A stretch of 47,036 bases of DNA, from contig REDX01000254.1 in assembly GCA_007695355.1 (NCBI GenBank), positions 1-47,036 on the forward strand, given 5' to 3'. Shown one piece after another: positions 1 to 47,036 of the stretch. The notes below the pieces were generated by a model. The model ran no database searches. It had not been told where the DNA came from and saw only the letters and a program-made list of their open reading frames with translations. This DNA comes from Planctomycetota bacterium. GTDB lineage: Bacteria > Planctomycetota > UBA11346. The number at the start of each line of letters is the position of its first letter. Position 1 is the first letter of the stretch. Both the position numbers and the translations under genes were made by a program.

Positions 1-294
1 ATCACACGGCGCGGGGCACTGTGCTGCCTCTTCGTCTTGTGGGGCATACGCTGTGCTCTTGTCGTTTGCGCCCTCTCTGCGGCGGAATGCGTAACCATTG
101 CACTGCCAGCCGGGTTCATGTGAAAGGATTTCGGCAAGCATCCTTCCAGCCTCCCGCTGCGCGGGAATGGACGGTGAATCTAGGCAATGGACAGCGGCAT
201 CCATTGCGGTGAGCGCTGTGCCACCGTTCCAGCCTTGAACGAGTGCGCGGACGCTGGAGGTTGCATTTTCTTCGTGGGGTGCTAGTTTACTCAT
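1..294 (-). CDS. Partial CDS of integrated element running off the left edge (MSKLAPHEENATSSVRALVQGWNGG...), function unknown
   Basis: Read by eye on the minus strand: ATG at 294, open to position 1; overlaps the preceding ORF in the compact element cluster. Confidence 0.5.
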   Translation of the reverse strand, partial: MSKLAPHEENATSSVRALVQGWNGGTALTAMDAAVHCLDSPSIPAQREAGRMLAEILSHEPGWQCNGYAFRRREGANDKSTAYAPQDEEAAQCPAPCD

Positions 295-340
295 GTCGTT
301 TGTCCTGATCTGCGCCGTGGTGGGCGCGGTTGATTGTGAG

Positions 341-372
341 AGCCCTAGTCGCTGTCCCGGCTAGGGCTTTTT
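341..372 (+). terminator. Hairpin AGCCCTAG-N12-CTAGGGCT followed by T5
   Basis: 8-bp perfect stem 341-348/361-368 then TTTTT on + strand. Confidence 0.4.
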
Positions 373-500
373 CGTGTCTTGCGGTCATCCCACCAGCCGC
401 CGGCATCGTCCTTGGATTGCTTGGGCGGTGCTTCGTGGGTTCTATCGAGTAACCATTTAAGCTTTTCAGCCCTGGCCTCACGCTTTTGGCGGGATCTCAT
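345..500 (-). CDS. Small 51-aa ORF (MRSRQKREARAEKLKWLLDRTHEAPPKQSKDDAGGWWDDRKTRKSPSRDSD)
   Basis: Below track cutoff; ATGA overlap with the stop of the HTH gene 497..793; charged small protein. Confidence 0.45.
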   Translation of the reverse strand: MRSRQKREARAEKLKWLLDRTHEAPPKQSKDDAGGWWDDRKTRKSPSRDSD

Positions 501-793
501 GCCGCCCCCTTGGCCCATGCGAGAACATCGGCACGGCGTACGAGGTAATTGTGGTGGCCGCCCCTGCCCTTGTCGCGGACCACTGCCGGCAATTCACCAT
601 CGCGCAATGCCTTGGTAAGCCGTTCATTGCTAACCTTGGCTAGGGCTCGTGCCTGCGACTTGGAAAGCAAGTCCTCGTCTGCGGTGGCCTGGGTGCGTTG
701 CTCGTTTATGAACTTATTGAGAGCATCACAGACGGCACCTTGAACAAGCTCTTGCAGCTGGGTGCTGGTTAAGGTGACTACTTGCACGTTCAT
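497..793 (-). CDS. Excisionase-like helix-turn-helix protein, 98 aa
   Basis: C-terminal LLSKSQARALAKVSNERLTKALRDGELPAVVRDKG...NYLVRRADVLAWAKG resembles HTH_17/excisionase domains. Confidence 0.6.
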   Translation of the reverse strand: MNVQVVTLTSTQLQELVQGAVCDALNKFINEQRTQATADEDLLSKSQARALAKVSNERLTKALRDGELPAVVRDKGRGGHHNYLVRRADVLAWAKGAA

Positions 794-951
794 GGCTGGG
801 CACCTTCGGCCCTAGCGCGCACAGCGTCAGCACAGACGAGCCAAGGCGCGCCGGGATGCGGCCGCCATGCCGGCAGCTTACCGCGCAAGATCAACTGATT
901 CATGCGCTGGCGTGAGATTTGAAGGTAGAGAGCGGCCTGGGTGGCGCTCAT
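790..951 (-). CDS. 53-aa excisionase-like HTH protein (MSATQAALYLQISRQRMNQLILRGKLPAWRPHPGAPWLVCADAVRARAEGAQP)
   Basis: Translated by eye; absent from track because <60 aa; HTH_17-like pattern; ATGA overlap with 497..793. Confidence 0.6.
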   Translation of the reverse strand: MSATQAALYLQISRQRMNQLILRGKLPAWRPHPGAPWLVCADAVRARAEGAQP

Positions 952-1191
952 TAGGGGGGGGGTGTTAGTTCCATGCCCGTAGTATATCAGCTACTAGGGG
1001 CCTGTCAACCTAATTATCCATTGCATGCAATCGGCAATCGTCATCTGGCAATATCGGTGTATCACTCGCCTATGGAAAGGGGCCACCAGTAAGGGCAGAT
1101 TGATTCAGATGCTCATCGGGATACACGCGGCCCATAATAGCGCGGCCAGCGCAATGCAACCACTAGACCTATTGCATCGCCGGACTTGGCC

Positions 1192-2568
1192 CTAGCCGGT
1201 AGCGGTCTGCCCTTGTGCTGGTGGGGTGCTGGTCAGATACAGGAGGGGGGCCTCAGCGTCGAATTGTGGCCAGCCCTCGGCCCTAACGTCATCCGTATAA
1301 ATCCAGCTGTCAGCGGCATAGGTGCGAAATGTCCGGTTGTCGGACCAGCCGCCCATGGCCATTACCGCCGGCTCATACCCTCGCAATGCCGTTGCAAGAC
1401 TGGCAAATGAATGGCGCAGGGCATGCAGCGGCCAGTAAACAGGGTCAACGCCATGGCGCTTGACGAAGGCGCGGAACTTTACGCTGCGGTCGCTCTTATT
1501 GAGCCCTCGTATAGACGGAGAAAACACGCTATCACCATCCTGGCGAGGGTTTGCCAGGAGCGCGGCCACAAGGTCGGGGCACAGCTTTATATAGCGTTCG
1601 CGCTGGGTCTTGTTCCCTGGGTGGTTTAGAGCTAACTGGACGGTCCGTTTACCGAGGTCTATGTGTCTCCAACGTAAATGTTGCACTTCCTCGGCTCGCA
1701 TGCCGGTACATAGGCCGATTAGGGCAAACAGTCGCCACTCATCGCGCCCCTTACAACCCATCTTCAGCCGGTGGCTTACCGTGGATTCAGCGACACCTAG
1801 TGCCTGCGCGGCAAGTTTCTGGTTGCCTCCGTGGGCATCGACAGCGGCCAGGGTGCGGCGGTAAGCGCCGTCATCCATCCATGCGGCATCATCTCCAACC
1901 ATGCGACGAATCTCAGGCAGGGTATATGCGCGCCTTTGGGCGGTGCTGTGCCCGTCATCACTGGCGACCTTGTGCCCCTTATTGCGCCGCTTCTTCCAGC
2001 GCGCCAGGGGGTCAAAGCTAATCCACTGTAGGTCCAAGGCCAATTCAGCCAGGGCGCGGAACAGTACACGCATAGCGTGCTTGGTCTTAGGGCTGGCCGG
2101 TTTGCCATCGGGGCGGGTATGGTTGGCAATGGCATTGCCCAGCTTAACGCTAAATGCAGGGTCGCTCATATCCTCGACGCCGTGTTTCTTGGCGAACGCG
2201 GCCAGCCTGTTGAGCTGCTCGCGGTAGACGGGATTAATGGGGACGCCCTCTTGGCTGGTTGCTCGCTCATCCAGATAGGCGGCCAGGGCATTGGGGACCG
2301 TGGGCGCTTGCAGTTCCCAAGGTATCGACGCCTCGTGCTCCTGCTTAGCAATGAAGGCGCGGCAAGCCTCATCAGCGGCGGCCTTGGATGCGTGGCAACC
2401 TGCCGAATGCGTCCTCCTGCCGTCTGGCCCCTTCTCAATGACTTGGGCGCGGTATCGGCTCCGTTCGGGGCAGCATTGGGTGGCTGGCAGGGTGCGAGCT
2501 CGCCCGGTGGTTTTGCTCTTTTGAACATCGCGCCAGCGGTCGCTCACGGTGCAGGTGTATGCGGTCAT
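1192..2568 (-). CDS. Tyrosine recombinase / phage-type integrase, 458 aa
   Basis: TGMRAEEVQHLRWRHIDL, LHALRHSFASLA and GGWSDNRTFRTYA catalytic motifs (R...HxxR...Y); lies next to a tRNA fragment. Confidence 0.92.
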   Translation of the reverse strand: MTAYTCTVSDRWRDVQKSKTTGRARTLPATQCCPERSRYRAQVIEKGPDGRRTHSAGCHASKAAADEACRAFIAKQEHEASIPWELQAPTVPNALAAYLDERATSQEGVPINPVYREQLNRLAAFAKKHGVEDMSDPAFSVKLGNAIANHTRPDGKPASPKTKHAMRVLFRALAELALDLQWISFDPLARWKKRRNKGHKVASDDGHSTAQRRAYTLPEIRRMVGDDAAWMDDGAYRRTLAAVDAHGGNQKLAAQALGVAESTVSHRLKMGCKGRDEWRLFALIGLCTGMRAEEVQHLRWRHIDLGKRTVQLALNHPGNKTQRERYIKLCPDLVAALLANPRQDGDSVFSPSIRGLNKSDRSVKFRAFVKRHGVDPVYWPLHALRHSFASLATALRGYEPAVMAMGGWSDNRTFRTYAADSWIYTDDVRAEGWPQFDAEAPLLYLTSTPPAQGQTATG

Positions 2569-2612
2569 GGATGCCCCCTTTAATTCGATGAATTATAAAC
2601 AGAATGCATTTC

Positions 2613-2640
2613 GTGCAACAGTTGTGCAACACGTGCAACA
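2613..2640 (+). repeat. Three direct repeats GTGCAACA (2613-2620, 2624-2631, 2633-2640), candidate integrase arm-binding sites
   Basis: Exact 8-mers between int and the tRNA fragment. Confidence 0.6.
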
Positions 2641-2711
2641 GTTCTTAGCCATTCTTAAGGGGTTCTAGCAATTGTAAGTCCTTGATATAACGTACTCTAA
2701 CATTCCACGCA

Positions 2712-2760
2712 ACAGATTTTGGTTCTGTTAGTATAGGTTCGAATCCTATTGGGGTAACCA
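2712..2760 (+). tRNA. 3' fragment of tRNA-Gln(UUG): anticodon arm, T-arm, acceptor 3' strand and CCA; D-arm and 5' acceptor missing (probable att site)
   Basis: ACAGA-TTTTGGT-TCTGT anticodon arm (anticodon TTG), ATAGG-TTCGAAT-CCTAT T-arm, TGGGGTA-A-CCA; no TACCCCA 5' partner upstream. Confidence 0.75.
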
Positions 2761-2883
2761 CGCCAAAACCCCCGTCAGCCCAAAGCCGCTGACGGGGGTT
2801 TTGTCATGTTTACCCCGGGAGGATAACGCGCCTGTGTCCGGCCTTGCTCCTCGGCGCTGCGCGCCTTGCGGGGCTGCGCCCGG
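2736..2883 (+). repeat. Direct repeat copy 1 (tRNA T-arm/acceptor + terminator + downstream), second copy offset 204 bp
   Basis: GGTTCGAATCCTATTGGGGTAAC...CAGCCCAAAGCCGCTGACGGGGGTTTTGTCATGTTTA...CTTGCTCCTCGGCGCTGCGCGCCTTGCGGGGCTGCGCCC recurs at +204. Confidence 0.8.
2765..2802 (+). terminator. Strong hairpin immediately downstream of the tRNA fragment
   Basis: AAAACCCCCGTCAGC / GCTGACGGGGGTTTT, perfect 15-bp inverted repeat ending in T4. Confidence 0.85.
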
Positions 2884-2939
2884 TTACGCCGGCGCAAGCC
2901 CTCTTTTACCGTGAGGGGGGGCTTGCTTGCTCTGGCTCA

Positions 2940-3087
2940 GGTTCTCATCCTATTGGGGTCACAGGCCAAAACCCTGGGTCAGCCCAAAGCCGCTGACGGG
3001 GGTTTTGTCATGTTTAGCCCGGGAGGATACGATGCTTGTGTCCTCGCTTGCTCCTCGGCGCTGCGCGCCTTGCGGGGCTGCGCCCAC
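2940..3087 (+). repeat. Direct repeat copy 2, with decayed tRNA-Gln 3' end (GGTTCTCATCCTATTGGGGTCAC) and decayed terminator arm
   Basis: Constant 204-bp offset to copy 1 at several checkpoints. Confidence 0.8.
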
Positions 3088-3200
3088 ACGGAGGGTGGGA
3101 CTTGAGTCCCACCAGTTCGCCCACGCAGGGATATCACCATCGAGGCGCCGCAAGGCTTGGCAGCTGGTTCTGAGGATGGGACGGCGTCCCTCGGCCCTGG

Positions 3201-4364
3201 CTAGCTGAGGGGTTCGGCCTGGCTGAGGTCGGGGGCCCGGCTATTTGGCTGGGTAGCCGGAGCGGCTATGGCTGCTTGGTTGCGGTTATATTCGCGGATG
3301 CTGATGAGGCGGCCGAGATCCGGATCCCACAGCTGCAGGCGCAGGCAGCGGTTAATGGCACTAAGGCTTAATTTCACCTGCACCGGTTGCTGTAGGGCGG
3401 GCACTGCTGCCATGACTTCGGGCAGGCGGTAGAAGGGGATGCGGTCATTAATGTGGTGAATATGGTGGTAGCCGATATTGCCCAAGAGCCAGTGCTGCCA
3501 GCGGGGCAGATCGAGGTAGGTGGATGAGCGCAGGGCGGCGTGGCCGTATTTCCAGTCGCCGGGCATGCGGAAATCCAGGCCCGGGGCATTGTGCTGGACG
3601 AAAAAGAGGATGGTGCCCAGGATGGTGGCGATCCAGATGGGGAGAATAAGCGCCCACCAGGCGGTTGCCCAGCCGAGAAGCATGCCACAGGCGATCACGG
3701 CTCCGACTTGGGCGATGGGCCAGAGGAGGGCCCAGGGCCTTTTCCCGGCGGCCATGGCAACCGGGAGTATAAAGAAGGGGATCCAGCCCAAAATCATCCC
3801 CGTCCATGAGCGAACGGCGCGATAGGCAAAGCGTACTAGGCCGCCGCGCTGCTCCCACTCGGTGGTGGAATAGAGCGGTACTTGGCCGTCGATATCGTCA
3901 TTGTCCAGCTGGCAATTGCGGCGGTGATGATCTTGGTGGCGATCGCGCCATACCGATGGCGGGTAAATATAATAGATGCTGAAGGGCAGCAGAAGCCAGC
4001 GCCCAAGGCGACTATGGCGGAAAAGGGCGCGATGCTCGATGTCATGGACAAAAATGAAAACCCGCACGAGGAAGACGGAGAGGGTGCAGGCCAGGGCGAT
4101 GGCGAGCCACCAAGGTGGACTCAGCAGCAGGCTGATTTGAAGGGCCACGGTAATGGCGAGGGTGGGCAGCACCGCCAGCCAACCACGGCCGGGTTGTTCA
4201 CTGGCGAAACGGGCGACTTCACGGGCGAGGTGGACGAATTCACCGCTGACGACATCGGTAGCGGGCTGGGCGGCCTCGGCAGAACCCACATCCGCGGGTG
4301 TTGCGCTGAGGACGGCAGGAGCGGAGTCGATGGGAGACTCCAGTTCACTAACGGTGGGCATCAA
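3201..4364 (-). CDS. Membrane fatty acid desaturase family protein
   Basis: Histidine boxes HDIEH, HQDHH, HHIHH with hydrophobic segments. Confidence 0.85.
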   Translation of the reverse strand: MMPTVSELESPIDSAPAVLSATPADVGSAEAAQPATDVVSGEFVHLAREVARFASEQPGRGWLAVLPTLAITVALQISLLLSPPWWLAIALACTLSVFLVRVFIFVHDIEHRALFRHSRLGRWLLLPFSIYYIYPPSVWRDRHQDHHRRNCQLDNDDIDGQVPLYSTTEWEQRGGLVRFAYRAVRSWTGMILGWIPFFILPVAMAAGKRPWALLWPIAQVGAVIACGMLLGWATAWWALILPIWIATILGTILFFVQHNAPGLDFRMPGDWKYGHAALRSSTYLDLPRWQHWLLGNIGYHHIHHINDRIPFYRLPEVMAAVPALQQPVQVKLSLSAINRCLRLQLWDPDLGRLISIREYNRNQAAIAAPATQPNSRAPDLSQAEPLS

Positions 4365-4480
4365 AGAAACCGATCTGCTGGTCAGGCATGAAGGGGGGAC
4401 TCATTTATGTCTAGGAAGGTACCGGACGAGAAAGAAAATCCATGCCTAATGCCCCGTAGCCACCAATTGGGCAGGAGGGG

Positions 4481-5764
4481 CTAGCGCTGGGCAGGGGCTT
4501 CACCCTTGGGCCTAAGGCCGGGCAGGAGGACGGTAAAGCGGGCGCCGCCAAGTTGCGGGCAGCGATCAATACTGAGGCTGCCTTCATGGAGGTTGACAAT
4601 CGAGTGAACGATGGCCAGGCCGAGGCCGGTACCGTGGTCTTTGGTGGTGAAAAAGGGCGTAAAGATTTCTTTGCGCAGACTTTCGTCTACTCCCGGCCCG
4701 GAATCGCTAATGCTGATAGAGGCCTGCTGTTGGGGGCCGTCTTCAAGCCGGACTAAAACCCGTGGTTGCGGGCTGTCGGCAGCAGCATGCAGGGCATTTT
4801 GTATCAAATTGATCAGGGCTTGGCGGATTTGGCTGCCGTCGAGGCAGCAGGTTCTGCCCTGCCATTGCGTGGTGATTTCGCAGGTCACTTGGCCGCGTAC
4901 GGCTTGAATCCGGTTGCGTTCCTCGGCGTGCTCATGCTCGCCCAGTTGCAATTCACTGTGTACCAACTCAATCACCGAATTGAGGAGTTCATCGAGGGGT
5001 ATCGGCCGCGGCTGGGGCGAACGCTGTTGGGTGAACTGGAGGAGGCTGGTGACGGTGTGATTAAGGTCGCGCACCCCTTCGACAATGGCGCGGGCATGAC
5101 GGGCGCTGCGACTTTCGCTGGGGAGGTCGCGGGCCAGCAGGGAGGCAAAGCCTTCAATCCCATTAAGTGGGTTGCGGATTTCGTGGGCGACGCCGGCGGC
5201 CATCTCGCCAAGGGAGCGCAGGCGCTCGCCACGATTGACGGTTTCCTGTAGGCGCCGCACATCGGTGACGTCGTCAAGGACTTCAACCGCACCGACAATG
5301 GAGCCACCAGGGCCAACGATGTGGGCGGTGACAACTTCGAAAATCCTTTGGCCGCCATGGGGATCGGGCAGCCGACGCTCGGCGTGCACGGCTTCCGTGC
5401 CGCCGCTAAGCAGTTCATGGATCCGGGTATCGGGAAAGAGATCGCGAAGCAGGCTGCCCTCCAGGGCGCATTGAAGGCCGACGCACATGCGTCGGGCGGC
5501 GGGATTGGCGGTGGTAATGCGGCCCTCTGGGTCAACCGCTATCACTCCGGTGGGAACCGAGGATAGCACCAGCTCCAAATATTGGCTGAGGGAGTTGAGT
5601 TCGTGAACCTTGATTGCCAATTGTTGGTTGGCGCGGGATAATTCACTTTGTTTGACGGTAAGCACTTCTTCCAGGCGCCGTGCCCGGGCCTCAAGTGCTC
5701 GCACGGTCTCATCGAAGAGGCGCAGGGCGGATTCGAAATCGGGGGTTCCCTGGGCCTCAGCCAT
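4481..5764 (-). CDS. PAS-domain sensor histidine kinase (NtrB/AtoS-like)
   Basis: MAAGVAHEIRNPLNGIEGFASLL H-box, N box (LINLIQNALHAA), DSGPGV, GTGLGLAIVHSIV; start MAEAQGT chosen inside track ORF 4481..5812 to fit the upstream gene end. Confidence 0.9.
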   Translation of the reverse strand: MAEAQGTPDFESALRLFDETVRALEARARRLEEVLTVKQSELSRANQQLAIKVHELNSLSQYLELVLSSVPTGVIAVDPEGRITTANPAARRMCVGLQCALEGSLLRDLFPDTRIHELLSGGTEAVHAERRLPDPHGGQRIFEVVTAHIVGPGGSIVGAVEVLDDVTDVRRLQETVNRGERLRSLGEMAAGVAHEIRNPLNGIEGFASLLARDLPSESRSARHARAIVEGVRDLNHTVTSLLQFTQQRSPQPRPIPLDELLNSVIELVHSELQLGEHEHAEERNRIQAVRGQVTCEITTQWQGRTCCLDGSQIRQALINLIQNALHAAADSPQPRVLVRLEDGPQQQASISISDSGPGVDESLRKEIFTPFFTTKDHGTGLGLAIVHSIVNLHEGSLSIDRCPQLGGARFTVLLPGLRPKGEAPAQR

Positions 5765-6143
5765 GGTGATCGATAAAGCGCGGCTGGTGGTTTGGATCAT
5801 CGCCATAAGCATGAATATTGCGCTTGTGGCGCTGTTGGTGCGAGGCCTCGGAAAGGGCTTGGGCCTGGATCCTGGCCATCTGGTTAAGGATGGCTTCGCT
5901 CAATTGCGCGCCGCGTTGCAGGCAGGTTACCACCTCTTGGGCCAGGGCTGGGCTCGCCGTGCTATCGGGGGTGGTTGGCAGCTCTTGGCGCAGGGCCTCG
6001 ATGGCATCGAGTTGCGGTTGTAAGCCCGGGGATTCCGTGAGCTTGGCAAGCATGTCGGGCGCCTGCCCTTGCAATTGTTGTAAGAGCTCTTCGAGGGCGT
6101 TGAGCCAATCCTGCCAAGGTGCAAGTGGTGGCGTCTGCTTCAT
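5757..6143 (-). CDS. Small helical protein, 128 aa, unknown (loosely FlgN/FliT chaperone-like in character, tentative)
   Basis: Start/stop overlaps on both sides within operon; helical Leu/Gln-rich sequence. Confidence 0.6.
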   Translation of the reverse strand: MKQTPPLAPWQDWLNALEELLQQLQGQAPDMLAKLTESPGLQPQLDAIEALRQELPTTPDSTASPALAQEVVTCLQRGAQLSEAILNQMARIQAQALSEASHQQRHKRNIHAYGDDPNHQPRFIDHHG

Positions 6144-6916
6144 AGCGAGGGATCTGCCCCCAGGCTTTCATGGAGGCGATTGAGGAGGGTATTGGCGCTA
6201 ATGATCAGGCTCACCGAACCGGGCCAATCGCTGACCAATCGCTCGTGGGCCCGGCGAGTAATATCGAGATGATCGCGGGATTCCTCGGGATGCGTTGCGG
6301 CAAGTCGGCTGGTCAATTCGCTGGCGAACCAAAAGATGAGGTACAGCCGCTGGGGCCGTAGGTGCTCTTCAAGGTGTTCGACGCTGATTCCTTGGCTGAC
6401 GTCAAGGCCACGTCGGAGTTTGTCGGTTGGCGCTTCCTCAAGATCTTCCAGCCAGGACTTGTAGCTGCGCGCCATTGCCAAGTGATTACTCGCGCGTAGG
6501 GCGTGGATTTGGTATTCATCGGCGACCAGAGCTGGGGTATCGAGAATATCGCGCTGCCGTTGTTGCCGTTCTTGCATCGCATTTAAGGTGGCTTCAAGTT
6601 CGCGCCAGGCGCTATTGCGATGATCGCGCTGTTCGCTGGCTTCGGGGCTTAATAGTTGTCCGGTGCGGGGCAAATCGCCGCTGGCGCGATCCATGAGGGC
6701 ACGGATGCGTTCATCCCGGGCGGCAATGGCTTGTTGGAGATTTTGCAGCAGGGCGTCTTCCGGATCAAGCTGGGCAGGCGCACGACCATCAGGGACCAAG
6801 GGCACCAGCCGCGGCAGCGGCGGCAGTCCAGGTTCAGGAATTTCGGGTTCGGCGGCGCTGAGCGGCAGCGCAGCCGATGCAAGGAGCAGGCCCAGGATTG
6901 CGCTTGTGAATTTCAT
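6140..6916 (-). CDS. Secreted helical protein of unknown function, 258 aa
   Basis: N-terminal signal peptide MKFTSAILGLLLASAALPLSAAEP; overlapping genes. Confidence 0.75.
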   Translation of the reverse strand: MKFTSAILGLLLASAALPLSAAEPEIPEPGLPPLPRLVPLVPDGRAPAQLDPEDALLQNLQQAIAARDERIRALMDRASGDLPRTGQLLSPEASEQRDHRNSAWRELEATLNAMQERQQRQRDILDTPALVADEYQIHALRASNHLAMARSYKSWLEDLEEAPTDKLRRGLDVSQGISVEHLEEHLRPQRLYLIFWFASELTSRLAATHPEESRDHLDITRRAHERLVSDWPGSVSLIISANTLLNRLHESLGADPSL

Positions 6917-9096
6917 TGGGCAGCCCGTCCATCATAGGCCTCAATGGCCTCGCGGTACATGCCGCGACGATAAAAGTAATCGCCAAGAATGCGAGCCGCA
7001 ACTTGACGATCCCGTTCGTGCGCCACTGGATCAGTTAGCACTTCGCGAAGGGCGGTGCGGGCACGGGCGTCATCGCCAATGGCAAAGGCGGCGCGGGCCA
7101 GGCCCAGACGGGCGGCTTGGGCTAAGTATTGGGGCGGATTGCTATCACGGACTCGCTGGTAGAGGGAAACCGCGCGCTCGTAATGCTCGGCCCCTGCGGC
7201 AGGATTTTGTTCGGCCATTTGGAAATGGTACTGCGCCAGATAAAAGTGGACCCGCGTTTCCACCGCCCCTGGATAGGCCCCGGCCTGAACCTGAAGATCC
7301 TCCAGCATTTCGGCAAGTTGGAACTGTACCGTCGGATCGTTCAGCAGCCGCTGATCTTCGAGGAGGCTCCACATTGCCTGAATATGCTCGCGACTGGAAT
7401 GAATCTCAGCATAGCAGCGGGCGATATTGATCAGCAGGGGCCCCTCAATGTCGGACTGCGGGAAACGTTGGCGCGCCCGCAAGAAAACATGCAGGGCACC
7501 GACATAATCCGGTTCATCCAAAAGCATTTTTACGCTGCCCAAGGCGAAGAGGGCTTGGCGATACAGATCTTGATCCACCAGCGGATCGGTACGGCGGTTA
7601 AATAAGGCTTGGCGCAAAAGCTGTAGGCGGGTAAGCGCCTCATCGAAATGGCGTTGGGCGACGCGGCGGCCGCTTTCGCCGCGATTGCGTTGTTGTCGGC
7701 CAAGGGCGATGTCGGCCTCGGCGATCATGAGGTGGATACGGTGGGAAAGGGACTCACCGGCCTCGGCGGCGTGGGCGAGAAGTTCTTCGCGGGCGGCCCG
7801 GTATTCGCCGCGATCAAAGTAGAGTTGCCCCAGTTCGAGGCGGGCCTCGGCCACCACTGCCTGGGCTTGGGCATCATTGCCGTGATAGGTGATGACATCT
7901 CGCAGGAGGCTGCTGGCCAGCTCAAGATCGGTGATGTCGCCACTTTGTGCCCGCAGGTGCTGTTGTCGGACGGCATGGGCAGCGGCCAAGCGCACGCCTG
8001 CTAGGCGGGGGTCACTGCGATCGGCTTTGTTGATGTAGTTGCGATAAATATTTGCTGCTTCGCGGTGCATGCCTAGTGCCTGCATGCTTTCAGCGACACC
8101 GATCATTGCCGAGCGCACCCAGGGCAGGGCCTCTAGGGAGGTCCGAGATCCGGTATCAAAATCGTAAATAAGGTCAGCAAAGGAGGAAATCGCACTAAAG
8201 TGCCGGGCGCGCCAGGCGCTATCATCATCGCTACCCTGGCGGCGCAAAGCCTCGGCTTGGCTGGCCTCTTGTCGGGCAATCAAATAGCGGGCCTGGGCAG
8301 CTACCACGTCTTGGCCGTCCCGCGCCGCCGAACGCAGGCTGGCAAGGGCGCGGCGCTGCAGCGCCTCCTGACTGGGAGTAAAATCCTCGTCATCGTCATC
8401 GCGGATAATGACCGCCCCCTGATTGCCGCCCTCCCGGTGCCACACCAGCCCAGTTTGCCGCAGTAAGCGGGTTAATGCCTCTTCCCAGGGCATATCCGCG
8501 ACATGCAGATCAACGATGCGGCGGGCCGGTGAGACTTGACGATCATTAATCGTGAGGCCCAGCAGGTAACCCATTTCACGGTACACTACTTCCACGCGCT
8601 CGCTGGAAATGCGGGCCGTAATGGTGGCCGGTGCGCTGCGGTTGCCAATTCGGTAGCGCTGGATAATCAGGGTATTATTGGCAAGGCGCGAGGACGACAC
8701 CGGATCACCATCGCGTACCAGTTCTTCTCGGCCGTCTGCTTGCTCGCGATCATCAACGCGGCGTTCTTCAATGCGTTGGCGATAGGCATCGCTAAAATCC
8801 CGGTCACTGCTTTCTAAAGCCCGTCGCACCCGCGCCACATCTTGACGCAGGGCCTGAAGATCGGCCGCCATGCCGGCGCGATCAATGCTGGTTTCGACGT
8901 TGTCTAAGCTGCGGGAATCGGCCTGTGGATCCTGCTCTGGCACCATCGGCCCATCGCGGAGAATCGGCGGCAAAGAGGGGATGGGGGTAATTGGGCGCGG
9001 CGTCGATTCTTCCGCTGCGTTAAGCCCGCAAGCGAAGATTAAGAGCAGGGAAAGCGTGCTGACGATGGGTGACCAGGGGCTTTGTTGCACGGTCAT
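6913..9096 (-). CDS. Secreted TPR protein with N-terminal STN/secretin-N-like segment, 727 aa
   Basis: Signal peptide; VVYREMGYLLGLTINDRQVSPARRIVDLHVADMPWEEALTRLLRQTGLVW resembles STN domains; multiple TPR-like repeats. Confidence 0.75.
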   Translation of the reverse strand: MTVQQSPWSPIVSTLSLLLIFACGLNAAEESTPRPITPIPSLPPILRDGPMVPEQDPQADSRSLDNVETSIDRAGMAADLQALRQDVARVRRALESSDRDFSDAYRQRIEERRVDDREQADGREELVRDGDPVSSSRLANNTLIIQRYRIGNRSAPATITARISSERVEVVYREMGYLLGLTINDRQVSPARRIVDLHVADMPWEEALTRLLRQTGLVWHREGGNQGAVIIRDDDDEDFTPSQEALQRRALASLRSAARDGQDVVAAQARYLIARQEASQAEALRRQGSDDDSAWRARHFSAISSFADLIYDFDTGSRTSLEALPWVRSAMIGVAESMQALGMHREAANIYRNYINKADRSDPRLAGVRLAAAHAVRQQHLRAQSGDITDLELASSLLRDVITYHGNDAQAQAVVAEARLELGQLYFDRGEYRAAREELLAHAAEAGESLSHRIHLMIAEADIALGRQQRNRGESGRRVAQRHFDEALTRLQLLRQALFNRRTDPLVDQDLYRQALFALGSVKMLLDEPDYVGALHVFLRARQRFPQSDIEGPLLINIARCYAEIHSSREHIQAMWSLLEDQRLLNDPTVQFQLAEMLEDLQVQAGAYPGAVETRVHFYLAQYHFQMAEQNPAAGAEHYERAVSLYQRVRDSNPPQYLAQAARLGLARAAFAIGDDARARTALREVLTDPVAHERDRQVAARILGDYFYRRGMYREAIEAYDGRAAQ

Positions 9097-10832
9097 GGCG
9101 TAGCCCTCCCTGGCTGTTCGCTGCCGAGGGTGGCCAGGCCGCTCTCGGCCAAGTCCAGGCGACCAAGTAAAAGATAGGCCTGTCGCAGCACGCGTTGGTG
9201 GCGCCGGGCCTGTTCTTCGTCGATGCCGCTGCCGTCGCGGCCGGCGAGATATCGATCCTCATTAGCGAGTAAAACGCCAATCACCCGTCGCGCTTTGCGG
9301 GCATCGCCAAGCTGGCTATGGGCGGTGGCCCACTCCAGATAAAAGTTTGGGTCCTCAAATAAGCCACCGTGACGATCGGCAACCGTGGCAAATTCGGTGA
9401 CCGCCAAATGGGGCTTACCTTCGGCCAAGTGGTGACGGGCCAAAATAAGGGTGACTTCGATCTCGCGATTGACATCGCGATGGCGTTGTCGAACCCGTTG
9501 CAGCATAATGACCCCGCGTTGGGCATTTTCTGGATCATTGAGCATCTCGCGGGCAATCCGCAGGTCCTCACCAAAGTCGTCGCTGGGTGTTACCACGGTA
9601 TCTCGGCTGGCGGCCAACTGGGTTGAGAGGGTATTCATTGAGGTCACTACGAAGACCATCGCTGCCGTGCACATCGCTAGCAGAAAAACGGCTGCTGCCA
9701 AAAGAAAGCGTGTACCGCGAAGTTCTTCCGAGGACATCACATTGATCGGTGGCATCATCGCGCCACCGCCGCGGGGGGCGCCATCGAAGGCATCGAGATC
9801 GCTTACCGCATCGGAGGTTTCAATGTTCTTTGCGGCCTCGTTGAGGAGCGCTTCGATATCGTTTTCCCGGCGGCCGATCATTTCGGTGATTTGCTCTGGG
9901 CTGGGGCCATTGGTGGCCTCGCTCATCTGTCGCACCAGGGCGTCGATATCCTCTTGGTTAATTAAGGCTTCGCTGTCTTCGTTGCTATCGCTGTGCTTGG
10001 TGACGAGGCTGTCGAGCTCTTCCTGGCTGAGATCGGAGTTTACCTTAGCGGTTTCAGAAAGTCGCGAGGTCTTTCCTTGGGGCTCAACACTTTCGGAAAC
10101 CGGGGCTACCGAACCGGCATCTAATTCAGCCAGTAGGGCATCGATATCATCTTGTCCAAGGGCACTTCCTTGGGGTTTCTTGGAGGCGCCAGTCGTGGCG
10201 GGTTTGGCACCATCATCGCCGTTCATTTCGGCCAGCAGGGCATCGATATCATCCTGTCCAAGGGGCCCTTCCTTGGCGGTTTCCTTGGTTTTCTTCGCCG
10301 TTTTATCGCCTTCGCCGTTCATTTCGGCCAGCAGGGCGTCGATATCATCCTGTCCGAGGGGCCCTTCTTGGGCGGTTTCCTTGGTTTTTTCTGGGTCTTT
10401 ATCTTCGCCGCCATTCATTTCGGCCAGCAGGGCGTCGATATCATCCTGTCCAAGAGGCCCTTCCTTGGGCGTCTCTTCCGCTTTTTCCGACGCTACTTCT
10501 GCTTCGCCCTCGCCGCTCATTTCCGCCAGCATGGCGTCGATGGCATCCTGTCCGAGGGGCCCTTCTGCTTCAGGTTTCTCGGTTTTCTCGGTTTTTTCTG
10601 GCGCTGCGTCTGCTTCGCCCTCGCCATTCATTTCGGCCAGCATGGCGTCAATGGCATCCTGTCCGAGGGGACCTTCTGGGCTCGGGGTGCTGCTGGGCTT
10701 CTCTGCTGGTGGCGAGGCCGGGGCTTCCTGTTGTTTAGGTTGCACCTTCGGTACCGCCGGCAGGGAGCCAGAGAGGCTTGCGAAGAGGGCGTCAATCTCT
10801 TCTTGGGTCATCGCCCGTGGTTCATCAGCCAT
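9093..10832 (-). CDS. Membrane protein with ~10 tandem FliM-N-like motifs, one TM segment and C-terminal TPR-like region, 579 aa
   Basis: Motif copies MTQEEIDALF, LGQDAIDAML(x2), LGQDDIDALL(x4), LSQEELDSLV, INQEDIDALV, RRENDIEALL; TM TRFLLAAAVFLLAMCTAAMVFVV. Confidence 0.88.
   Translation of the reverse strand: MADEPRAMTQEEIDALFASLSGSLPAVPKVQPKQQEAPASPPAEKPSSTPSPEGPLGQDAIDAMLAEMNGEGEADAAPEKTEKTEKPEAEGPLGQDAIDAMLAEMSGEGEAEVASEKAEETPKEGPLGQDDIDALLAEMNGGEDKDPEKTKETAQEGPLGQDDIDALLAEMNGEGDKTAKKTKETAKEGPLGQDDIDALLAEMNGDDGAKPATTGASKKPQGSALGQDDIDALLAELDAGSVAPVSESVEPQGKTSRLSETAKVNSDLSQEELDSLVTKHSDSNEDSEALINQEDIDALVRQMSEATNGPSPEQITEMIGRRENDIEALLNEAAKNIETSDAVSDLDAFDGAPRGGGAMMPPINVMSSEELRGTRFLLAAAVFLLAMCTAAMVFVVTSMNTLSTQLAASRDTVVTPSDDFGEDLRIAREMLNDPENAQRGVIMLQRVRQRHRDVNREIEVTLILARHHLAEGKPHLAVTEFATVADRHGGLFEDPNFYLEWATAHSQLGDARKARRVIGVLLANEDRYLAGRDGSGIDEEQARRHQRVLRQAYLLLGRLDLAESGLATLGSEQPGRATP
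9857..10808 (-). repeat. Coding tandem repeats, core ~96-bp units in the most regular copies
   Basis: Repeated TTCGGCCAGCAGGGCGTCGATATCATCCTGTCCGAGGGGCCCTTC on + strand. Confidence 0.85.
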
Positions 10833-11149
10833 TACTCATCCCCCCACAGCAGGGCCCGCTCATCCGGACCAACCCCACGCTGGGAATTGCCGGAGGTGGA
10901 CAGCGATGGTACCTGATCTAAGTGTTTATACCAGAGAATTGGCAGCTGGGCCTGGGAGAGCTGCCGTTTTAATTCGGGGTGGGCGCCAACCATGGCGCAG
11001 CCTGGATGCTCTCGCAGCCACTCATAAGCCCAGGTGCCCAGACATTCGAGTTCGCGGCAGTCGATGACTGGCGCCTCGTCCAGGGCGCAGGGCCACAGCA
11101 GCCGGCCACGCCAGACTGCAATTAAGGCAGAGTTGGACTTAGGCTTCAT
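10832..11149 (-). CDS. Small STAS-like domain protein (start MKPKSNSALIAVWRG)
   Basis: ALIAVWRGRLLWPCALDEAPVIDCRELECLGTWAYEWLREHPGCAMVGAHPELKRQL has STAS-like strand/helix pattern; TAATG overlap with 9093..10832. Confidence 0.55.
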   Translation of the reverse strand: MKPKSNSALIAVWRGRLLWPCALDEAPVIDCRELECLGTWAYEWLREHPGCAMVGAHPELKRQLSQAQLPILWYKHLDQVPSLSTSGNSQRGVGPDERALLWGDE

Positions 11150-11915
11150 GGGCGCGCTCCACCACCACGCCCTGCGGCCGCCACCAACAGCGATGGGCAA
11201 GGGCATCGATGACTTGTCGACGATCTTTCATCTGGCTGGAAAGGTCTGGCGACAGGCTTGCAGGGTCATGTTCAAAGGGTGACCAGCAGCGCCAGAGGGC
11301 GCCATCGTCGTTAATGACGAGGCGCTGGGCCAGCGACAACTGCATCAGCTCGGCGCAGATCTGCTGCAAGCGAGAGCTTTGATAGTTGGGGATAACATAT
11401 TCCAAGAAAAGAGCTTCAGCAGATGCGCTGGTCCCCCATTGGAGGTCCAGGATGTGCACCGAGCGCTCCACCAACGAACTGGCTTGGGCGCTAACCACCT
11501 GGGTTTGGGCCGATTGCATGGGCACCTGCAGCTGCTCAGGGTCTGGCCCGCAGATCACTGGGGGCGCTTCCCGATGCAGGGTGCCAATGCGCTGTATGGC
11601 CTCCTTGAGCTGCTCAAGGGCCACGGGCTTGGTGAGAAAATCAACGCAGCCGTTGCGTAAGGCAACTACCGCATCGTCGAAATTTCCATAGCCACTCATC
11701 AAAACGAAGGGAACGCCCAGTTCCAAGCAGAGATCTAGGCCACTGCCATCGGGCAGCTTGAGATCAGAGATAATTGCGTCAGGGGGTTGTTCAGCTGCAC
11801 ATTTACGGCCCTCAACCAAGGAATCGGCGGCCAAAACCCGGTGTCCCCAGCGCCGACAGGCGCGGGCCAGGGCAGAGCGAATTGCCGGTTCGTCTTCAAT
11901 GAGGAGGAGGTCCAT
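11139..11915 (-). CDS. Response regulator: REC domain plus unassigned C-terminal region, 258 aa
   Basis: MDLLLIEDEPAIRSAL, DAIISDLKLPDGSGLDLC (phospho-Asp), VLMSGYG, FLTKPV. Confidence 0.88.
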   Translation of the reverse strand: MDLLLIEDEPAIRSALARACRRWGHRVLAADSLVEGRKCAAEQPPDAIISDLKLPDGSGLDLCLELGVPFVLMSGYGNFDDAVVALRNGCVDFLTKPVALEQLKEAIQRIGTLHREAPPVICGPDPEQLQVPMQSAQTQVVSAQASSLVERSVHILDLQWGTSASAEALFLEYVIPNYQSSRLQQICAELMQLSLAQRLVINDDGALWRCWSPFEHDPASLSPDLSSQMKDRRQVIDALAHRCWWRPQGVVVERAHEA

Positions 11916-11926
11916 GCTGAGCTTAA

Positions 11927-11942
11927 AGCAATTCTGGTGCCA
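11927..11942 (-). promoter_or_regulatory. Sigma-54 (-24/-12) promoter upstream of the response regulator operon
   Basis: Minus strand TGGCAC-CAGAA-TTGCT, GG-N10-GC spacing. Confidence 0.8.
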
Positions 11943-12115
11943 CTTTTGTTATTGGCATTGAGGGAACTTAGCTTTCCGGCATTGGGCAGCGCCCCTTGCC
12001 CTCGGCGCCTTGCTGGTGGCGAAGGCTTGCCACCACTGCGCGTGTTGGCGCTGGGCAATTCATTTTTGGCTCGGTTGCTGGCTTGCGGTTTTGCTGAGGG
12101 AGGGAAAGTAGGGCT

Positions 12116-12943
12116 ATGATGGATGAAGCGGGGCAGGTGGACGCGTTGGGGCTGCGCAAGGTGGCGGTGGCAGCGGCGCGGGTAGGGGCGGCGGCGGCGT
12201 TGCCGTTTTTTCGGCGGCCGGATTTGGCGGTTGAGTGGAAGGCCGATGAGAGTCCGGTGACGGTGGCCGATCGAGCCTGCGAGGGGGCGATTCGGGCGCA
12301 TTTGGCCCAGGCGCGGCCGGCGGATGCCTGGCTGGGCGAAGAGACGGGCACCGCTGCGGGGACTTCAGGCCTGGGCTGGATCGTCGATCCCATTGATGGT
12401 ACCCGCAATTTTGTCCGCGGGGTGCCGCTGTGGAGCACCCTGGTGGCCTGCGCTCGCCTTCCGGCGGCGGGAGAGCCCGAGGTGCTGGCCGCCTGCGTGC
12501 TGCTGCCCGCTCTTGATGAGTGCTATGATGCGGCCCTTGGCGCGGGGGCCCGCTGCAATGGACAGCCCATTCACGTTTCCGCCATCGATCGCCTTGACCA
12601 ATCCATGTGGTGCTTTGAGACCCCCACTTGGTTTCGCAGTCAGGGCCTTTCGAAGGTCTTTGCCGAATTAGAGGAGCAATGCGCCCTCTCCCGCGGACTT
12701 TCCGATGCCTATGGGCATATGCTGGTGGCCAGCGGCCGCGCCGAATTAATGGTAGAGCCGCAATTGGCGATGTGGGATGTGGCGGCAACCAGTTTGGTGG
12801 TGCGCGAGGCGGGGGGGCGCTTTAGCGATCTCGACGGTAAAGAGCCGGGGATGAGCTCCGGCCATGCGGTGGTCTCCAATGGCTTGGTCCATGATCAGGC
12901 CCTGGCCCTGATTGCCCGCCATCGTCAGCGACCATCGCCATGA
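12116..12943 (+). CDS. Inositol monophosphatase family phosphatase (possibly histidinol-phosphatase-like)
   Basis: GEETG, WIVDPIDGTRNFVRGVPLW, WDVAATSLVVREAGG motifs. Confidence 0.9.
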   Translation: MMDEAGQVDALGLRKVAVAAARVGAAAALPFFRRPDLAVEWKADESPVTVADRACEGAIRAHLAQARPADAWLGEETGTAAGTSGLGWIVDPIDGTRNFVRGVPLWSTLVACARLPAAGEPEVLAACVLLPALDECYDAALGAGARCNGQPIHVSAIDRLDQSMWCFETPTWFRSQGLSKVFAELEEQCALSRGLSDAYGHMLVASGRAELMVEPQLAMWDVAATSLVVREAGGRFSDLDGKEPGMSSGHAVVSNGLVHDQALALIARHRQRPSP

Positions 12944-14202
12944 GCCGGCCGCTAACCACCGATGTCTGGGTGATGGCTCTGCCGGGGCCCGATCATTTGC
13001 CGCACAGCCTCGCTGCGGCTCGGCGCTTTGACCTGCGCACCCGGCCCCAGGAGCTTTACCAGCAGATCTGCGACGCGCTGGAGCGGGGTTTGGCCATGGG
13101 TCTGACCCAGGTCCTGCTGCCGCCGCCTTGGCCGCACTGGCATACAGCCGAGGGCGATCCGGAATGGCAGGAGCTGTGCCAGCGCAGCCCCGAGGTGGAC
13201 ACCCAGGCCTGGGCAACGGTGATCGCCGGCGGTGATACCGAGCACGGCGATACCGTGGTCATGCTGGCCAACCGCGCCGCCGAGCGCGCCGGGCAGTGGC
13301 TGCCCTATCGTCAGCGCTGCCTGCAAGCCCTCTTGTCTGGAGTGCCCCAACTGCGCCTGCTGCCGGCCTTGCCGGCGGCGCCCCAGCTTGCCGATTGCGG
13401 GGAGGCTAGCCATTTGCGAGTTGATAATGGTGCCGAGAGCGCTCAGGTTTTTGGTTATAGCGAAGGTTTATTATTGCCGGAAGACTGGCGCGGCCGACAA
13501 GCGGGATGGCAGGCTCGCGGCGCCCAGTTGGCCCTGCTGCGCCGGGCCGAGGTGCGTCCCGGCCGCAGTTTGGTGGCCCGGCAGCACTGGCGGGCCCTGG
13601 ATGCGGCGGCTTTGAGTCTGCGCGATTTAGTCTGCGGACATGGCGCAACCTGGATCCTTCACGAAAGTAGCTTTGGCGAGCAACACGATCTCATTAATGC
13701 CCTAGATGCCCTGGTACCGGGCTTGCGCCTGCACATCGTGCGCGATGGCGAATACCGACTCAAGGATCACCGTCAGGCGCCGGGCCTGGGTGGCACCATG
13801 CTGCGCGATGCTGCTGGTGCCTATCACCTGCTGATTGATCCTCGCTGGGAGGATCGGCGGGCTCAACGCCTACGCGCACGTCTGCTCGATGCGGGGACGG
13901 TAGAGAGCATTCGCGAAGACCTTGATCCCCGTCTTCTGGGGCTGCGCCGCAGCGGATCATGGCGCTTGTGTCTCCCCTTGCTGCCGGCGCAGATTGCCGC
14001 CCTGCCCGCCCCTTGGCTGGTAACGCCAGAGCTGATCTCGGCCCTGCGCTGCTGGGCCGAAGCCCAAACCCTCAGCGAGTTGGGCCTTGAGCAGCGGGCC
14101 GCGCCGGAAACCTGGGAGGGCCTATACGCTGCCCGCCAAGGCCTGGAAGAGCTCTTGCCAGGCCTGCCGCCGGAGGATGAGAATGACCGAAATTTCCTAT
14201 GA
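12940..14202 (+). CDS. Protein of unknown function, 420 aa
   Basis: Long ORF with ATGA overlap to IMPase and overlap with the next gene. Confidence 0.8.
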   Translation: MSRPLTTDVWVMALPGPDHLPHSLAAARRFDLRTRPQELYQQICDALERGLAMGLTQVLLPPPWPHWHTAEGDPEWQELCQRSPEVDTQAWATVIAGGDTEHGDTVVMLANRAAERAGQWLPYRQRCLQALLSGVPQLRLLPALPAAPQLADCGEASHLRVDNGAESAQVFGYSEGLLLPEDWRGRQAGWQARGAQLALLRRAEVRPGRSLVARQHWRALDAAALSLRDLVCGHGATWILHESSFGEQHDLINALDALVPGLRLHIVRDGEYRLKDHRQAPGLGGTMLRDAAGAYHLLIDPRWEDRRAQRLRARLLDAGTVESIREDLDPRLLGLRRSGSWRLCLPLLPAQIAALPAPWLVTPELISALRCWAEAQTLSELGLEQRAAPETWEGLYAARQGLEELLPGLPPEDENDRNFL

Positions 14203-15310
14203 CTTACCCCTGATTCGCGTTGCCGGTAGCGCCAGCGCCATGGGCGAGGCTTATGGGCGCCAATGCGCCGAGGCGGTACGGAGCTTTGTTGAGCAGCGCT
14301 TGCGTGCTGCCAAGGTCTATCTTTGGGAGCGCGGCAGCCGCGATCTTGAGGGCTTTTTGCAGCTTGGCGCTCAGTGCTATCAGGTCTTTTGCGACTGGGA
14401 TCCCGAGGCCGCCCTTGAGCACGAGGCCCTGGCCCTGGCCAGCGGAGTGAGTCCAGAGGATCTTTACACCACCACCAATATGACCGATATCCGCGATATC
14501 CTGCTGGTGCAGTTGGCTAAGAGCTCTTCCTCGACGGCCGATGCCGAAGGTTGCACCAGTGTGCTTGTGGGTGCGCAGCGCAGCGCCGATGGTGGCCTCT
14601 TGGCGGCCCAGACCTGGGATTTGAACCCCCAGGACGTGGATGATATTATCGCCATTCACCGCCGCCCAGATGCCGGGCCGGCCACCTGGTCGGTAACTTG
14701 CAATGGCTGTCCTACGCTCATGGGCATGAATGAGGACGGCCTCAGTGTGGGCACCACCAATATTAAGACCGACGATGCGCGCATTGGCGTGGGCTACCTC
14801 AGTCTCTTGCATCGGGCCATTCGCGCCCCTAGTCGCGAAGCTGCGGCGCAGCTGATTATGGATGCGCCGCGGGCTGCTGCCCATACCTATTGGCTAGCCG
14901 ATGGGACGGGCGCCTGCCTGCTCACCACCAGTGCCACCCAGGTGCAGCGCGAGGATCTCAGCGCCGATGGTATCCTTGGCCAAACCAATCATTTGCGCCA
15001 TGAGCTGCCCGGCATTGGCAGTTTGGAAGAGCCTACCTCCTCCACCTGCACCCGCTTGGCGACGGTGGAACACTGGGCCAGCTTTGTCGGTGGGGTGGAT
15101 GTGGACTGTCTGCGCCGCCTCTTTGCCGAGCGCAGTCACGCCGCCGATTCCATTAACCGCTATCCCGAAGACGGCACCGGCAGCGCCACCGATGCCTGTC
15201 TGGTTTGTAGTCCAAGCCAGGTCCGTGCTTGGGCCTGCCGCGGCCCCGCCGATCGCGGCCTGTGGTATCAGCTCGACCCGCGCAGTGGCGATGCGAGCCC
15301 TCAGCCCTAA
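14183..15310 (+). CDS. C45-family / acyl-CoA:6-aminopenicillanate acyltransferase-like Ntn hydrolase
   Basis: EGCTSVLVGAQRSADGGLLAAQTWDLNP with candidate nucleophile Cys; CNGCPTLMGMNEDGLSVGTTNI. Confidence 0.8.
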   Translation: MTEISYDLPLIRVAGSASAMGEAYGRQCAEAVRSFVEQRLRAAKVYLWERGSRDLEGFLQLGAQCYQVFCDWDPEAALEHEALALASGVSPEDLYTTTNMTDIRDILLVQLAKSSSSTADAEGCTSVLVGAQRSADGGLLAAQTWDLNPQDVDDIIAIHRRPDAGPATWSVTCNGCPTLMGMNEDGLSVGTTNIKTDDARIGVGYLSLLHRAIRAPSREAAAQLIMDAPRAAAHTYWLADGTGACLLTTSATQVQREDLSADGILGQTNHLRHELPGIGSLEEPTSSTCTRLATVEHWASFVGGVDVDCLRRLFAERSHAADSINRYPEDGTGSATDACLVCSPSQVRAWACRGPADRGLWYQLDPRSGDASPQP

Positions 15311-15321
15311 AGGATTTCTTC

Positions 15322-16101
15322 GTGCCCCATCCCATCTTGAGTAAGCAGGCCTTTATTATCGATATGGACGGGGTGATCTACCACGGCAATAAGCTTTTGC
15401 CTGGCGTCACCGAATTCGTCGCCCACCTCCAGGCCACTGGCAAGCGCTACCTCTTTCTCACCAATAGCAGTGAACGCTCGCCCCGAGAATTGGCACAAAA
15501 ACTCGAGCGCCTGGGCGTGCGGGTGCCGGCGGAGCACTTTTACACCAGCGCCCTGGCGACTGCCCTCTTTCTGCAAAATCAATCGCCCGGCTGCAGCGTT
15601 TACGCCATTGGCGAAGCCGGCCTGCTCAATGCTCTCTACGAGGCGGGCCTTACCATGAACGACGTCAACCCCGATTACGTGGTTATTGGCGAAGCGAAGT
15701 CCTATAATTATGATACCATTACCAAAGCCATTCGCTTGGTACAGGGCGGGGCGCGGCTGATTGGCACCAATCCCGATACCACCGGCCCCACCGAGGCGGG
15801 GCTAGTTCCCGCCTGCGGCAGCCTGCTGGCACCGGTTGAATTAGCCACCGGCGCCAAGGCTTATTTCCTGGGCAAGCCCAATCCCCTCATGATGCGCAGC
15901 GCCCTCAAGCGTTTGGAAACCCGCCGCGAAGACACCGCGATTATCGGTGACCGCATGGATACGGACATTCTCGCCGGTATTGAATCGGAAATCGATACGG
16001 TGCTGGTGCTCACCGGCGTCACCGCTGAGGCGGATATCCCTCGCTATCCTTATCGCCCGCGCTGGGTGGCCAGCGGGGTTGCGGAATTGATGGGGCTGTA
16101 G
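15322..16101 (+). CDS. HAD-IIA (NagD-like) phosphatase
   Basis: FIIDMDGVIYHGNKLLPG, FLTNSSERS, IIGDRMDTDILAG; GTG start assumed. Confidence 0.88.
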   Translation: MPHPILSKQAFIIDMDGVIYHGNKLLPGVTEFVAHLQATGKRYLFLTNSSERSPRELAQKLERLGVRVPAEHFYTSALATALFLQNQSPGCSVYAIGEAGLLNALYEAGLTMNDVNPDYVVIGEAKSYNYDTITKAIRLVQGGARLIGTNPDTTGPTEAGLVPACGSLLAPVELATGAKAYFLGKPNPLMMRSALKRLETRREDTAIIGDRMDTDILAGIESEIDTVLVLTGVTAEADIPRYPYRPRWVASGVAELMGL

Positions 16102-16177
16102 TCGCCACCGGGCCAAGGATTGCCGCCCATGCCGCGATCGGCAATCGACTACTGTCGATCGCCGTTCACCGCCCTGC

Positions 16178-17041
16178 CTAGCGGTTCCAGGTAAACTGGA
16201 ATTGCAGATAGGGCCCGGGTTGAGACTGCGGCTGCCGTAGTTCGGGGTAGCGCCAGTTGCGTAGGCCGCCATAGGGGCAGCGCGCCCAGGGCCGCTGATC
16301 ATGGGGATGGGTGGTGCCGAAGTAGATGTGGCCGCCCTGGACTTGTTCAATGCGCCGGGCGTCGCGCAGCATGGCGCGCCGGGCGCGGCGCAGATCCATT
16401 TGCCGATGGTGCTCGGCCCGGGCGGCGGCCACCTCAGCTTCTAGAAAGGCGATTTCTTCGCTACTACGCCAAGCGCCTTGGTGGCGCACCAGGCCCTGGG
16501 CGAGCTTGACCTCGGCCTCGGTCATCCATTCCCCTTGGTGACGGCGCTGGCCGAGGGCGGCCCGGGCTTCTTCGTGATCGGGGAAGTGATCAAGGAAATC
16601 GCGCACCGCTTCGCGATAGGCGATACGATCCCCCAGTTCTGACCAGCGCTGAATCAGCTCCCACCAAGCGCTGTGATGGGGAAAGGGGCTACGGTCGAAA
16701 TCCTGGTGGGCGCTCGCCAGTTCTTGTAGGGCTAGCTGCCGCTGACTGGGGCCGCGCCGGATTTCAGAAATCTGTTCAAGGGGGATGCTGAGCACCGCCT
16801 GCATGCTGCCCTGTTGGACGCGGATGCGCACGGGGTTGGCGTTATCATCGCTAAGAATGGTGCCCTCCAATTGGCGCCCATCCTGGAGTTTTAACTCGTC
16901 GCCGGCGGCAACTCCGGCCAGCAATAAACTGCCGCAGAGGCAGAGCATGCAAGCCGCCCAGGGGGCGGCAGCGCGCAGGTGAGGGAGCGAGATGTGGGTG
17001 AACATAGTCGCCATGGTAAACGCTGCGGGATGAGGTTCCAT
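16178..17041 (-). CDS. Secreted protein with N-terminal beta-rich 'LQDGRQLEGTI' domain and helical C-terminus
   Basis: Signal-like N-terminus; KLQDGRQLEGTILSDDNANPVRIRVQQG. Confidence 0.7.
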   Translation of the reverse strand: MEPHPAAFTMATMFTHISLPHLRAAAPWAACMLCLCGSLLLAGVAAGDELKLQDGRQLEGTILSDDNANPVRIRVQQGSMQAVLSIPLEQISEIRRGPSQRQLALQELASAHQDFDRSPFPHHSAWWELIQRWSELGDRIAYREAVRDFLDHFPDHEEARAALGQRRHQGEWMTEAEVKLAQGLVRHQGAWRSSEEIAFLEAEVAAARAEHHRQMDLRRARRAMLRDARRIEQVQGGHIYFGTTHPHDQRPWARCPYGGLRNWRYPELRQPQSQPGPYLQFQFTWNR

Positions 17042-17076
17042 GGTGGATTCTGCATCATCAGCCCGGCGGATGGGGA

Positions 17077-18093
17077 TCAGGTTTTGAGATCGTAAATCTC
17101 GGCCGTGATCTCATGGGACAGGGGTTTATTGCTCCCCAGGGCGAGGATATTCTCGACGGTGTGGGCGGGCAATCCGGCCTTGGGACGTGGCTGCGATGGA
17201 TCTGCACCTTTGCTGCCGCCCACCTTGTGCCCGGTGAGCAGCACCCGGCTGGATGGCTGGGCAGCCAGGGCCGATTGCGCCCAGGCCCGCTCATTCTCAA
17301 TCACATCGACGGCGGCGATAATCCGCCCCTCGGCGACCAGGGCAGCCAAATCCGCTTCGACAATAATCGGCCCGCGGGCGGTATTGACGATAACCCCGCC
17401 CTGGGGCAGGCGCTCCATGAGGCTGCGATCGACGCTGGCCCGGGTGCCGTCATTGAGGCCGCAGTGGATGGAGATGCATTGGCAGCTGCTAAAGAGATCT
17501 TCCAGACTTTGGTGACGCTGGATGTGGGCGGGGATATCCGTGGCAAAGGGGTCGAAAATATGGATCTGTGGGCCGAAGGGTTCTAGCATGCGCGCCATAT
17601 GGCGGCCGATGGGGCCGAAGCCGTAGAGGCCGACATCCCGCTTATGGAGGGTTCCGGGGTAGTCCATGAAAACACGCTGATCCTCGCTCCAGTCCGAACG
17701 GACAAAGGTATCAAGGCCGTGCAGCTGTTTGAGCGAGGCGAGGAGGAGCGCGAGGGCGCTCTCCGCGACTCCAGATACATTGTCTCCCCAGTTTACCACC
17801 CGTAGACCGGCCTCTAAGTGTTGGCGAGAGGCGAGATGTTTCACCGTGCCGTGGTTATGGGCCAGTAGGCGCAGTCGACCAAGATCGCCGGCGAGTTCGG
17901 ATGGCAGGGCCGGAGAACGGCGGCCAGTGACCGCGACATCGCAGGCACGCAGGTGACTGAGGAGTTCTTCAGCCTCCCATTCTGCCCAGTTGGGAAAATG
18001 TTCTACATGGTGCGGAGTAAGCTGGTCGCGAATGCGGGCGGTGTCGTATTGTGAGTCGGCAAAGAAAAGGCCGACGGTAAGGGTGGTCTGCAT
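17077..18093 (-). CDS. D-isomer specific 2-hydroxyacid dehydrogenase family protein
   Basis: VGLYGFGPIGRHMARMLEPFG Rossmann motif; VIVNTARGPIIVEADL; start MQTTLTVG. Confidence 0.88.
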   Translation of the reverse strand: MQTTLTVGLFFADSQYDTARIRDQLTPHHVEHFPNWAEWEAEELLSHLRACDVAVTGRRSPALPSELAGDLGRLRLLAHNHGTVKHLASRQHLEAGLRVVNWGDNVSGVAESALALLLASLKQLHGLDTFVRSDWSEDQRVFMDYPGTLHKRDVGLYGFGPIGRHMARMLEPFGPQIHIFDPFATDIPAHIQRHQSLEDLFSSCQCISIHCGLNDGTRASVDRSLMERLPQGGVIVNTARGPIIVEADLAALVAEGRIIAAVDVIENERAWAQSALAAQPSSRVLLTGHKVGGSKGADPSQPRPKAGLPAHTVENILALGSNKPLSHEITAEIYDLKT

Positions 18094-18205
18094 TGGCAGA
18101 AATATAATAGTGATTCCGCTAGGCCAAGGGGCTTGATGGGAGGGCTCTACTGAATGAGTTTTAGCGCAGATTTCAGTCGTCGGAACGGCGAAAGCGACTT
18201 CCACA

Positions 18206-18350
18206 GAAGAATTTACCTAAAGTTGCAGTTCATCCAACGCTCACCTTTGCGGCGCAGGGCATCTGCTGCGTTGTGAGAAGCTCGAAATAGCGCTGCTATT
18301 CCTTCGCTTTCCGCGCCTTGCAGCGATCCTAGGGCGCAGCAAATTCTTCG
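18206..18350. repeat. Candidate large palindromic intergenic element (REP-like)
   Basis: GAAGAATTT/AAATTCTTC ends, imperfect arms (GGCATCTGCTGCG / GCAGCGATCC) and central AATAGC-GCT-GCTATT hairpin. Confidence 0.5.
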
Positions 18351-18476
18351 AGGTATTTAATGGACAGGACACTAGGAAGATGCGGGGTCGTCCAAGGGGG
18401 CGAGCATGAGCTGCAGAGAGGGCTTATTGCGGATTTTAATCCAGTTGCGACAAGGTGTTCCGCCGGTTAACAAGCC

Positions 18477-20183
18477 CTATCGGCGAGGCCGGTTGGCAGC
18501 GCGCTCGCGGGCTGCGCGGATGGCGCCGTCACGACTAATTAGCTCTTGCTTAATCATCCCGACCAAGCTTTGCAAACGTTCCTGCCGGGCTTGCGTGTCG
18601 GCCATAGCCTTTTCAATGGTTGGCTGCCATAATTCATGGGTCGCAAACTGCCGGACAATGCGACGATTGGCTTCCAGCTGCTCGTACATTTCCGGTGAGA
18701 TGGTGAGCAAGTATTGGATGTTGCGCATAACCAATTCTTCAACCCGAGCCCCACGGCGGTTCGCCATGCTTTCAATTTGGGTAAAGACGCGGGCAGCGGC
18801 TTGGCGCTTGGAGATTTCGTAATCATAAACGGCGATACCGGTTTCAATGGTATAATCGCGTGAGGTGCGCAGTTCAATCAAATCACCGGCACCGCGCAGG
18901 AGATAAACCAAAAGGCGCCGGTCGCGCTTGAGATCCAGTATTAGGCGTTCGCTGGAATCGACCACCGCGTCATAGGGGCTTTCGCTGCGCCGGGCTGTGC
19001 CGCCGGTCTCGGCGCCAACTAAGAGGCTTTGCTGCTCGGCCAATTTGCGGAAGAGGATGACTTGGACGTCAGCAGCGTTGGCGGTTACAAATTCCAGTTC
19101 ATTGCTGCGTTTGGCGCCGGCGTACCATTCCATGACCTCGCGGACAATGCCTTCAATTTGGCCGGCTTGGCGCATGCGCATGAGGCGGCCCATATAGGAT
19201 TCGACCACAGCGCGATCAAATTCCTGCAGATCTCGGCGCGGTAGAGGCCAGCTGGGGATGCGGCGGTCAAGGTCGAAGTTGCGCATTGAGCGTAGGGTCA
19301 TGGAGTCATTTTGCAGGAATTCGTAAATCAAAATGCGGTTATTTGGGGGATCCAGCATTAAAAAACGATTGCGCATCAGGCCCTGTACCCAGGGATCTGA
19401 AGGGGCAATGGCAAAGACCTCGTCTTCACTTTCCAGGGCGGCAACGGCTTCTTCAACTTGCTGCGCCCGTTCTGCCAAGAGTAAATCACCTCCGCGGATT
19501 TGTTGCAGGGCGCGGATCATATCATTAAATCGCGGTGTAGAACCAAAGGTAGGTAGGCCACGGGGGGCTTGATCGGGGATAGTGAGGTAGAGTTCGGGGC
19601 GATAGTTACGGTAACTCACCAAGTCGAAGCTATCCTCGGCGATGCGATAGACCAGGATGGTGTAGCTTGATGGTATGGCGAGGAAAAGGAAATCGCGACT
19701 GAGACCGGCGCGCACAACGCCATCGTAGCTGGGCAGTTGGTCAAAGAATTGATCCTCGGTGCGCAGGACCACCGCCCGTTGGTTAGGCAGGAAATAGCTA
19801 TACATATCGCCGTAGGCGGGGATATTGCTAGGCCGGCCGCGCTCGCTGGTGCCTGATCCAGTGCGGGCCAGTGGCCAGAAGACGAATTCTGGATCGTTAC
19901 GGCGGTCAACCCGATTGGGATTATCGATGATGAGTCGAATATTGCGGATGCGGTCCAGGTCGATGAGGAAGTTCCACGGCGCGATCTGGCGCAATGCTTG
20001 GGCGCCGGTGCCCTGTTGTAGTTCATAGAGCCGCAAGGCGCCAGAATTTTCATCAATCGTCACTAAGCGGTTGCCTTCACCGCCGGGCTGAGTCAGGGTA
20101 AGGGGAGTCTCTAGGGCGCCAAGACTTAAACAGTAGGTGGCGAATAGGCAGGCGGTGGAAAGCCAGAGGTATAAACTGCGCAT
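18477..20183 (-). CDS. Exported protein of unknown function, 568 aa
   Basis: Long ORF with N-terminal signal-like segment. Confidence 0.75.
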   Translation of the reverse strand: MRSLYLWLSTACLFATYCLSLGALETPLTLTQPGGEGNRLVTIDENSGALRLYELQQGTGAQALRQIAPWNFLIDLDRIRNIRLIIDNPNRVDRRNDPEFVFWPLARTGSGTSERGRPSNIPAYGDMYSYFLPNQRAVVLRTEDQFFDQLPSYDGVVRAGLSRDFLFLAIPSSYTILVYRIAEDSFDLVSYRNYRPELYLTIPDQAPRGLPTFGSTPRFNDMIRALQQIRGGDLLLAERAQQVEEAVAALESEDEVFAIAPSDPWVQGLMRNRFLMLDPPNNRILIYEFLQNDSMTLRSMRNFDLDRRIPSWPLPRRDLQEFDRAVVESYMGRLMRMRQAGQIEGIVREVMEWYAGAKRSNELEFVTANAADVQVILFRKLAEQQSLLVGAETGGTARRSESPYDAVVDSSERLILDLKRDRRLLVYLLRGAGDLIELRTSRDYTIETGIAVYDYEISKRQAAARVFTQIESMANRRGARVEELVMRNIQYLLTISPEMYEQLEANRRIVRQFATHELWQPTIEKAMADTQARQERLQSLVGMIKQELISRDGAIRAARERAANRPRR

Positions 20184-20256
20184 GGGAACTCCGGGGCTGA
20201 CTTAATCTTAGGAATGCGGCCGCTGGTTTGCTGTGTGGGACTCTGCGACACGGTGT

Positions 20257-21387
20257 TTAGACACTGCGGTGCTGTGGCCGATCGGCTTCGGGGGGAAGCA
20301 CGAAATCCTTACTGGTTACCTTGTCTTGAATCCATGAAGCAAAGCTGCGGAAGGGGCAGAGGGCCGTGTATACGCTAAAATCATTGTCTACCTTCAGTGC
20401 CGGGTATCGATCGGCAGCAAGGATGCTGAGGCGTTCGCGGGTGCCGAGATCGGCAAAGCGCTCGCGGTAGGTGGGGTGGCTACTGGCCTGTTCGACACGC
20501 TGATAGAGCTCATTGAGCTGGAGGATTTTGCGCCAGAGCTGACGCAGGCGGTAAATTTTCTGTTCTTGGGTTTGACCCTGCATGAAGGGGAAAAGATGCG
20601 GGGTGTCGGCGATCGCTTCGAGCCAATCAACAATCGCGGGATGGGCCGCTACCTCTTCGGGATCCAGGGTGTCGCGATCGAAATAGACTAGGAAGACCTT
20701 TTTAAAGAAGCGATGGCGAATGCGATCACGCACCAGATGTAGGCGGGCGCGCCGGCGTTGCTCTTCGGGCAGGGATTCAATGGGCTCTTCCAATTCGCGC
20801 GGCAGCATGGGGTCGCCGGCGGCATCGCGCCAACATTCGTCGGCGCCACTGGCCTTGATGATCAGGCGCAGACTTTGGCGGCAGCGATCTGATTGGCTTT
20901 GGGTAAAGACGAGACGGTCTTTAAGGCTGGCCGAAGCAAATAGGACTTCCAGGGGATTGAGAAGGCGATGGAGCTTTCCGCAGCTAAGGGTTTGGAGATC
21001 ACCAAAGGGAATTTGGCGGCCCTGTTGATTGGCAAGTAGCTGGCGAATGCGAGCGTAGGCTCCGGCGAGGGTAGTGAGTAAATCATGATCGGCGATTTCG
21101 CCGTTTTCACGGGCCATGCAGGCCCGCTCGAGCATGCCTTCTGCCAGGCTTGCGCTATGCAAATTGTCGTCTTCGGCGATTACGCTCACCAAATCTGCGG
21201 CCTCCTGCTGATCGGGGTCCATCTCATCAAGGAGGGGATCCCCGATCTGTTCAAGAGCTGCGCCGACGACTACCTTATGACGGGCGACCAATAAGGGCCG
21301 TCGCGCCGCTTCGATAACCTCGGCGGTGCTATGCATAGGATCAGAATCGTTGTGCTGCGGCAGGGAACTGTCGTCCACATCGGCCAT
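20257..21387 (-). CDS. Protein of unknown function, 376 aa
   Basis: Long ORF, helical charged protein. Confidence 0.7.
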   Translation of the reverse strand: MADVDDSSLPQHNDSDPMHSTAEVIEAARRPLLVARHKVVVGAALEQIGDPLLDEMDPDQQEAADLVSVIAEDDNLHSASLAEGMLERACMARENGEIADHDLLTTLAGAYARIRQLLANQQGRQIPFGDLQTLSCGKLHRLLNPLEVLFASASLKDRLVFTQSQSDRCRQSLRLIIKASGADECWRDAAGDPMLPRELEEPIESLPEEQRRRARLHLVRDRIRHRFFKKVFLVYFDRDTLDPEEVAAHPAIVDWLEAIADTPHLFPFMQGQTQEQKIYRLRQLWRKILQLNELYQRVEQASSHPTYRERFADLGTRERLSILAADRYPALKVDNDFSVYTALCPFRSFASWIQDKVTSKDFVLPPEADRPQHRSV

Positions 21388-21592
21388 CGGAAAAACCTCA
21401 AGCGGGCTAGCGGTGGTGGGGTCAACTACGCTGCACCCATACAGGAGAAGGTGCAGGCACGGTCACATGGAGTCATTAAGCCCGCTTTGGCATCGGCTGC
21501 AAGCTGGTGCCAGCTTAGCCGCCGTCGGTGTGTGGGTGGCCCGGAGGGGGAGCATGCTTGCCTTACGGCCGCATTATTCGAGACTGCCAGCC

Positions 21593-22750
21593 ATGACAGC
21601 AGAGCATCTCATCGGAAATTATCAGCGTAGCGAACTGCGCCTGGTCGCCGGCCAAGGAGTCTGGCTTGAAGATGAAACCGGGCGCCGTTATCTAGATGCC
21701 CTCTCGGGAATTGCCGTCAATGCCTTGGGTCACTCCCATCCCGCCCTGACGGCGGCCATCGCCAAGCAGGCCGGGGTGCTGATCCACACCTCCAATCTCT
21801 TCCATAACCCCCTGCAAGAGGCCCTTGCTGAGCAAATCTGTGCCCACAGCTTTGGTGAGCAGGTGTACTTCTGCAATTCTGGCGCCGAGGCCAATGAGGC
21901 CTGCTATAAGCTGGCCCGGCTCTGGGGAAATGTTCAGCACGGCGGGCGCAAAACCCGTCTGATTGCCGCCGAGGGCGGCTTTCACGGGCGCACCATTGGC
22001 GCCCTCTGTCTCACCGCCAATCCCGCCTACCGCGAGCCCTTCGCCCCCTTGCCCGAGGTCACCTTCGTGCCCTACGGCGATGTCGAGGCCCTGGCCGCCG
22101 TTATCGACGATGACTGCGCCGCCCTCTGGCTCGAACCGCTGCAGGGCGAGGGCGGGGTCCGACTCCCGCCGCCCGGCTACCTCGCCCGCGCCCGCGAGCT
22201 CTGCGATGCCCACGGCTGCCTCCTGGTCTTCGACGAGGTGCAGGTTGGCTGCGGCCGCCTTGGCCACCTCTTTGGCTATCAGCGCGAGGGGGTGCAGCCT
22301 GATGCCATGGCCCTGGCCAAGGGCTTGGGCGGTGGGGTTCCCATTGGCGCCATGGTCACCACCCGGGAGTTGGGCGCCCTGATGAAGCCGGGCACCCATG
22401 CCACCACCTTTGGCGGGAACTACCTCGCCTGCGCCGCCGGCTGTGCCGTCTTCGCCGAGCTCACCCGCCCCGGATTCCTTGAGCAGGTGCGGGAGCGCGG
22501 CGAGCAACTACAGGCTGGCCTGCGTCAACTCTTTGCCGGGCGCTGCCGGGAAGTGCGCGGCTGCGGCCTCCTCCAGGGCGTCGCCCTAGATACCGCCCCG
22601 GGGCCCCTGGCCGCCGCCGCCCGCGCCGAGGGCCTGATCGTTGGCACCGCCGGCGACCAGGTCCTGCGCCTGGCCCCGCCCCTCGTCATTAGCGCCGAAG
22701 AGGTGGAAGAGCTCCTCCGCCGCCTTGCCAAGGCCCTCAATCACGGCTAA
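21593..22750 (+). CDS. argD: Acetylornithine aminotransferase family (class III PLP)
   Basis: DALSGIAVNALGHSHPAL, YFCNSGAEANEACYKLAR, LVFDEVQVGCGRLG. Confidence 0.85.
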   Translation: MTAEHLIGNYQRSELRLVAGQGVWLEDETGRRYLDALSGIAVNALGHSHPALTAAIAKQAGVLIHTSNLFHNPLQEALAEQICAHSFGEQVYFCNSGAEANEACYKLARLWGNVQHGGRKTRLIAAEGGFHGRTIGALCLTANPAYREPFAPLPEVTFVPYGDVEALAAVIDDDCAALWLEPLQGEGGVRLPPPGYLARARELCDAHGCLLVFDEVQVGCGRLGHLFGYQREGVQPDAMALAKGLGGGVPIGAMVTTRELGALMKPGTHATTFGGNYLACAAGCAVFAELTRPGFLEQVRERGEQLQAGLRQLFAGRCREVRGCGLLQGVALDTAPGPLAAAARAEGLIVGTAGDQVLRLAPPLVISAEEVEELLRRLAKALNHG

Positions 22751-22854
22751 AGCTCTGCTAGGGCGCAAGCCTTGACCTGCGCGGGCGGCATCCTACCCTC
22801 CCCGCCCCCCGACAGTGCCCTTGACCCCTTCCTTTTCTCGACCGGGAGAGCCCT

Positions 22855-24123
22855 ATGGCCACCGCAACTTTGCCTGAAATCGCTTCCTGTCTCACCTCCG
22901 CTGACGCGCTTGAGCTGCGTCAAGTGCGTCAGATTCGCCGGGTTGCTGAACAGAGCTCCCATAACCGCCAGTTATTGGCAGATGCCTATAAGTCTGGCGT
23001 GGTTGAAGATAAGGTGCGTCAAGCGATCCTTGCCTACGCCCTTGATTTCATCGGTGACGTTGATGAACAGTTGTCCGGTGCCAACGATCCCTTGGCGAAG
23101 GCGGTCCTAGGATTGGCCTATGCGGCCATCAATGAGACCGATGATGCGGTGAAGTTGCTCACTGCTGCGGGCAGCAAGCGCGAGGACGCCCGTATTGAAT
23201 TGGCCCGCGTCCTTTTGGATGCCGATCGCTATGATGATGCTGAAGCCATTATTAAAGATCTTGCCGATAGCGCCGATGCCAATTTCCTGCGTGGCCGCCT
23301 TGAAGAGTCCCAGGGCAACACCGAGCGCGCGATTAGCCTCTATGAGTCAGCCTTAGAACAGGACACCGAGCACGTTGATGCCGCTTTCAAATTGGGTGTC
23401 TTACTTGATCGCATTGGCGATGACGACATGGCAATTGAGTACTACTTGGTCTGCTCGGATGCGAATCCGCCCTATCTGCCTGGGGTGATTAATCTCGGCA
23501 TTCTCTATGACGAGCGCGGTGAATCGAATGCCGCCATTGATTGCTTCCGCCAGGTGCTGGCGCATAACCCTCAGAATGAGCGGGCGCGCATGCTACTGCG
23601 TGATTCGAAGGCTTCGCGCACCATGTACTACGACGAGCGCGAAGAGCGCCAGCGCGAGCAGCAGGCCAGCATATTCAAGACTCCGGTCAATGATTTCGAA
23701 CTTTCGGTGCGCTCCCGCAACTGCCTAGCCAAGATGAATATTTTCACCCTTGGCGACTTGGTGTCGATTACCGAAACCGAAATGCTGAATTATAAGAATT
23801 TCGGCGAAACCTCGCTTAAAGAGGTGCAGGAAATGCTGGAAGCCCGCGGTCTGCGTCTGGGTTACCTGCGCGATGATGATGAGCGCGGCCTCAATAAGGC
23901 CGACCAGAAGACCCTGGCTGAGAATATCGATCGCATGGAATTGTCGTCGAAGACAGTGCAGGTGCTTGAGCGTCTCGGCATCGCCAAGATCGGTGACCTC
24001 CTGGGCTATAACGATGTCCAGCTTTACCGCGTCCCTGGGTCTGGACAAAGCGCGGTGCAAGAGCTTTCCACCGCCCTTGGCGCCTACGGTCTCTGCCTGC
24101 CGCAACCTGAAATCAAGGGCTAG
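22855..24123 (+). CDS. TPR protein fused to RNA polymerase alpha-CTD-like domain, with a second alpha-CTD-like/HhH segment
   Basis: FELSVRSRNCLAKMNIFTLGDLVSITETEMLNYKNFGETSLKEVQEMLEARGLRLG; second segment MELSSKTVQVLERLGIAKIGDLLGYNDVQLYRVPGSGQSAVQELSTALGAYGLCL. Confidence 0.9.
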   Translation: MATATLPEIASCLTSADALELRQVRQIRRVAEQSSHNRQLLADAYKSGVVEDKVRQAILAYALDFIGDVDEQLSGANDPLAKAVLGLAYAAINETDDAVKLLTAAGSKREDARIELARVLLDADRYDDAEAIIKDLADSADANFLRGRLEESQGNTERAISLYESALEQDTEHVDAAFKLGVLLDRIGDDDMAIEYYLVCSDANPPYLPGVINLGILYDERGESNAAIDCFRQVLAHNPQNERARMLLRDSKASRTMYYDEREERQREQQASIFKTPVNDFELSVRSRNCLAKMNIFTLGDLVSITETEMLNYKNFGETSLKEVQEMLEARGLRLGYLRDDDERGLNKADQKTLAENIDRMELSSKTVQVLERLGIAKIGDLLGYNDVQLYRVPGSGQSAVQELSTALGAYGLCLPQPEIKG

Positions 24124-24147
24124 TTCGCCGTGCCCTGTCCGCTGCTG

Positions 24148-24163
24148 CCGGCCTTCGGGCCGG
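24148..24163 (+). other. CCGGCC-TTCG-GGCCGG UUCG-tetraloop hairpin between TPR/alpha-CTD gene and lplA-like gene
   Basis: Perfect 6-bp GC stem with TTCG loop, no T-tract. Confidence 0.6.
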
Positions 24164-24179
24164 GAAGGTAGTTGGCGCC

Positions 24180-24890
24180 GTGGCAGGCTCGGTGGCCGGT
24201 TTTGTCGAGCCGGATCCGGATCTCATTAGTCCGAATCCGGGGGGTCCGGAAGACCCTTTGGGCGAGAGCATTCTCGACCACAACTGCCCCCCCCAGCGTA
24301 TTTTTGAGCCGGCCGATGTGCGCCTTGTCATCGGCCGTCATCAGCAACTGCGGCGTGAGGTACTGGTAGAGCAGGCCCTCGCGGATGGGATTCCCATGCA
24401 TCGCCGGGTGAGTGGTGGGGGGGCGGTGGTCTTGGCTCCCGGAATGCTGGTGATTGCCCGTCGGCTACCCCAGCAAAGCTTGCTCGGCGATGCTTGCCTT
24501 TGCGCCATTGCCCATGCCGTGGTACAGGCCATTGCCGCCTGCGGCGGGCCGCCGGCAAGCGTGCGCGGGCATGGCGATGTGGCGGTGAGCGATAGGGCGG
24601 GTCGGTGGCGCAAGGTTTTGGGGGCGAGCCTGCGTCAGCGCCAGCGCCACCTCTATTACCTTGGGGTTTTGTTGGTGGAGGACGGCGTGCCATTGATGCA
24701 GCGCTATCTCTGCCCCCCAAGTCGTCAGCCAGAATACCGCGCAGGGAGAGATCATGCCAGTTTTTGCGCCGCCTTGGCGCCACATGGGCTACGCATTCCG
24801 CCCTTGGCAGCAGCCCTCGGCTCCTATATTGGTCAGCTGGAAGGCCCGAGTCTGAGCGGGTCTGATTTCCCGGATCATTGTCCGGCCTGA
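24180..24890 (+). CDS. Lipoate-protein ligase A family protein
   Basis: HRRVSGGGAVVLAPGMLVIA, GHGDVAV, RKVLGASLRQRQRHLYYLGVLL; GTG start. Confidence 0.75.
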   Translation: MAGSVAGFVEPDPDLISPNPGGPEDPLGESILDHNCPPQRIFEPADVRLVIGRHQQLRREVLVEQALADGIPMHRRVSGGGAVVLAPGMLVIARRLPQQSLLGDACLCAIAHAVVQAIAACGGPPASVRGHGDVAVSDRAGRWRKVLGASLRQRQRHLYYLGVLLVEDGVPLMQRYLCPPSRQPEYRAGRDHASFCAALAPHGLRIPPLAAALGSYIGQLEGPSLSGSDFPDHCPA

Positions 24891-24933
24891 ATCTCCCAGA
24901 CGGATTCGGGCTGCCGTCAGGAGTTTTTCCGCC

Positions 24934-25896
24934 ATGCATCAGGTCGCTATTATCGGTTCTGGCCCTGCCGGTTACACCGCCGCCATCTACAATGCCCGCG
25001 CCAATCTTGAGCCAGTTCTCTTTACCGGCGAACAGGCCGGCGGACAGCTGACGACTACCACCGATGTCGAGAATTTCCCTGGTTTTCCGGAAGGGATTAT
25101 GGGGCCGGAGTTAATGTCGCGCATGGAGCAGCAGGCGACGCGCTTTGGTACCACCGTCAAGATGGGCTGCATGGTCACCAAGATTAATCGCCACGATGAC
25201 GGCACCTTTACCCTCACCTGGAATGATCTCTACCAGGGGCAAGAGGAGAGCGCCCAGTTTCGCAGCGTGATTATTGCCACAGGTGCCAGCGCTCGCTACA
25301 TGGGCTTGCCCGGTGAAGCGGAATTCCTTGATGGCACAGGACGCAAGACGGGCCTTACCGCCTGTGCCACCTGCGATGGCGCCTTTTACAAGAACGTCCC
25401 GGTCTGCGTGATTGGCGGTGGTGATACCGCCGCTGAAGAGGCCACCTTTCTTACCAAGTTTGCCAGCAAGGTGTACCTGATCCATCGCCGTGATGAATTG
25501 CGCGCCTCCAAGGTGATGGCCGATCGGGTGCTGAGACAGGAAAAAGTTGAGCCGTTGTGGAATACCGTGCTCAAGGGCTATCTCACCGATGATGCTGGTA
25601 AGATGCGGGCGGTATCCTTGGCCAATACTGAAACCGGTGAAGAGCGGGAATTGGAAGTAAAGGGTGTGTTTATGGCCATTGGCCACACCCCCAATACCAG
25701 CTTTCTCAAAGACACTGGAGTGAAGTTGGATAGTTCCGGATATATCGAAGTCGAGGGCGGTTGTCGGACTTCGGTGCCCGGCCTATTTGCTGCCGGCGAT
25801 GTTCGTGACACCACCTATCGCCAGGCGGTCACCGCAGCTGGCATGGGCTGTATGGCGGCCCTTGAGGCGGAACGCTATTTGGAGGGCGGCCACTAA
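24934..25896 (+). CDS. trxB: Thioredoxin reductase
   Basis: GSGPAGYTAAIYNARA, CATCDGAFYKN active site, GGGDTAAEEATFL, FAAGDVRDTTYRQAVTAAG. Confidence 0.95.
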   Translation: MHQVAIIGSGPAGYTAAIYNARANLEPVLFTGEQAGGQLTTTTDVENFPGFPEGIMGPELMSRMEQQATRFGTTVKMGCMVTKINRHDDGTFTLTWNDLYQGQEESAQFRSVIIATGASARYMGLPGEAEFLDGTGRKTGLTACATCDGAFYKNVPVCVIGGGDTAAEEATFLTKFASKVYLIHRRDELRASKVMADRVLRQEKVEPLWNTVLKGYLTDDAGKMRAVSLANTETGEERELEVKGVFMAIGHTPNTSFLKDTGVKLDSSGYIEVEGGCRTSVPGLFAAGDVRDTTYRQAVTAAGMGCMAALEAERYLEGGH

Positions 25897-25913
25897 GCCG
25901 CCGCGAAAATTCC

Positions 25914-27446
25914 GTGCCGCCCATTACCATCCGTTGCCCCCGCTGTCATCGTTCGGTGGAATTGCGTCATGGCCGGGTTGGCCAGGTGACCTGCCCCCAC
26001 TGCGGTCACCGCTGGGTGCCGCGTCGGGATCGCGGGGTTGGCGGCAGCGCTCCAACGGACCGGGTGAAGGGACTGTCGGGAACGATGAGGACCCCTTTGG
26101 TGCCGCCGCCGGCACTGCGTCCACTGCCGCCGGTGCAAACGACCCCGGCGATGGAGCCGCCGGGGCCAGCTGCGCAGCCGACCCCAGAGGTTCAGCAATC
26201 TCAAGTGCGCTCGCGGGCGCGGCTGCGGGTATCCGATGTCGTCTCGCGGACCTTAGACCCCCATGCTCCGCCTCCTTCAGACAGCCCTGGTTCCAAGGCT
26301 GCTGCCGGTTGGGGCTTGCTCGATGATTTGGCCGCCGGTGATGATCGTGCTCCCGGCGATGCCAAAGATCAAGCGGATCGGGATGCCCTTGCCCAGGCCC
26401 CTGCCAAGTCACCGTCGACTCCCGTCCCGCCACCACAGGATTGGAAAGAGCCGGCCGCAACCCGCGATCGTGTCGCCGCGCCTGCTGATAAGCCCGATAG
26501 TCAGCGTCTCTGGCGTTCGCAGAAAGATCCTTTGGTGGGTCGCGAACTGCGTGGCTTGCGGATTGAGCGTAAGATTGGCGAGGGAGGCATGGGCTCGGTA
26601 TATGAGGCCCTGCAACTGAGTTTAGAGCGCAAAGTTGCGCTTAAGGTGCTGAGTCCACGTTTGCGGGGTAATGCTCAATTTATTGCCAAGTTAGAAGCCG
26701 AAGCGAAGATATTGGCGCGGGTGAACCACCCCAATATCCTTCATGTCTATGATTTTGGTGAGGATCCTACCATTGCCATTTATTATATGGTTATGGAGTT
26801 TATTGATGGCTCTGATCTCACCGAACTCTTGCAGCGCCGTCGCCGTTTGGGACAGGTTGAAGCCTTAGAAATCATCCGTCAGGCAGCTCTCGGATTGGAT
26901 GCGGCGGCGCAAAATGGCATTATCCATCGCGATGTGAAGCCCGATAATATCATGATTACCAAGGATGGCGTTTGTAAGGTCAGCGACTTTGGACTCGCCA
27001 CCGATATCGGCGTCAGCACCGGCGAAGCGGACAAGGGCAAAATGCGGGTGGGCACCCCCGCTTTTATGAGCCCTGAACAATGTCAAGGCGCTCTGCTTGA
27101 CGTACGTTCTGACGTCTATTCCTTAGGCTGCACGGCTTTTGTTGCTCTCACCGGTCAGCTTCCCTTTGAGGCCGAATCCCCGTTTGAGATTATGCTGCAG
27201 CATCGAACCGTGCCGCCGCCCTCCCTTCGTGCTGAACACGCGTCCATTGATCCGGATGTCGAGGTCCTGATCCACCGTATGATGGCGAAACGACCAGCTG
27301 ATCGTTTTCCCTCGATGGGCCAATTGGCTCAGGAGTTGAAAGGACTTATCGATCGCCTGCTTGCCAGTGGAAGTGGCGCTTCCCAGGCCCCGATAACTCA
27401 GGAGATGTTTCCAGGTCTGCCAGACTGGCTCTCAGAGGAGTCATAA
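25914..27446 (+). CDS. Serine/threonine protein kinase with N-terminal zinc ribbon
   Basis: CPRCHRSVEL...CPHCGHRW; GEGGMGSVYEA, HRDVKPDNIM, DFGLATD, GTPAFMSPEQ. Confidence 0.93.
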   Translation: MPPITIRCPRCHRSVELRHGRVGQVTCPHCGHRWVPRRDRGVGGSAPTDRVKGLSGTMRTPLVPPPALRPLPPVQTTPAMEPPGPAAQPTPEVQQSQVRSRARLRVSDVVSRTLDPHAPPPSDSPGSKAAAGWGLLDDLAAGDDRAPGDAKDQADRDALAQAPAKSPSTPVPPPQDWKEPAATRDRVAAPADKPDSQRLWRSQKDPLVGRELRGLRIERKIGEGGMGSVYEALQLSLERKVALKVLSPRLRGNAQFIAKLEAEAKILARVNHPNILHVYDFGEDPTIAIYYMVMEFIDGSDLTELLQRRRRLGQVEALEIIRQAALGLDAAAQNGIIHRDVKPDNIMITKDGVCKVSDFGLATDIGVSTGEADKGKMRVGTPAFMSPEQCQGALLDVRSDVYSLGCTAFVALTGQLPFEAESPFEIMLQHRTVPPPSLRAEHASIDPDVEVLIHRMMAKRPADRFPSMGQLAQELKGLIDRLLASGSGASQAPITQEMFPGLPDWLSEES

Positions 27447-27553
27447 GCGGTGGCGGCGACATGTGTGCTAACGGGATTCGCACCGGTCTTTGCACGGCTA
27501 TCACAGGCTTTTGCTGAGCCGCAGCGAAGTCTTACAGGTTCTATGGGGGCGTC

Positions 27554-29419
27554 ATGGGCTTTGTGAGTCCCCTCGCCCTATTGGGCCTCGCTGCCATCGC
27601 CCTGCCTATTTTGATCCACCTCCTGGTGCGTCAGCGTCCCCGTCCCCGGGATTGGGCGGCCATGGCTTGGCTGGCGGCGGCGGTGGTCCAAGCCCAGCGC
27701 CGCTATCGGCTCACCAATTTTCTCCTTCTGCTTTTGCGCTGCTTAGCGGTTGCCCTCATCGCTTTGGCAGTGGCCCGTCCTTTGATCAGCGGCCTTGGTG
27801 GCGGTGGCAGTCTAGTATTGGTGGTGGATATGAGCACGAGCATGGGCGAGACCGCTTCTGGCCGTCCGCTCTCCACCCTTGCGGCTGAGTGGGAAACCCT
27901 CGATCCGCCCTTTGCCGAGGTGGTGGTGCTTACCGTTGGTGAAAGCGTTCTTCCCCGGCATCGCGGAAGTTGGGCCGAAGCGCTGCGGGTGCTCGAAGGC
28001 CTAGAGGTGGACACCATGGCTGGCGGCCTCGATGCCGCTGCCACGGAAAGCCAGGAGCAGCGCTTATTGGACGCGGTGCCAGCGCGCTCGGTGGTGCTCC
28101 TCATTTCTGACTTTCGCCAGGACCGCGGCGAGGCGGTGGAGGAGGTGTTAAACCCGGTGGCCAGCGCCGTGCACCGTCTGCGCTTGGGCGATGATGGGCC
28201 CAATGCCCTGGTTACTGCCGTCGAGCCCCCAGTTGACGCTTTGCCCGGCCGGCCTAGCCGTTTGCGCCTGCGCATCCTTGGTGAAAGCGAGGAGGGCTGG
28301 CTGCAGATTAACCAGGGCAACCCGGAGTTAGTCCGCCTGCAGGGCAGTGAGAACGATGGGCAAGGTCGCTGGTTAACCTTGGATGTGCCGCCGCTGCCAG
28401 TCGGCCAGTATCTCATTCGCCTCGAACTTGTCGATCAGGGTTTGAGCGCTGATAATGTTGTGGAATATCCCCTGCGGGTGCGCTCTGGCCTCCAGGTCTT
28501 TGGGGTGCTAGACCAGCCGAGTTTTGTCGACACCGCCTTGGAAGCGGATCCGGCGCGCATTGACTACCGCCAGTTGAGTCCTGCTGCAGTCGCAGCAACG
28601 CCCTTGCCGAGCCCTGGTGGTTTGTTGGTCCTGCGCGAGCGCGCGCCGCTTTCTTTGCCCATTCTCGAGTGGATCGGCGAGGGGGGGCTGGTGTGGGCCG
28701 ACTGGTCGATATTGCAGGCCGACCCTCGGCTGGCCGAGGTCGTAGCCGCCCGTGTAGAGCACCTTGAGGGGGCCGCCTCGGGCCGGCTCCATTCTGGCGA
28801 GGCCGACCTCGATACCAATTTCGCCCGCACCGTGGTTGAAAGCTGGGGAGCCTTGCGCGCTCGCGATGAAGATCGTCCCCTGGAATCGTTGCTTACGGCC
28901 GGGGAAAGCACGGTGATCGGGGTTTTTCCTTATGGGCGTGGCTGGATTATTGTTGAGGCTGATGGCGTTGCCAGAGATACAGCCTTCCGCACCACTGGCG
29001 CCCTCCCTGAGTGGGTGGTGCGCACGGTGCGTCGGCTTAGCGCCCGAGTTGACCGACCCTGGCAGTTGGAGAGTGGCACCCGCCCAGACCGCCCGTGGCA
29101 GCTCATGCGCGGCGGCGAGCGGCGGCAGCTGGATCCGACGATGCCGGCAAATCTGCGCCCTGGCTGGTGGGCCGTAGACCACCAGCACCCGGATTATGCC
29201 GAAGACCCTGCTCCGGTCCCGGGCCTAGTGGTGCTACCAAATGTTGAAGAGGGCATTCTTCGCGCCTTGCCCGGCACCCAGGCCTGGAGTGACACTGGGG
29301 TTATTGACGCTGCCCAGGGATCCCGGGACTGGGCGCTGTGGATCCTTCTCGCCCTGCTGGGCCTGCTGTTAGCTGAGGGCGCCTTTGCCGCCTGGGCCGG
29401 GAGAACCTATGGGCGCTGA
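27554..29419 (+). CDS. BatA-like membrane protein with VWA domain
   Basis: MGFVSPLALLGLAAIALPILIHLLVRQRPR; LVVDMSTSMGE MIDAS-like motif; C-terminal TM. Confidence 0.85.
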   Translation: MGFVSPLALLGLAAIALPILIHLLVRQRPRPRDWAAMAWLAAAVVQAQRRYRLTNFLLLLLRCLAVALIALAVARPLISGLGGGGSLVLVVDMSTSMGETASGRPLSTLAAEWETLDPPFAEVVVLTVGESVLPRHRGSWAEALRVLEGLEVDTMAGGLDAAATESQEQRLLDAVPARSVVLLISDFRQDRGEAVEEVLNPVASAVHRLRLGDDGPNALVTAVEPPVDALPGRPSRLRLRILGESEEGWLQINQGNPELVRLQGSENDGQGRWLTLDVPPLPVGQYLIRLELVDQGLSADNVVEYPLRVRSGLQVFGVLDQPSFVDTALEADPARIDYRQLSPAAVAATPLPSPGGLLVLRERAPLSLPILEWIGEGGLVWADWSILQADPRLAEVVAARVEHLEGAASGRLHSGEADLDTNFARTVVESWGALRARDEDRPLESLLTAGESTVIGVFPYGRGWIIVEADGVARDTAFRTTGALPEWVVRTVRRLSARVDRPWQLESGTRPDRPWQLMRGGERRQLDPTMPANLRPGWWAVDHQHPDYAEDPAPVPGLVVLPNVEEGILRALPGTQAWSDTGVIDAAQGSRDWALWILLALLGLLLAEGAFAAWAGRTYGR

Positions 29420-31589
29420 AGGCCAACGGGATTTTATTTTTCAGTACGCTGCCGGCTGGCATCTCTACCTCGCCCTGCTGGCCTGCGCCCTCCTGGCTTG
29501 GTGGGCTTGGCGTCATTATGGGCCGGCCCCCGCCGGGGCCCCCGGGCGCCTGGTCCGTGGTTGCCGTGCCCTGGCCCTGGTGGCGATTATTTTCGCCCTC
29601 TGTGGCCCGGCCTGGCGCAGTGTTTCCAACCATATCATCCCCGGCCGTATTCTGGTGTTGGTCGATGCATCGGCCTCCATGGCGCGGGCCGATGGCCCCC
29701 AGGATCAGCCCCGCATTCTCGCCGCCCGGGACCTTTATCAGGCCTTAGCCGAACGCCTGCCCGAGTTAGGAGCGCAGGCTGAATGGCGGGCCATTGGCGG
29801 CGTTTCGGGGCCCATTGAAGCGGCGAGCATCAGCGAGGCGAGTGCGGTGGGCTCGCGCTCGCCCCTCGGCGATGAGATCCTCGGTGCCGCCCGCGCCCAC
29901 CCCGCTGACTTGCTGCTCGTGCTGTCTGATTTTCGCGTCACCGATGGCTCTAGTCTGGATGTAACCGCCGATGGCCTGCGTCGCTTGGATCTTTCGGCTT
30001 GGGCCCTGGGCGTTGGCGGCACCAGCATAGATCCGGAATTAGTCGTCGAAGAAGTGGAAGGCAGCCCCACCATCGCCCTTGGCGAGCGCCAACCTTTTAC
30101 TCTGCGGCTAAGCGCCCGCGGCCTTGATGCTACCCAGCCTTTACGGGTGGTGGTACGCGATGGCGAGGAAGTAGTGGCCGAATCGCTTATAGAACCCGAT
30201 CGTTTTCAAGAAGGACCGGAGTCCTACGCTCTGGAAGAGCGACTAGAAGTGGTATTGGGCGAGGAGGGGACCCGCGAGCTTCGCTTCAGCGTAGAGCAGG
30301 GAGAGCTGCGCACGCAATTGAGCCGTCAAGTCGAAGTCAGCACTCGTCGTCTCCAGGTACTCATGCTGGCCCATCGGCCGCGCTATGAAATGCGCTTTTT
30401 GCAAGTCGCTCTGCGCCGCGACCATAGCGTCGATGTCCATGCTTATCTCGCCGATGGTCGTTGGCGGCGCTGGTCGCCTTCGGGGCCCAGCGAGCTGCCC
30501 TTCACGATGAGCGCCCTGCGTGATTACGATGTGATTATTATTGGCGATATTGCGCCTTCGGCCCTCACCGCCCAGGCGCAATCGGCAATTGTTACCCACG
30601 TGCGTGAAAATGGTGCGGGTCTAGTGTGGATCCCCGGCGAAACCGGTAGCACTGCTCTCTTTCACCATGAAGAGCTGGGAAGCCTCTTGCCGGTGACGCT
30701 GCCGCCGGTTGCCGAACTGCGGGCCAGTTATCTCGATGATACCACGCTGAGCCTGCGGCGAACGGCCCTGGCTCGTGAATCCGCCCTTTTTGAGCCCGGT
30801 GATACCGACTGGTCGCAACTGCCCTATTTGCGCCGCATTGCCCGTATTGATGGCGTGCGCGATTTGGCCCGGGTATGGATGGAAGACGAGGCCGAGCGCC
30901 CGGCAGTGGTCTCAGCCCAGTTTGGCAATGGCACGGTAGTCCTTATTGCCGTGGATGACACCTGGCGCTGGCGGCGCAATGTGGGCGATGCCTATCTCCA
31001 TCGTTTCCATTCCCAAATCCTGCGCTTTGCCAGTCGCGCCCGCGCCTCGGGCGCCCGCCGCTGGCGCATTGATGCCTCGCCGTATCGGGTTGGCCCCGGG
31101 GAAACCTTCGCCCTCTCGGTACTGCCGCTGGGCAGCGACTATGATGTCGAGGCCCTGCCTGGGGTGGTAACCGTGGAATTACTGCGCGAGGATGAGCAGC
31201 GCCAGTTGGTGGAAGTGACCCAGGTTGACGGCGGTCTTTCCGGATATCGAGCCTCGGTATCGGCTCCAGGTCCGGGAACCTGGCGATTGACCATGGTGGA
31301 CGGACTTATCCCCGCCGAAGTCGCACCGGGAGGTTTGGTGGTCCAGCGGCCCAGCCTCGAATTGCGCGATCCCCGCTTTGATGCCGTGGCCATGGATCAA
31401 TTGGTTGCCGGAACTGGCGGTCGCGCCTTCGCCAGCGCAGAGGATTTGGTTCGTGCCTTGCCGGTGCTTTCTCGAGAGCGCCAGCGCGAAAGCTTTACCT
31501 CCCTCTGGGATTCCTGGTGGTGGCTCGCTGCGGTGGTTGGCCTACTGAGCCTCGAATGGTTTATTCGCCGCTGGTATCGCTTCCCGTGA
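29409..31589 (+). CDS. Membrane VWA-like protein (cognate of BatA-type gene)
   Basis: Two N-terminal TMs, ILVLVDASASMARADGP, C-terminal TM; overlaps upstream gene. Confidence 0.8.
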   Translation: MGAEGQRDFIFQYAAGWHLYLALLACALLAWWAWRHYGPAPAGAPGRLVRGCRALALVAIIFALCGPAWRSVSNHIIPGRILVLVDASASMARADGPQDQPRILAARDLYQALAERLPELGAQAEWRAIGGVSGPIEAASISEASAVGSRSPLGDEILGAARAHPADLLLVLSDFRVTDGSSLDVTADGLRRLDLSAWALGVGGTSIDPELVVEEVEGSPTIALGERQPFTLRLSARGLDATQPLRVVVRDGEEVVAESLIEPDRFQEGPESYALEERLEVVLGEEGTRELRFSVEQGELRTQLSRQVEVSTRRLQVLMLAHRPRYEMRFLQVALRRDHSVDVHAYLADGRWRRWSPSGPSELPFTMSALRDYDVIIIGDIAPSALTAQAQSAIVTHVRENGAGLVWIPGETGSTALFHHEELGSLLPVTLPPVAELRASYLDDTTLSLRRTALARESALFEPGDTDWSQLPYLRRIARIDGVRDLARVWMEDEAERPAVVSAQFGNGTVVLIAVDDTWRWRRNVGDAYLHRFHSQILRFASRARASGARRWRIDASPYRVGPGETFALSVLPLGSDYDVEALPGVVTVELLREDEQRQLVEVTQVDGGLSGYRASVSAPGPGTWRLTMVDGLIPAEVAPGGLVVQRPSLELRDPRFDAVAMDQLVAGTGGRAFASAEDLVRALPVLSRERQRESFTSLWDSWWWLAAVVGLLSLEWFIRRWYRFP

Positions 31590-31659
31590 GTTGGGGTTGT
31601 GCTGTCTGCGGGCAGTCGCTATGCTCTTAGTGACCTTGCCCAAGAATGAAGGAGACTCC

Positions 31660-32532
31660 ATGCCGCGATCCCTTGCCCATGATTATCGTATTGATTCCGG
31701 ACGCACCTTTTCCCTCAAGCGCTGCGAGAGTGGCGATACCGCCAAGATCTCCGGCAAAAAGGAAGCGCGTAAGCTCCTCGCTGATGGGGTGAAACGGATC
31801 GCCGAGTTGCAGGACCGCCTTTATGCCGAAGGCCGTTGGTCGGTACTGCTAGTTTTTCAGGCAATGGATGCCGCTGGCAAAGATGGAACCATTAAGCATG
31901 TCATGTCTGGGATTAATCCCCAGGGTTGCAGCGTTCATTCCTTCAAAAAACCCAGCGACGAGGAACTAGACCATGATTTTTTATGGCGCACCATCTGTCG
32001 TTTGCCCCGTCGCGGCCATATTGGCATCTTCAATCGCTCTTATTACGAAGAGGTGCTGATTACCAAGGTGCACCCCGAGATTATCGAGGCTCAGCGTCTG
32101 CCGGTAGTGCCCAAGGGCCGGCGTCTGTGGCAGGAACGCTATGAATCGATTACCGACTTCGAACGGCATCTCGCTCGCAATGGCACGGTTATTCGTAAAT
32201 TTTTCCTCAATCTTGGCTATGAAGAGCAGCGCAGTCGCTTCCTTCGGCGTATCGACGATCCTTCCCGCAATTGGAAATTCTCATCCTCCGATGTCAGCGA
32301 GCGCGGCCACTGGGACAGTTACCAAAAGGCCTACGAATCGGCCATCCGCGCCACTGCCGCCCCTCACGCTCCCTGGTTTGTGGTGCCCGCCGATAATAAA
32401 TGGTTTTCGCGCCTCGTTGTCGCCCAGGCGATTATCGATGCGCTCGAGGAAATCGATCCCCAATACCCCCAGGTCAGCAGCGAACAGCAAGCCCGCCTCC
32501 AAGACTACCGCTCTCGCCTCTCCCCAAGCTAA
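31660..32532 (+). CDS. ppk2: Polyphosphate kinase 2 family
   Basis: VLLVFQAMDAAGKDGTIKHVMSGINPQGCSVHSFKKPS; FNRSYYEEVLITKVHP. Confidence 0.9.
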   Translation: MPRSLAHDYRIDSGRTFSLKRCESGDTAKISGKKEARKLLADGVKRIAELQDRLYAEGRWSVLLVFQAMDAAGKDGTIKHVMSGINPQGCSVHSFKKPSDEELDHDFLWRTICRLPRRGHIGIFNRSYYEEVLITKVHPEIIEAQRLPVVPKGRRLWQERYESITDFERHLARNGTVIRKFFLNLGYEEQRSRFLRRIDDPSRNWKFSSSDVSERGHWDSYQKAYESAIRATAAPHAPWFVVPADNKWFSRLVVAQAIIDALEEIDPQYPQVSSEQQARLQDYRSRLSPS

Positions 32533-32704
32533 ATCACGATTTCCTTGAGGCTTTGTGGAATTGCAGGGGAGCGGGGGCTTGCCCTTGGCCGACGATGCGG
32601 ACCATCCTTGCCCGCAGGTGCTGGCGATGACCAGGCTTCGTCCTCGTCTGGGTGCTGTGCTCACTATTATCTCACCGTTTTATCCCTATCTGGAAAGGAT
32701 TCCC

Positions 32705-33943
32705 ATGGCCAAGCTCGCCATTGATGCCGTCGATCTCGCCGGCAAGCGCGTTCTCATTCGCGTCGATTTTAATGTCCCCATGAAAGATGGGGTGATCACC
32801 AATACCGCCCGCATTGATGCTGCCCTGCCCACCATCCGATACGCCCTTGATCAGGGTGCCAGCGTGGTGCTCATGAGTCATCTCGGCCGGCCCAATGGCC
32901 AGCCGGTGGCCAAATACTCCCTGGCCCCAGTGGCGGCCAAGCTGCAGGAGCTCCTTGGCCGGCCGGTAACCTTCCTGGATTCCTGCGTTGGTCCGGCGGT
33001 AGAGAGCGCTTGCGCTAATCTCGCCGCAGGCTCCGTCGTGCTCTTGGAAAATCTGCGCTTCCACATCGAGGAAGAGGGCAAGGCCAAGCAGGAAGACGGC
33101 ACCAGCATCAAGGCCGATGCGGCGGCGGTTGCCGCCTTCCGCGCCTCCTTAAGCAAGCTTGGCGATATTTACGTTAATGACGCCTTCGGCACCGCTCACC
33201 GCGCGCACTCCTCCATGGTGGGGGTTGATCTGCCCCTGCGCGCCAGTGGCTTTTTAATGAAGAAGGAGTTGGAGTACTTCTCCCGCGCCCTCGACAACCC
33301 CGATCGTCCCTTCCTTGCCATTCTCGGCGGGGCCAAGGTGGCGGATAAGATTCAGCTCATCGATAGCATGCTGGAGAAGGTCGATGAAATGATTATCGGC
33401 GGCGGCATGGCTTTCACCTTCCTCAAAGTCTCCCAGGGCATGGCCATTGGCAAATCCCTCTTTGATCCCAAGGGCGCGGAAATCGTCCCAGATCTGCTGA
33501 AAAAAGCTGAAGCCAAAGGGGTTAAGATACACCTGCCGGTGGATTTCGTTACGGCGGATAAATTCAGCGAAGACGCCACCGTTGGCAGCGCCAGCGCCGA
33601 GGCAGGCATCCCCGATGAGCTTGAAGGTTTGGACTGCGGCCCGGCCAGTCGCGAGCTGTTTTCAGAAGTCATTCTGCGTGCCAAGACCGTGGTCTGGAAT
33701 GGCCCCGCCGGCGTCTTTGAGCTGCGGCCTTTTCAGGGTGGCACCCGCTCGATGGCCGAGGCAGTTGCCGGGGCCACTGCCAAGGGGGCCACGACCATCG
33801 TTGGCGGCGGTGATACTGCCACCGCGGCCAAGATGTTCGGGGTTGAGGATCAGGTCAGCCACTCCTCCACCGGCGGTGGTGCCAGCCTGGAATTGCTGGA
33901 AGGCAAGACCCTGCCCGGCGTCGCCTATCTCAGTGATGCCTAA
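32705..33943 (+). CDS. pgk: Phosphoglycerate kinase
   Basis: [61 protein letters not shown]. Confidence 0.96.
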
Positions 33944-33958
33944 TCAGTGATACCTAAG

Positions 33959-34009
33959 CTGAAACCAGGCCCCGGTCCTTGGGACCGGGGCCATGGGCCC
34001 AGGTTTCAG
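33959..34009 (+). terminator. Long two-tier hairpin after pgk, just ahead of next ATG
   Basis: CTGAAACC/GGTTTCAG outer arms; GGCCCCGGTCC-TTG-GGACCGGGGCC inner stem; no T-tract. Confidence 0.5.
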
Positions 34010-34011
34010 GG

Positions 34012-34548
34012 ATGAATCGTTCCCTCGCCATGCACTTTGCCGTATGGGTGGCCCTTTTGGCGCTGATCATTGCCGGGCGGTGGATTTTCCACGCGGCTGA
34101 TTTGCGCATTGCGCCGGTTTCCACCGCGTCGGCACCAACCCCAGAACTGCTGCGTCCCGCCAGTTTGGAAGAGTGGTCTTCCGACATTGTCAGCCTTGGC
34201 CGCCGGGGTCAGGGCAAATTATTGGTTTGGCAGGATCTTAGTGGCCGCTCCTGGCCCCCCGGGGCCTTGGTGTGGTGGCATGATGGCCAGCAAGAGCGCC
34301 TGGGATGGCGCTCCTTCACCCATCCTGGAGAGAGTTCGGCTGCAGTCAGTGAGGCGGAGGCCACCGTGGCGGCCTTGGTGCGAGGCATCGCCCAGGGAAG
34401 AGTGGTGCTTTACGCTCTCCCTGCCGATGATCACCTGCGCCAGCGCTTGGCCCAGGGCTTCCCTGGTTCGGCTCGCCTGCCCGCTGGTTTGGAGATCCTG
34501 CGGCCGCCGCTGTCGGGGGACCTAGGGGCGCCTCCGCTTGATCCTTAA
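34012..34548 (+). CDS. Membrane-anchored protein of unknown function
   Basis: MNRSLAMHFAVWVALLALIIAGRWIF TM segment. Confidence 0.65.
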   Translation: MNRSLAMHFAVWVALLALIIAGRWIFHAADLRIAPVSTASAPTPELLRPASLEEWSSDIVSLGRRGQGKLLVWQDLSGRSWPPGALVWWHDGQQERLGWRSFTHPGESSAAVSEAEATVAALVRGIAQGRVVLYALPADDHLRQRLAQGFPGSARLPAGLEILRPPLSGDLGAPPLDP

Positions 34549-34758
34549 ATAGCTTTTCATCAGTGGCTTACGCAATGCCCCGGGAGATCATCGTGAGGCG
34601 CCCTAGCGCTTTCTGGAGGGCGGGCTTCGATGCGTCAAACTGACCGTGCTGCGACGGAGTATGCCACACAGGACTTGCCACACCTGCCCTTCTCTCCTGG
34701 GCACCCTTGCTGGCTGCCCATACTACCTCCGGCCTCAGACTGATGAGCCATAATGGTC

Positions 34759-34876
34759 TTCGAGAAATACGTGGACTCTCGTTGGCTAATTGTCCGCCCT
34801 GTCGCCCGTGGCGGCTAGGGCATCCGGTCGCGATGAACGCTGCGGCGGGTTGTGCGTTGATCCCGTAAAGACGGGG
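34759..34876 (+). promoter_or_regulatory. Structured 5' leader of TPR operon (three hairpins)
   Basis: CGAGA/TCTCG, GCCCT-GT-CGCC-CGT-GGCG-GCT-AGGGC, CCCGT-AAAG-ACGGG. Confidence 0.4.
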
Positions 34877-34886
34877 GGAGATAGCA

Positions 34887-37800
34887 ATGTTTAAGAAACT
34901 GGTTCCAAGCATGTTGCTGGTAGCTGGCAGTCTGATGCCACTGTTCGCGGCCACCGCCGACGAGCGGGATGTGCATTTCCAAACTATTCGCGATCTCGTC
35001 GAGGCAGGGATGCGCTTGCCGGCTGAGCGTGCCATAGAGCGCTTCGCCTCAGCGAATTATCCTGATGCCAATTGGCATCACAAAGGTTTACGCTTTGCAT
35101 ACACCGATTTCTTTCGCACCGCGGCACCGGCGGCGGTGGCTGGTCCCTTGGAAGAGGAATACCAGCGCTTGCAATCTGAATTGAAAGCTGCCCTAGCGCA
35201 ACTGCCCGAGCCGGTGCGGATCCTCGTGGAGGGTGCCGGTGACGCCGATCTTCGGCGTTTCGTCAATATTATTCTCCGCGATCTCAATCCGCATGCGCCG
35301 CCGCCCCTGGTGCGTTTTACCGAAGAGCGGCAGCGTGAGTTCCAGGCTCGCCTGCAGCGCCTACTGCGCACCGCCGATACGGCCCTTAAAGCCGCCTACG
35401 ATAAAGTGAAGGCCTTTGAGCCCGAGGTCGAACGCAGTTGGGACTTCGAGCCCGATAGTCGGCAGTATCAGGAGATTTTCCAGCAGGCAGTGCTCCTGCG
35501 CTATGAATATGCCAATTTATTCTATACCACGTACAAGGCCCTGCGCGAAATCGTGCAGCGCGGCGCCCAATTTGGTTTGAGCCCATCCCTGGCCCGTGAT
35601 GTGGTAGAACCCTGGCTGCATGCCAAGCTGAAAGAGCACACCGAAGAATTTGCTAACTGGGATTGGAGCTACGCCGACGTTTACCCGCTACTCAAGCATC
35701 GCATGGCAGTGATCCTTTCAGAGGCTGTTCGACTTAATGAACGGCGCCCAGATCTGGGGACGATCAGCCATGTTACCTATGATGATGTTCGTGGATCTTT
35801 CTACTGGGTTATTGACCTTGATCTCAGCCAATTCCCTCGCCAGTTTCAAGAAGGTTTGACGATTCTTAAATATGAGGCCTGGGCCGATCTTATGTTCTGG
35901 CATTTGGCCATGGGCACCAGCCGCGCCTTGGATGAAGCGGCGAGAATTTGGGATGATTTTCGTTCGCGCTCACCCAGTCCTTTGAACCACCGCGATCAAT
36001 CCCGTCAGCAAGCGGTAGGCGCCCTACAGATTCTTGGTGCGCGTATTTTCCACGCCCGTGAGGAAATGTCGCGGGTGAATCCCCTGCTCGTTGAGTTGCA
36101 GCGTTCAAATAATTTCTTTGCTGCTAATTCTCGTTTCTGGCTCACCTATTTCCCGCAGCAGGGCGGCGGCAGCAGTGGCTGGGCGGCATTACCCACGCCT
36201 GAGGATCCCAATATTGCGTTAAGCTTGGCATCTGAGTTACGCCGCGAAGCGCGGAATTCCACCGATGTGGAAGTCGCCAATAGTATGTACATGGACGCTC
36301 TCGTGGCTTTGCGCAATGCCCTGCTGGGCTTGCCGGCTTCTTCGGATCCAGAGTTCCTCACTCTGGCCCCCCAGGTCTACCAGGCCTATGCCTTTGCCCT
36401 TTTTGATCGGGGCCTTTTATTTGAGGCAATCGTTGTCGCGGAGGAGGGTCTCAACCGTTTCCGGCCGATGTGGCAGCGGGGTCGTAATCTGGGTGGTAAC
36501 CCCTGGATCCGCGGCGAGACACTGAGCCCTGGTGGTGAATTGGTGCAGCGCCTGGCCGGTGACCTCTTCGCCTATACCCAGCGCCTGCGTTCTCGTTCGC
36601 AAACTTCGGCGGCCCGCGATGCCTATGGGCGATCCATCGATCTTTTGCGCATTTTTGATCCAGCCCGGGCGAAAGAGGGTTTGGATTGGAATGCCTTTGT
36701 CATCGCCCTGCAGCAAGGGGATTTCCGCAGCGCTGCCGAATCGCTAGAGCGCTACGAGCGCAACCAGCCCGATCAGCGGTTGCGCGTGCTTGGCGCTCGT
36801 GCTCGTATGCTCTATGCGGAGCTCAATCAGCGCCGCGATGCCAATGCGTCCCAGCAGATTCTCGATCAAACTCAGCAGCGCATGGATCAAGCCTTGACGG
36901 CCCTGCGCCGCGAAGTCGAGCCGATGATTGAGGGTGAACGCCCGATACCTGAGGGACAGGCCGGTGAGGTGCAAAACCTCTGGCGTTTCCTGACCACCGT
37001 CGAGGTGGCCACCCTCTTCCAGGCCGCCGACTATAATGCCGTTTTACGCAAACTTGACCTCGATTTCTGGCGCAATTTACAAGATGATCGCGAGCTTAAC
37101 CGCCAGCTTTTCAATTACCTGAGCGGTTCTGCCTATCGGGTGGCGGTGGCCAATACCCGCGATCAAGCCAGGCGCCAGGACCCCAATCTCATGCTGGAGC
37201 TGTGGCCCTTGTATACCAATACGGTGGCGGTGTACGAGCGCTTGGTCCAGCGCTGGCCGGAATTGGTTGAGCGTTTTCACGGTAATCGCCGCCAGATTGC
37301 TGCGCTGTTCAATGCGGTACGGGTGCAAACCAATTGGTTCCAGCAAAATGTGGATGCCAAGAGTGATGGCTTTGCTGAATTTGAAGAGGACACCTTCCGC
37401 GAAATGACGCGCGAGGCAGAACTCAACTTTGCCCGTATTTTCCCAATTGGTGATGATACCCAGGCCTCGGTGATTCTTTCTGTCGCCCTTGCCTACTGGC
37501 GTCAGGGTGACTTACGGCAGGCTGTGCCACTTTTTGAGCGCTATAAGAAAACCCTCGAGCAGGATGCTACGCTCCAAGCTTTCCGTGAAGACCCAACTCG
37601 GTTGCTTGCTCAAATGGCGGAGACCTTTTCCGCTCGCCAGGCGTTGAGGCCATTTTGGGAGCGTCGGGGGTCGCGATCGATTCCTGATCTCTTGGTCGAT
37701 GATCCGGGCCTTCGTGATATTATGTTAGATCCCAACGTGAGACAGTCTGACTGGCCTGAAGTCAAGCGTGATTTTGCCATGGCGCTAACTCGAACCAATG

Positions 37801-38435
37801 AGTTTGGTGAGCAACTACGCGCTCAGCGTGCCTTGATTTCGGATTTCGACCGAGTTTGGGCCGAGTTTGAGCGCTTTCGTGAATTGGTGCAAGGTCTCGC
37901 TTACTCGGTTCAAATTGACTCTTGGCTGGTAGATGCCTATCAGCAGTTGGGTCGTGGCCCTGAAGCGGTTGCATTGGCTCGTGAACTTTGGGATTATGAT
38001 CCTCTCAATCCTACCTTTATGGCTCTGGTTATCGAAGGAACTCTTAATACTCTGCGAAGTGGAGAAAAGCTTCCCCCTGCTGATGTCCGCAATGCCCAGG
38101 AAATTGCCGCCCGCCTCCGTAATATTGCCGGGCGCAACCCCGATCGCCGCGATCTCTACTGGGTCGCCAGTATCCAGGTGATGGAGTTGGCACACTATCT
38201 AGGTGACCCATCCCTGATTAATCGTACTCTGCAGCGGCATGTGGTGGACAACAATACGCCGCCTCCTGATTTCAGCGTGCCCATGTCCGATCCCTGGCGC
38301 GCTCGCGATGATCGCGCGGTGGAGATTGGTTCGCGCTATCTCGAGCTCTTCGATCTGCCCGGGGTGACCGTTGCCAAGCCCTATCGTATTGAAGAGCGGG
38401 ACGGCGAAGTTCTCTTTATTCGGGAGGCCAACTAA
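34887..38435 (+). CDS. Large secreted helical/TPR-like protein, 1182 aa
   Basis: Signal peptide MFKKLVPSMLLVAGSLMPLFAATADE; helical repeats; good RBS. Confidence 0.85.
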   Translation: MFKKLVPSMLLVAGSLMPLFAATADERDVHFQTIRDLVEAGMRLPAERAIERFASANYPDANWHHKGLRFAYTDFFRTAAPAAVAGPLEEEYQRLQSELKAALAQLPEPVRILVEGAGDADLRRFVNIILRDLNPHAPPPLVRFTEERQREFQARLQRLLRTADTALKAAYDKVKAFEPEVERSWDFEPDSRQYQEIFQQAVLLRYEYANLFYTTYKALREIVQRGAQFGLSPSLARDVVEPWLHAKLKEHTEEFANWDWSYADVYPLLKHRMAVILSEAVRLNERRPDLGTISHVTYDDVRGSFYWVIDLDLSQFPRQFQEGLTILKYEAWADLMFWHLAMGTSRALDEAARIWDDFRSRSPSPLNHRDQSRQQAVGALQILGARIFHAREEMSRVNPLLVELQRSNNFFAANSRFWLTYFPQQGGGSSGWAALPTPEDPNIALSLASELRREARNSTDVEVANSMYMDALVALRNALLGLPASSDPEFLTLAPQVYQAYAFALFDRGLLFEAIVVAEEGLNRFRPMWQRGRNLGGNPWIRGETLSPGGELVQRLAGDLFAYTQRLRSRSQTSAARDAYGRSIDLLRIFDPARAKEGLDWNAFVIALQQGDFRSAAESLERYERNQPDQRLRVLGARARMLYAELNQRRDANASQQILDQTQQRMDQALTALRREVEPMIEGERPIPEGQAGEVQNLWRFLTTVEVATLFQAADYNAVLRKLDLDFWRNLQDDRELNRQLFNYLSGSAYRVAVANTRDQARRQDPNLMLELWPLYTNTVAVYERLVQRWPELVERFHGNRRQIAALFNAVRVQTNWFQQNVDAKSDGFAEFEEDTFREMTREAELNFARIFPIGDDTQASVILSVALAYWRQGDLRQAVPLFERYKKTLEQDATLQAFREDPTRLLAQMAETFSARQALRPFWERRGSRSIPDLLVDDPGLRDIMLDPNVRQSDWPEVKRDFAMALTRTNEFGEQLRAQRALISDFDRVWAEFERFRELVQGLAYSVQIDSWLVDAYQQLGRGPEAVALARELWDYDPLNPTFMALVIEGTLNTLRSGEKLPPADVRNAQEIAARLRNIAGRNPDRRDLYWVASIQVMELAHYLGDPSLINRTLQRHVVDNNTPPPDFSVPMSDPWRARDDRAVEIGSRYLELFDLPGVTVAKPYRIEERDGEVLFIREAN

Positions 38436-39493
38436 TGCGAAATGTCACTTTATTTACCGCGCTGTTGTCATTCGTTTTCCTGGCAGCAGCCCAGTCCCCC
38501 GTGATTGCTGAAGACCGAGCTACGCCCGCTACGGTTTACTTGCGCAACGGCCCTCCTCAGGAGGGGGTGTTCATTATCCAAGAGGGCTTTCGCGAGGTTT
38601 CTTGGGCGCGCGATGATCGCATGACCGCCCGTACCTCCCGCCCGACGGCAGATGTGAAGCGTGTCGAATATGGACCTATTCCACCTGTAGAACGGGCCTA
38701 TCTGCGAGGTTTGGGGGCATTTAATTCCCGCAATTGGGCCAATGTGCTTGATCCAATGCAGGAGGTGACCACCTCATCTCGTTCCGCCTTTTTCCGGATT
38801 GATGCCCACCTTAAGCGGGCCCAGGCCTTGCAGCGTCTGCGCCGCTTTGACGACGCCTTGGTGGATGCCCAGGCCGTTATCAGTCGCTATGCTGAGTGGG
38901 TTCAGGTAGTTGATGCGATGGCTTTGGTCGGTGAAATTCATCTCGCTGCTGGCAATCAGGCCGAGGCGACCAATGCCTTCCGCGCCCTGCGTCAGGCAGC
39001 CAGCCGATTCGGTGGCCGTCACGGGGCGATTGCGGTTGCTCGTGGTGCTTTGGGTGAGGCCCAGATTTTAGGACAAGCGGGCAAACATGCCGAGGTGGTG
39101 CCCCTGCTGCGTAATGCGCTCGCTCAGGTGCCGGTGGCCTCAGCCGCCGATTACCATGGCCGCATTGCTGGCCAACTTGGTGATGCCCTGCTGGCCACTG
39201 GCGCCAAGGATGAAGCCAGAACCTTATTTGAGGGTTTACGCTTTGCTCCGATTTCGGCCGAGCACCGCGGTAAGGCCTTCCTGGAATTGGGCAAGATGCA
39301 CCTCGAGGCTGGGGATCGCATTGCGGCTGTGGACTCCTTGTTGGTTGCGGCCGTGCTGCGAGGGGGGTCTGATGAAGTCCGCAGTGAGGCCCGTCGTAGA
39401 GTGCGCCCCCTGTTAACCGCCCTTGGTTCTGACGAAAGCCTGGATCCTGAGACCCAGCGCGAATATCGGAGTTATGGAAGTCGTCTGCAATAG
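38435..39493 (+). CDS. Secreted TPR protein with N-terminal 'LRNGPPQEGVF' domain
   Basis: Signal peptide; TPR repeats; overlaps previous stop. Confidence 0.8.
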   Translation: MRNVTLFTALLSFVFLAAAQSPVIAEDRATPATVYLRNGPPQEGVFIIQEGFREVSWARDDRMTARTSRPTADVKRVEYGPIPPVERAYLRGLGAFNSRNWANVLDPMQEVTTSSRSAFFRIDAHLKRAQALQRLRRFDDALVDAQAVISRYAEWVQVVDAMALVGEIHLAAGNQAEATNAFRALRQAASRFGGRHGAIAVARGALGEAQILGQAGKHAEVVPLLRNALAQVPVASAADYHGRIAGQLGDALLATGAKDEARTLFEGLRFAPISAEHRGKAFLELGKMHLEAGDRIAAVDSLLVAAVLRGGSDEVRSEARRRVRPLLTALGSDESLDPETQREYRSYGSRLQ

Positions 39494-39542
39494 CGGCTTT
39501 GCTTGGATCCTCGTTTCTCTGTCTGAGTGAAAGGTTTTTGGC

Positions 39543-40733
39543 ATGTTTACCCATTCGAATTTCATCGCTACCCTTACCCTTGCTTTTGCCCTGACCCTTT
39601 GTGCCGCCTTTCTCCTGCCGGCCGCCTTAACCGCGGTAGAGCGTCGAGATCGCGTGGTGTTGCGAGGCAACTCCTTTCCAGCGATTATCGAGCGGGAAAC
39701 CCGAGAGGGTATTGAATACCGCATTACCCCCTCGCAGCCGAATGTGCAAACTCGACGTTGGAGCGAAGTGGTCGAAATCCGTTACGCCGGTATGGAGGGC
39801 GGCCTTTTTCAGGCGGGTATGAATGATATGCGCGCCGGGCGTTACGAAGAGGCCGCGACCCGTTTCAATGCCCTTGCCACCGGCGCTACTCGTGAGTGGG
39901 AGGGTGCTTATGGCTTTTACCATCTCGGCGAAGCTTGGGAGCGCGCCGGTGATTACGAGCAGGCAGCAGCTGCTTTCGCGGCCTTGGCTGGGGCCTTTCC
40001 TGAACACCGTTTTTGGCTAGATGCTCTGTATCGACGCGGCATTAACCTTGCTCACATTGGAAACCCCGAGGCGCAAACGGTAATTGATGAGTTGCTTAAT
40101 TATCGCGCGCAAAACCCCGCGGTTGGTCGCGGCCCGGAATTCCGTGCCAATGCTATTCGCGCGGTCATGCAGGCTCGCGCTGGGCAGATTAATGAAGCCC
40201 GCCGCACCGCTAATTCGGTGGCTTTGGCACCGCGAGATGGAGACACCTGGTTTCACTGGGGCAACTACTGGGCTCAATTCCTTTTCAATCAAGGCGAATT
40301 CCGCGATGCAGCCCAGCAGTTTCAGCGCATGCTAACACAGGTTGAAGACAACCCTGCTCAGCGCGCGCAGTTGAGCCTTGGTTTGGGGGTGAGTTTAGCC
40401 CGCGGTGGCGGCGATCGTTCGCAGGCGATTATGGAACTGCTGAAGCTGGATACCCTGCCCTACGGCTCGCCCGCCCAGCGCTGCGAGGCGCAATTTTGGG
40501 CCGGTCGCCTGATGCTGGCCGAAGCGAGGGAAAACAAAGATAACGAAGATGATCGTATATCCAGTTTTGCCCGCACGCAGTACCAGCGGGCCATTCTCCT
40601 CCTGCAGGCGGCGGCGGCGAGCATTAGTGATTCGCCAGCAAAAGCTGAAGCGCAAAACTTGCTTGACCAATTGCAGCCAGAGGAAAGAGGCGAAGAGGCT
40701 GAGGGTGGCGCTCCGGTCCTGGTCGAGGAGTAG
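39543..40733 (+). CDS. Secreted TPR protein with N-terminal 'VVLRGNSFPAII' domain
   Basis: Signal peptide; TPR repeats. Confidence 0.8.
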   Translation: MFTHSNFIATLTLAFALTLCAAFLLPAALTAVERRDRVVLRGNSFPAIIERETREGIEYRITPSQPNVQTRRWSEVVEIRYAGMEGGLFQAGMNDMRAGRYEEAATRFNALATGATREWEGAYGFYHLGEAWERAGDYEQAAAAFAALAGAFPEHRFWLDALYRRGINLAHIGNPEAQTVIDELLNYRAQNPAVGRGPEFRANAIRAVMQARAGQINEARRTANSVALAPRDGDTWFHWGNYWAQFLFNQGEFRDAAQQFQRMLTQVEDNPAQRAQLSLGLGVSLARGGGDRSQAIMELLKLDTLPYGSPAQRCEAQFWAGRLMLAEARENKDNEDDRISSFARTQYQRAILLLQAAAASISDSPAKAEAQNLLDQLQPEERGEEAEGGAPVLVEE

Positions 40734-40824
40734 CCGGGCGGCACCAAACAGGCCCCACTGAGCAGGGTGGCTCAAAGCTTGTCTGGAAAATGAATGCCAG
40801 CTTCGCATGGCATGCTTTCAGCGC

Positions 40825-40850
40825 AAAAACACCCCTTTCGGGGCATTTTT
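40825..40850. terminator. Bidirectional terminator between convergent genes
   Basis: AAAAACACCCC-TTTC-GGGGCATTTTT. Confidence 0.75.
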
Positions 40851-40943
40851 GCTGGCCGATCTGGAGATCGGCGCTCCCGGGGACAAGCTTTGCGCCGCCC
40901 TGCCCCACTGAGGCGGCAGGCCGTTGTGCCTTTTTGCCGGTCC

Positions 40944-42491
40944 TCAACTCAAGGGTGGATCTTCCGGTCGTTCAAGAACGCCAATGCCGCGGCGAACGGT
41001 AAGCTGGTATTCCACCAGCTTGCGGTCTAGGGTTACTCGGTTGATGCCAAGGCGCTTGGCGGCACGCAGTTTCACGCCGCGCTCTGCCGCCAGGGCATGA
41101 GTGATTAAGAGGCGTTCGATTTCGTTAAAGGCGCGACTAATATTAGGGCCTGCGCTGGCGGCATAGTGTTCAATCGCCTGCATGAGGTTTTCCATGTGAT
41201 CATCGGGGATCAGGCGGTCGGCAGACACCTGCAGCATGGCCCCGTCACCGGAGCTTCCGGCTATCCCTGGATGTTGGACGTAGCTGCGAATGGTGGGGGG
41301 AATCAAATCTTCGGAGAATGAACTGCCGGCAGCGAGCACCACCACCTTTTGCACGCAGTTTTCCAGCTCACGGACATTGCCCGGCCAGGGGTAAGCCTGA
41401 AGTATTTCCAGAACCTTGCGCGGCACGTGATCAACCTGCTTATAGTTCTCACGGTTGAACTTTTGCAGGAAATGGTTGATCAGGAGGGGGATGTCTTCCG
41501 GCCGGTCGCGCAGTGGCGGTAAATTCAGGCTTACCACATTGAGGCGGAAATAGAGATCCTGGCGAAAACGGCCCTGGGCAACTTCACGGCTTAGTTCGCG
41601 ATGGGTAGCGGCGATAACCCGCACATCGACGGGGATGGGGCGATGATCGCCGACGCGCGTTACCGTGCGTTCTTGGAGTACGCGCAGCAGACGCACTTGA
41701 CCTTCGGGACTCAGTTCTCCCACCTCGTCAAGGAATACGGTGCCACCGTCAGCAACTTCAAAGAGTCCCTTGCGATCGTGATCGGCCCCGGTGAAGGCGC
41801 CGCGGACATGGCCGAAAAGTTCAGATTCCAGCAGCGGGGTGGCAAGGGCGCCGGCGTTGACGGTGACCAGGGGCTTGTGGGCGCGGGTAGAGTGGGTGTG
41901 CACCAGGCGCGCCAGTAGTTCTTTCCCAGTGCCGGTTTCGCCATTGATCAAGACGGTGGCATTGGAGGGCGCGGTGCGCACGGCCGAGCGGATCACCGTT
42001 TCCAGCAATCCGGAGACGGTAATAATATCATGTTGCATAACCTGCGGCGTTAAGCTAGAGCGCAGGTAATGATTTTCCTCAGCCAGTTCGCTGGCTTCTA
42101 GTTGCAAGCGCAGACGGTCTAGGAGGTAGCGGGATAGGGCATCGACGAGGAATCCCGCAGGTTGCGGCTGATGATGGTGACTGACGAGGATGATCGCCAC
42201 AGGCACATTGCCATCACGCAATTGGCGGGCGACCACCGGCAGGCCATCGGTATTGACACTGGCGGTGGAGGGCGAGGCGAGGCTGGCGATTTCGTCGGCA
42301 TTGTCTGGGCAGCGCCCGGCCAGTACGGTTCCCGAAGGTTGCAAGTGGCCGGGGAGACAGCTGACCCATATGCCATCGATGGACTCCCAGGCCTCGACTT
42401 CGGCCCATAGGCGATCCAGGCAATGGCGAGGATTGCTGGTGGGATCGAGGAGATGGAGAATGGTGCCAACATGGGCAGTCCAGGACATCAT
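40944..42491 (-). CDS. Sigma-54 interaction domain transcriptional activator with N-terminal sensory region and Fis-type HTH
   Basis: GETGTGKELLARLVH, GAFTGAD, FLDEVGELSPEGQ, PWPGNVRELEN, AAKRLGINRVTLDRKL. Confidence 0.93.
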   Translation of the reverse strand: MMSWTAHVGTILHLLDPTSNPRHCLDRLWAEVEAWESIDGIWVSCLPGHLQPSGTVLAGRCPDNADEIASLASPSTASVNTDGLPVVARQLRDGNVPVAIILVSHHHQPQPAGFLVDALSRYLLDRLRLQLEASELAEENHYLRSSLTPQVMQHDIITVSGLLETVIRSAVRTAPSNATVLINGETGTGKELLARLVHTHSTRAHKPLVTVNAGALATPLLESELFGHVRGAFTGADHDRKGLFEVADGGTVFLDEVGELSPEGQVRLLRVLQERTVTRVGDHRPIPVDVRVIAATHRELSREVAQGRFRQDLYFRLNVVSLNLPPLRDRPEDIPLLINHFLQKFNRENYKQVDHVPRKVLEILQAYPWPGNVRELENCVQKVVVLAAGSSFSEDLIPPTIRSYVQHPGIAGSSGDGAMLQVSADRLIPDDHMENLMQAIEHYAASAGPNISRAFNEIERLLITHALAAERGVKLRAAKRLGINRVTLDRKLVEYQLTVRRGIGVLERPEDPPLS

Positions 42492-42503
42492 ATGTATCCT
42501 GGT

Positions 42504-42519
42504 AGCACAAATCTTGCCA
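42504..42519 (-). promoter_or_regulatory. Sigma-54-like promoter upstream of the activator gene
   Basis: Minus strand TGGCAA-GATTT-GTGCT, GG-N10-GC spacing, two consensus mismatches. Confidence 0.5.
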
Positions 42520-42604
42520 GTTGATTCAGCGTTTTTGGGCTATCTTACGGGGTGGAGCGTTCAAAATCAGAGCAAAATCAGGATTTAATGTGACGGTCGC
42601 TCAA

Positions 42605-43306
42605 TTATTGATCGAAAATTCGGTCGCCCACCCAGGGTTCGTAGCGAATCAAGGCTTCGGCATAGGGGGCACCAGCGTGATAACCCCACTGTGCACCCCG
42701 TTGGCGTATCCAGGCACGGAAAGCAGGTTGGGCAATGGCGATATTCGGGCCGCCGCTGGTACTCCCCCACTGACTCTCATAGCAGTCTAGGCAGGCTTCC
42801 TTGATCGCCACATCGGCATCGTTGGCGGGCATGAGAAGATCGGGGACGAGGGGGAGTTCAGCCTCATAAAAAGCCAATTGGGGCGGCGCGATGGCGGCGA
42901 TACCGGCGGCATAGCCATGGATTGCGGCGCATTTGCAGGCATCGCGGCTGAGCGTATGGGCGGCGCGGTGGTCGGGGTGACGGCTGTGTTCGCAGATACT
43001 TAGCACCCAGCGGGGGGCATGGCGTCGAATGGCGGCCACCAGACAGCGCCGCTGCTCGCCATCTTGGGCATTGAGTCCGCCATCGGGCAGAGCCAGATTC
43101 TCGCGGGCGCTCAAACCCCAGATTTCAGCGGCCTGCTCGGCTTCGCGTAGGCGCTGCTCTGGACTGCCACGACTGGCTGATTCGCCGCGGGTACAGTCGA
43201 TCACGGCCACCCGCAGCCCGCGACGTATTTGCGCCGCGATGGTGGCTCCGAGATGAATTTCGGCATCGTCTGGGTGGGGGGCGATGACCAGGATATCGCA
43301 GGACAT
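42605..43306 (-). CDS. LmbE/PIG-L family deacetylase (BshB1-like)
   Basis: ILVIAPHPDDAEIHLGATIA; RGESASRGSPEQRLREAEQAAEIWGL; HPDHRAAH. Confidence 0.88.
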   Translation of the reverse strand: MSCDILVIAPHPDDAEIHLGATIAAQIRRGLRVAVIDCTRGESASRGSPEQRLREAEQAAEIWGLSARENLALPDGGLNAQDGEQRRCLVAAIRRHAPRWVLSICEHSRHPDHRAAHTLSRDACKCAAIHGYAAGIAAIAPPQLAFYEAELPLVPDLLMPANDADVAIKEACLDCYESQWGSTSGGPNIAIAQPAFRAWIRQRGAQWGYHAGAPYAEALIRYEPWVGDRIFDQ

Positions 43307-43315
43307 GGGCGGCTC

Positions 43316-44209
43316 TCAGCGGGGGCGGTGGCTAAATCCTTGAAAGGGCGAGGGGGCCACCCTGCCGTAAGGGTCTTCGACATAGCTGCCGCTTTGTTCG
43401 ATGAGCCAGCCAACGCTGTGGATGGCGGTGTCGAAGGGCCATTCCACCTGCAAACTGGGCCAGGCTGCGGCCTCAATGGCGAAGAGCAGTTCGAAGTCCT
43501 CGCCGTCGCACAGGGCCTGGCGTATGGGGTCATTATGTTCGTCGACATCCGGATGTCGGGGAACCGACCCGGGAAGCAGGAGGCAGCCGCAGCCGCTTGC
43601 TGCGGCGAGTTTTGGAGCATCGGCGGCAAGGCCATCGCTGAGATCCATCATGGCGTGGGTGGCGGGCCATTGGGCCAGCCATTGACCCTCAGGAAAGCGC
43701 GGCTCTGGACAGAGGTGGCGGCCCTTATGGAGGCTGCCACCGAGGCTTCCGGTTACCACCAAGAGATCTCCGGTCTGAGCCCCCGAGCGGCTCAGCAGGC
43801 GCGATCCTTCCACCGCCTCGCCCCATACGGTAACGCTGACGACCAGGAGATCAGACCCCGTGCTGTCGCCGCCGAAGCAGTGACAGCCATGACGGTTGAG
43901 CTCAGATATCAAGGCGTCCATCAGCGCCATGCTGTCCCAATGAGTGGGGCAATGCAGGGAAACCACGGCGCCCACTGGTCGGGCACCCATGGCGGCGAGG
44001 TCTGAGAGGGCGGCGGCGGCGGCCTTGCGCCCAACGGCCTCCGGTGGCGTCTCTTTGGTGAAATGGCGGCTCTCTACCAAGCCGTCGACGGAAAGGCAGG
44101 TGGCTCCCCCTGGTGTCCATACGCAGGCATCGTCACCTATGCCGAGGGAGCCTGCTGGATCACCATGAACCAGGCCGCGAACGTGGGCGATAAGGCGGTC
44201 TTCGTCCAC
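43316..44209 (-). CDS. thiL: Thiamine-monophosphate kinase
   Basis: GIGDDACVW, SVDGLVESRHF, AAAALSDLAAMGARP, MMDLSDGLAADA. Confidence 0.9.
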   Translation of the reverse strand: MDEDRLIAHVRGLVHGDPAGSLGIGDDACVWTPGGATCLSVDGLVESRHFTKETPPEAVGRKAAAAALSDLAAMGARPVGAVVSLHCPTHWDSMALMDALISELNRHGCHCFGGDSTGSDLLVVSVTVWGEAVEGSRLLSRSGAQTGDLLVVTGSLGGSLHKGRHLCPEPRFPEGQWLAQWPATHAMMDLSDGLAADAPKLAAASGCGCLLLPGSVPRHPDVDEHNDPIRQALCDGEDFELLFAIEAAAWPSLQVEWPFDTAIHSVGWLIEQSGSYVEDPYGRVAPSPFQGFSHRPR

Positions 44210-44213
44210 GTGA

Positions 44214-44441
44214 TTAGCCTGGATGGGGAGTGCTTGGTGCGGGCGCGTTCAGCAGTGCGCGTCGTTCACCAATGGCTTGGCGAAGCTCGGCGACCATGAG
44301 TTCCATCTCACGGATGCGCTTGGGATCCCCGGGGTAAACCGGGTGATGCAGCAGGTTCAACTCGTTGATGGTCACCCGTAGCTCTTGTTTGAGAGCCTCG
44401 AGGTGGGCATCCGTTTGGCGCTTCATATCCGGGGGCTCCAC
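44214..44441 (-). CDS. Small coiled-coil protein, 75 aa
   Basis: Heptad-rich; between map and thiL on same strand. Confidence 0.5.
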   Translation of the reverse strand: MEPPDMKRQTDAHLEALKQELRVTINELNLLHHPVYPGDPKRIREMELMVAELRQAIGERRALLNAPAPSTPHPG

Positions 44442-44449
44442 GCTGGGAA

Positions 44450-45478
44450 TCAGTGGGGGAATGGCTGGGGCAGGCTGGGATCCAGGGTGAGGATTTCCAC
44501 CCCTTTTTCGGTGACCAGCAAGGTGTGCTCAAATTGGGCAGAGCGCTTACCGTCGGCGGTTACCGCAGTCCAATTATCTGGCCACGAACGGTGTCGCCAG
44601 GTTCCGAGATTGATCATTGGTTCGATGGTAAAGGTCATGCCTGGCTGCAGGACGGTGCTGGCATTGCGGTCGTAGTAATGAGGCACCTGCGGATCCATGT
44701 GGAAGACTTCGCCAATGCCATGACCGACAAAGGCGCGAACGACCCCGTAATTACTGACGGCGGCGACTTCTTCAATGGCACGACCAATATCACAGATCCG
44801 GGAGCCGGGTCGCACGCTGCCAATCCCGGCCATGAGGCAGGAGCGGGTGGCCTCAATCAGGGCCAGGCTTTCGGCATCGACGGTGCCGACGGGGACGGTT
44901 TCTGAGCAGTCTCCGTGGACCCCATCAAGGAAAATAGTGACGTCGACATTGACAATGTCGCCATCATTGAGCGGGCGAGAATCCGGGATGCCATGACAAA
45001 TCACCTCATTTACCGAGGTGCAGATGGACTTGGGATAGCCGTGATAATTGAGGGTGCTGGGGTAGCCACCCTCGCGCAGATAGGTTTCGTGGGCGATGGC
45101 GTCAAGCTCGTCGGTGGTGATTCCGGGGCGAACTGCGGCGAGAGTGGTATTGAGTACCCGGCGCGCCGCCTGGGCAGCCTTGCGCATGCGCGCGATGGTT
45201 GCCGCATCTTTGACCAGGGGCTGCTGACGCTTGCTTTGCGGGCGTCCGCTTTCGGCGTAATCGGGACGGACAATATGCGAGGGGACCTGGCGCATGGGGC
45301 TCACCACGCCCGGCCGCACGGGGGCACTGCCGTTGGCAACCTGGGGTCCCGCAGTGCCGCCTTGAAGCAGCGCTAGGCGATCCTTAGGCTGATGACACTT
45401 TTTGTATTTGCGGCCACTGCCGCACCAGCAGGGGTCGTTGGGGCCAGGAAGAACGGGGCCAGAGGCATTGGCATACAT
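44450..45478 (-). CDS. map: Methionine aminopeptidase with N-terminal SEC-C zinc motif
   Basis: NDPCWCGSGRKYKKCH; Map motifs NYHGYPKSICTSVNEVICHGIP, GHGIGEVFHMDPQVPHY, TIEPMI. Confidence 0.93.
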   Translation of the reverse strand: MYANASGPVLPGPNDPCWCGSGRKYKKCHQPKDRLALLQGGTAGPQVANGSAPVRPGVVSPMRQVPSHIVRPDYAESGRPQSKRQQPLVKDAATIARMRKAAQAARRVLNTTLAAVRPGITTDELDAIAHETYLREGGYPSTLNYHGYPKSICTSVNEVICHGIPDSRPLNDGDIVNVDVTIFLDGVHGDCSETVPVGTVDAESLALIEATRSCLMAGIGSVRPGSRICDIGRAIEEVAAVSNYGVVRAFVGHGIGEVFHMDPQVPHYYDRNASTVLQPGMTFTIEPMINLGTWRHRSWPDNWTAVTADGKRSAQFEHTLLVTEKGVEILTLDPSLPQPFPH

Positions 45479-45548
45479 GGTTTGGGAGCATAGGCTGCAG
45501 TCTGCTGAGACAAGTCCAACCGTGAGAAAAGGCGTTCGTAAGGTCGTC

Positions 45549-47012
45549 ATGCCCCCACTGCATCTGATTTTGGGTGATCAACTCTTTGCCCGGCCGCCCA
45601 TAGATCCCGGGTCCCAGGTTCTCATGATTGAGGACTGGGGATTGGCCACCCGCCACCGGGTGCACAAACATAAGGTGGTGTTGTTCTTCGCCGCGATGCG
45701 GCATTACGCGCAAGAGCTTGAGAAAGCAGGTTTCCCCCTGTTTTATCGTCGTTTGCCCGCTTCAGCCGCTGGTCCGGATTTCTGGCAGGTGCTTGCTGAG
45801 CAGATGCAGACAGCGCATGCGGACTGCCTACGGTTGGTGCAGCCGGCAGATCGTTTTTTCCGTCGCCTGCTTGAGCAGCAGGCCTGTGCCCGGGGGTGGC
45901 AAATATCCTATATTCCTAACCCAGGTTTTCTAACGAGTGATGAGGTTTTTAGCCAATGGGCCCAAGGGCGACGCTTGCATGCCGCTGATTTTTACCGCTT
46001 TCAGCGTCAGCGCCTCGGTCTGTTATTGGATCAGGCTGGCGGCCCCTTAGGCGGGCGTTGGAGTTTTGATCCCGACAATCGCAAGCCCCTGCCGAAGGGC
46101 ATGGCTGTGCCCCCCTTGCCGCAGCTACAGCCCACCACGATCTTGCGCCAGGTGCAAGCTATGGTGGCGAGGCAGTTTCCAGATCACCCTGGGGTGGTCG
46201 AAGATTTCTGGCTGCCGGTAACCCGTCGCCAAGCCTTGATCTGGTTCCGGGATTTCCTTGATCATCGACTGGAACATTTCGGCCCCTATGAAGATGCGTT
46301 GCCAGAGCGCGAAGAGATATTGTTCCACAGCGTCCTAACGCCGGTCTTGAATCTGGGTTTAATGACCCCGGCCGAGGTAGTGGAGGCGGTAGCTGCGCAT
46401 CCAGCTCCCCTCGCAAGTCGGGAAGGCTTCATACGGCAGATTATTGGCTGGCGCGAATTCATACGTGGTATTGATCTTTTACACGGTGATCAGCAGGCCA
46501 AGGCGAATCATTTTCACCACCATCGCCAATTATCCGCGGCTTGGTGGCAGGGCCGCACCGGTGTGCCGCCTTGGGATCATGCCTTAGACATGGTGCGCCG
46601 CCGTGCTTGGTGTCATCATATCCAGCGGCTCATGGTGCTGGGCAATGCTCTCACCCTCTGCGAGATAGCCCCGCGTGCTGCCTATGACTGGTTCATGGCT
46701 GGCTTCTGCGACTCGGCGGATTGGGTTATGGGGCCGAATGTCTACGGCATGGCCTTATTTTCCGACGGCGGTATCTTCGCCACCAAACCCTATCTGTGCG
46801 GATCGAATTATTTGCGGAAAATGGGTGGTTGGTCCGCCGGCCCTTGGTGCGACGGCGTAGACGGTTTGTACTGGGCATTCATCGGCAAACACCGTCAAGA
46901 ATTTTTGGCGAATCCTCGAATGGCCCAGGCAGTGCGGGGCTACGATCGCCTGAGTGCCGAGCGCAAGGAGCGCATTTTTTCGGCTCTCCTGCTCGTCGGC
47001 AGACAGGTTTGA
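45549..47012 (+). CDS. Deoxyribodipyrimidine photolyase-related / prokaryotic cryptochrome family protein
   Basis: LHLILGDQLF N-terminus; CHHIQRLMVLGNALTL; FMAGFCDSADWVMGPNVYGMALFSDGG; SNYLRKMGGWSAGPWCDGVDGLYWAFI. Confidence 0.88.
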   Translation: MPPLHLILGDQLFARPPIDPGSQVLMIEDWGLATRHRVHKHKVVLFFAAMRHYAQELEKAGFPLFYRRLPASAAGPDFWQVLAEQMQTAHADCLRLVQPADRFFRRLLEQQACARGWQISYIPNPGFLTSDEVFSQWAQGRRLHAADFYRFQRQRLGLLLDQAGGPLGGRWSFDPDNRKPLPKGMAVPPLPQLQPTTILRQVQAMVARQFPDHPGVVEDFWLPVTRRQALIWFRDFLDHRLEHFGPYEDALPEREEILFHSVLTPVLNLGLMTPAEVVEAVAAHPAPLASREGFIRQIIGWREFIRGIDLLHGDQQAKANHFHHHRQLSAAWWQGRTGVPPWDHALDMVRRRAWCHHIQRLMVLGNALTLCEIAPRAAYDWFMAGFCDSADWVMGPNVYGMALFSDGGIFATKPYLCGSNYLRKMGGWSAGPWCDGVDGLYWAFIGKHRQEFLANPRMAQAVRGYDRLSAERKERIFSALLLVGRQV

Positions 47013-47036
47013 GGCCTTTGCACGTCTAGAATGCCA

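Follow-up and report, generated by a model that had tools for sequence, protein, structure and literature searches.

A planctomycete operon of seven genes that very probably belongs to the flagellum joins a FlrB-like kinase, a receiver/STAS-like pair, a tandem FliM-N array and TPR proteins

The HsbR/HsbA partner switch of Pseudomonas connects to FlgM. In LvrC a receiver is fused to an RsbW-like anti-sigma domain of the Bergerat type (PMC13269768), and the activity of the soluble kinases FlrB, FleS and FlgS is tied to the export apparatus, the MS ring and the rotor (PMC7064773). In a periplasmic scaffold of the motor, the TPR proteins PflA and PflB build the spokes and the rim (PMC12222027); MotK/MotC and FlcB are probably related to them (PMC13023049), and the N-terminal peptide of FliM (FliM-N) is a known ligand of CheY (PMC9126983). 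The operon described here is compared with each of these systems and very probably belongs to the flagellum. The flagellar tie rests on the phylogenetic profile of FliM, on synteny with flgBC-fliEF and on a sigma-54 promoter.

The window (the whole stretch of DNA that was analysed, 47,036 nt) carries seven minus-strand open reading frames within positions 4481-11915, transcribed in the order receiver, STAS-like protein, array protein, STN+TPR protein, 258-aa protein, 128-aa protein and kinase. The starts used for the STAS-like protein (11149) and the kinase (5764) fitted the family alignments better than those of the longest open reading frames. When checked base by base all six gene junctions overlapped, by 1-11 nt: 11 nt between receiver and STAS-like genes (11149/11139), 1 nt between the STAS-like and array genes (TAATG at 10832), 4 nt at each of the next three junctions (array/STN, 9096/9093; STN/258-aa, 6916/6913; 258-aa/128-aa, 6143/6140) and 8 nt between the 128-aa and kinase genes (5764/5757). 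The preliminary description had read a start/stop overlap at every junction of the seven genes, and its view of one translationally coupled unit, in which kinase and receiver are combined with a STAS-like protein, a scaffold bearing a FliM-N array and secreted STN/TPR proteins, was borne out. The next gene downstream, a fatty-acid desaturase gene for which no counterpart was matched in the loci of relatives, is 116 nt away from the kinase, and upstream the operon is separated by a 200 nt gap from a divergent inositol-phosphatase gene. Given the 116-nt downstream gap and the divergent upstream gene, the operon unit was taken to be 4481-11915 plus its promoter.

A -24/-12 promoter sequence, TGGCACCAGAATTGCT (11927..11942, minus strand, read from 11942 to 11927), precedes the first start codon by 11 nt and was the sole perfect sigma-54 site in the window when both strands were scanned. 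Since the site is so near the start codon of the receiver gene, the leader would be very short. In the congener G001 the corresponding position retained GGCACC-N4-TTGCTT amid diverged flanking DNA, and RpoN was found in 22/23 genomes of the family. The counterpart locus in another family of the phylum (f42) also has one perfect sigma-54 site upstream (L145:7876). No perfect sites were found in four flagellar stretches searched in the organism's own family (f1), and the promoter argument therefore rests on the operon and its congener.

The last gene (4481..5764, minus strand) encodes a kinase with PAS, HisKA and HATPase_c domains that is cytosolic, without transmembrane segment, and has an N-terminal coiled coil, judged from the sequence. 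This is the architecture of the FlrB/FleS type, and the soluble coiled-coil/PAS/HisKA/HATPase kinases of FlrBC, FleSR and FlgSR are alike in this respect. In those systems the kinase is paired with an NtrC-type regulator, and an NtrC-type regulator gene was found neither in the operon nor next to the kinase of the f1 operon. The kinase is therefore called FlrB-like and not a member of that group, because the pairing with a sigma-54 NtrC-type regulator was seen only for its orthologues, in f42 and f8. A further difference from FlrBC, FleSR and FlgSR is that the receiver gene of the operon encodes a putative Bergerat-like domain and has a STAS-like gene after it.

The phylum was searched with a kinase profile and the gene surroundings of the matches were examined. 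The best matches outside f1 came from f32, f42, f38, f46, f36, f62 and f28, and orthologues with E-values from 8e-73 to 1.5e-89 were present in f42, f46, f8, f28, f36 and f38. In all of the last six families the neighbours of the kinase gene were NtrC and/or flgB, flgC, fliE and fliF, with varying completeness, and Pfam confirmed the flagellar neighbours in f42 (FliE 5e-26, FliF 5e-62), f36 (FliF 4e-42) and f8 (FliF 1e-34). The f42 order is REC-SpoIIE-HATPase, STAS, TM-TPR, STN/N0-TPR, TPR, HK, NtrC, flgB, flgC, fliE, fliF; genes recorded upstream of the f42 kinase were NtrC, REC-SpoIIE-HATPase_c_2, STAS, TM-TPR, GspD-N0/STN-TPR and an exported TPR protein. This gene series, together with the profile matches of the STN-TPR and TM-TPR proteins given below, indicated that the order REC-X / STAS / TM-TPR / STN-TPR / exported / kinase is shared between f42 and f1.

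The first gene (11139..11915, minus strand) encodes an NtrC-like receiver domain (PF00072, 1e-18; residues D51 and K96) followed by a C-terminal domain of about 100 aa. No DNA-binding domain was recognised in this protein, neither a sigma-54 activator domain nor an HTH. Hydropathy showed no transmembrane or signal segment in it, nor in the STAS-like protein, the 128-aa protein and the kinase. In the AF2 model the receiver domain was confident and the C-terminal domain had the arrangement b-a-a-b-b-a-b-b with a mean pLDDT of 75. The best PDB fold match of the protein was LvrC (1.8e-10), aligned over 313 columns, whereas bare receivers aligned over about 120; the receiver domain gives most of this score, and the orientation of the two domains differs (rmsd 19.9). 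At the first-gene position REC-SpoIIE-HATPase_c_2 is found in f42 and REC-HATPase_c_2 in f62, and the latter, without the phosphatase domain, is an intermediate form. Sequence and profile comparison of the C-terminal domain with HATPases was not significant, and neither an ATPase motif nor a phosphatase domain was recognised in it. Because that comparison was not significant, we treat the assignment as a likely REC-Bergerat protein on the basis of fold and synteny.

The adjacent gene (10832..11149, minus strand) encodes a STAS-like protein of 105 aa. It has no Pfam match in the f1 family and a PDB profile search returned nothing, and the assignment comes from the family alignment, from its syntenic f42 counterpart, which is a STAS protein (PF01740, 5.5e-12), and from an ER..LW tail common to both. 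The pair would resemble LvrC of Leptospira and HsbR/HsbA, where a receiver is likewise combined with a Bergerat-type domain (here predicted), and the STAS gene is adjacent. The f42 counterpart, REC-SpoIIE-HATPase_c_2 plus STAS, can be likened to LvrC and resembles HsbR/HsbA as well, but in the operon the putative Bergerat domain is strongly diverged.

The fourth gene (6913..9096, minus strand) encodes a 727-aa protein with an STN domain (PF07660, 1.7e-7), TPRs and a signal-like segment at residues 7-29 by hydropathy. In its AF2 model (pLDDT 79.5) a beta-rich STN region preceded a TPR superhelix that ran from residue 243 to the C terminus. When this STN model or profile was compared with the PDB, only generic TPR proteins, and not PflA, were among the matches listed. 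An orthologue in f42 was found with the f1 STN profile (4e-25; 98.9% in profile-profile comparison), and the TM-TPR half of the neighbouring array protein matched the f42 TM-TPR protein in the same way (f1 profile, 7.8e-7). The fifth gene (6140..6916, minus strand) encodes a helical 258-aa protein, probably exported and conserved in f1, with a signal-like segment at residues 1-22, and the sixth (5757..6143, minus strand) a small helical, cytoplasmic protein of 128 aa, without transmembrane segment, that has a recognisable homologue in G009 only (7.5e-7). An exported protein with a beta-domain and a TPR superhelix, encoded next to a TPR partner, was thus found, as in PflA/PflB of Campylobacter and Helicobacter, MotC/MotK and FlcB, where one gene encodes an exported protein with an N-terminal beta-domain and an extended TPR superhelix and the adjacent gene another TPR protein. 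Unlike PflA/PflB, the beta-domain here is an STN domain, and the membrane partner carries FliM-N motifs along an extended cytoplasmic tail.

These TPR proteins bear on a reading in which the operon is purely a module of flagellar gene regulation, with the TPR and STN proteins as assembly sensors for the kinase and the array keeping the phosphorylated receiver of the operon parked at the membrane for as long as the motor is unfinished. A single coupled operon does encode kinase, receiver and array, and FlrB and FleS need the export apparatus, the MS ring and the rotor for activity (PMC7064773). However, families with a different receiver and output still have the STN-TPR and TM-TPR proteins, and the known role of FliM-N as a ligand is for CheY (PMC9126983). 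We regard this regulatory reading as unlikely.

The conservation of the operon was followed in f1, for which the data are draft assemblies, mostly MAGs. A single-sequence scan of the genome contigs found nothing, and an alignment-based scan found ten relatives, nearly all of them MAGs. Orthologues of the STN-TPR protein were present in 15 other f1 genomes, nine genera counting that of the window, and no full-length orthologue was found outside f1 in 98 genomes. The congener showed 56% identity and the rest of f1, across eight further genera, mostly 32-37%, so that the neighbourhood searched with the 579-aa and 727-aa proteins is conserved well past close relatives. The core order array-STN-258 aa(-kinase) was kept in nearly all f1 loci of sufficient length; STAS and receiver genes preceded it in several loci and were not found at every one, and in G003, G006 and G008 the kinase was on another contig.

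The array gene was found in 16/23 genomes of the family and FliM in 17/23, the FliM/FliN C-terminal domain giving the same profile as FliM. Comparing operon and FliM, 15 of the 23 genomes had both, five had neither and three were mismatched, all three being 68-72% complete (Fisher p = 0.003; p = 0.018 in genomes at least 85% complete; kinship within the family is ignored in both tests). The operon had been proposed as an unnamed gene set that could sense the state of the envelope. As a unit it stood; its role as an unrecognised envelope sensor was not supported, since the FliM profile, the flgBC-fliEF synteny and the sigma-54 promoter point to the flagellum. The related idea of a general envelope-stress or surface-sensing system, merely retained in flagellated members and with an array that recruits receivers of several pathways, would fit the secreted STN/TPR proteins and the PAS kinase. 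It would also fit the position of the f1 operon, which is unlinked to flagellar genes and lies on separate contigs from the flagellar cluster. The near-perfect co-occurrence with FliM and the flgBC-fliEF synteny in several other families argue against such a system, and we consider it improbable.

The third gene (9093..10832, minus strand) encodes the array protein of 579 aa. Between residues 8 and 300 it has nine matches to [MLI]xQ[DE]x[IL]D[AS][LM][LVF], against a mean of 0.004 motifs in shuffled sequences with a looser form of the pattern and none in 2000 shuffles with the strict form. The LSQxEIDALL-type core that marks the CheY-binding FliM-N peptide is thus present in nine copies, and the NCBIfam FliM model matched a stretch of the array weakly (E 0.016). 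In 13 relatives, two of them truncated, the number of motifs ranged from 1 to 10, and Q3 and D7 were identical in 66/66 copies even though the pattern permitted other residues. The protein shares this ten-residue core with the N-terminal CheY-P-binding peptide of FliM/FliY, and its first copy is N-terminal, as in FliM; unlike FliM/FliY, it has up to ten tandem copies and is a membrane protein rather than a C-ring subunit. Because hydropathy shows a single transmembrane helix, at residues 373-402, the most likely topology of the protein puts a long acidic tail in the cytoplasm and the C-terminal half, made of TPRs, in the periplasm. Searches of the array protein against plasmids gave no match and against the PDB a chance match only.

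The array was absent from the corresponding TM protein in f42 and the other families examined. FliM-N arrays were found only in f1 and, on an unrelated protein in which a coiled coil replaces the TM-TPR half, in the flagellated family f32, where FliM was present in 16/16 genomes searched. That the repeats are an acidic low-complexity linker spelling IDALL by chance would suit the charge of the N-terminal part (-55 in 380 aa) and the variable motif number among relatives, one to ten, but is highly improbable in view of nine motifs against 0.004 in shuffles, the invariant Q3 and D7 in 66 copies despite a permissive pattern, and the independent array that an unrelated protein with a coiled coil carries in f32. 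A literature search, with most subscription journals outside its coverage, found neither FliM-N arrays nor the operon described.

The possibility that the array replaces a CheY site lost from FliM was considered and rejected. FliM of f1 genomes retains its own FliM-N-like motif, ILS(S/A/P)EELDALL, with variants in other families, and the array is therefore not needed to replace that site. A CheA-type kinase was present in 15/17 genomes with FliM.

On balance, the locus as a whole is probably a flagellar operon, driven by sigma-54, for an assembly checkpoint and a motor scaffold. It would have been derived from a module that lies directly upstream of flgB-flgC-fliE-fliF in other families of the phylum. 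Within this explanation we infer the input of the kinase, the partner switching, the scaffold role and the binding partner of the array, with most confidence in the scaffold, less in the partner switch and least in the antenna. The FlrB/FleS-like soluble kinase would signal the assembly state of the motor, and the receiver with its degenerate Bergerat-type domain would form, together with the STAS-like protein, a REC-controlled partner switch in place of a DNA-binding regulator. The inner-membrane TPR protein, the exported STN-TPR protein and the small exported helical protein would make up an envelope-spanning assembly that forms or senses a scaffold around the motor, like PflB and PflA.

In f1 the membrane TPR protein would then have gained the tandem FliM-N array on its cytoplasmic tail, and this array may tether CheY-P or the receiver encoded in the operon beside the C-ring. 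That the operon relays its signal through the array, as first suggested, is plausible. More tentatively, a membrane-anchored, motor-associated scaffold with such an array might concentrate CheY-P at the C-ring as an antenna or buffer, a possible device that would have evolved separately, on unrelated proteins, in two families.

An operon of seven genes to which no role had been given can in this way be assigned, very probably, to the flagellum, and in it one transcription unit joins a kinase of flagellar type, a putative REC/STAS switch pair and TPR proteins resembling those of motor scaffolds. Tandem FliM-N arrays exist outside FliM, and if the array binds CheY-P, a tethered pool of the messenger could tune motor output.

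FliM-N-type repeats were also found in another, flagellated Planctomycetota family (f32), in which the loci L068, L069, L070, L071 and L072 encode coiled-coil proteins of about 720-805 aa that are unrelated to the array protein of the operon and carry roughly 5-10 copies of the repeat (GQDDIDALLA). No obvious flagellar genes lie close to these array genes, and FliM is present in every f32 genome that carries them. Within the window's own family (f1), one member, G009, has another, different FliM-N array protein (L074:3664-6600, a 978-codon frame) with copies of the repeat DDGPLDQNAIDALLG. Extra FliM-N-type motifs appear to be borne by the N termini of putative FliN-like proteins (L073:4082-4912 and L075:5067-5735), so labelled by reading of the sequence. 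In flagellated f1 members, fliM-fliN is directly followed by a GspF/PilC-like gene, a label obtained in the same way, and a histidine kinase gene (L100:12500-15418 and L105:8485-11484).

Elsewhere in the window, a sigma-54 activator with AAA and HTH_8 domains and without a receiver domain is encoded at 40944-42491, 29 kb from the operon. The TPR protein at 22855-24123 has a C-terminal part that reads like candidate RNA polymerase alpha-CTD-type domains. Three exported-looking TPR-like proteins of 1182, 352 and 396 aa are encoded in a row at 34887-40733 and perhaps constitute another envelope complex.

Follow-up and report, generated by a model that had tools for sequence, protein, structure and literature searches.

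In bacterial chemotaxis the classic docking peptide is the N-terminus of FliM (FliM-N), normally present once in each FliM. The motif lies at the extreme N-terminus of the protein, follows the consensus L-x-Q-[DE]-[DE]-I-D-x-L-L and forms a short helix with a disordered linker after it. HubP/FimV proteins combine a membrane location, acidic repeats, a TPR-like part and a flagellar role, with LysM placed N-terminal to the transmembrane (TM) segment. For Caulobacter FliM, the peptide ASERILNQDEIDSLLG binds CleD by NMR, and in the ID57WA variant the two-hybrid interaction with CleA is abolished, while CleA and CleD both lose their localisation (PMC5677366). A related pattern, SQDQVDDLLDSL, is found in the CheY-binding peptide of CheZ (1kmi_Z), which is present in a single copy at the C-terminus. 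HsbR/HsbA of P. aeruginosa performs REC/STAS-type partner switching linked to FlgM (PMC5085249), and flagellar two-component regulators of the FleS/FleR type employ a PAS histidine kinase.

The locus analysed here lies in a 47,036-nucleotide contig of a Planctomycetota bacterium (the window, meaning the whole stretch of DNA analysed) and encodes a 579-residue membrane protein with an array of FliM-N-like motifs (the repeat protein). Its motifs share the FliM-N consensus, including the I-D pair and the leucines on either side, and are modelled as short helices in a disordered segment; the first lies, as in FliM, at the extreme N-terminus. FliM has one such motif, whereas the repeat protein has about ten, together with a membrane segment and a TPR domain, and is without the FliM middle and SpoA domains. 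Against the CheZ peptide, four windows of the repeat protein reached 5/10 identities and none reached 6/10. Relative to HubP/FimV, domain order (which is opposite) and topology differ, and LysM, the FimV C-terminal domain and any sequence match are absent. The surrounding operon resembles HsbR/HsbA and RssB-type systems in placing a REC protein beside a possible STAS partner in a motility context, but no kinase or phosphatase domain was recognised by sequence in the operon's receiver protein. Its PAS histidine kinase recalls FleS/FleR, as does a similar kinase with a response regulator (sigma54 type in G261, where this was scanned) beside flgB-flgC-fliE-fliF in three other genomes of the phylum (G261, G351 and G382); in contrast, the kinase of the window has no sigma54 regulator as its immediate neighbour. 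The repeat protein belongs to neither FliM, HubP/FimV nor another named family.

Organisation of the operon and the repeat protein

The features of the operon, all on the minus strand, are as follows.

11139..11915, minus: receiver protein, REC (residues 1-108) plus a conserved alpha/beta domain (PF00072 1e-18; model pLDDT 81)
10832..11149, minus: small conserved protein that resembles STAS only on reading by eye (Pfam and PDB searches without a match)
9093..10832, minus: repeat protein, 579 aa, with FliM-N-like array, one TM helix and TPR-like domain
10782..10811, minus: motif 1 of the repeat protein, MTQEEIDALF, at residue 8
10119..10673, minus: motifs 2-7, LGQDAIDAML twice and LGQDDIDALL four times (residues 56-240)
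9819..10037, minus: membrane-proximal motifs LSQEELDSLV and INQEDIDALV and the degenerate NDIEALL
9642..9704, minus: transmembrane helix, about residues 377-397 by hydropathy (helix 368-413 in the model)
9123..9575, minus: TPR-like helical domain, residues 420-570 (pLDDT mostly 82-95; TPR folds matched)
6913..9096, minus: secreted protein with STN domain and TPR repeats (PF07660 1.7e-7, TPR_6 1.2e-6)
6140..6916, minus: secreted 258-aa protein of unknown family, conserved in the operon
5757..6143, minus: 128-aa protein of unknown family, with a small ORF at the equivalent place in relatives
4481..5812, minus: soluble PAS histidine kinase (HisKA 9e-14, HATPase_c 3e-22, PAS 2.5e-11)

The gene order is thus receiver protein, STAS-like small protein, repeat protein, STN/TPR protein, 258-aa protein, 128-aa protein and PAS histidine kinase, with gene ends that adjoin or overlap. 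This order recurs in relatives, in most of which the receiver gene stands first, as the sequence-only reading had it for the window. The longest ORF of the STAS-like protein begins at 11206 and its homologues point to a start at 11149; the kinase start is probably near 5764. Assignment of 10832-11149 to STAS was not retained, as it is an eye reading with no Pfam, NCBIfam or PDB profile match, and FlgN was dropped as a candidate for the 128-aa protein, for which Pfam and NCBIfam gave no support.

The receiver protein has a canonical REC domain that keeps D51, S74 and K96, with F93 at the position of CheY Y106 (alignment, equivalence by eye). Its second domain had no sequence match, and a fold search placed LvrC and RssB on top at an overall TM-score of about 0.4, driven mainly by REC. 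In two relatives, G022 and G023, the receiver and the STAS-like protein form one ORF (L032:10477-11445 and L034:2026-2979), and this fusion indicates that the two probably act as a pair. In G001 and G002 no receiver gene was found next to the one for the repeat protein; in the latter genome (L026:8984-10915) an ECF-sigma-like ORF, identified by eye, lies just upstream of the repeat protein, and receiver and STAS-like genes were not found there. Elsewhere in the window, a phage-integrase-like (tyrosine recombinase) ORF was seen by eye near the contig end (1192-2568), three consecutive large secreted repeat-rich ORFs of 1182, 352 and 396 aa, TPR-like in look, occupy 34887-40733, and 40944-42491 encodes a sigma54 activator (PF00158 1.9e-67) that has no receiver domain.

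Within the repeat protein, nine clear motifs of the general form LxQ[DE][DE]IDxLL start at residues 8, 56, 93, 127, 159, 191, 225, 268 and 291, and a degenerate tenth lies near residue 325, which bears out the roughly ten tandem copies first noticed. One array peptide reads PLGQDDIDALLAEMN. Linkers between motifs 2-7 are rich in Glu, Lys and Pro, with a motif spacing of 32-37 aa, and the gene contains DNA-level tandem repeats (96-bp unit, 3.6 copies). Residues 377-397 form the strongest hydrophobic segment and the single predicted TM helix. In an AlphaFold model made using eight relatives, a long helix (368-413) spans this segment, helices follow at 420-570, and the array appears as ten short helices of low to moderate confidence with disordered linkers between them; the originally described succession of array, one TM helix and TPR-like part is therefore upheld. 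The array is predicted to be cytosolic and the TPR-like domain periplasmic. Pfam recognised no domain within the array (weak GemA and PhyR matches were discarded) and gave TPR_19 at E 1e-3, below cut-off, for the TPR domain. PDB sequence searches returned no match, whether the query was a single repeat or the full protein, and the FliM middle domain (PF02154) and SpoA domain (PF01052) had no match in the protein.

Likeness of the array to FliM N-termini

The motifs were compared with FliM N-termini from three sources, and scores were set against shuffled sequence. Against Salmonella LSQAEIDALL (confirmed in PDB chain 8umd_C), eight windows of the repeat protein had at least 6/10 identities and four had at least 7/10, compared with a mean of 0.29 windows at even 5 or more in shuffles of the same 365 residues. 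The Caulobacter ten-residue core LNQDEIDSLL gave seven windows at 6/10 or more (shuffles: mean 0.008, maximum 1). Known receiver-binding FliM peptides are thus matched at up to 7/10 positions. A matrix built from 15 FliM N-termini of the window's own class gave six hits of at least 9 (shuffles: mean 0.09, maximum 2), and among 1130 ORFs from the same loci only members of the repeat-protein family had two or more matrix hits. Exact DNA matches to Q-[DE]-[DE]-I-D-A numbered six in the host genome, all inside the repeat gene. In an HMM comparison of the kind proposed earlier, the NCBIfam FliM model NF005194 touches one repeat, through model positions 3-36, at E 0.016, far below cut-off. Single QxxIDA matches in genomes without FliM were set aside, as those whose context was read lie in unrelated proteins; FliN was likewise dismissed as a second carrier, the two FliN N-termini read (G015 and G011) being without the motif. 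Literature searches on FliM-like repeats or arrays found nothing relevant in the library covered.

The array copies are related by duplication, so these match counts are not independent, and the stronger argument is the retention of the repeated motif in divergent relatives. When 106 family motifs were anchored only on positions 1, 3, 4, 9 and 10, without reference to positions 6-7, the I-D pair was present in 99. Linkers vary in length and letters while the motif is kept, and between the window's six central copies 39 codon differences are synonymous and 21 non-synonymous. All 16 sequences compared could be aligned over the membrane-proximal I-x-Q-x-DID-x-L motif (INQEDIDALV-type) and over the TM-TPR part. 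Array size across relatives ranges from about 2 (G001) through 6 (G002) and ten in the window to 14 (G009); the largest array (L038:1-1612, G009:C322) lies on a truncated contig, at its end, in a genome that is 72% complete and in which FliM was not found. An unrelated 972-aa protein of G015 (L163:5682-8600, G015:C31) has about seven FliM-N-like motifs (LSQEDIDAMI, LDQNAIDALL, LDQAAIDALL and others) and no Pfam match, and several further genomes of the class contain a stretch like its C-terminal 60 residues.

The array motif LGQDDIDALL is closer to proteobacterial FliM than to the FliM of its own class (ILSAEELDALL). It may therefore not bind the same CheY, and the difference leaves room for a dedicated partner.

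Distribution and flagellar neighbours

A TM-TPR profile search confined full-length relatives to the class to which the window belongs, represented in the collection searched by a single family of 24 genomes; none was found among 375 other Planctomycetota, and weak TPR-only matches elsewhere in the phylum (e.g. G055, G173 and G217) were discarded as generic TPR. The repeat protein was found in 17 of the 24 genomes and FliM in 18, with both in 16, the repeat protein only in one, FliM only in two and neither in five (Fisher p=0.0027, an optimistic value given that the genomes are related, incomplete MAGs). The three exceptions to co-occurrence (G009, G005 and G021) are MAGs 68-72% complete. CheZ was not found above cut-off in the class.

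The statement in the sequence-only reading that no flagellar gene is recognisable holds for the 47-kb window, but the host genome encodes FliM, FliN, FliL, MotB and three CheA-type kinases, and flagellar genes adjoin the operon in relatives. The flagellar link was invisible to that reading because the contig is without those genes. The suggested genome survey returned arrays of varied size and, as neighbours, motAB, fliW-csrA and flgG-flgA: motA and motB follow the operon in G006, fliW and csrA lie upstream of it in G019 and G016, and in G019 flgA and flgG lie no more than about 10 kb away. In several relatives (G015 and G011) the genes seen nearby were not flagellar.

In G261, G351 and G382, which represent other families of the phylum, the counterpart is a TM-TPR protein of 242-267 aa without an array. 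After it come a secreted TPR protein, a smaller TPR-like protein, a PAS histidine kinase that matches the class profile at E about 1e-74, and a response regulator, which in G261, where it was scanned, is of sigma54 type. This set stands directly upstream of flgB, flgC, fliE and fliF; Pfam was run on the G261 locus and, for FliF, on G351. TPR similarity of these array-less proteins is weak (E 5e-8 to 5e-7), so shared gene order carries the argument, and they were kept as counterparts because that order agrees. The repeat protein family thus occurs with flagellar genes and, in relatives, is encoded beside them.

Candidate function of the array

The repeat protein is probably an unrecognised flagellar accessory and not part of a non-flagellar system. 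With about even confidence, we propose a flagellum-associated inner-membrane scaffold with roughly ten FliM-N-type docks for phosphorylated CheY-like receivers. The TPR domain would sit on the periplasmic side, probably partnered by the neighbouring secreted STN/TPR protein, and the disordered cytosolic arm would present about ten FliM-N-type helices, each binding the alpha4-beta5-alpha5 face of an activated CheY-like receiver. Receiver binding by the arm is the most economical explanation since known examples of this motif class bind activated receivers. With several receivers held at the membrane close to the motor, such an arm may store, compete for or concentrate phospho-receivers locally, and may thereby adjust either the switching of the motor or signalling by the operon itself. 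We infer the chemotaxis CheY as the favoured partner and the operon's receiver protein as the second. That the protein is a membrane-anchored multivalent trap, in which FliM-N copy number determines the amount of active receiver kept or diverted next to the motor, is plausible at somewhat less than even confidence.

An array dedicated to the operon's own receiver protein (11139-11915), which together with the STAS-like partner would control flagellar gene expression without the chemotaxis CheY, is credible but unlikely. The receiver gene leads a tightly coupled operon in most relatives, is fused to the STAS-like gene in two of them and shares the operon with a soluble histidine kinase at its end, and HsbR/HsbA offers a precedent for such switching (PMC5085249). 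Against this, G001 and G002 keep the repeat protein where an adjoining receiver gene was not found, and the STAS identity is by eye, profile searches being negative.

We regard as improbable that the protein is a polar or motor landmark like HubP/FimV, whose acidic repeats recruit several proteins and whose FliM-N likeness serves the C-ring or another non-receiver partner. Acidic repeats, one TM helix and a TPR part speak for such an architecture, but the domain order is opposite to that of HubP/FimV, with its LysM N-terminal to the membrane segment, the repeat protein has no FimV or LysM match, and the exact FliM-N consensus would be left unexplained. HubP is described as a membrane polar organiser with cytosolic repeats (PMC8789113).

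The proposal first made for this DNA was a multivalent dock in a non-flagellar envelope system that reuses C-ring logic. Both the resemblance to FliM-N and the notion of a putative multivalent receiver dock survived every sequence test applied; the non-flagellar part is contradicted, and was rejected on FliM co-occurrence and gene neighbours. Secreted STN and TPR proteins in the operon, non-flagellar neighbours in some genomes and G009, where FliM was not found in a 72% complete assembly containing the repeat protein, lend a non-flagellar system some support, but five of the six genomes without a detected FliM also are without the repeat protein and relatives place flagellar genes beside the operon, making it very improbable. 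A passive, drifting linker without a partner, as the variable copy number (about 2 to 14) and low-complexity linkers might suggest, is hardly credible, as the motif is kept while linkers diverge and each copy is a predicted helix.

These results correct the impression that the array stands outside the flagellar world. As a flagellar accessory the repeat protein would be of a new type, in which a known recognition motif is found in a lineage-specific, flagellum-linked protein. If the proposed function is true, an unrecognised flagellar component with up to fourteen FliM-N on one membrane protein would be added for Planctomycetota, and the differences in copy number from species to species would offer a natural experiment on the control of a motor by the local concentration of phospho-receivers.
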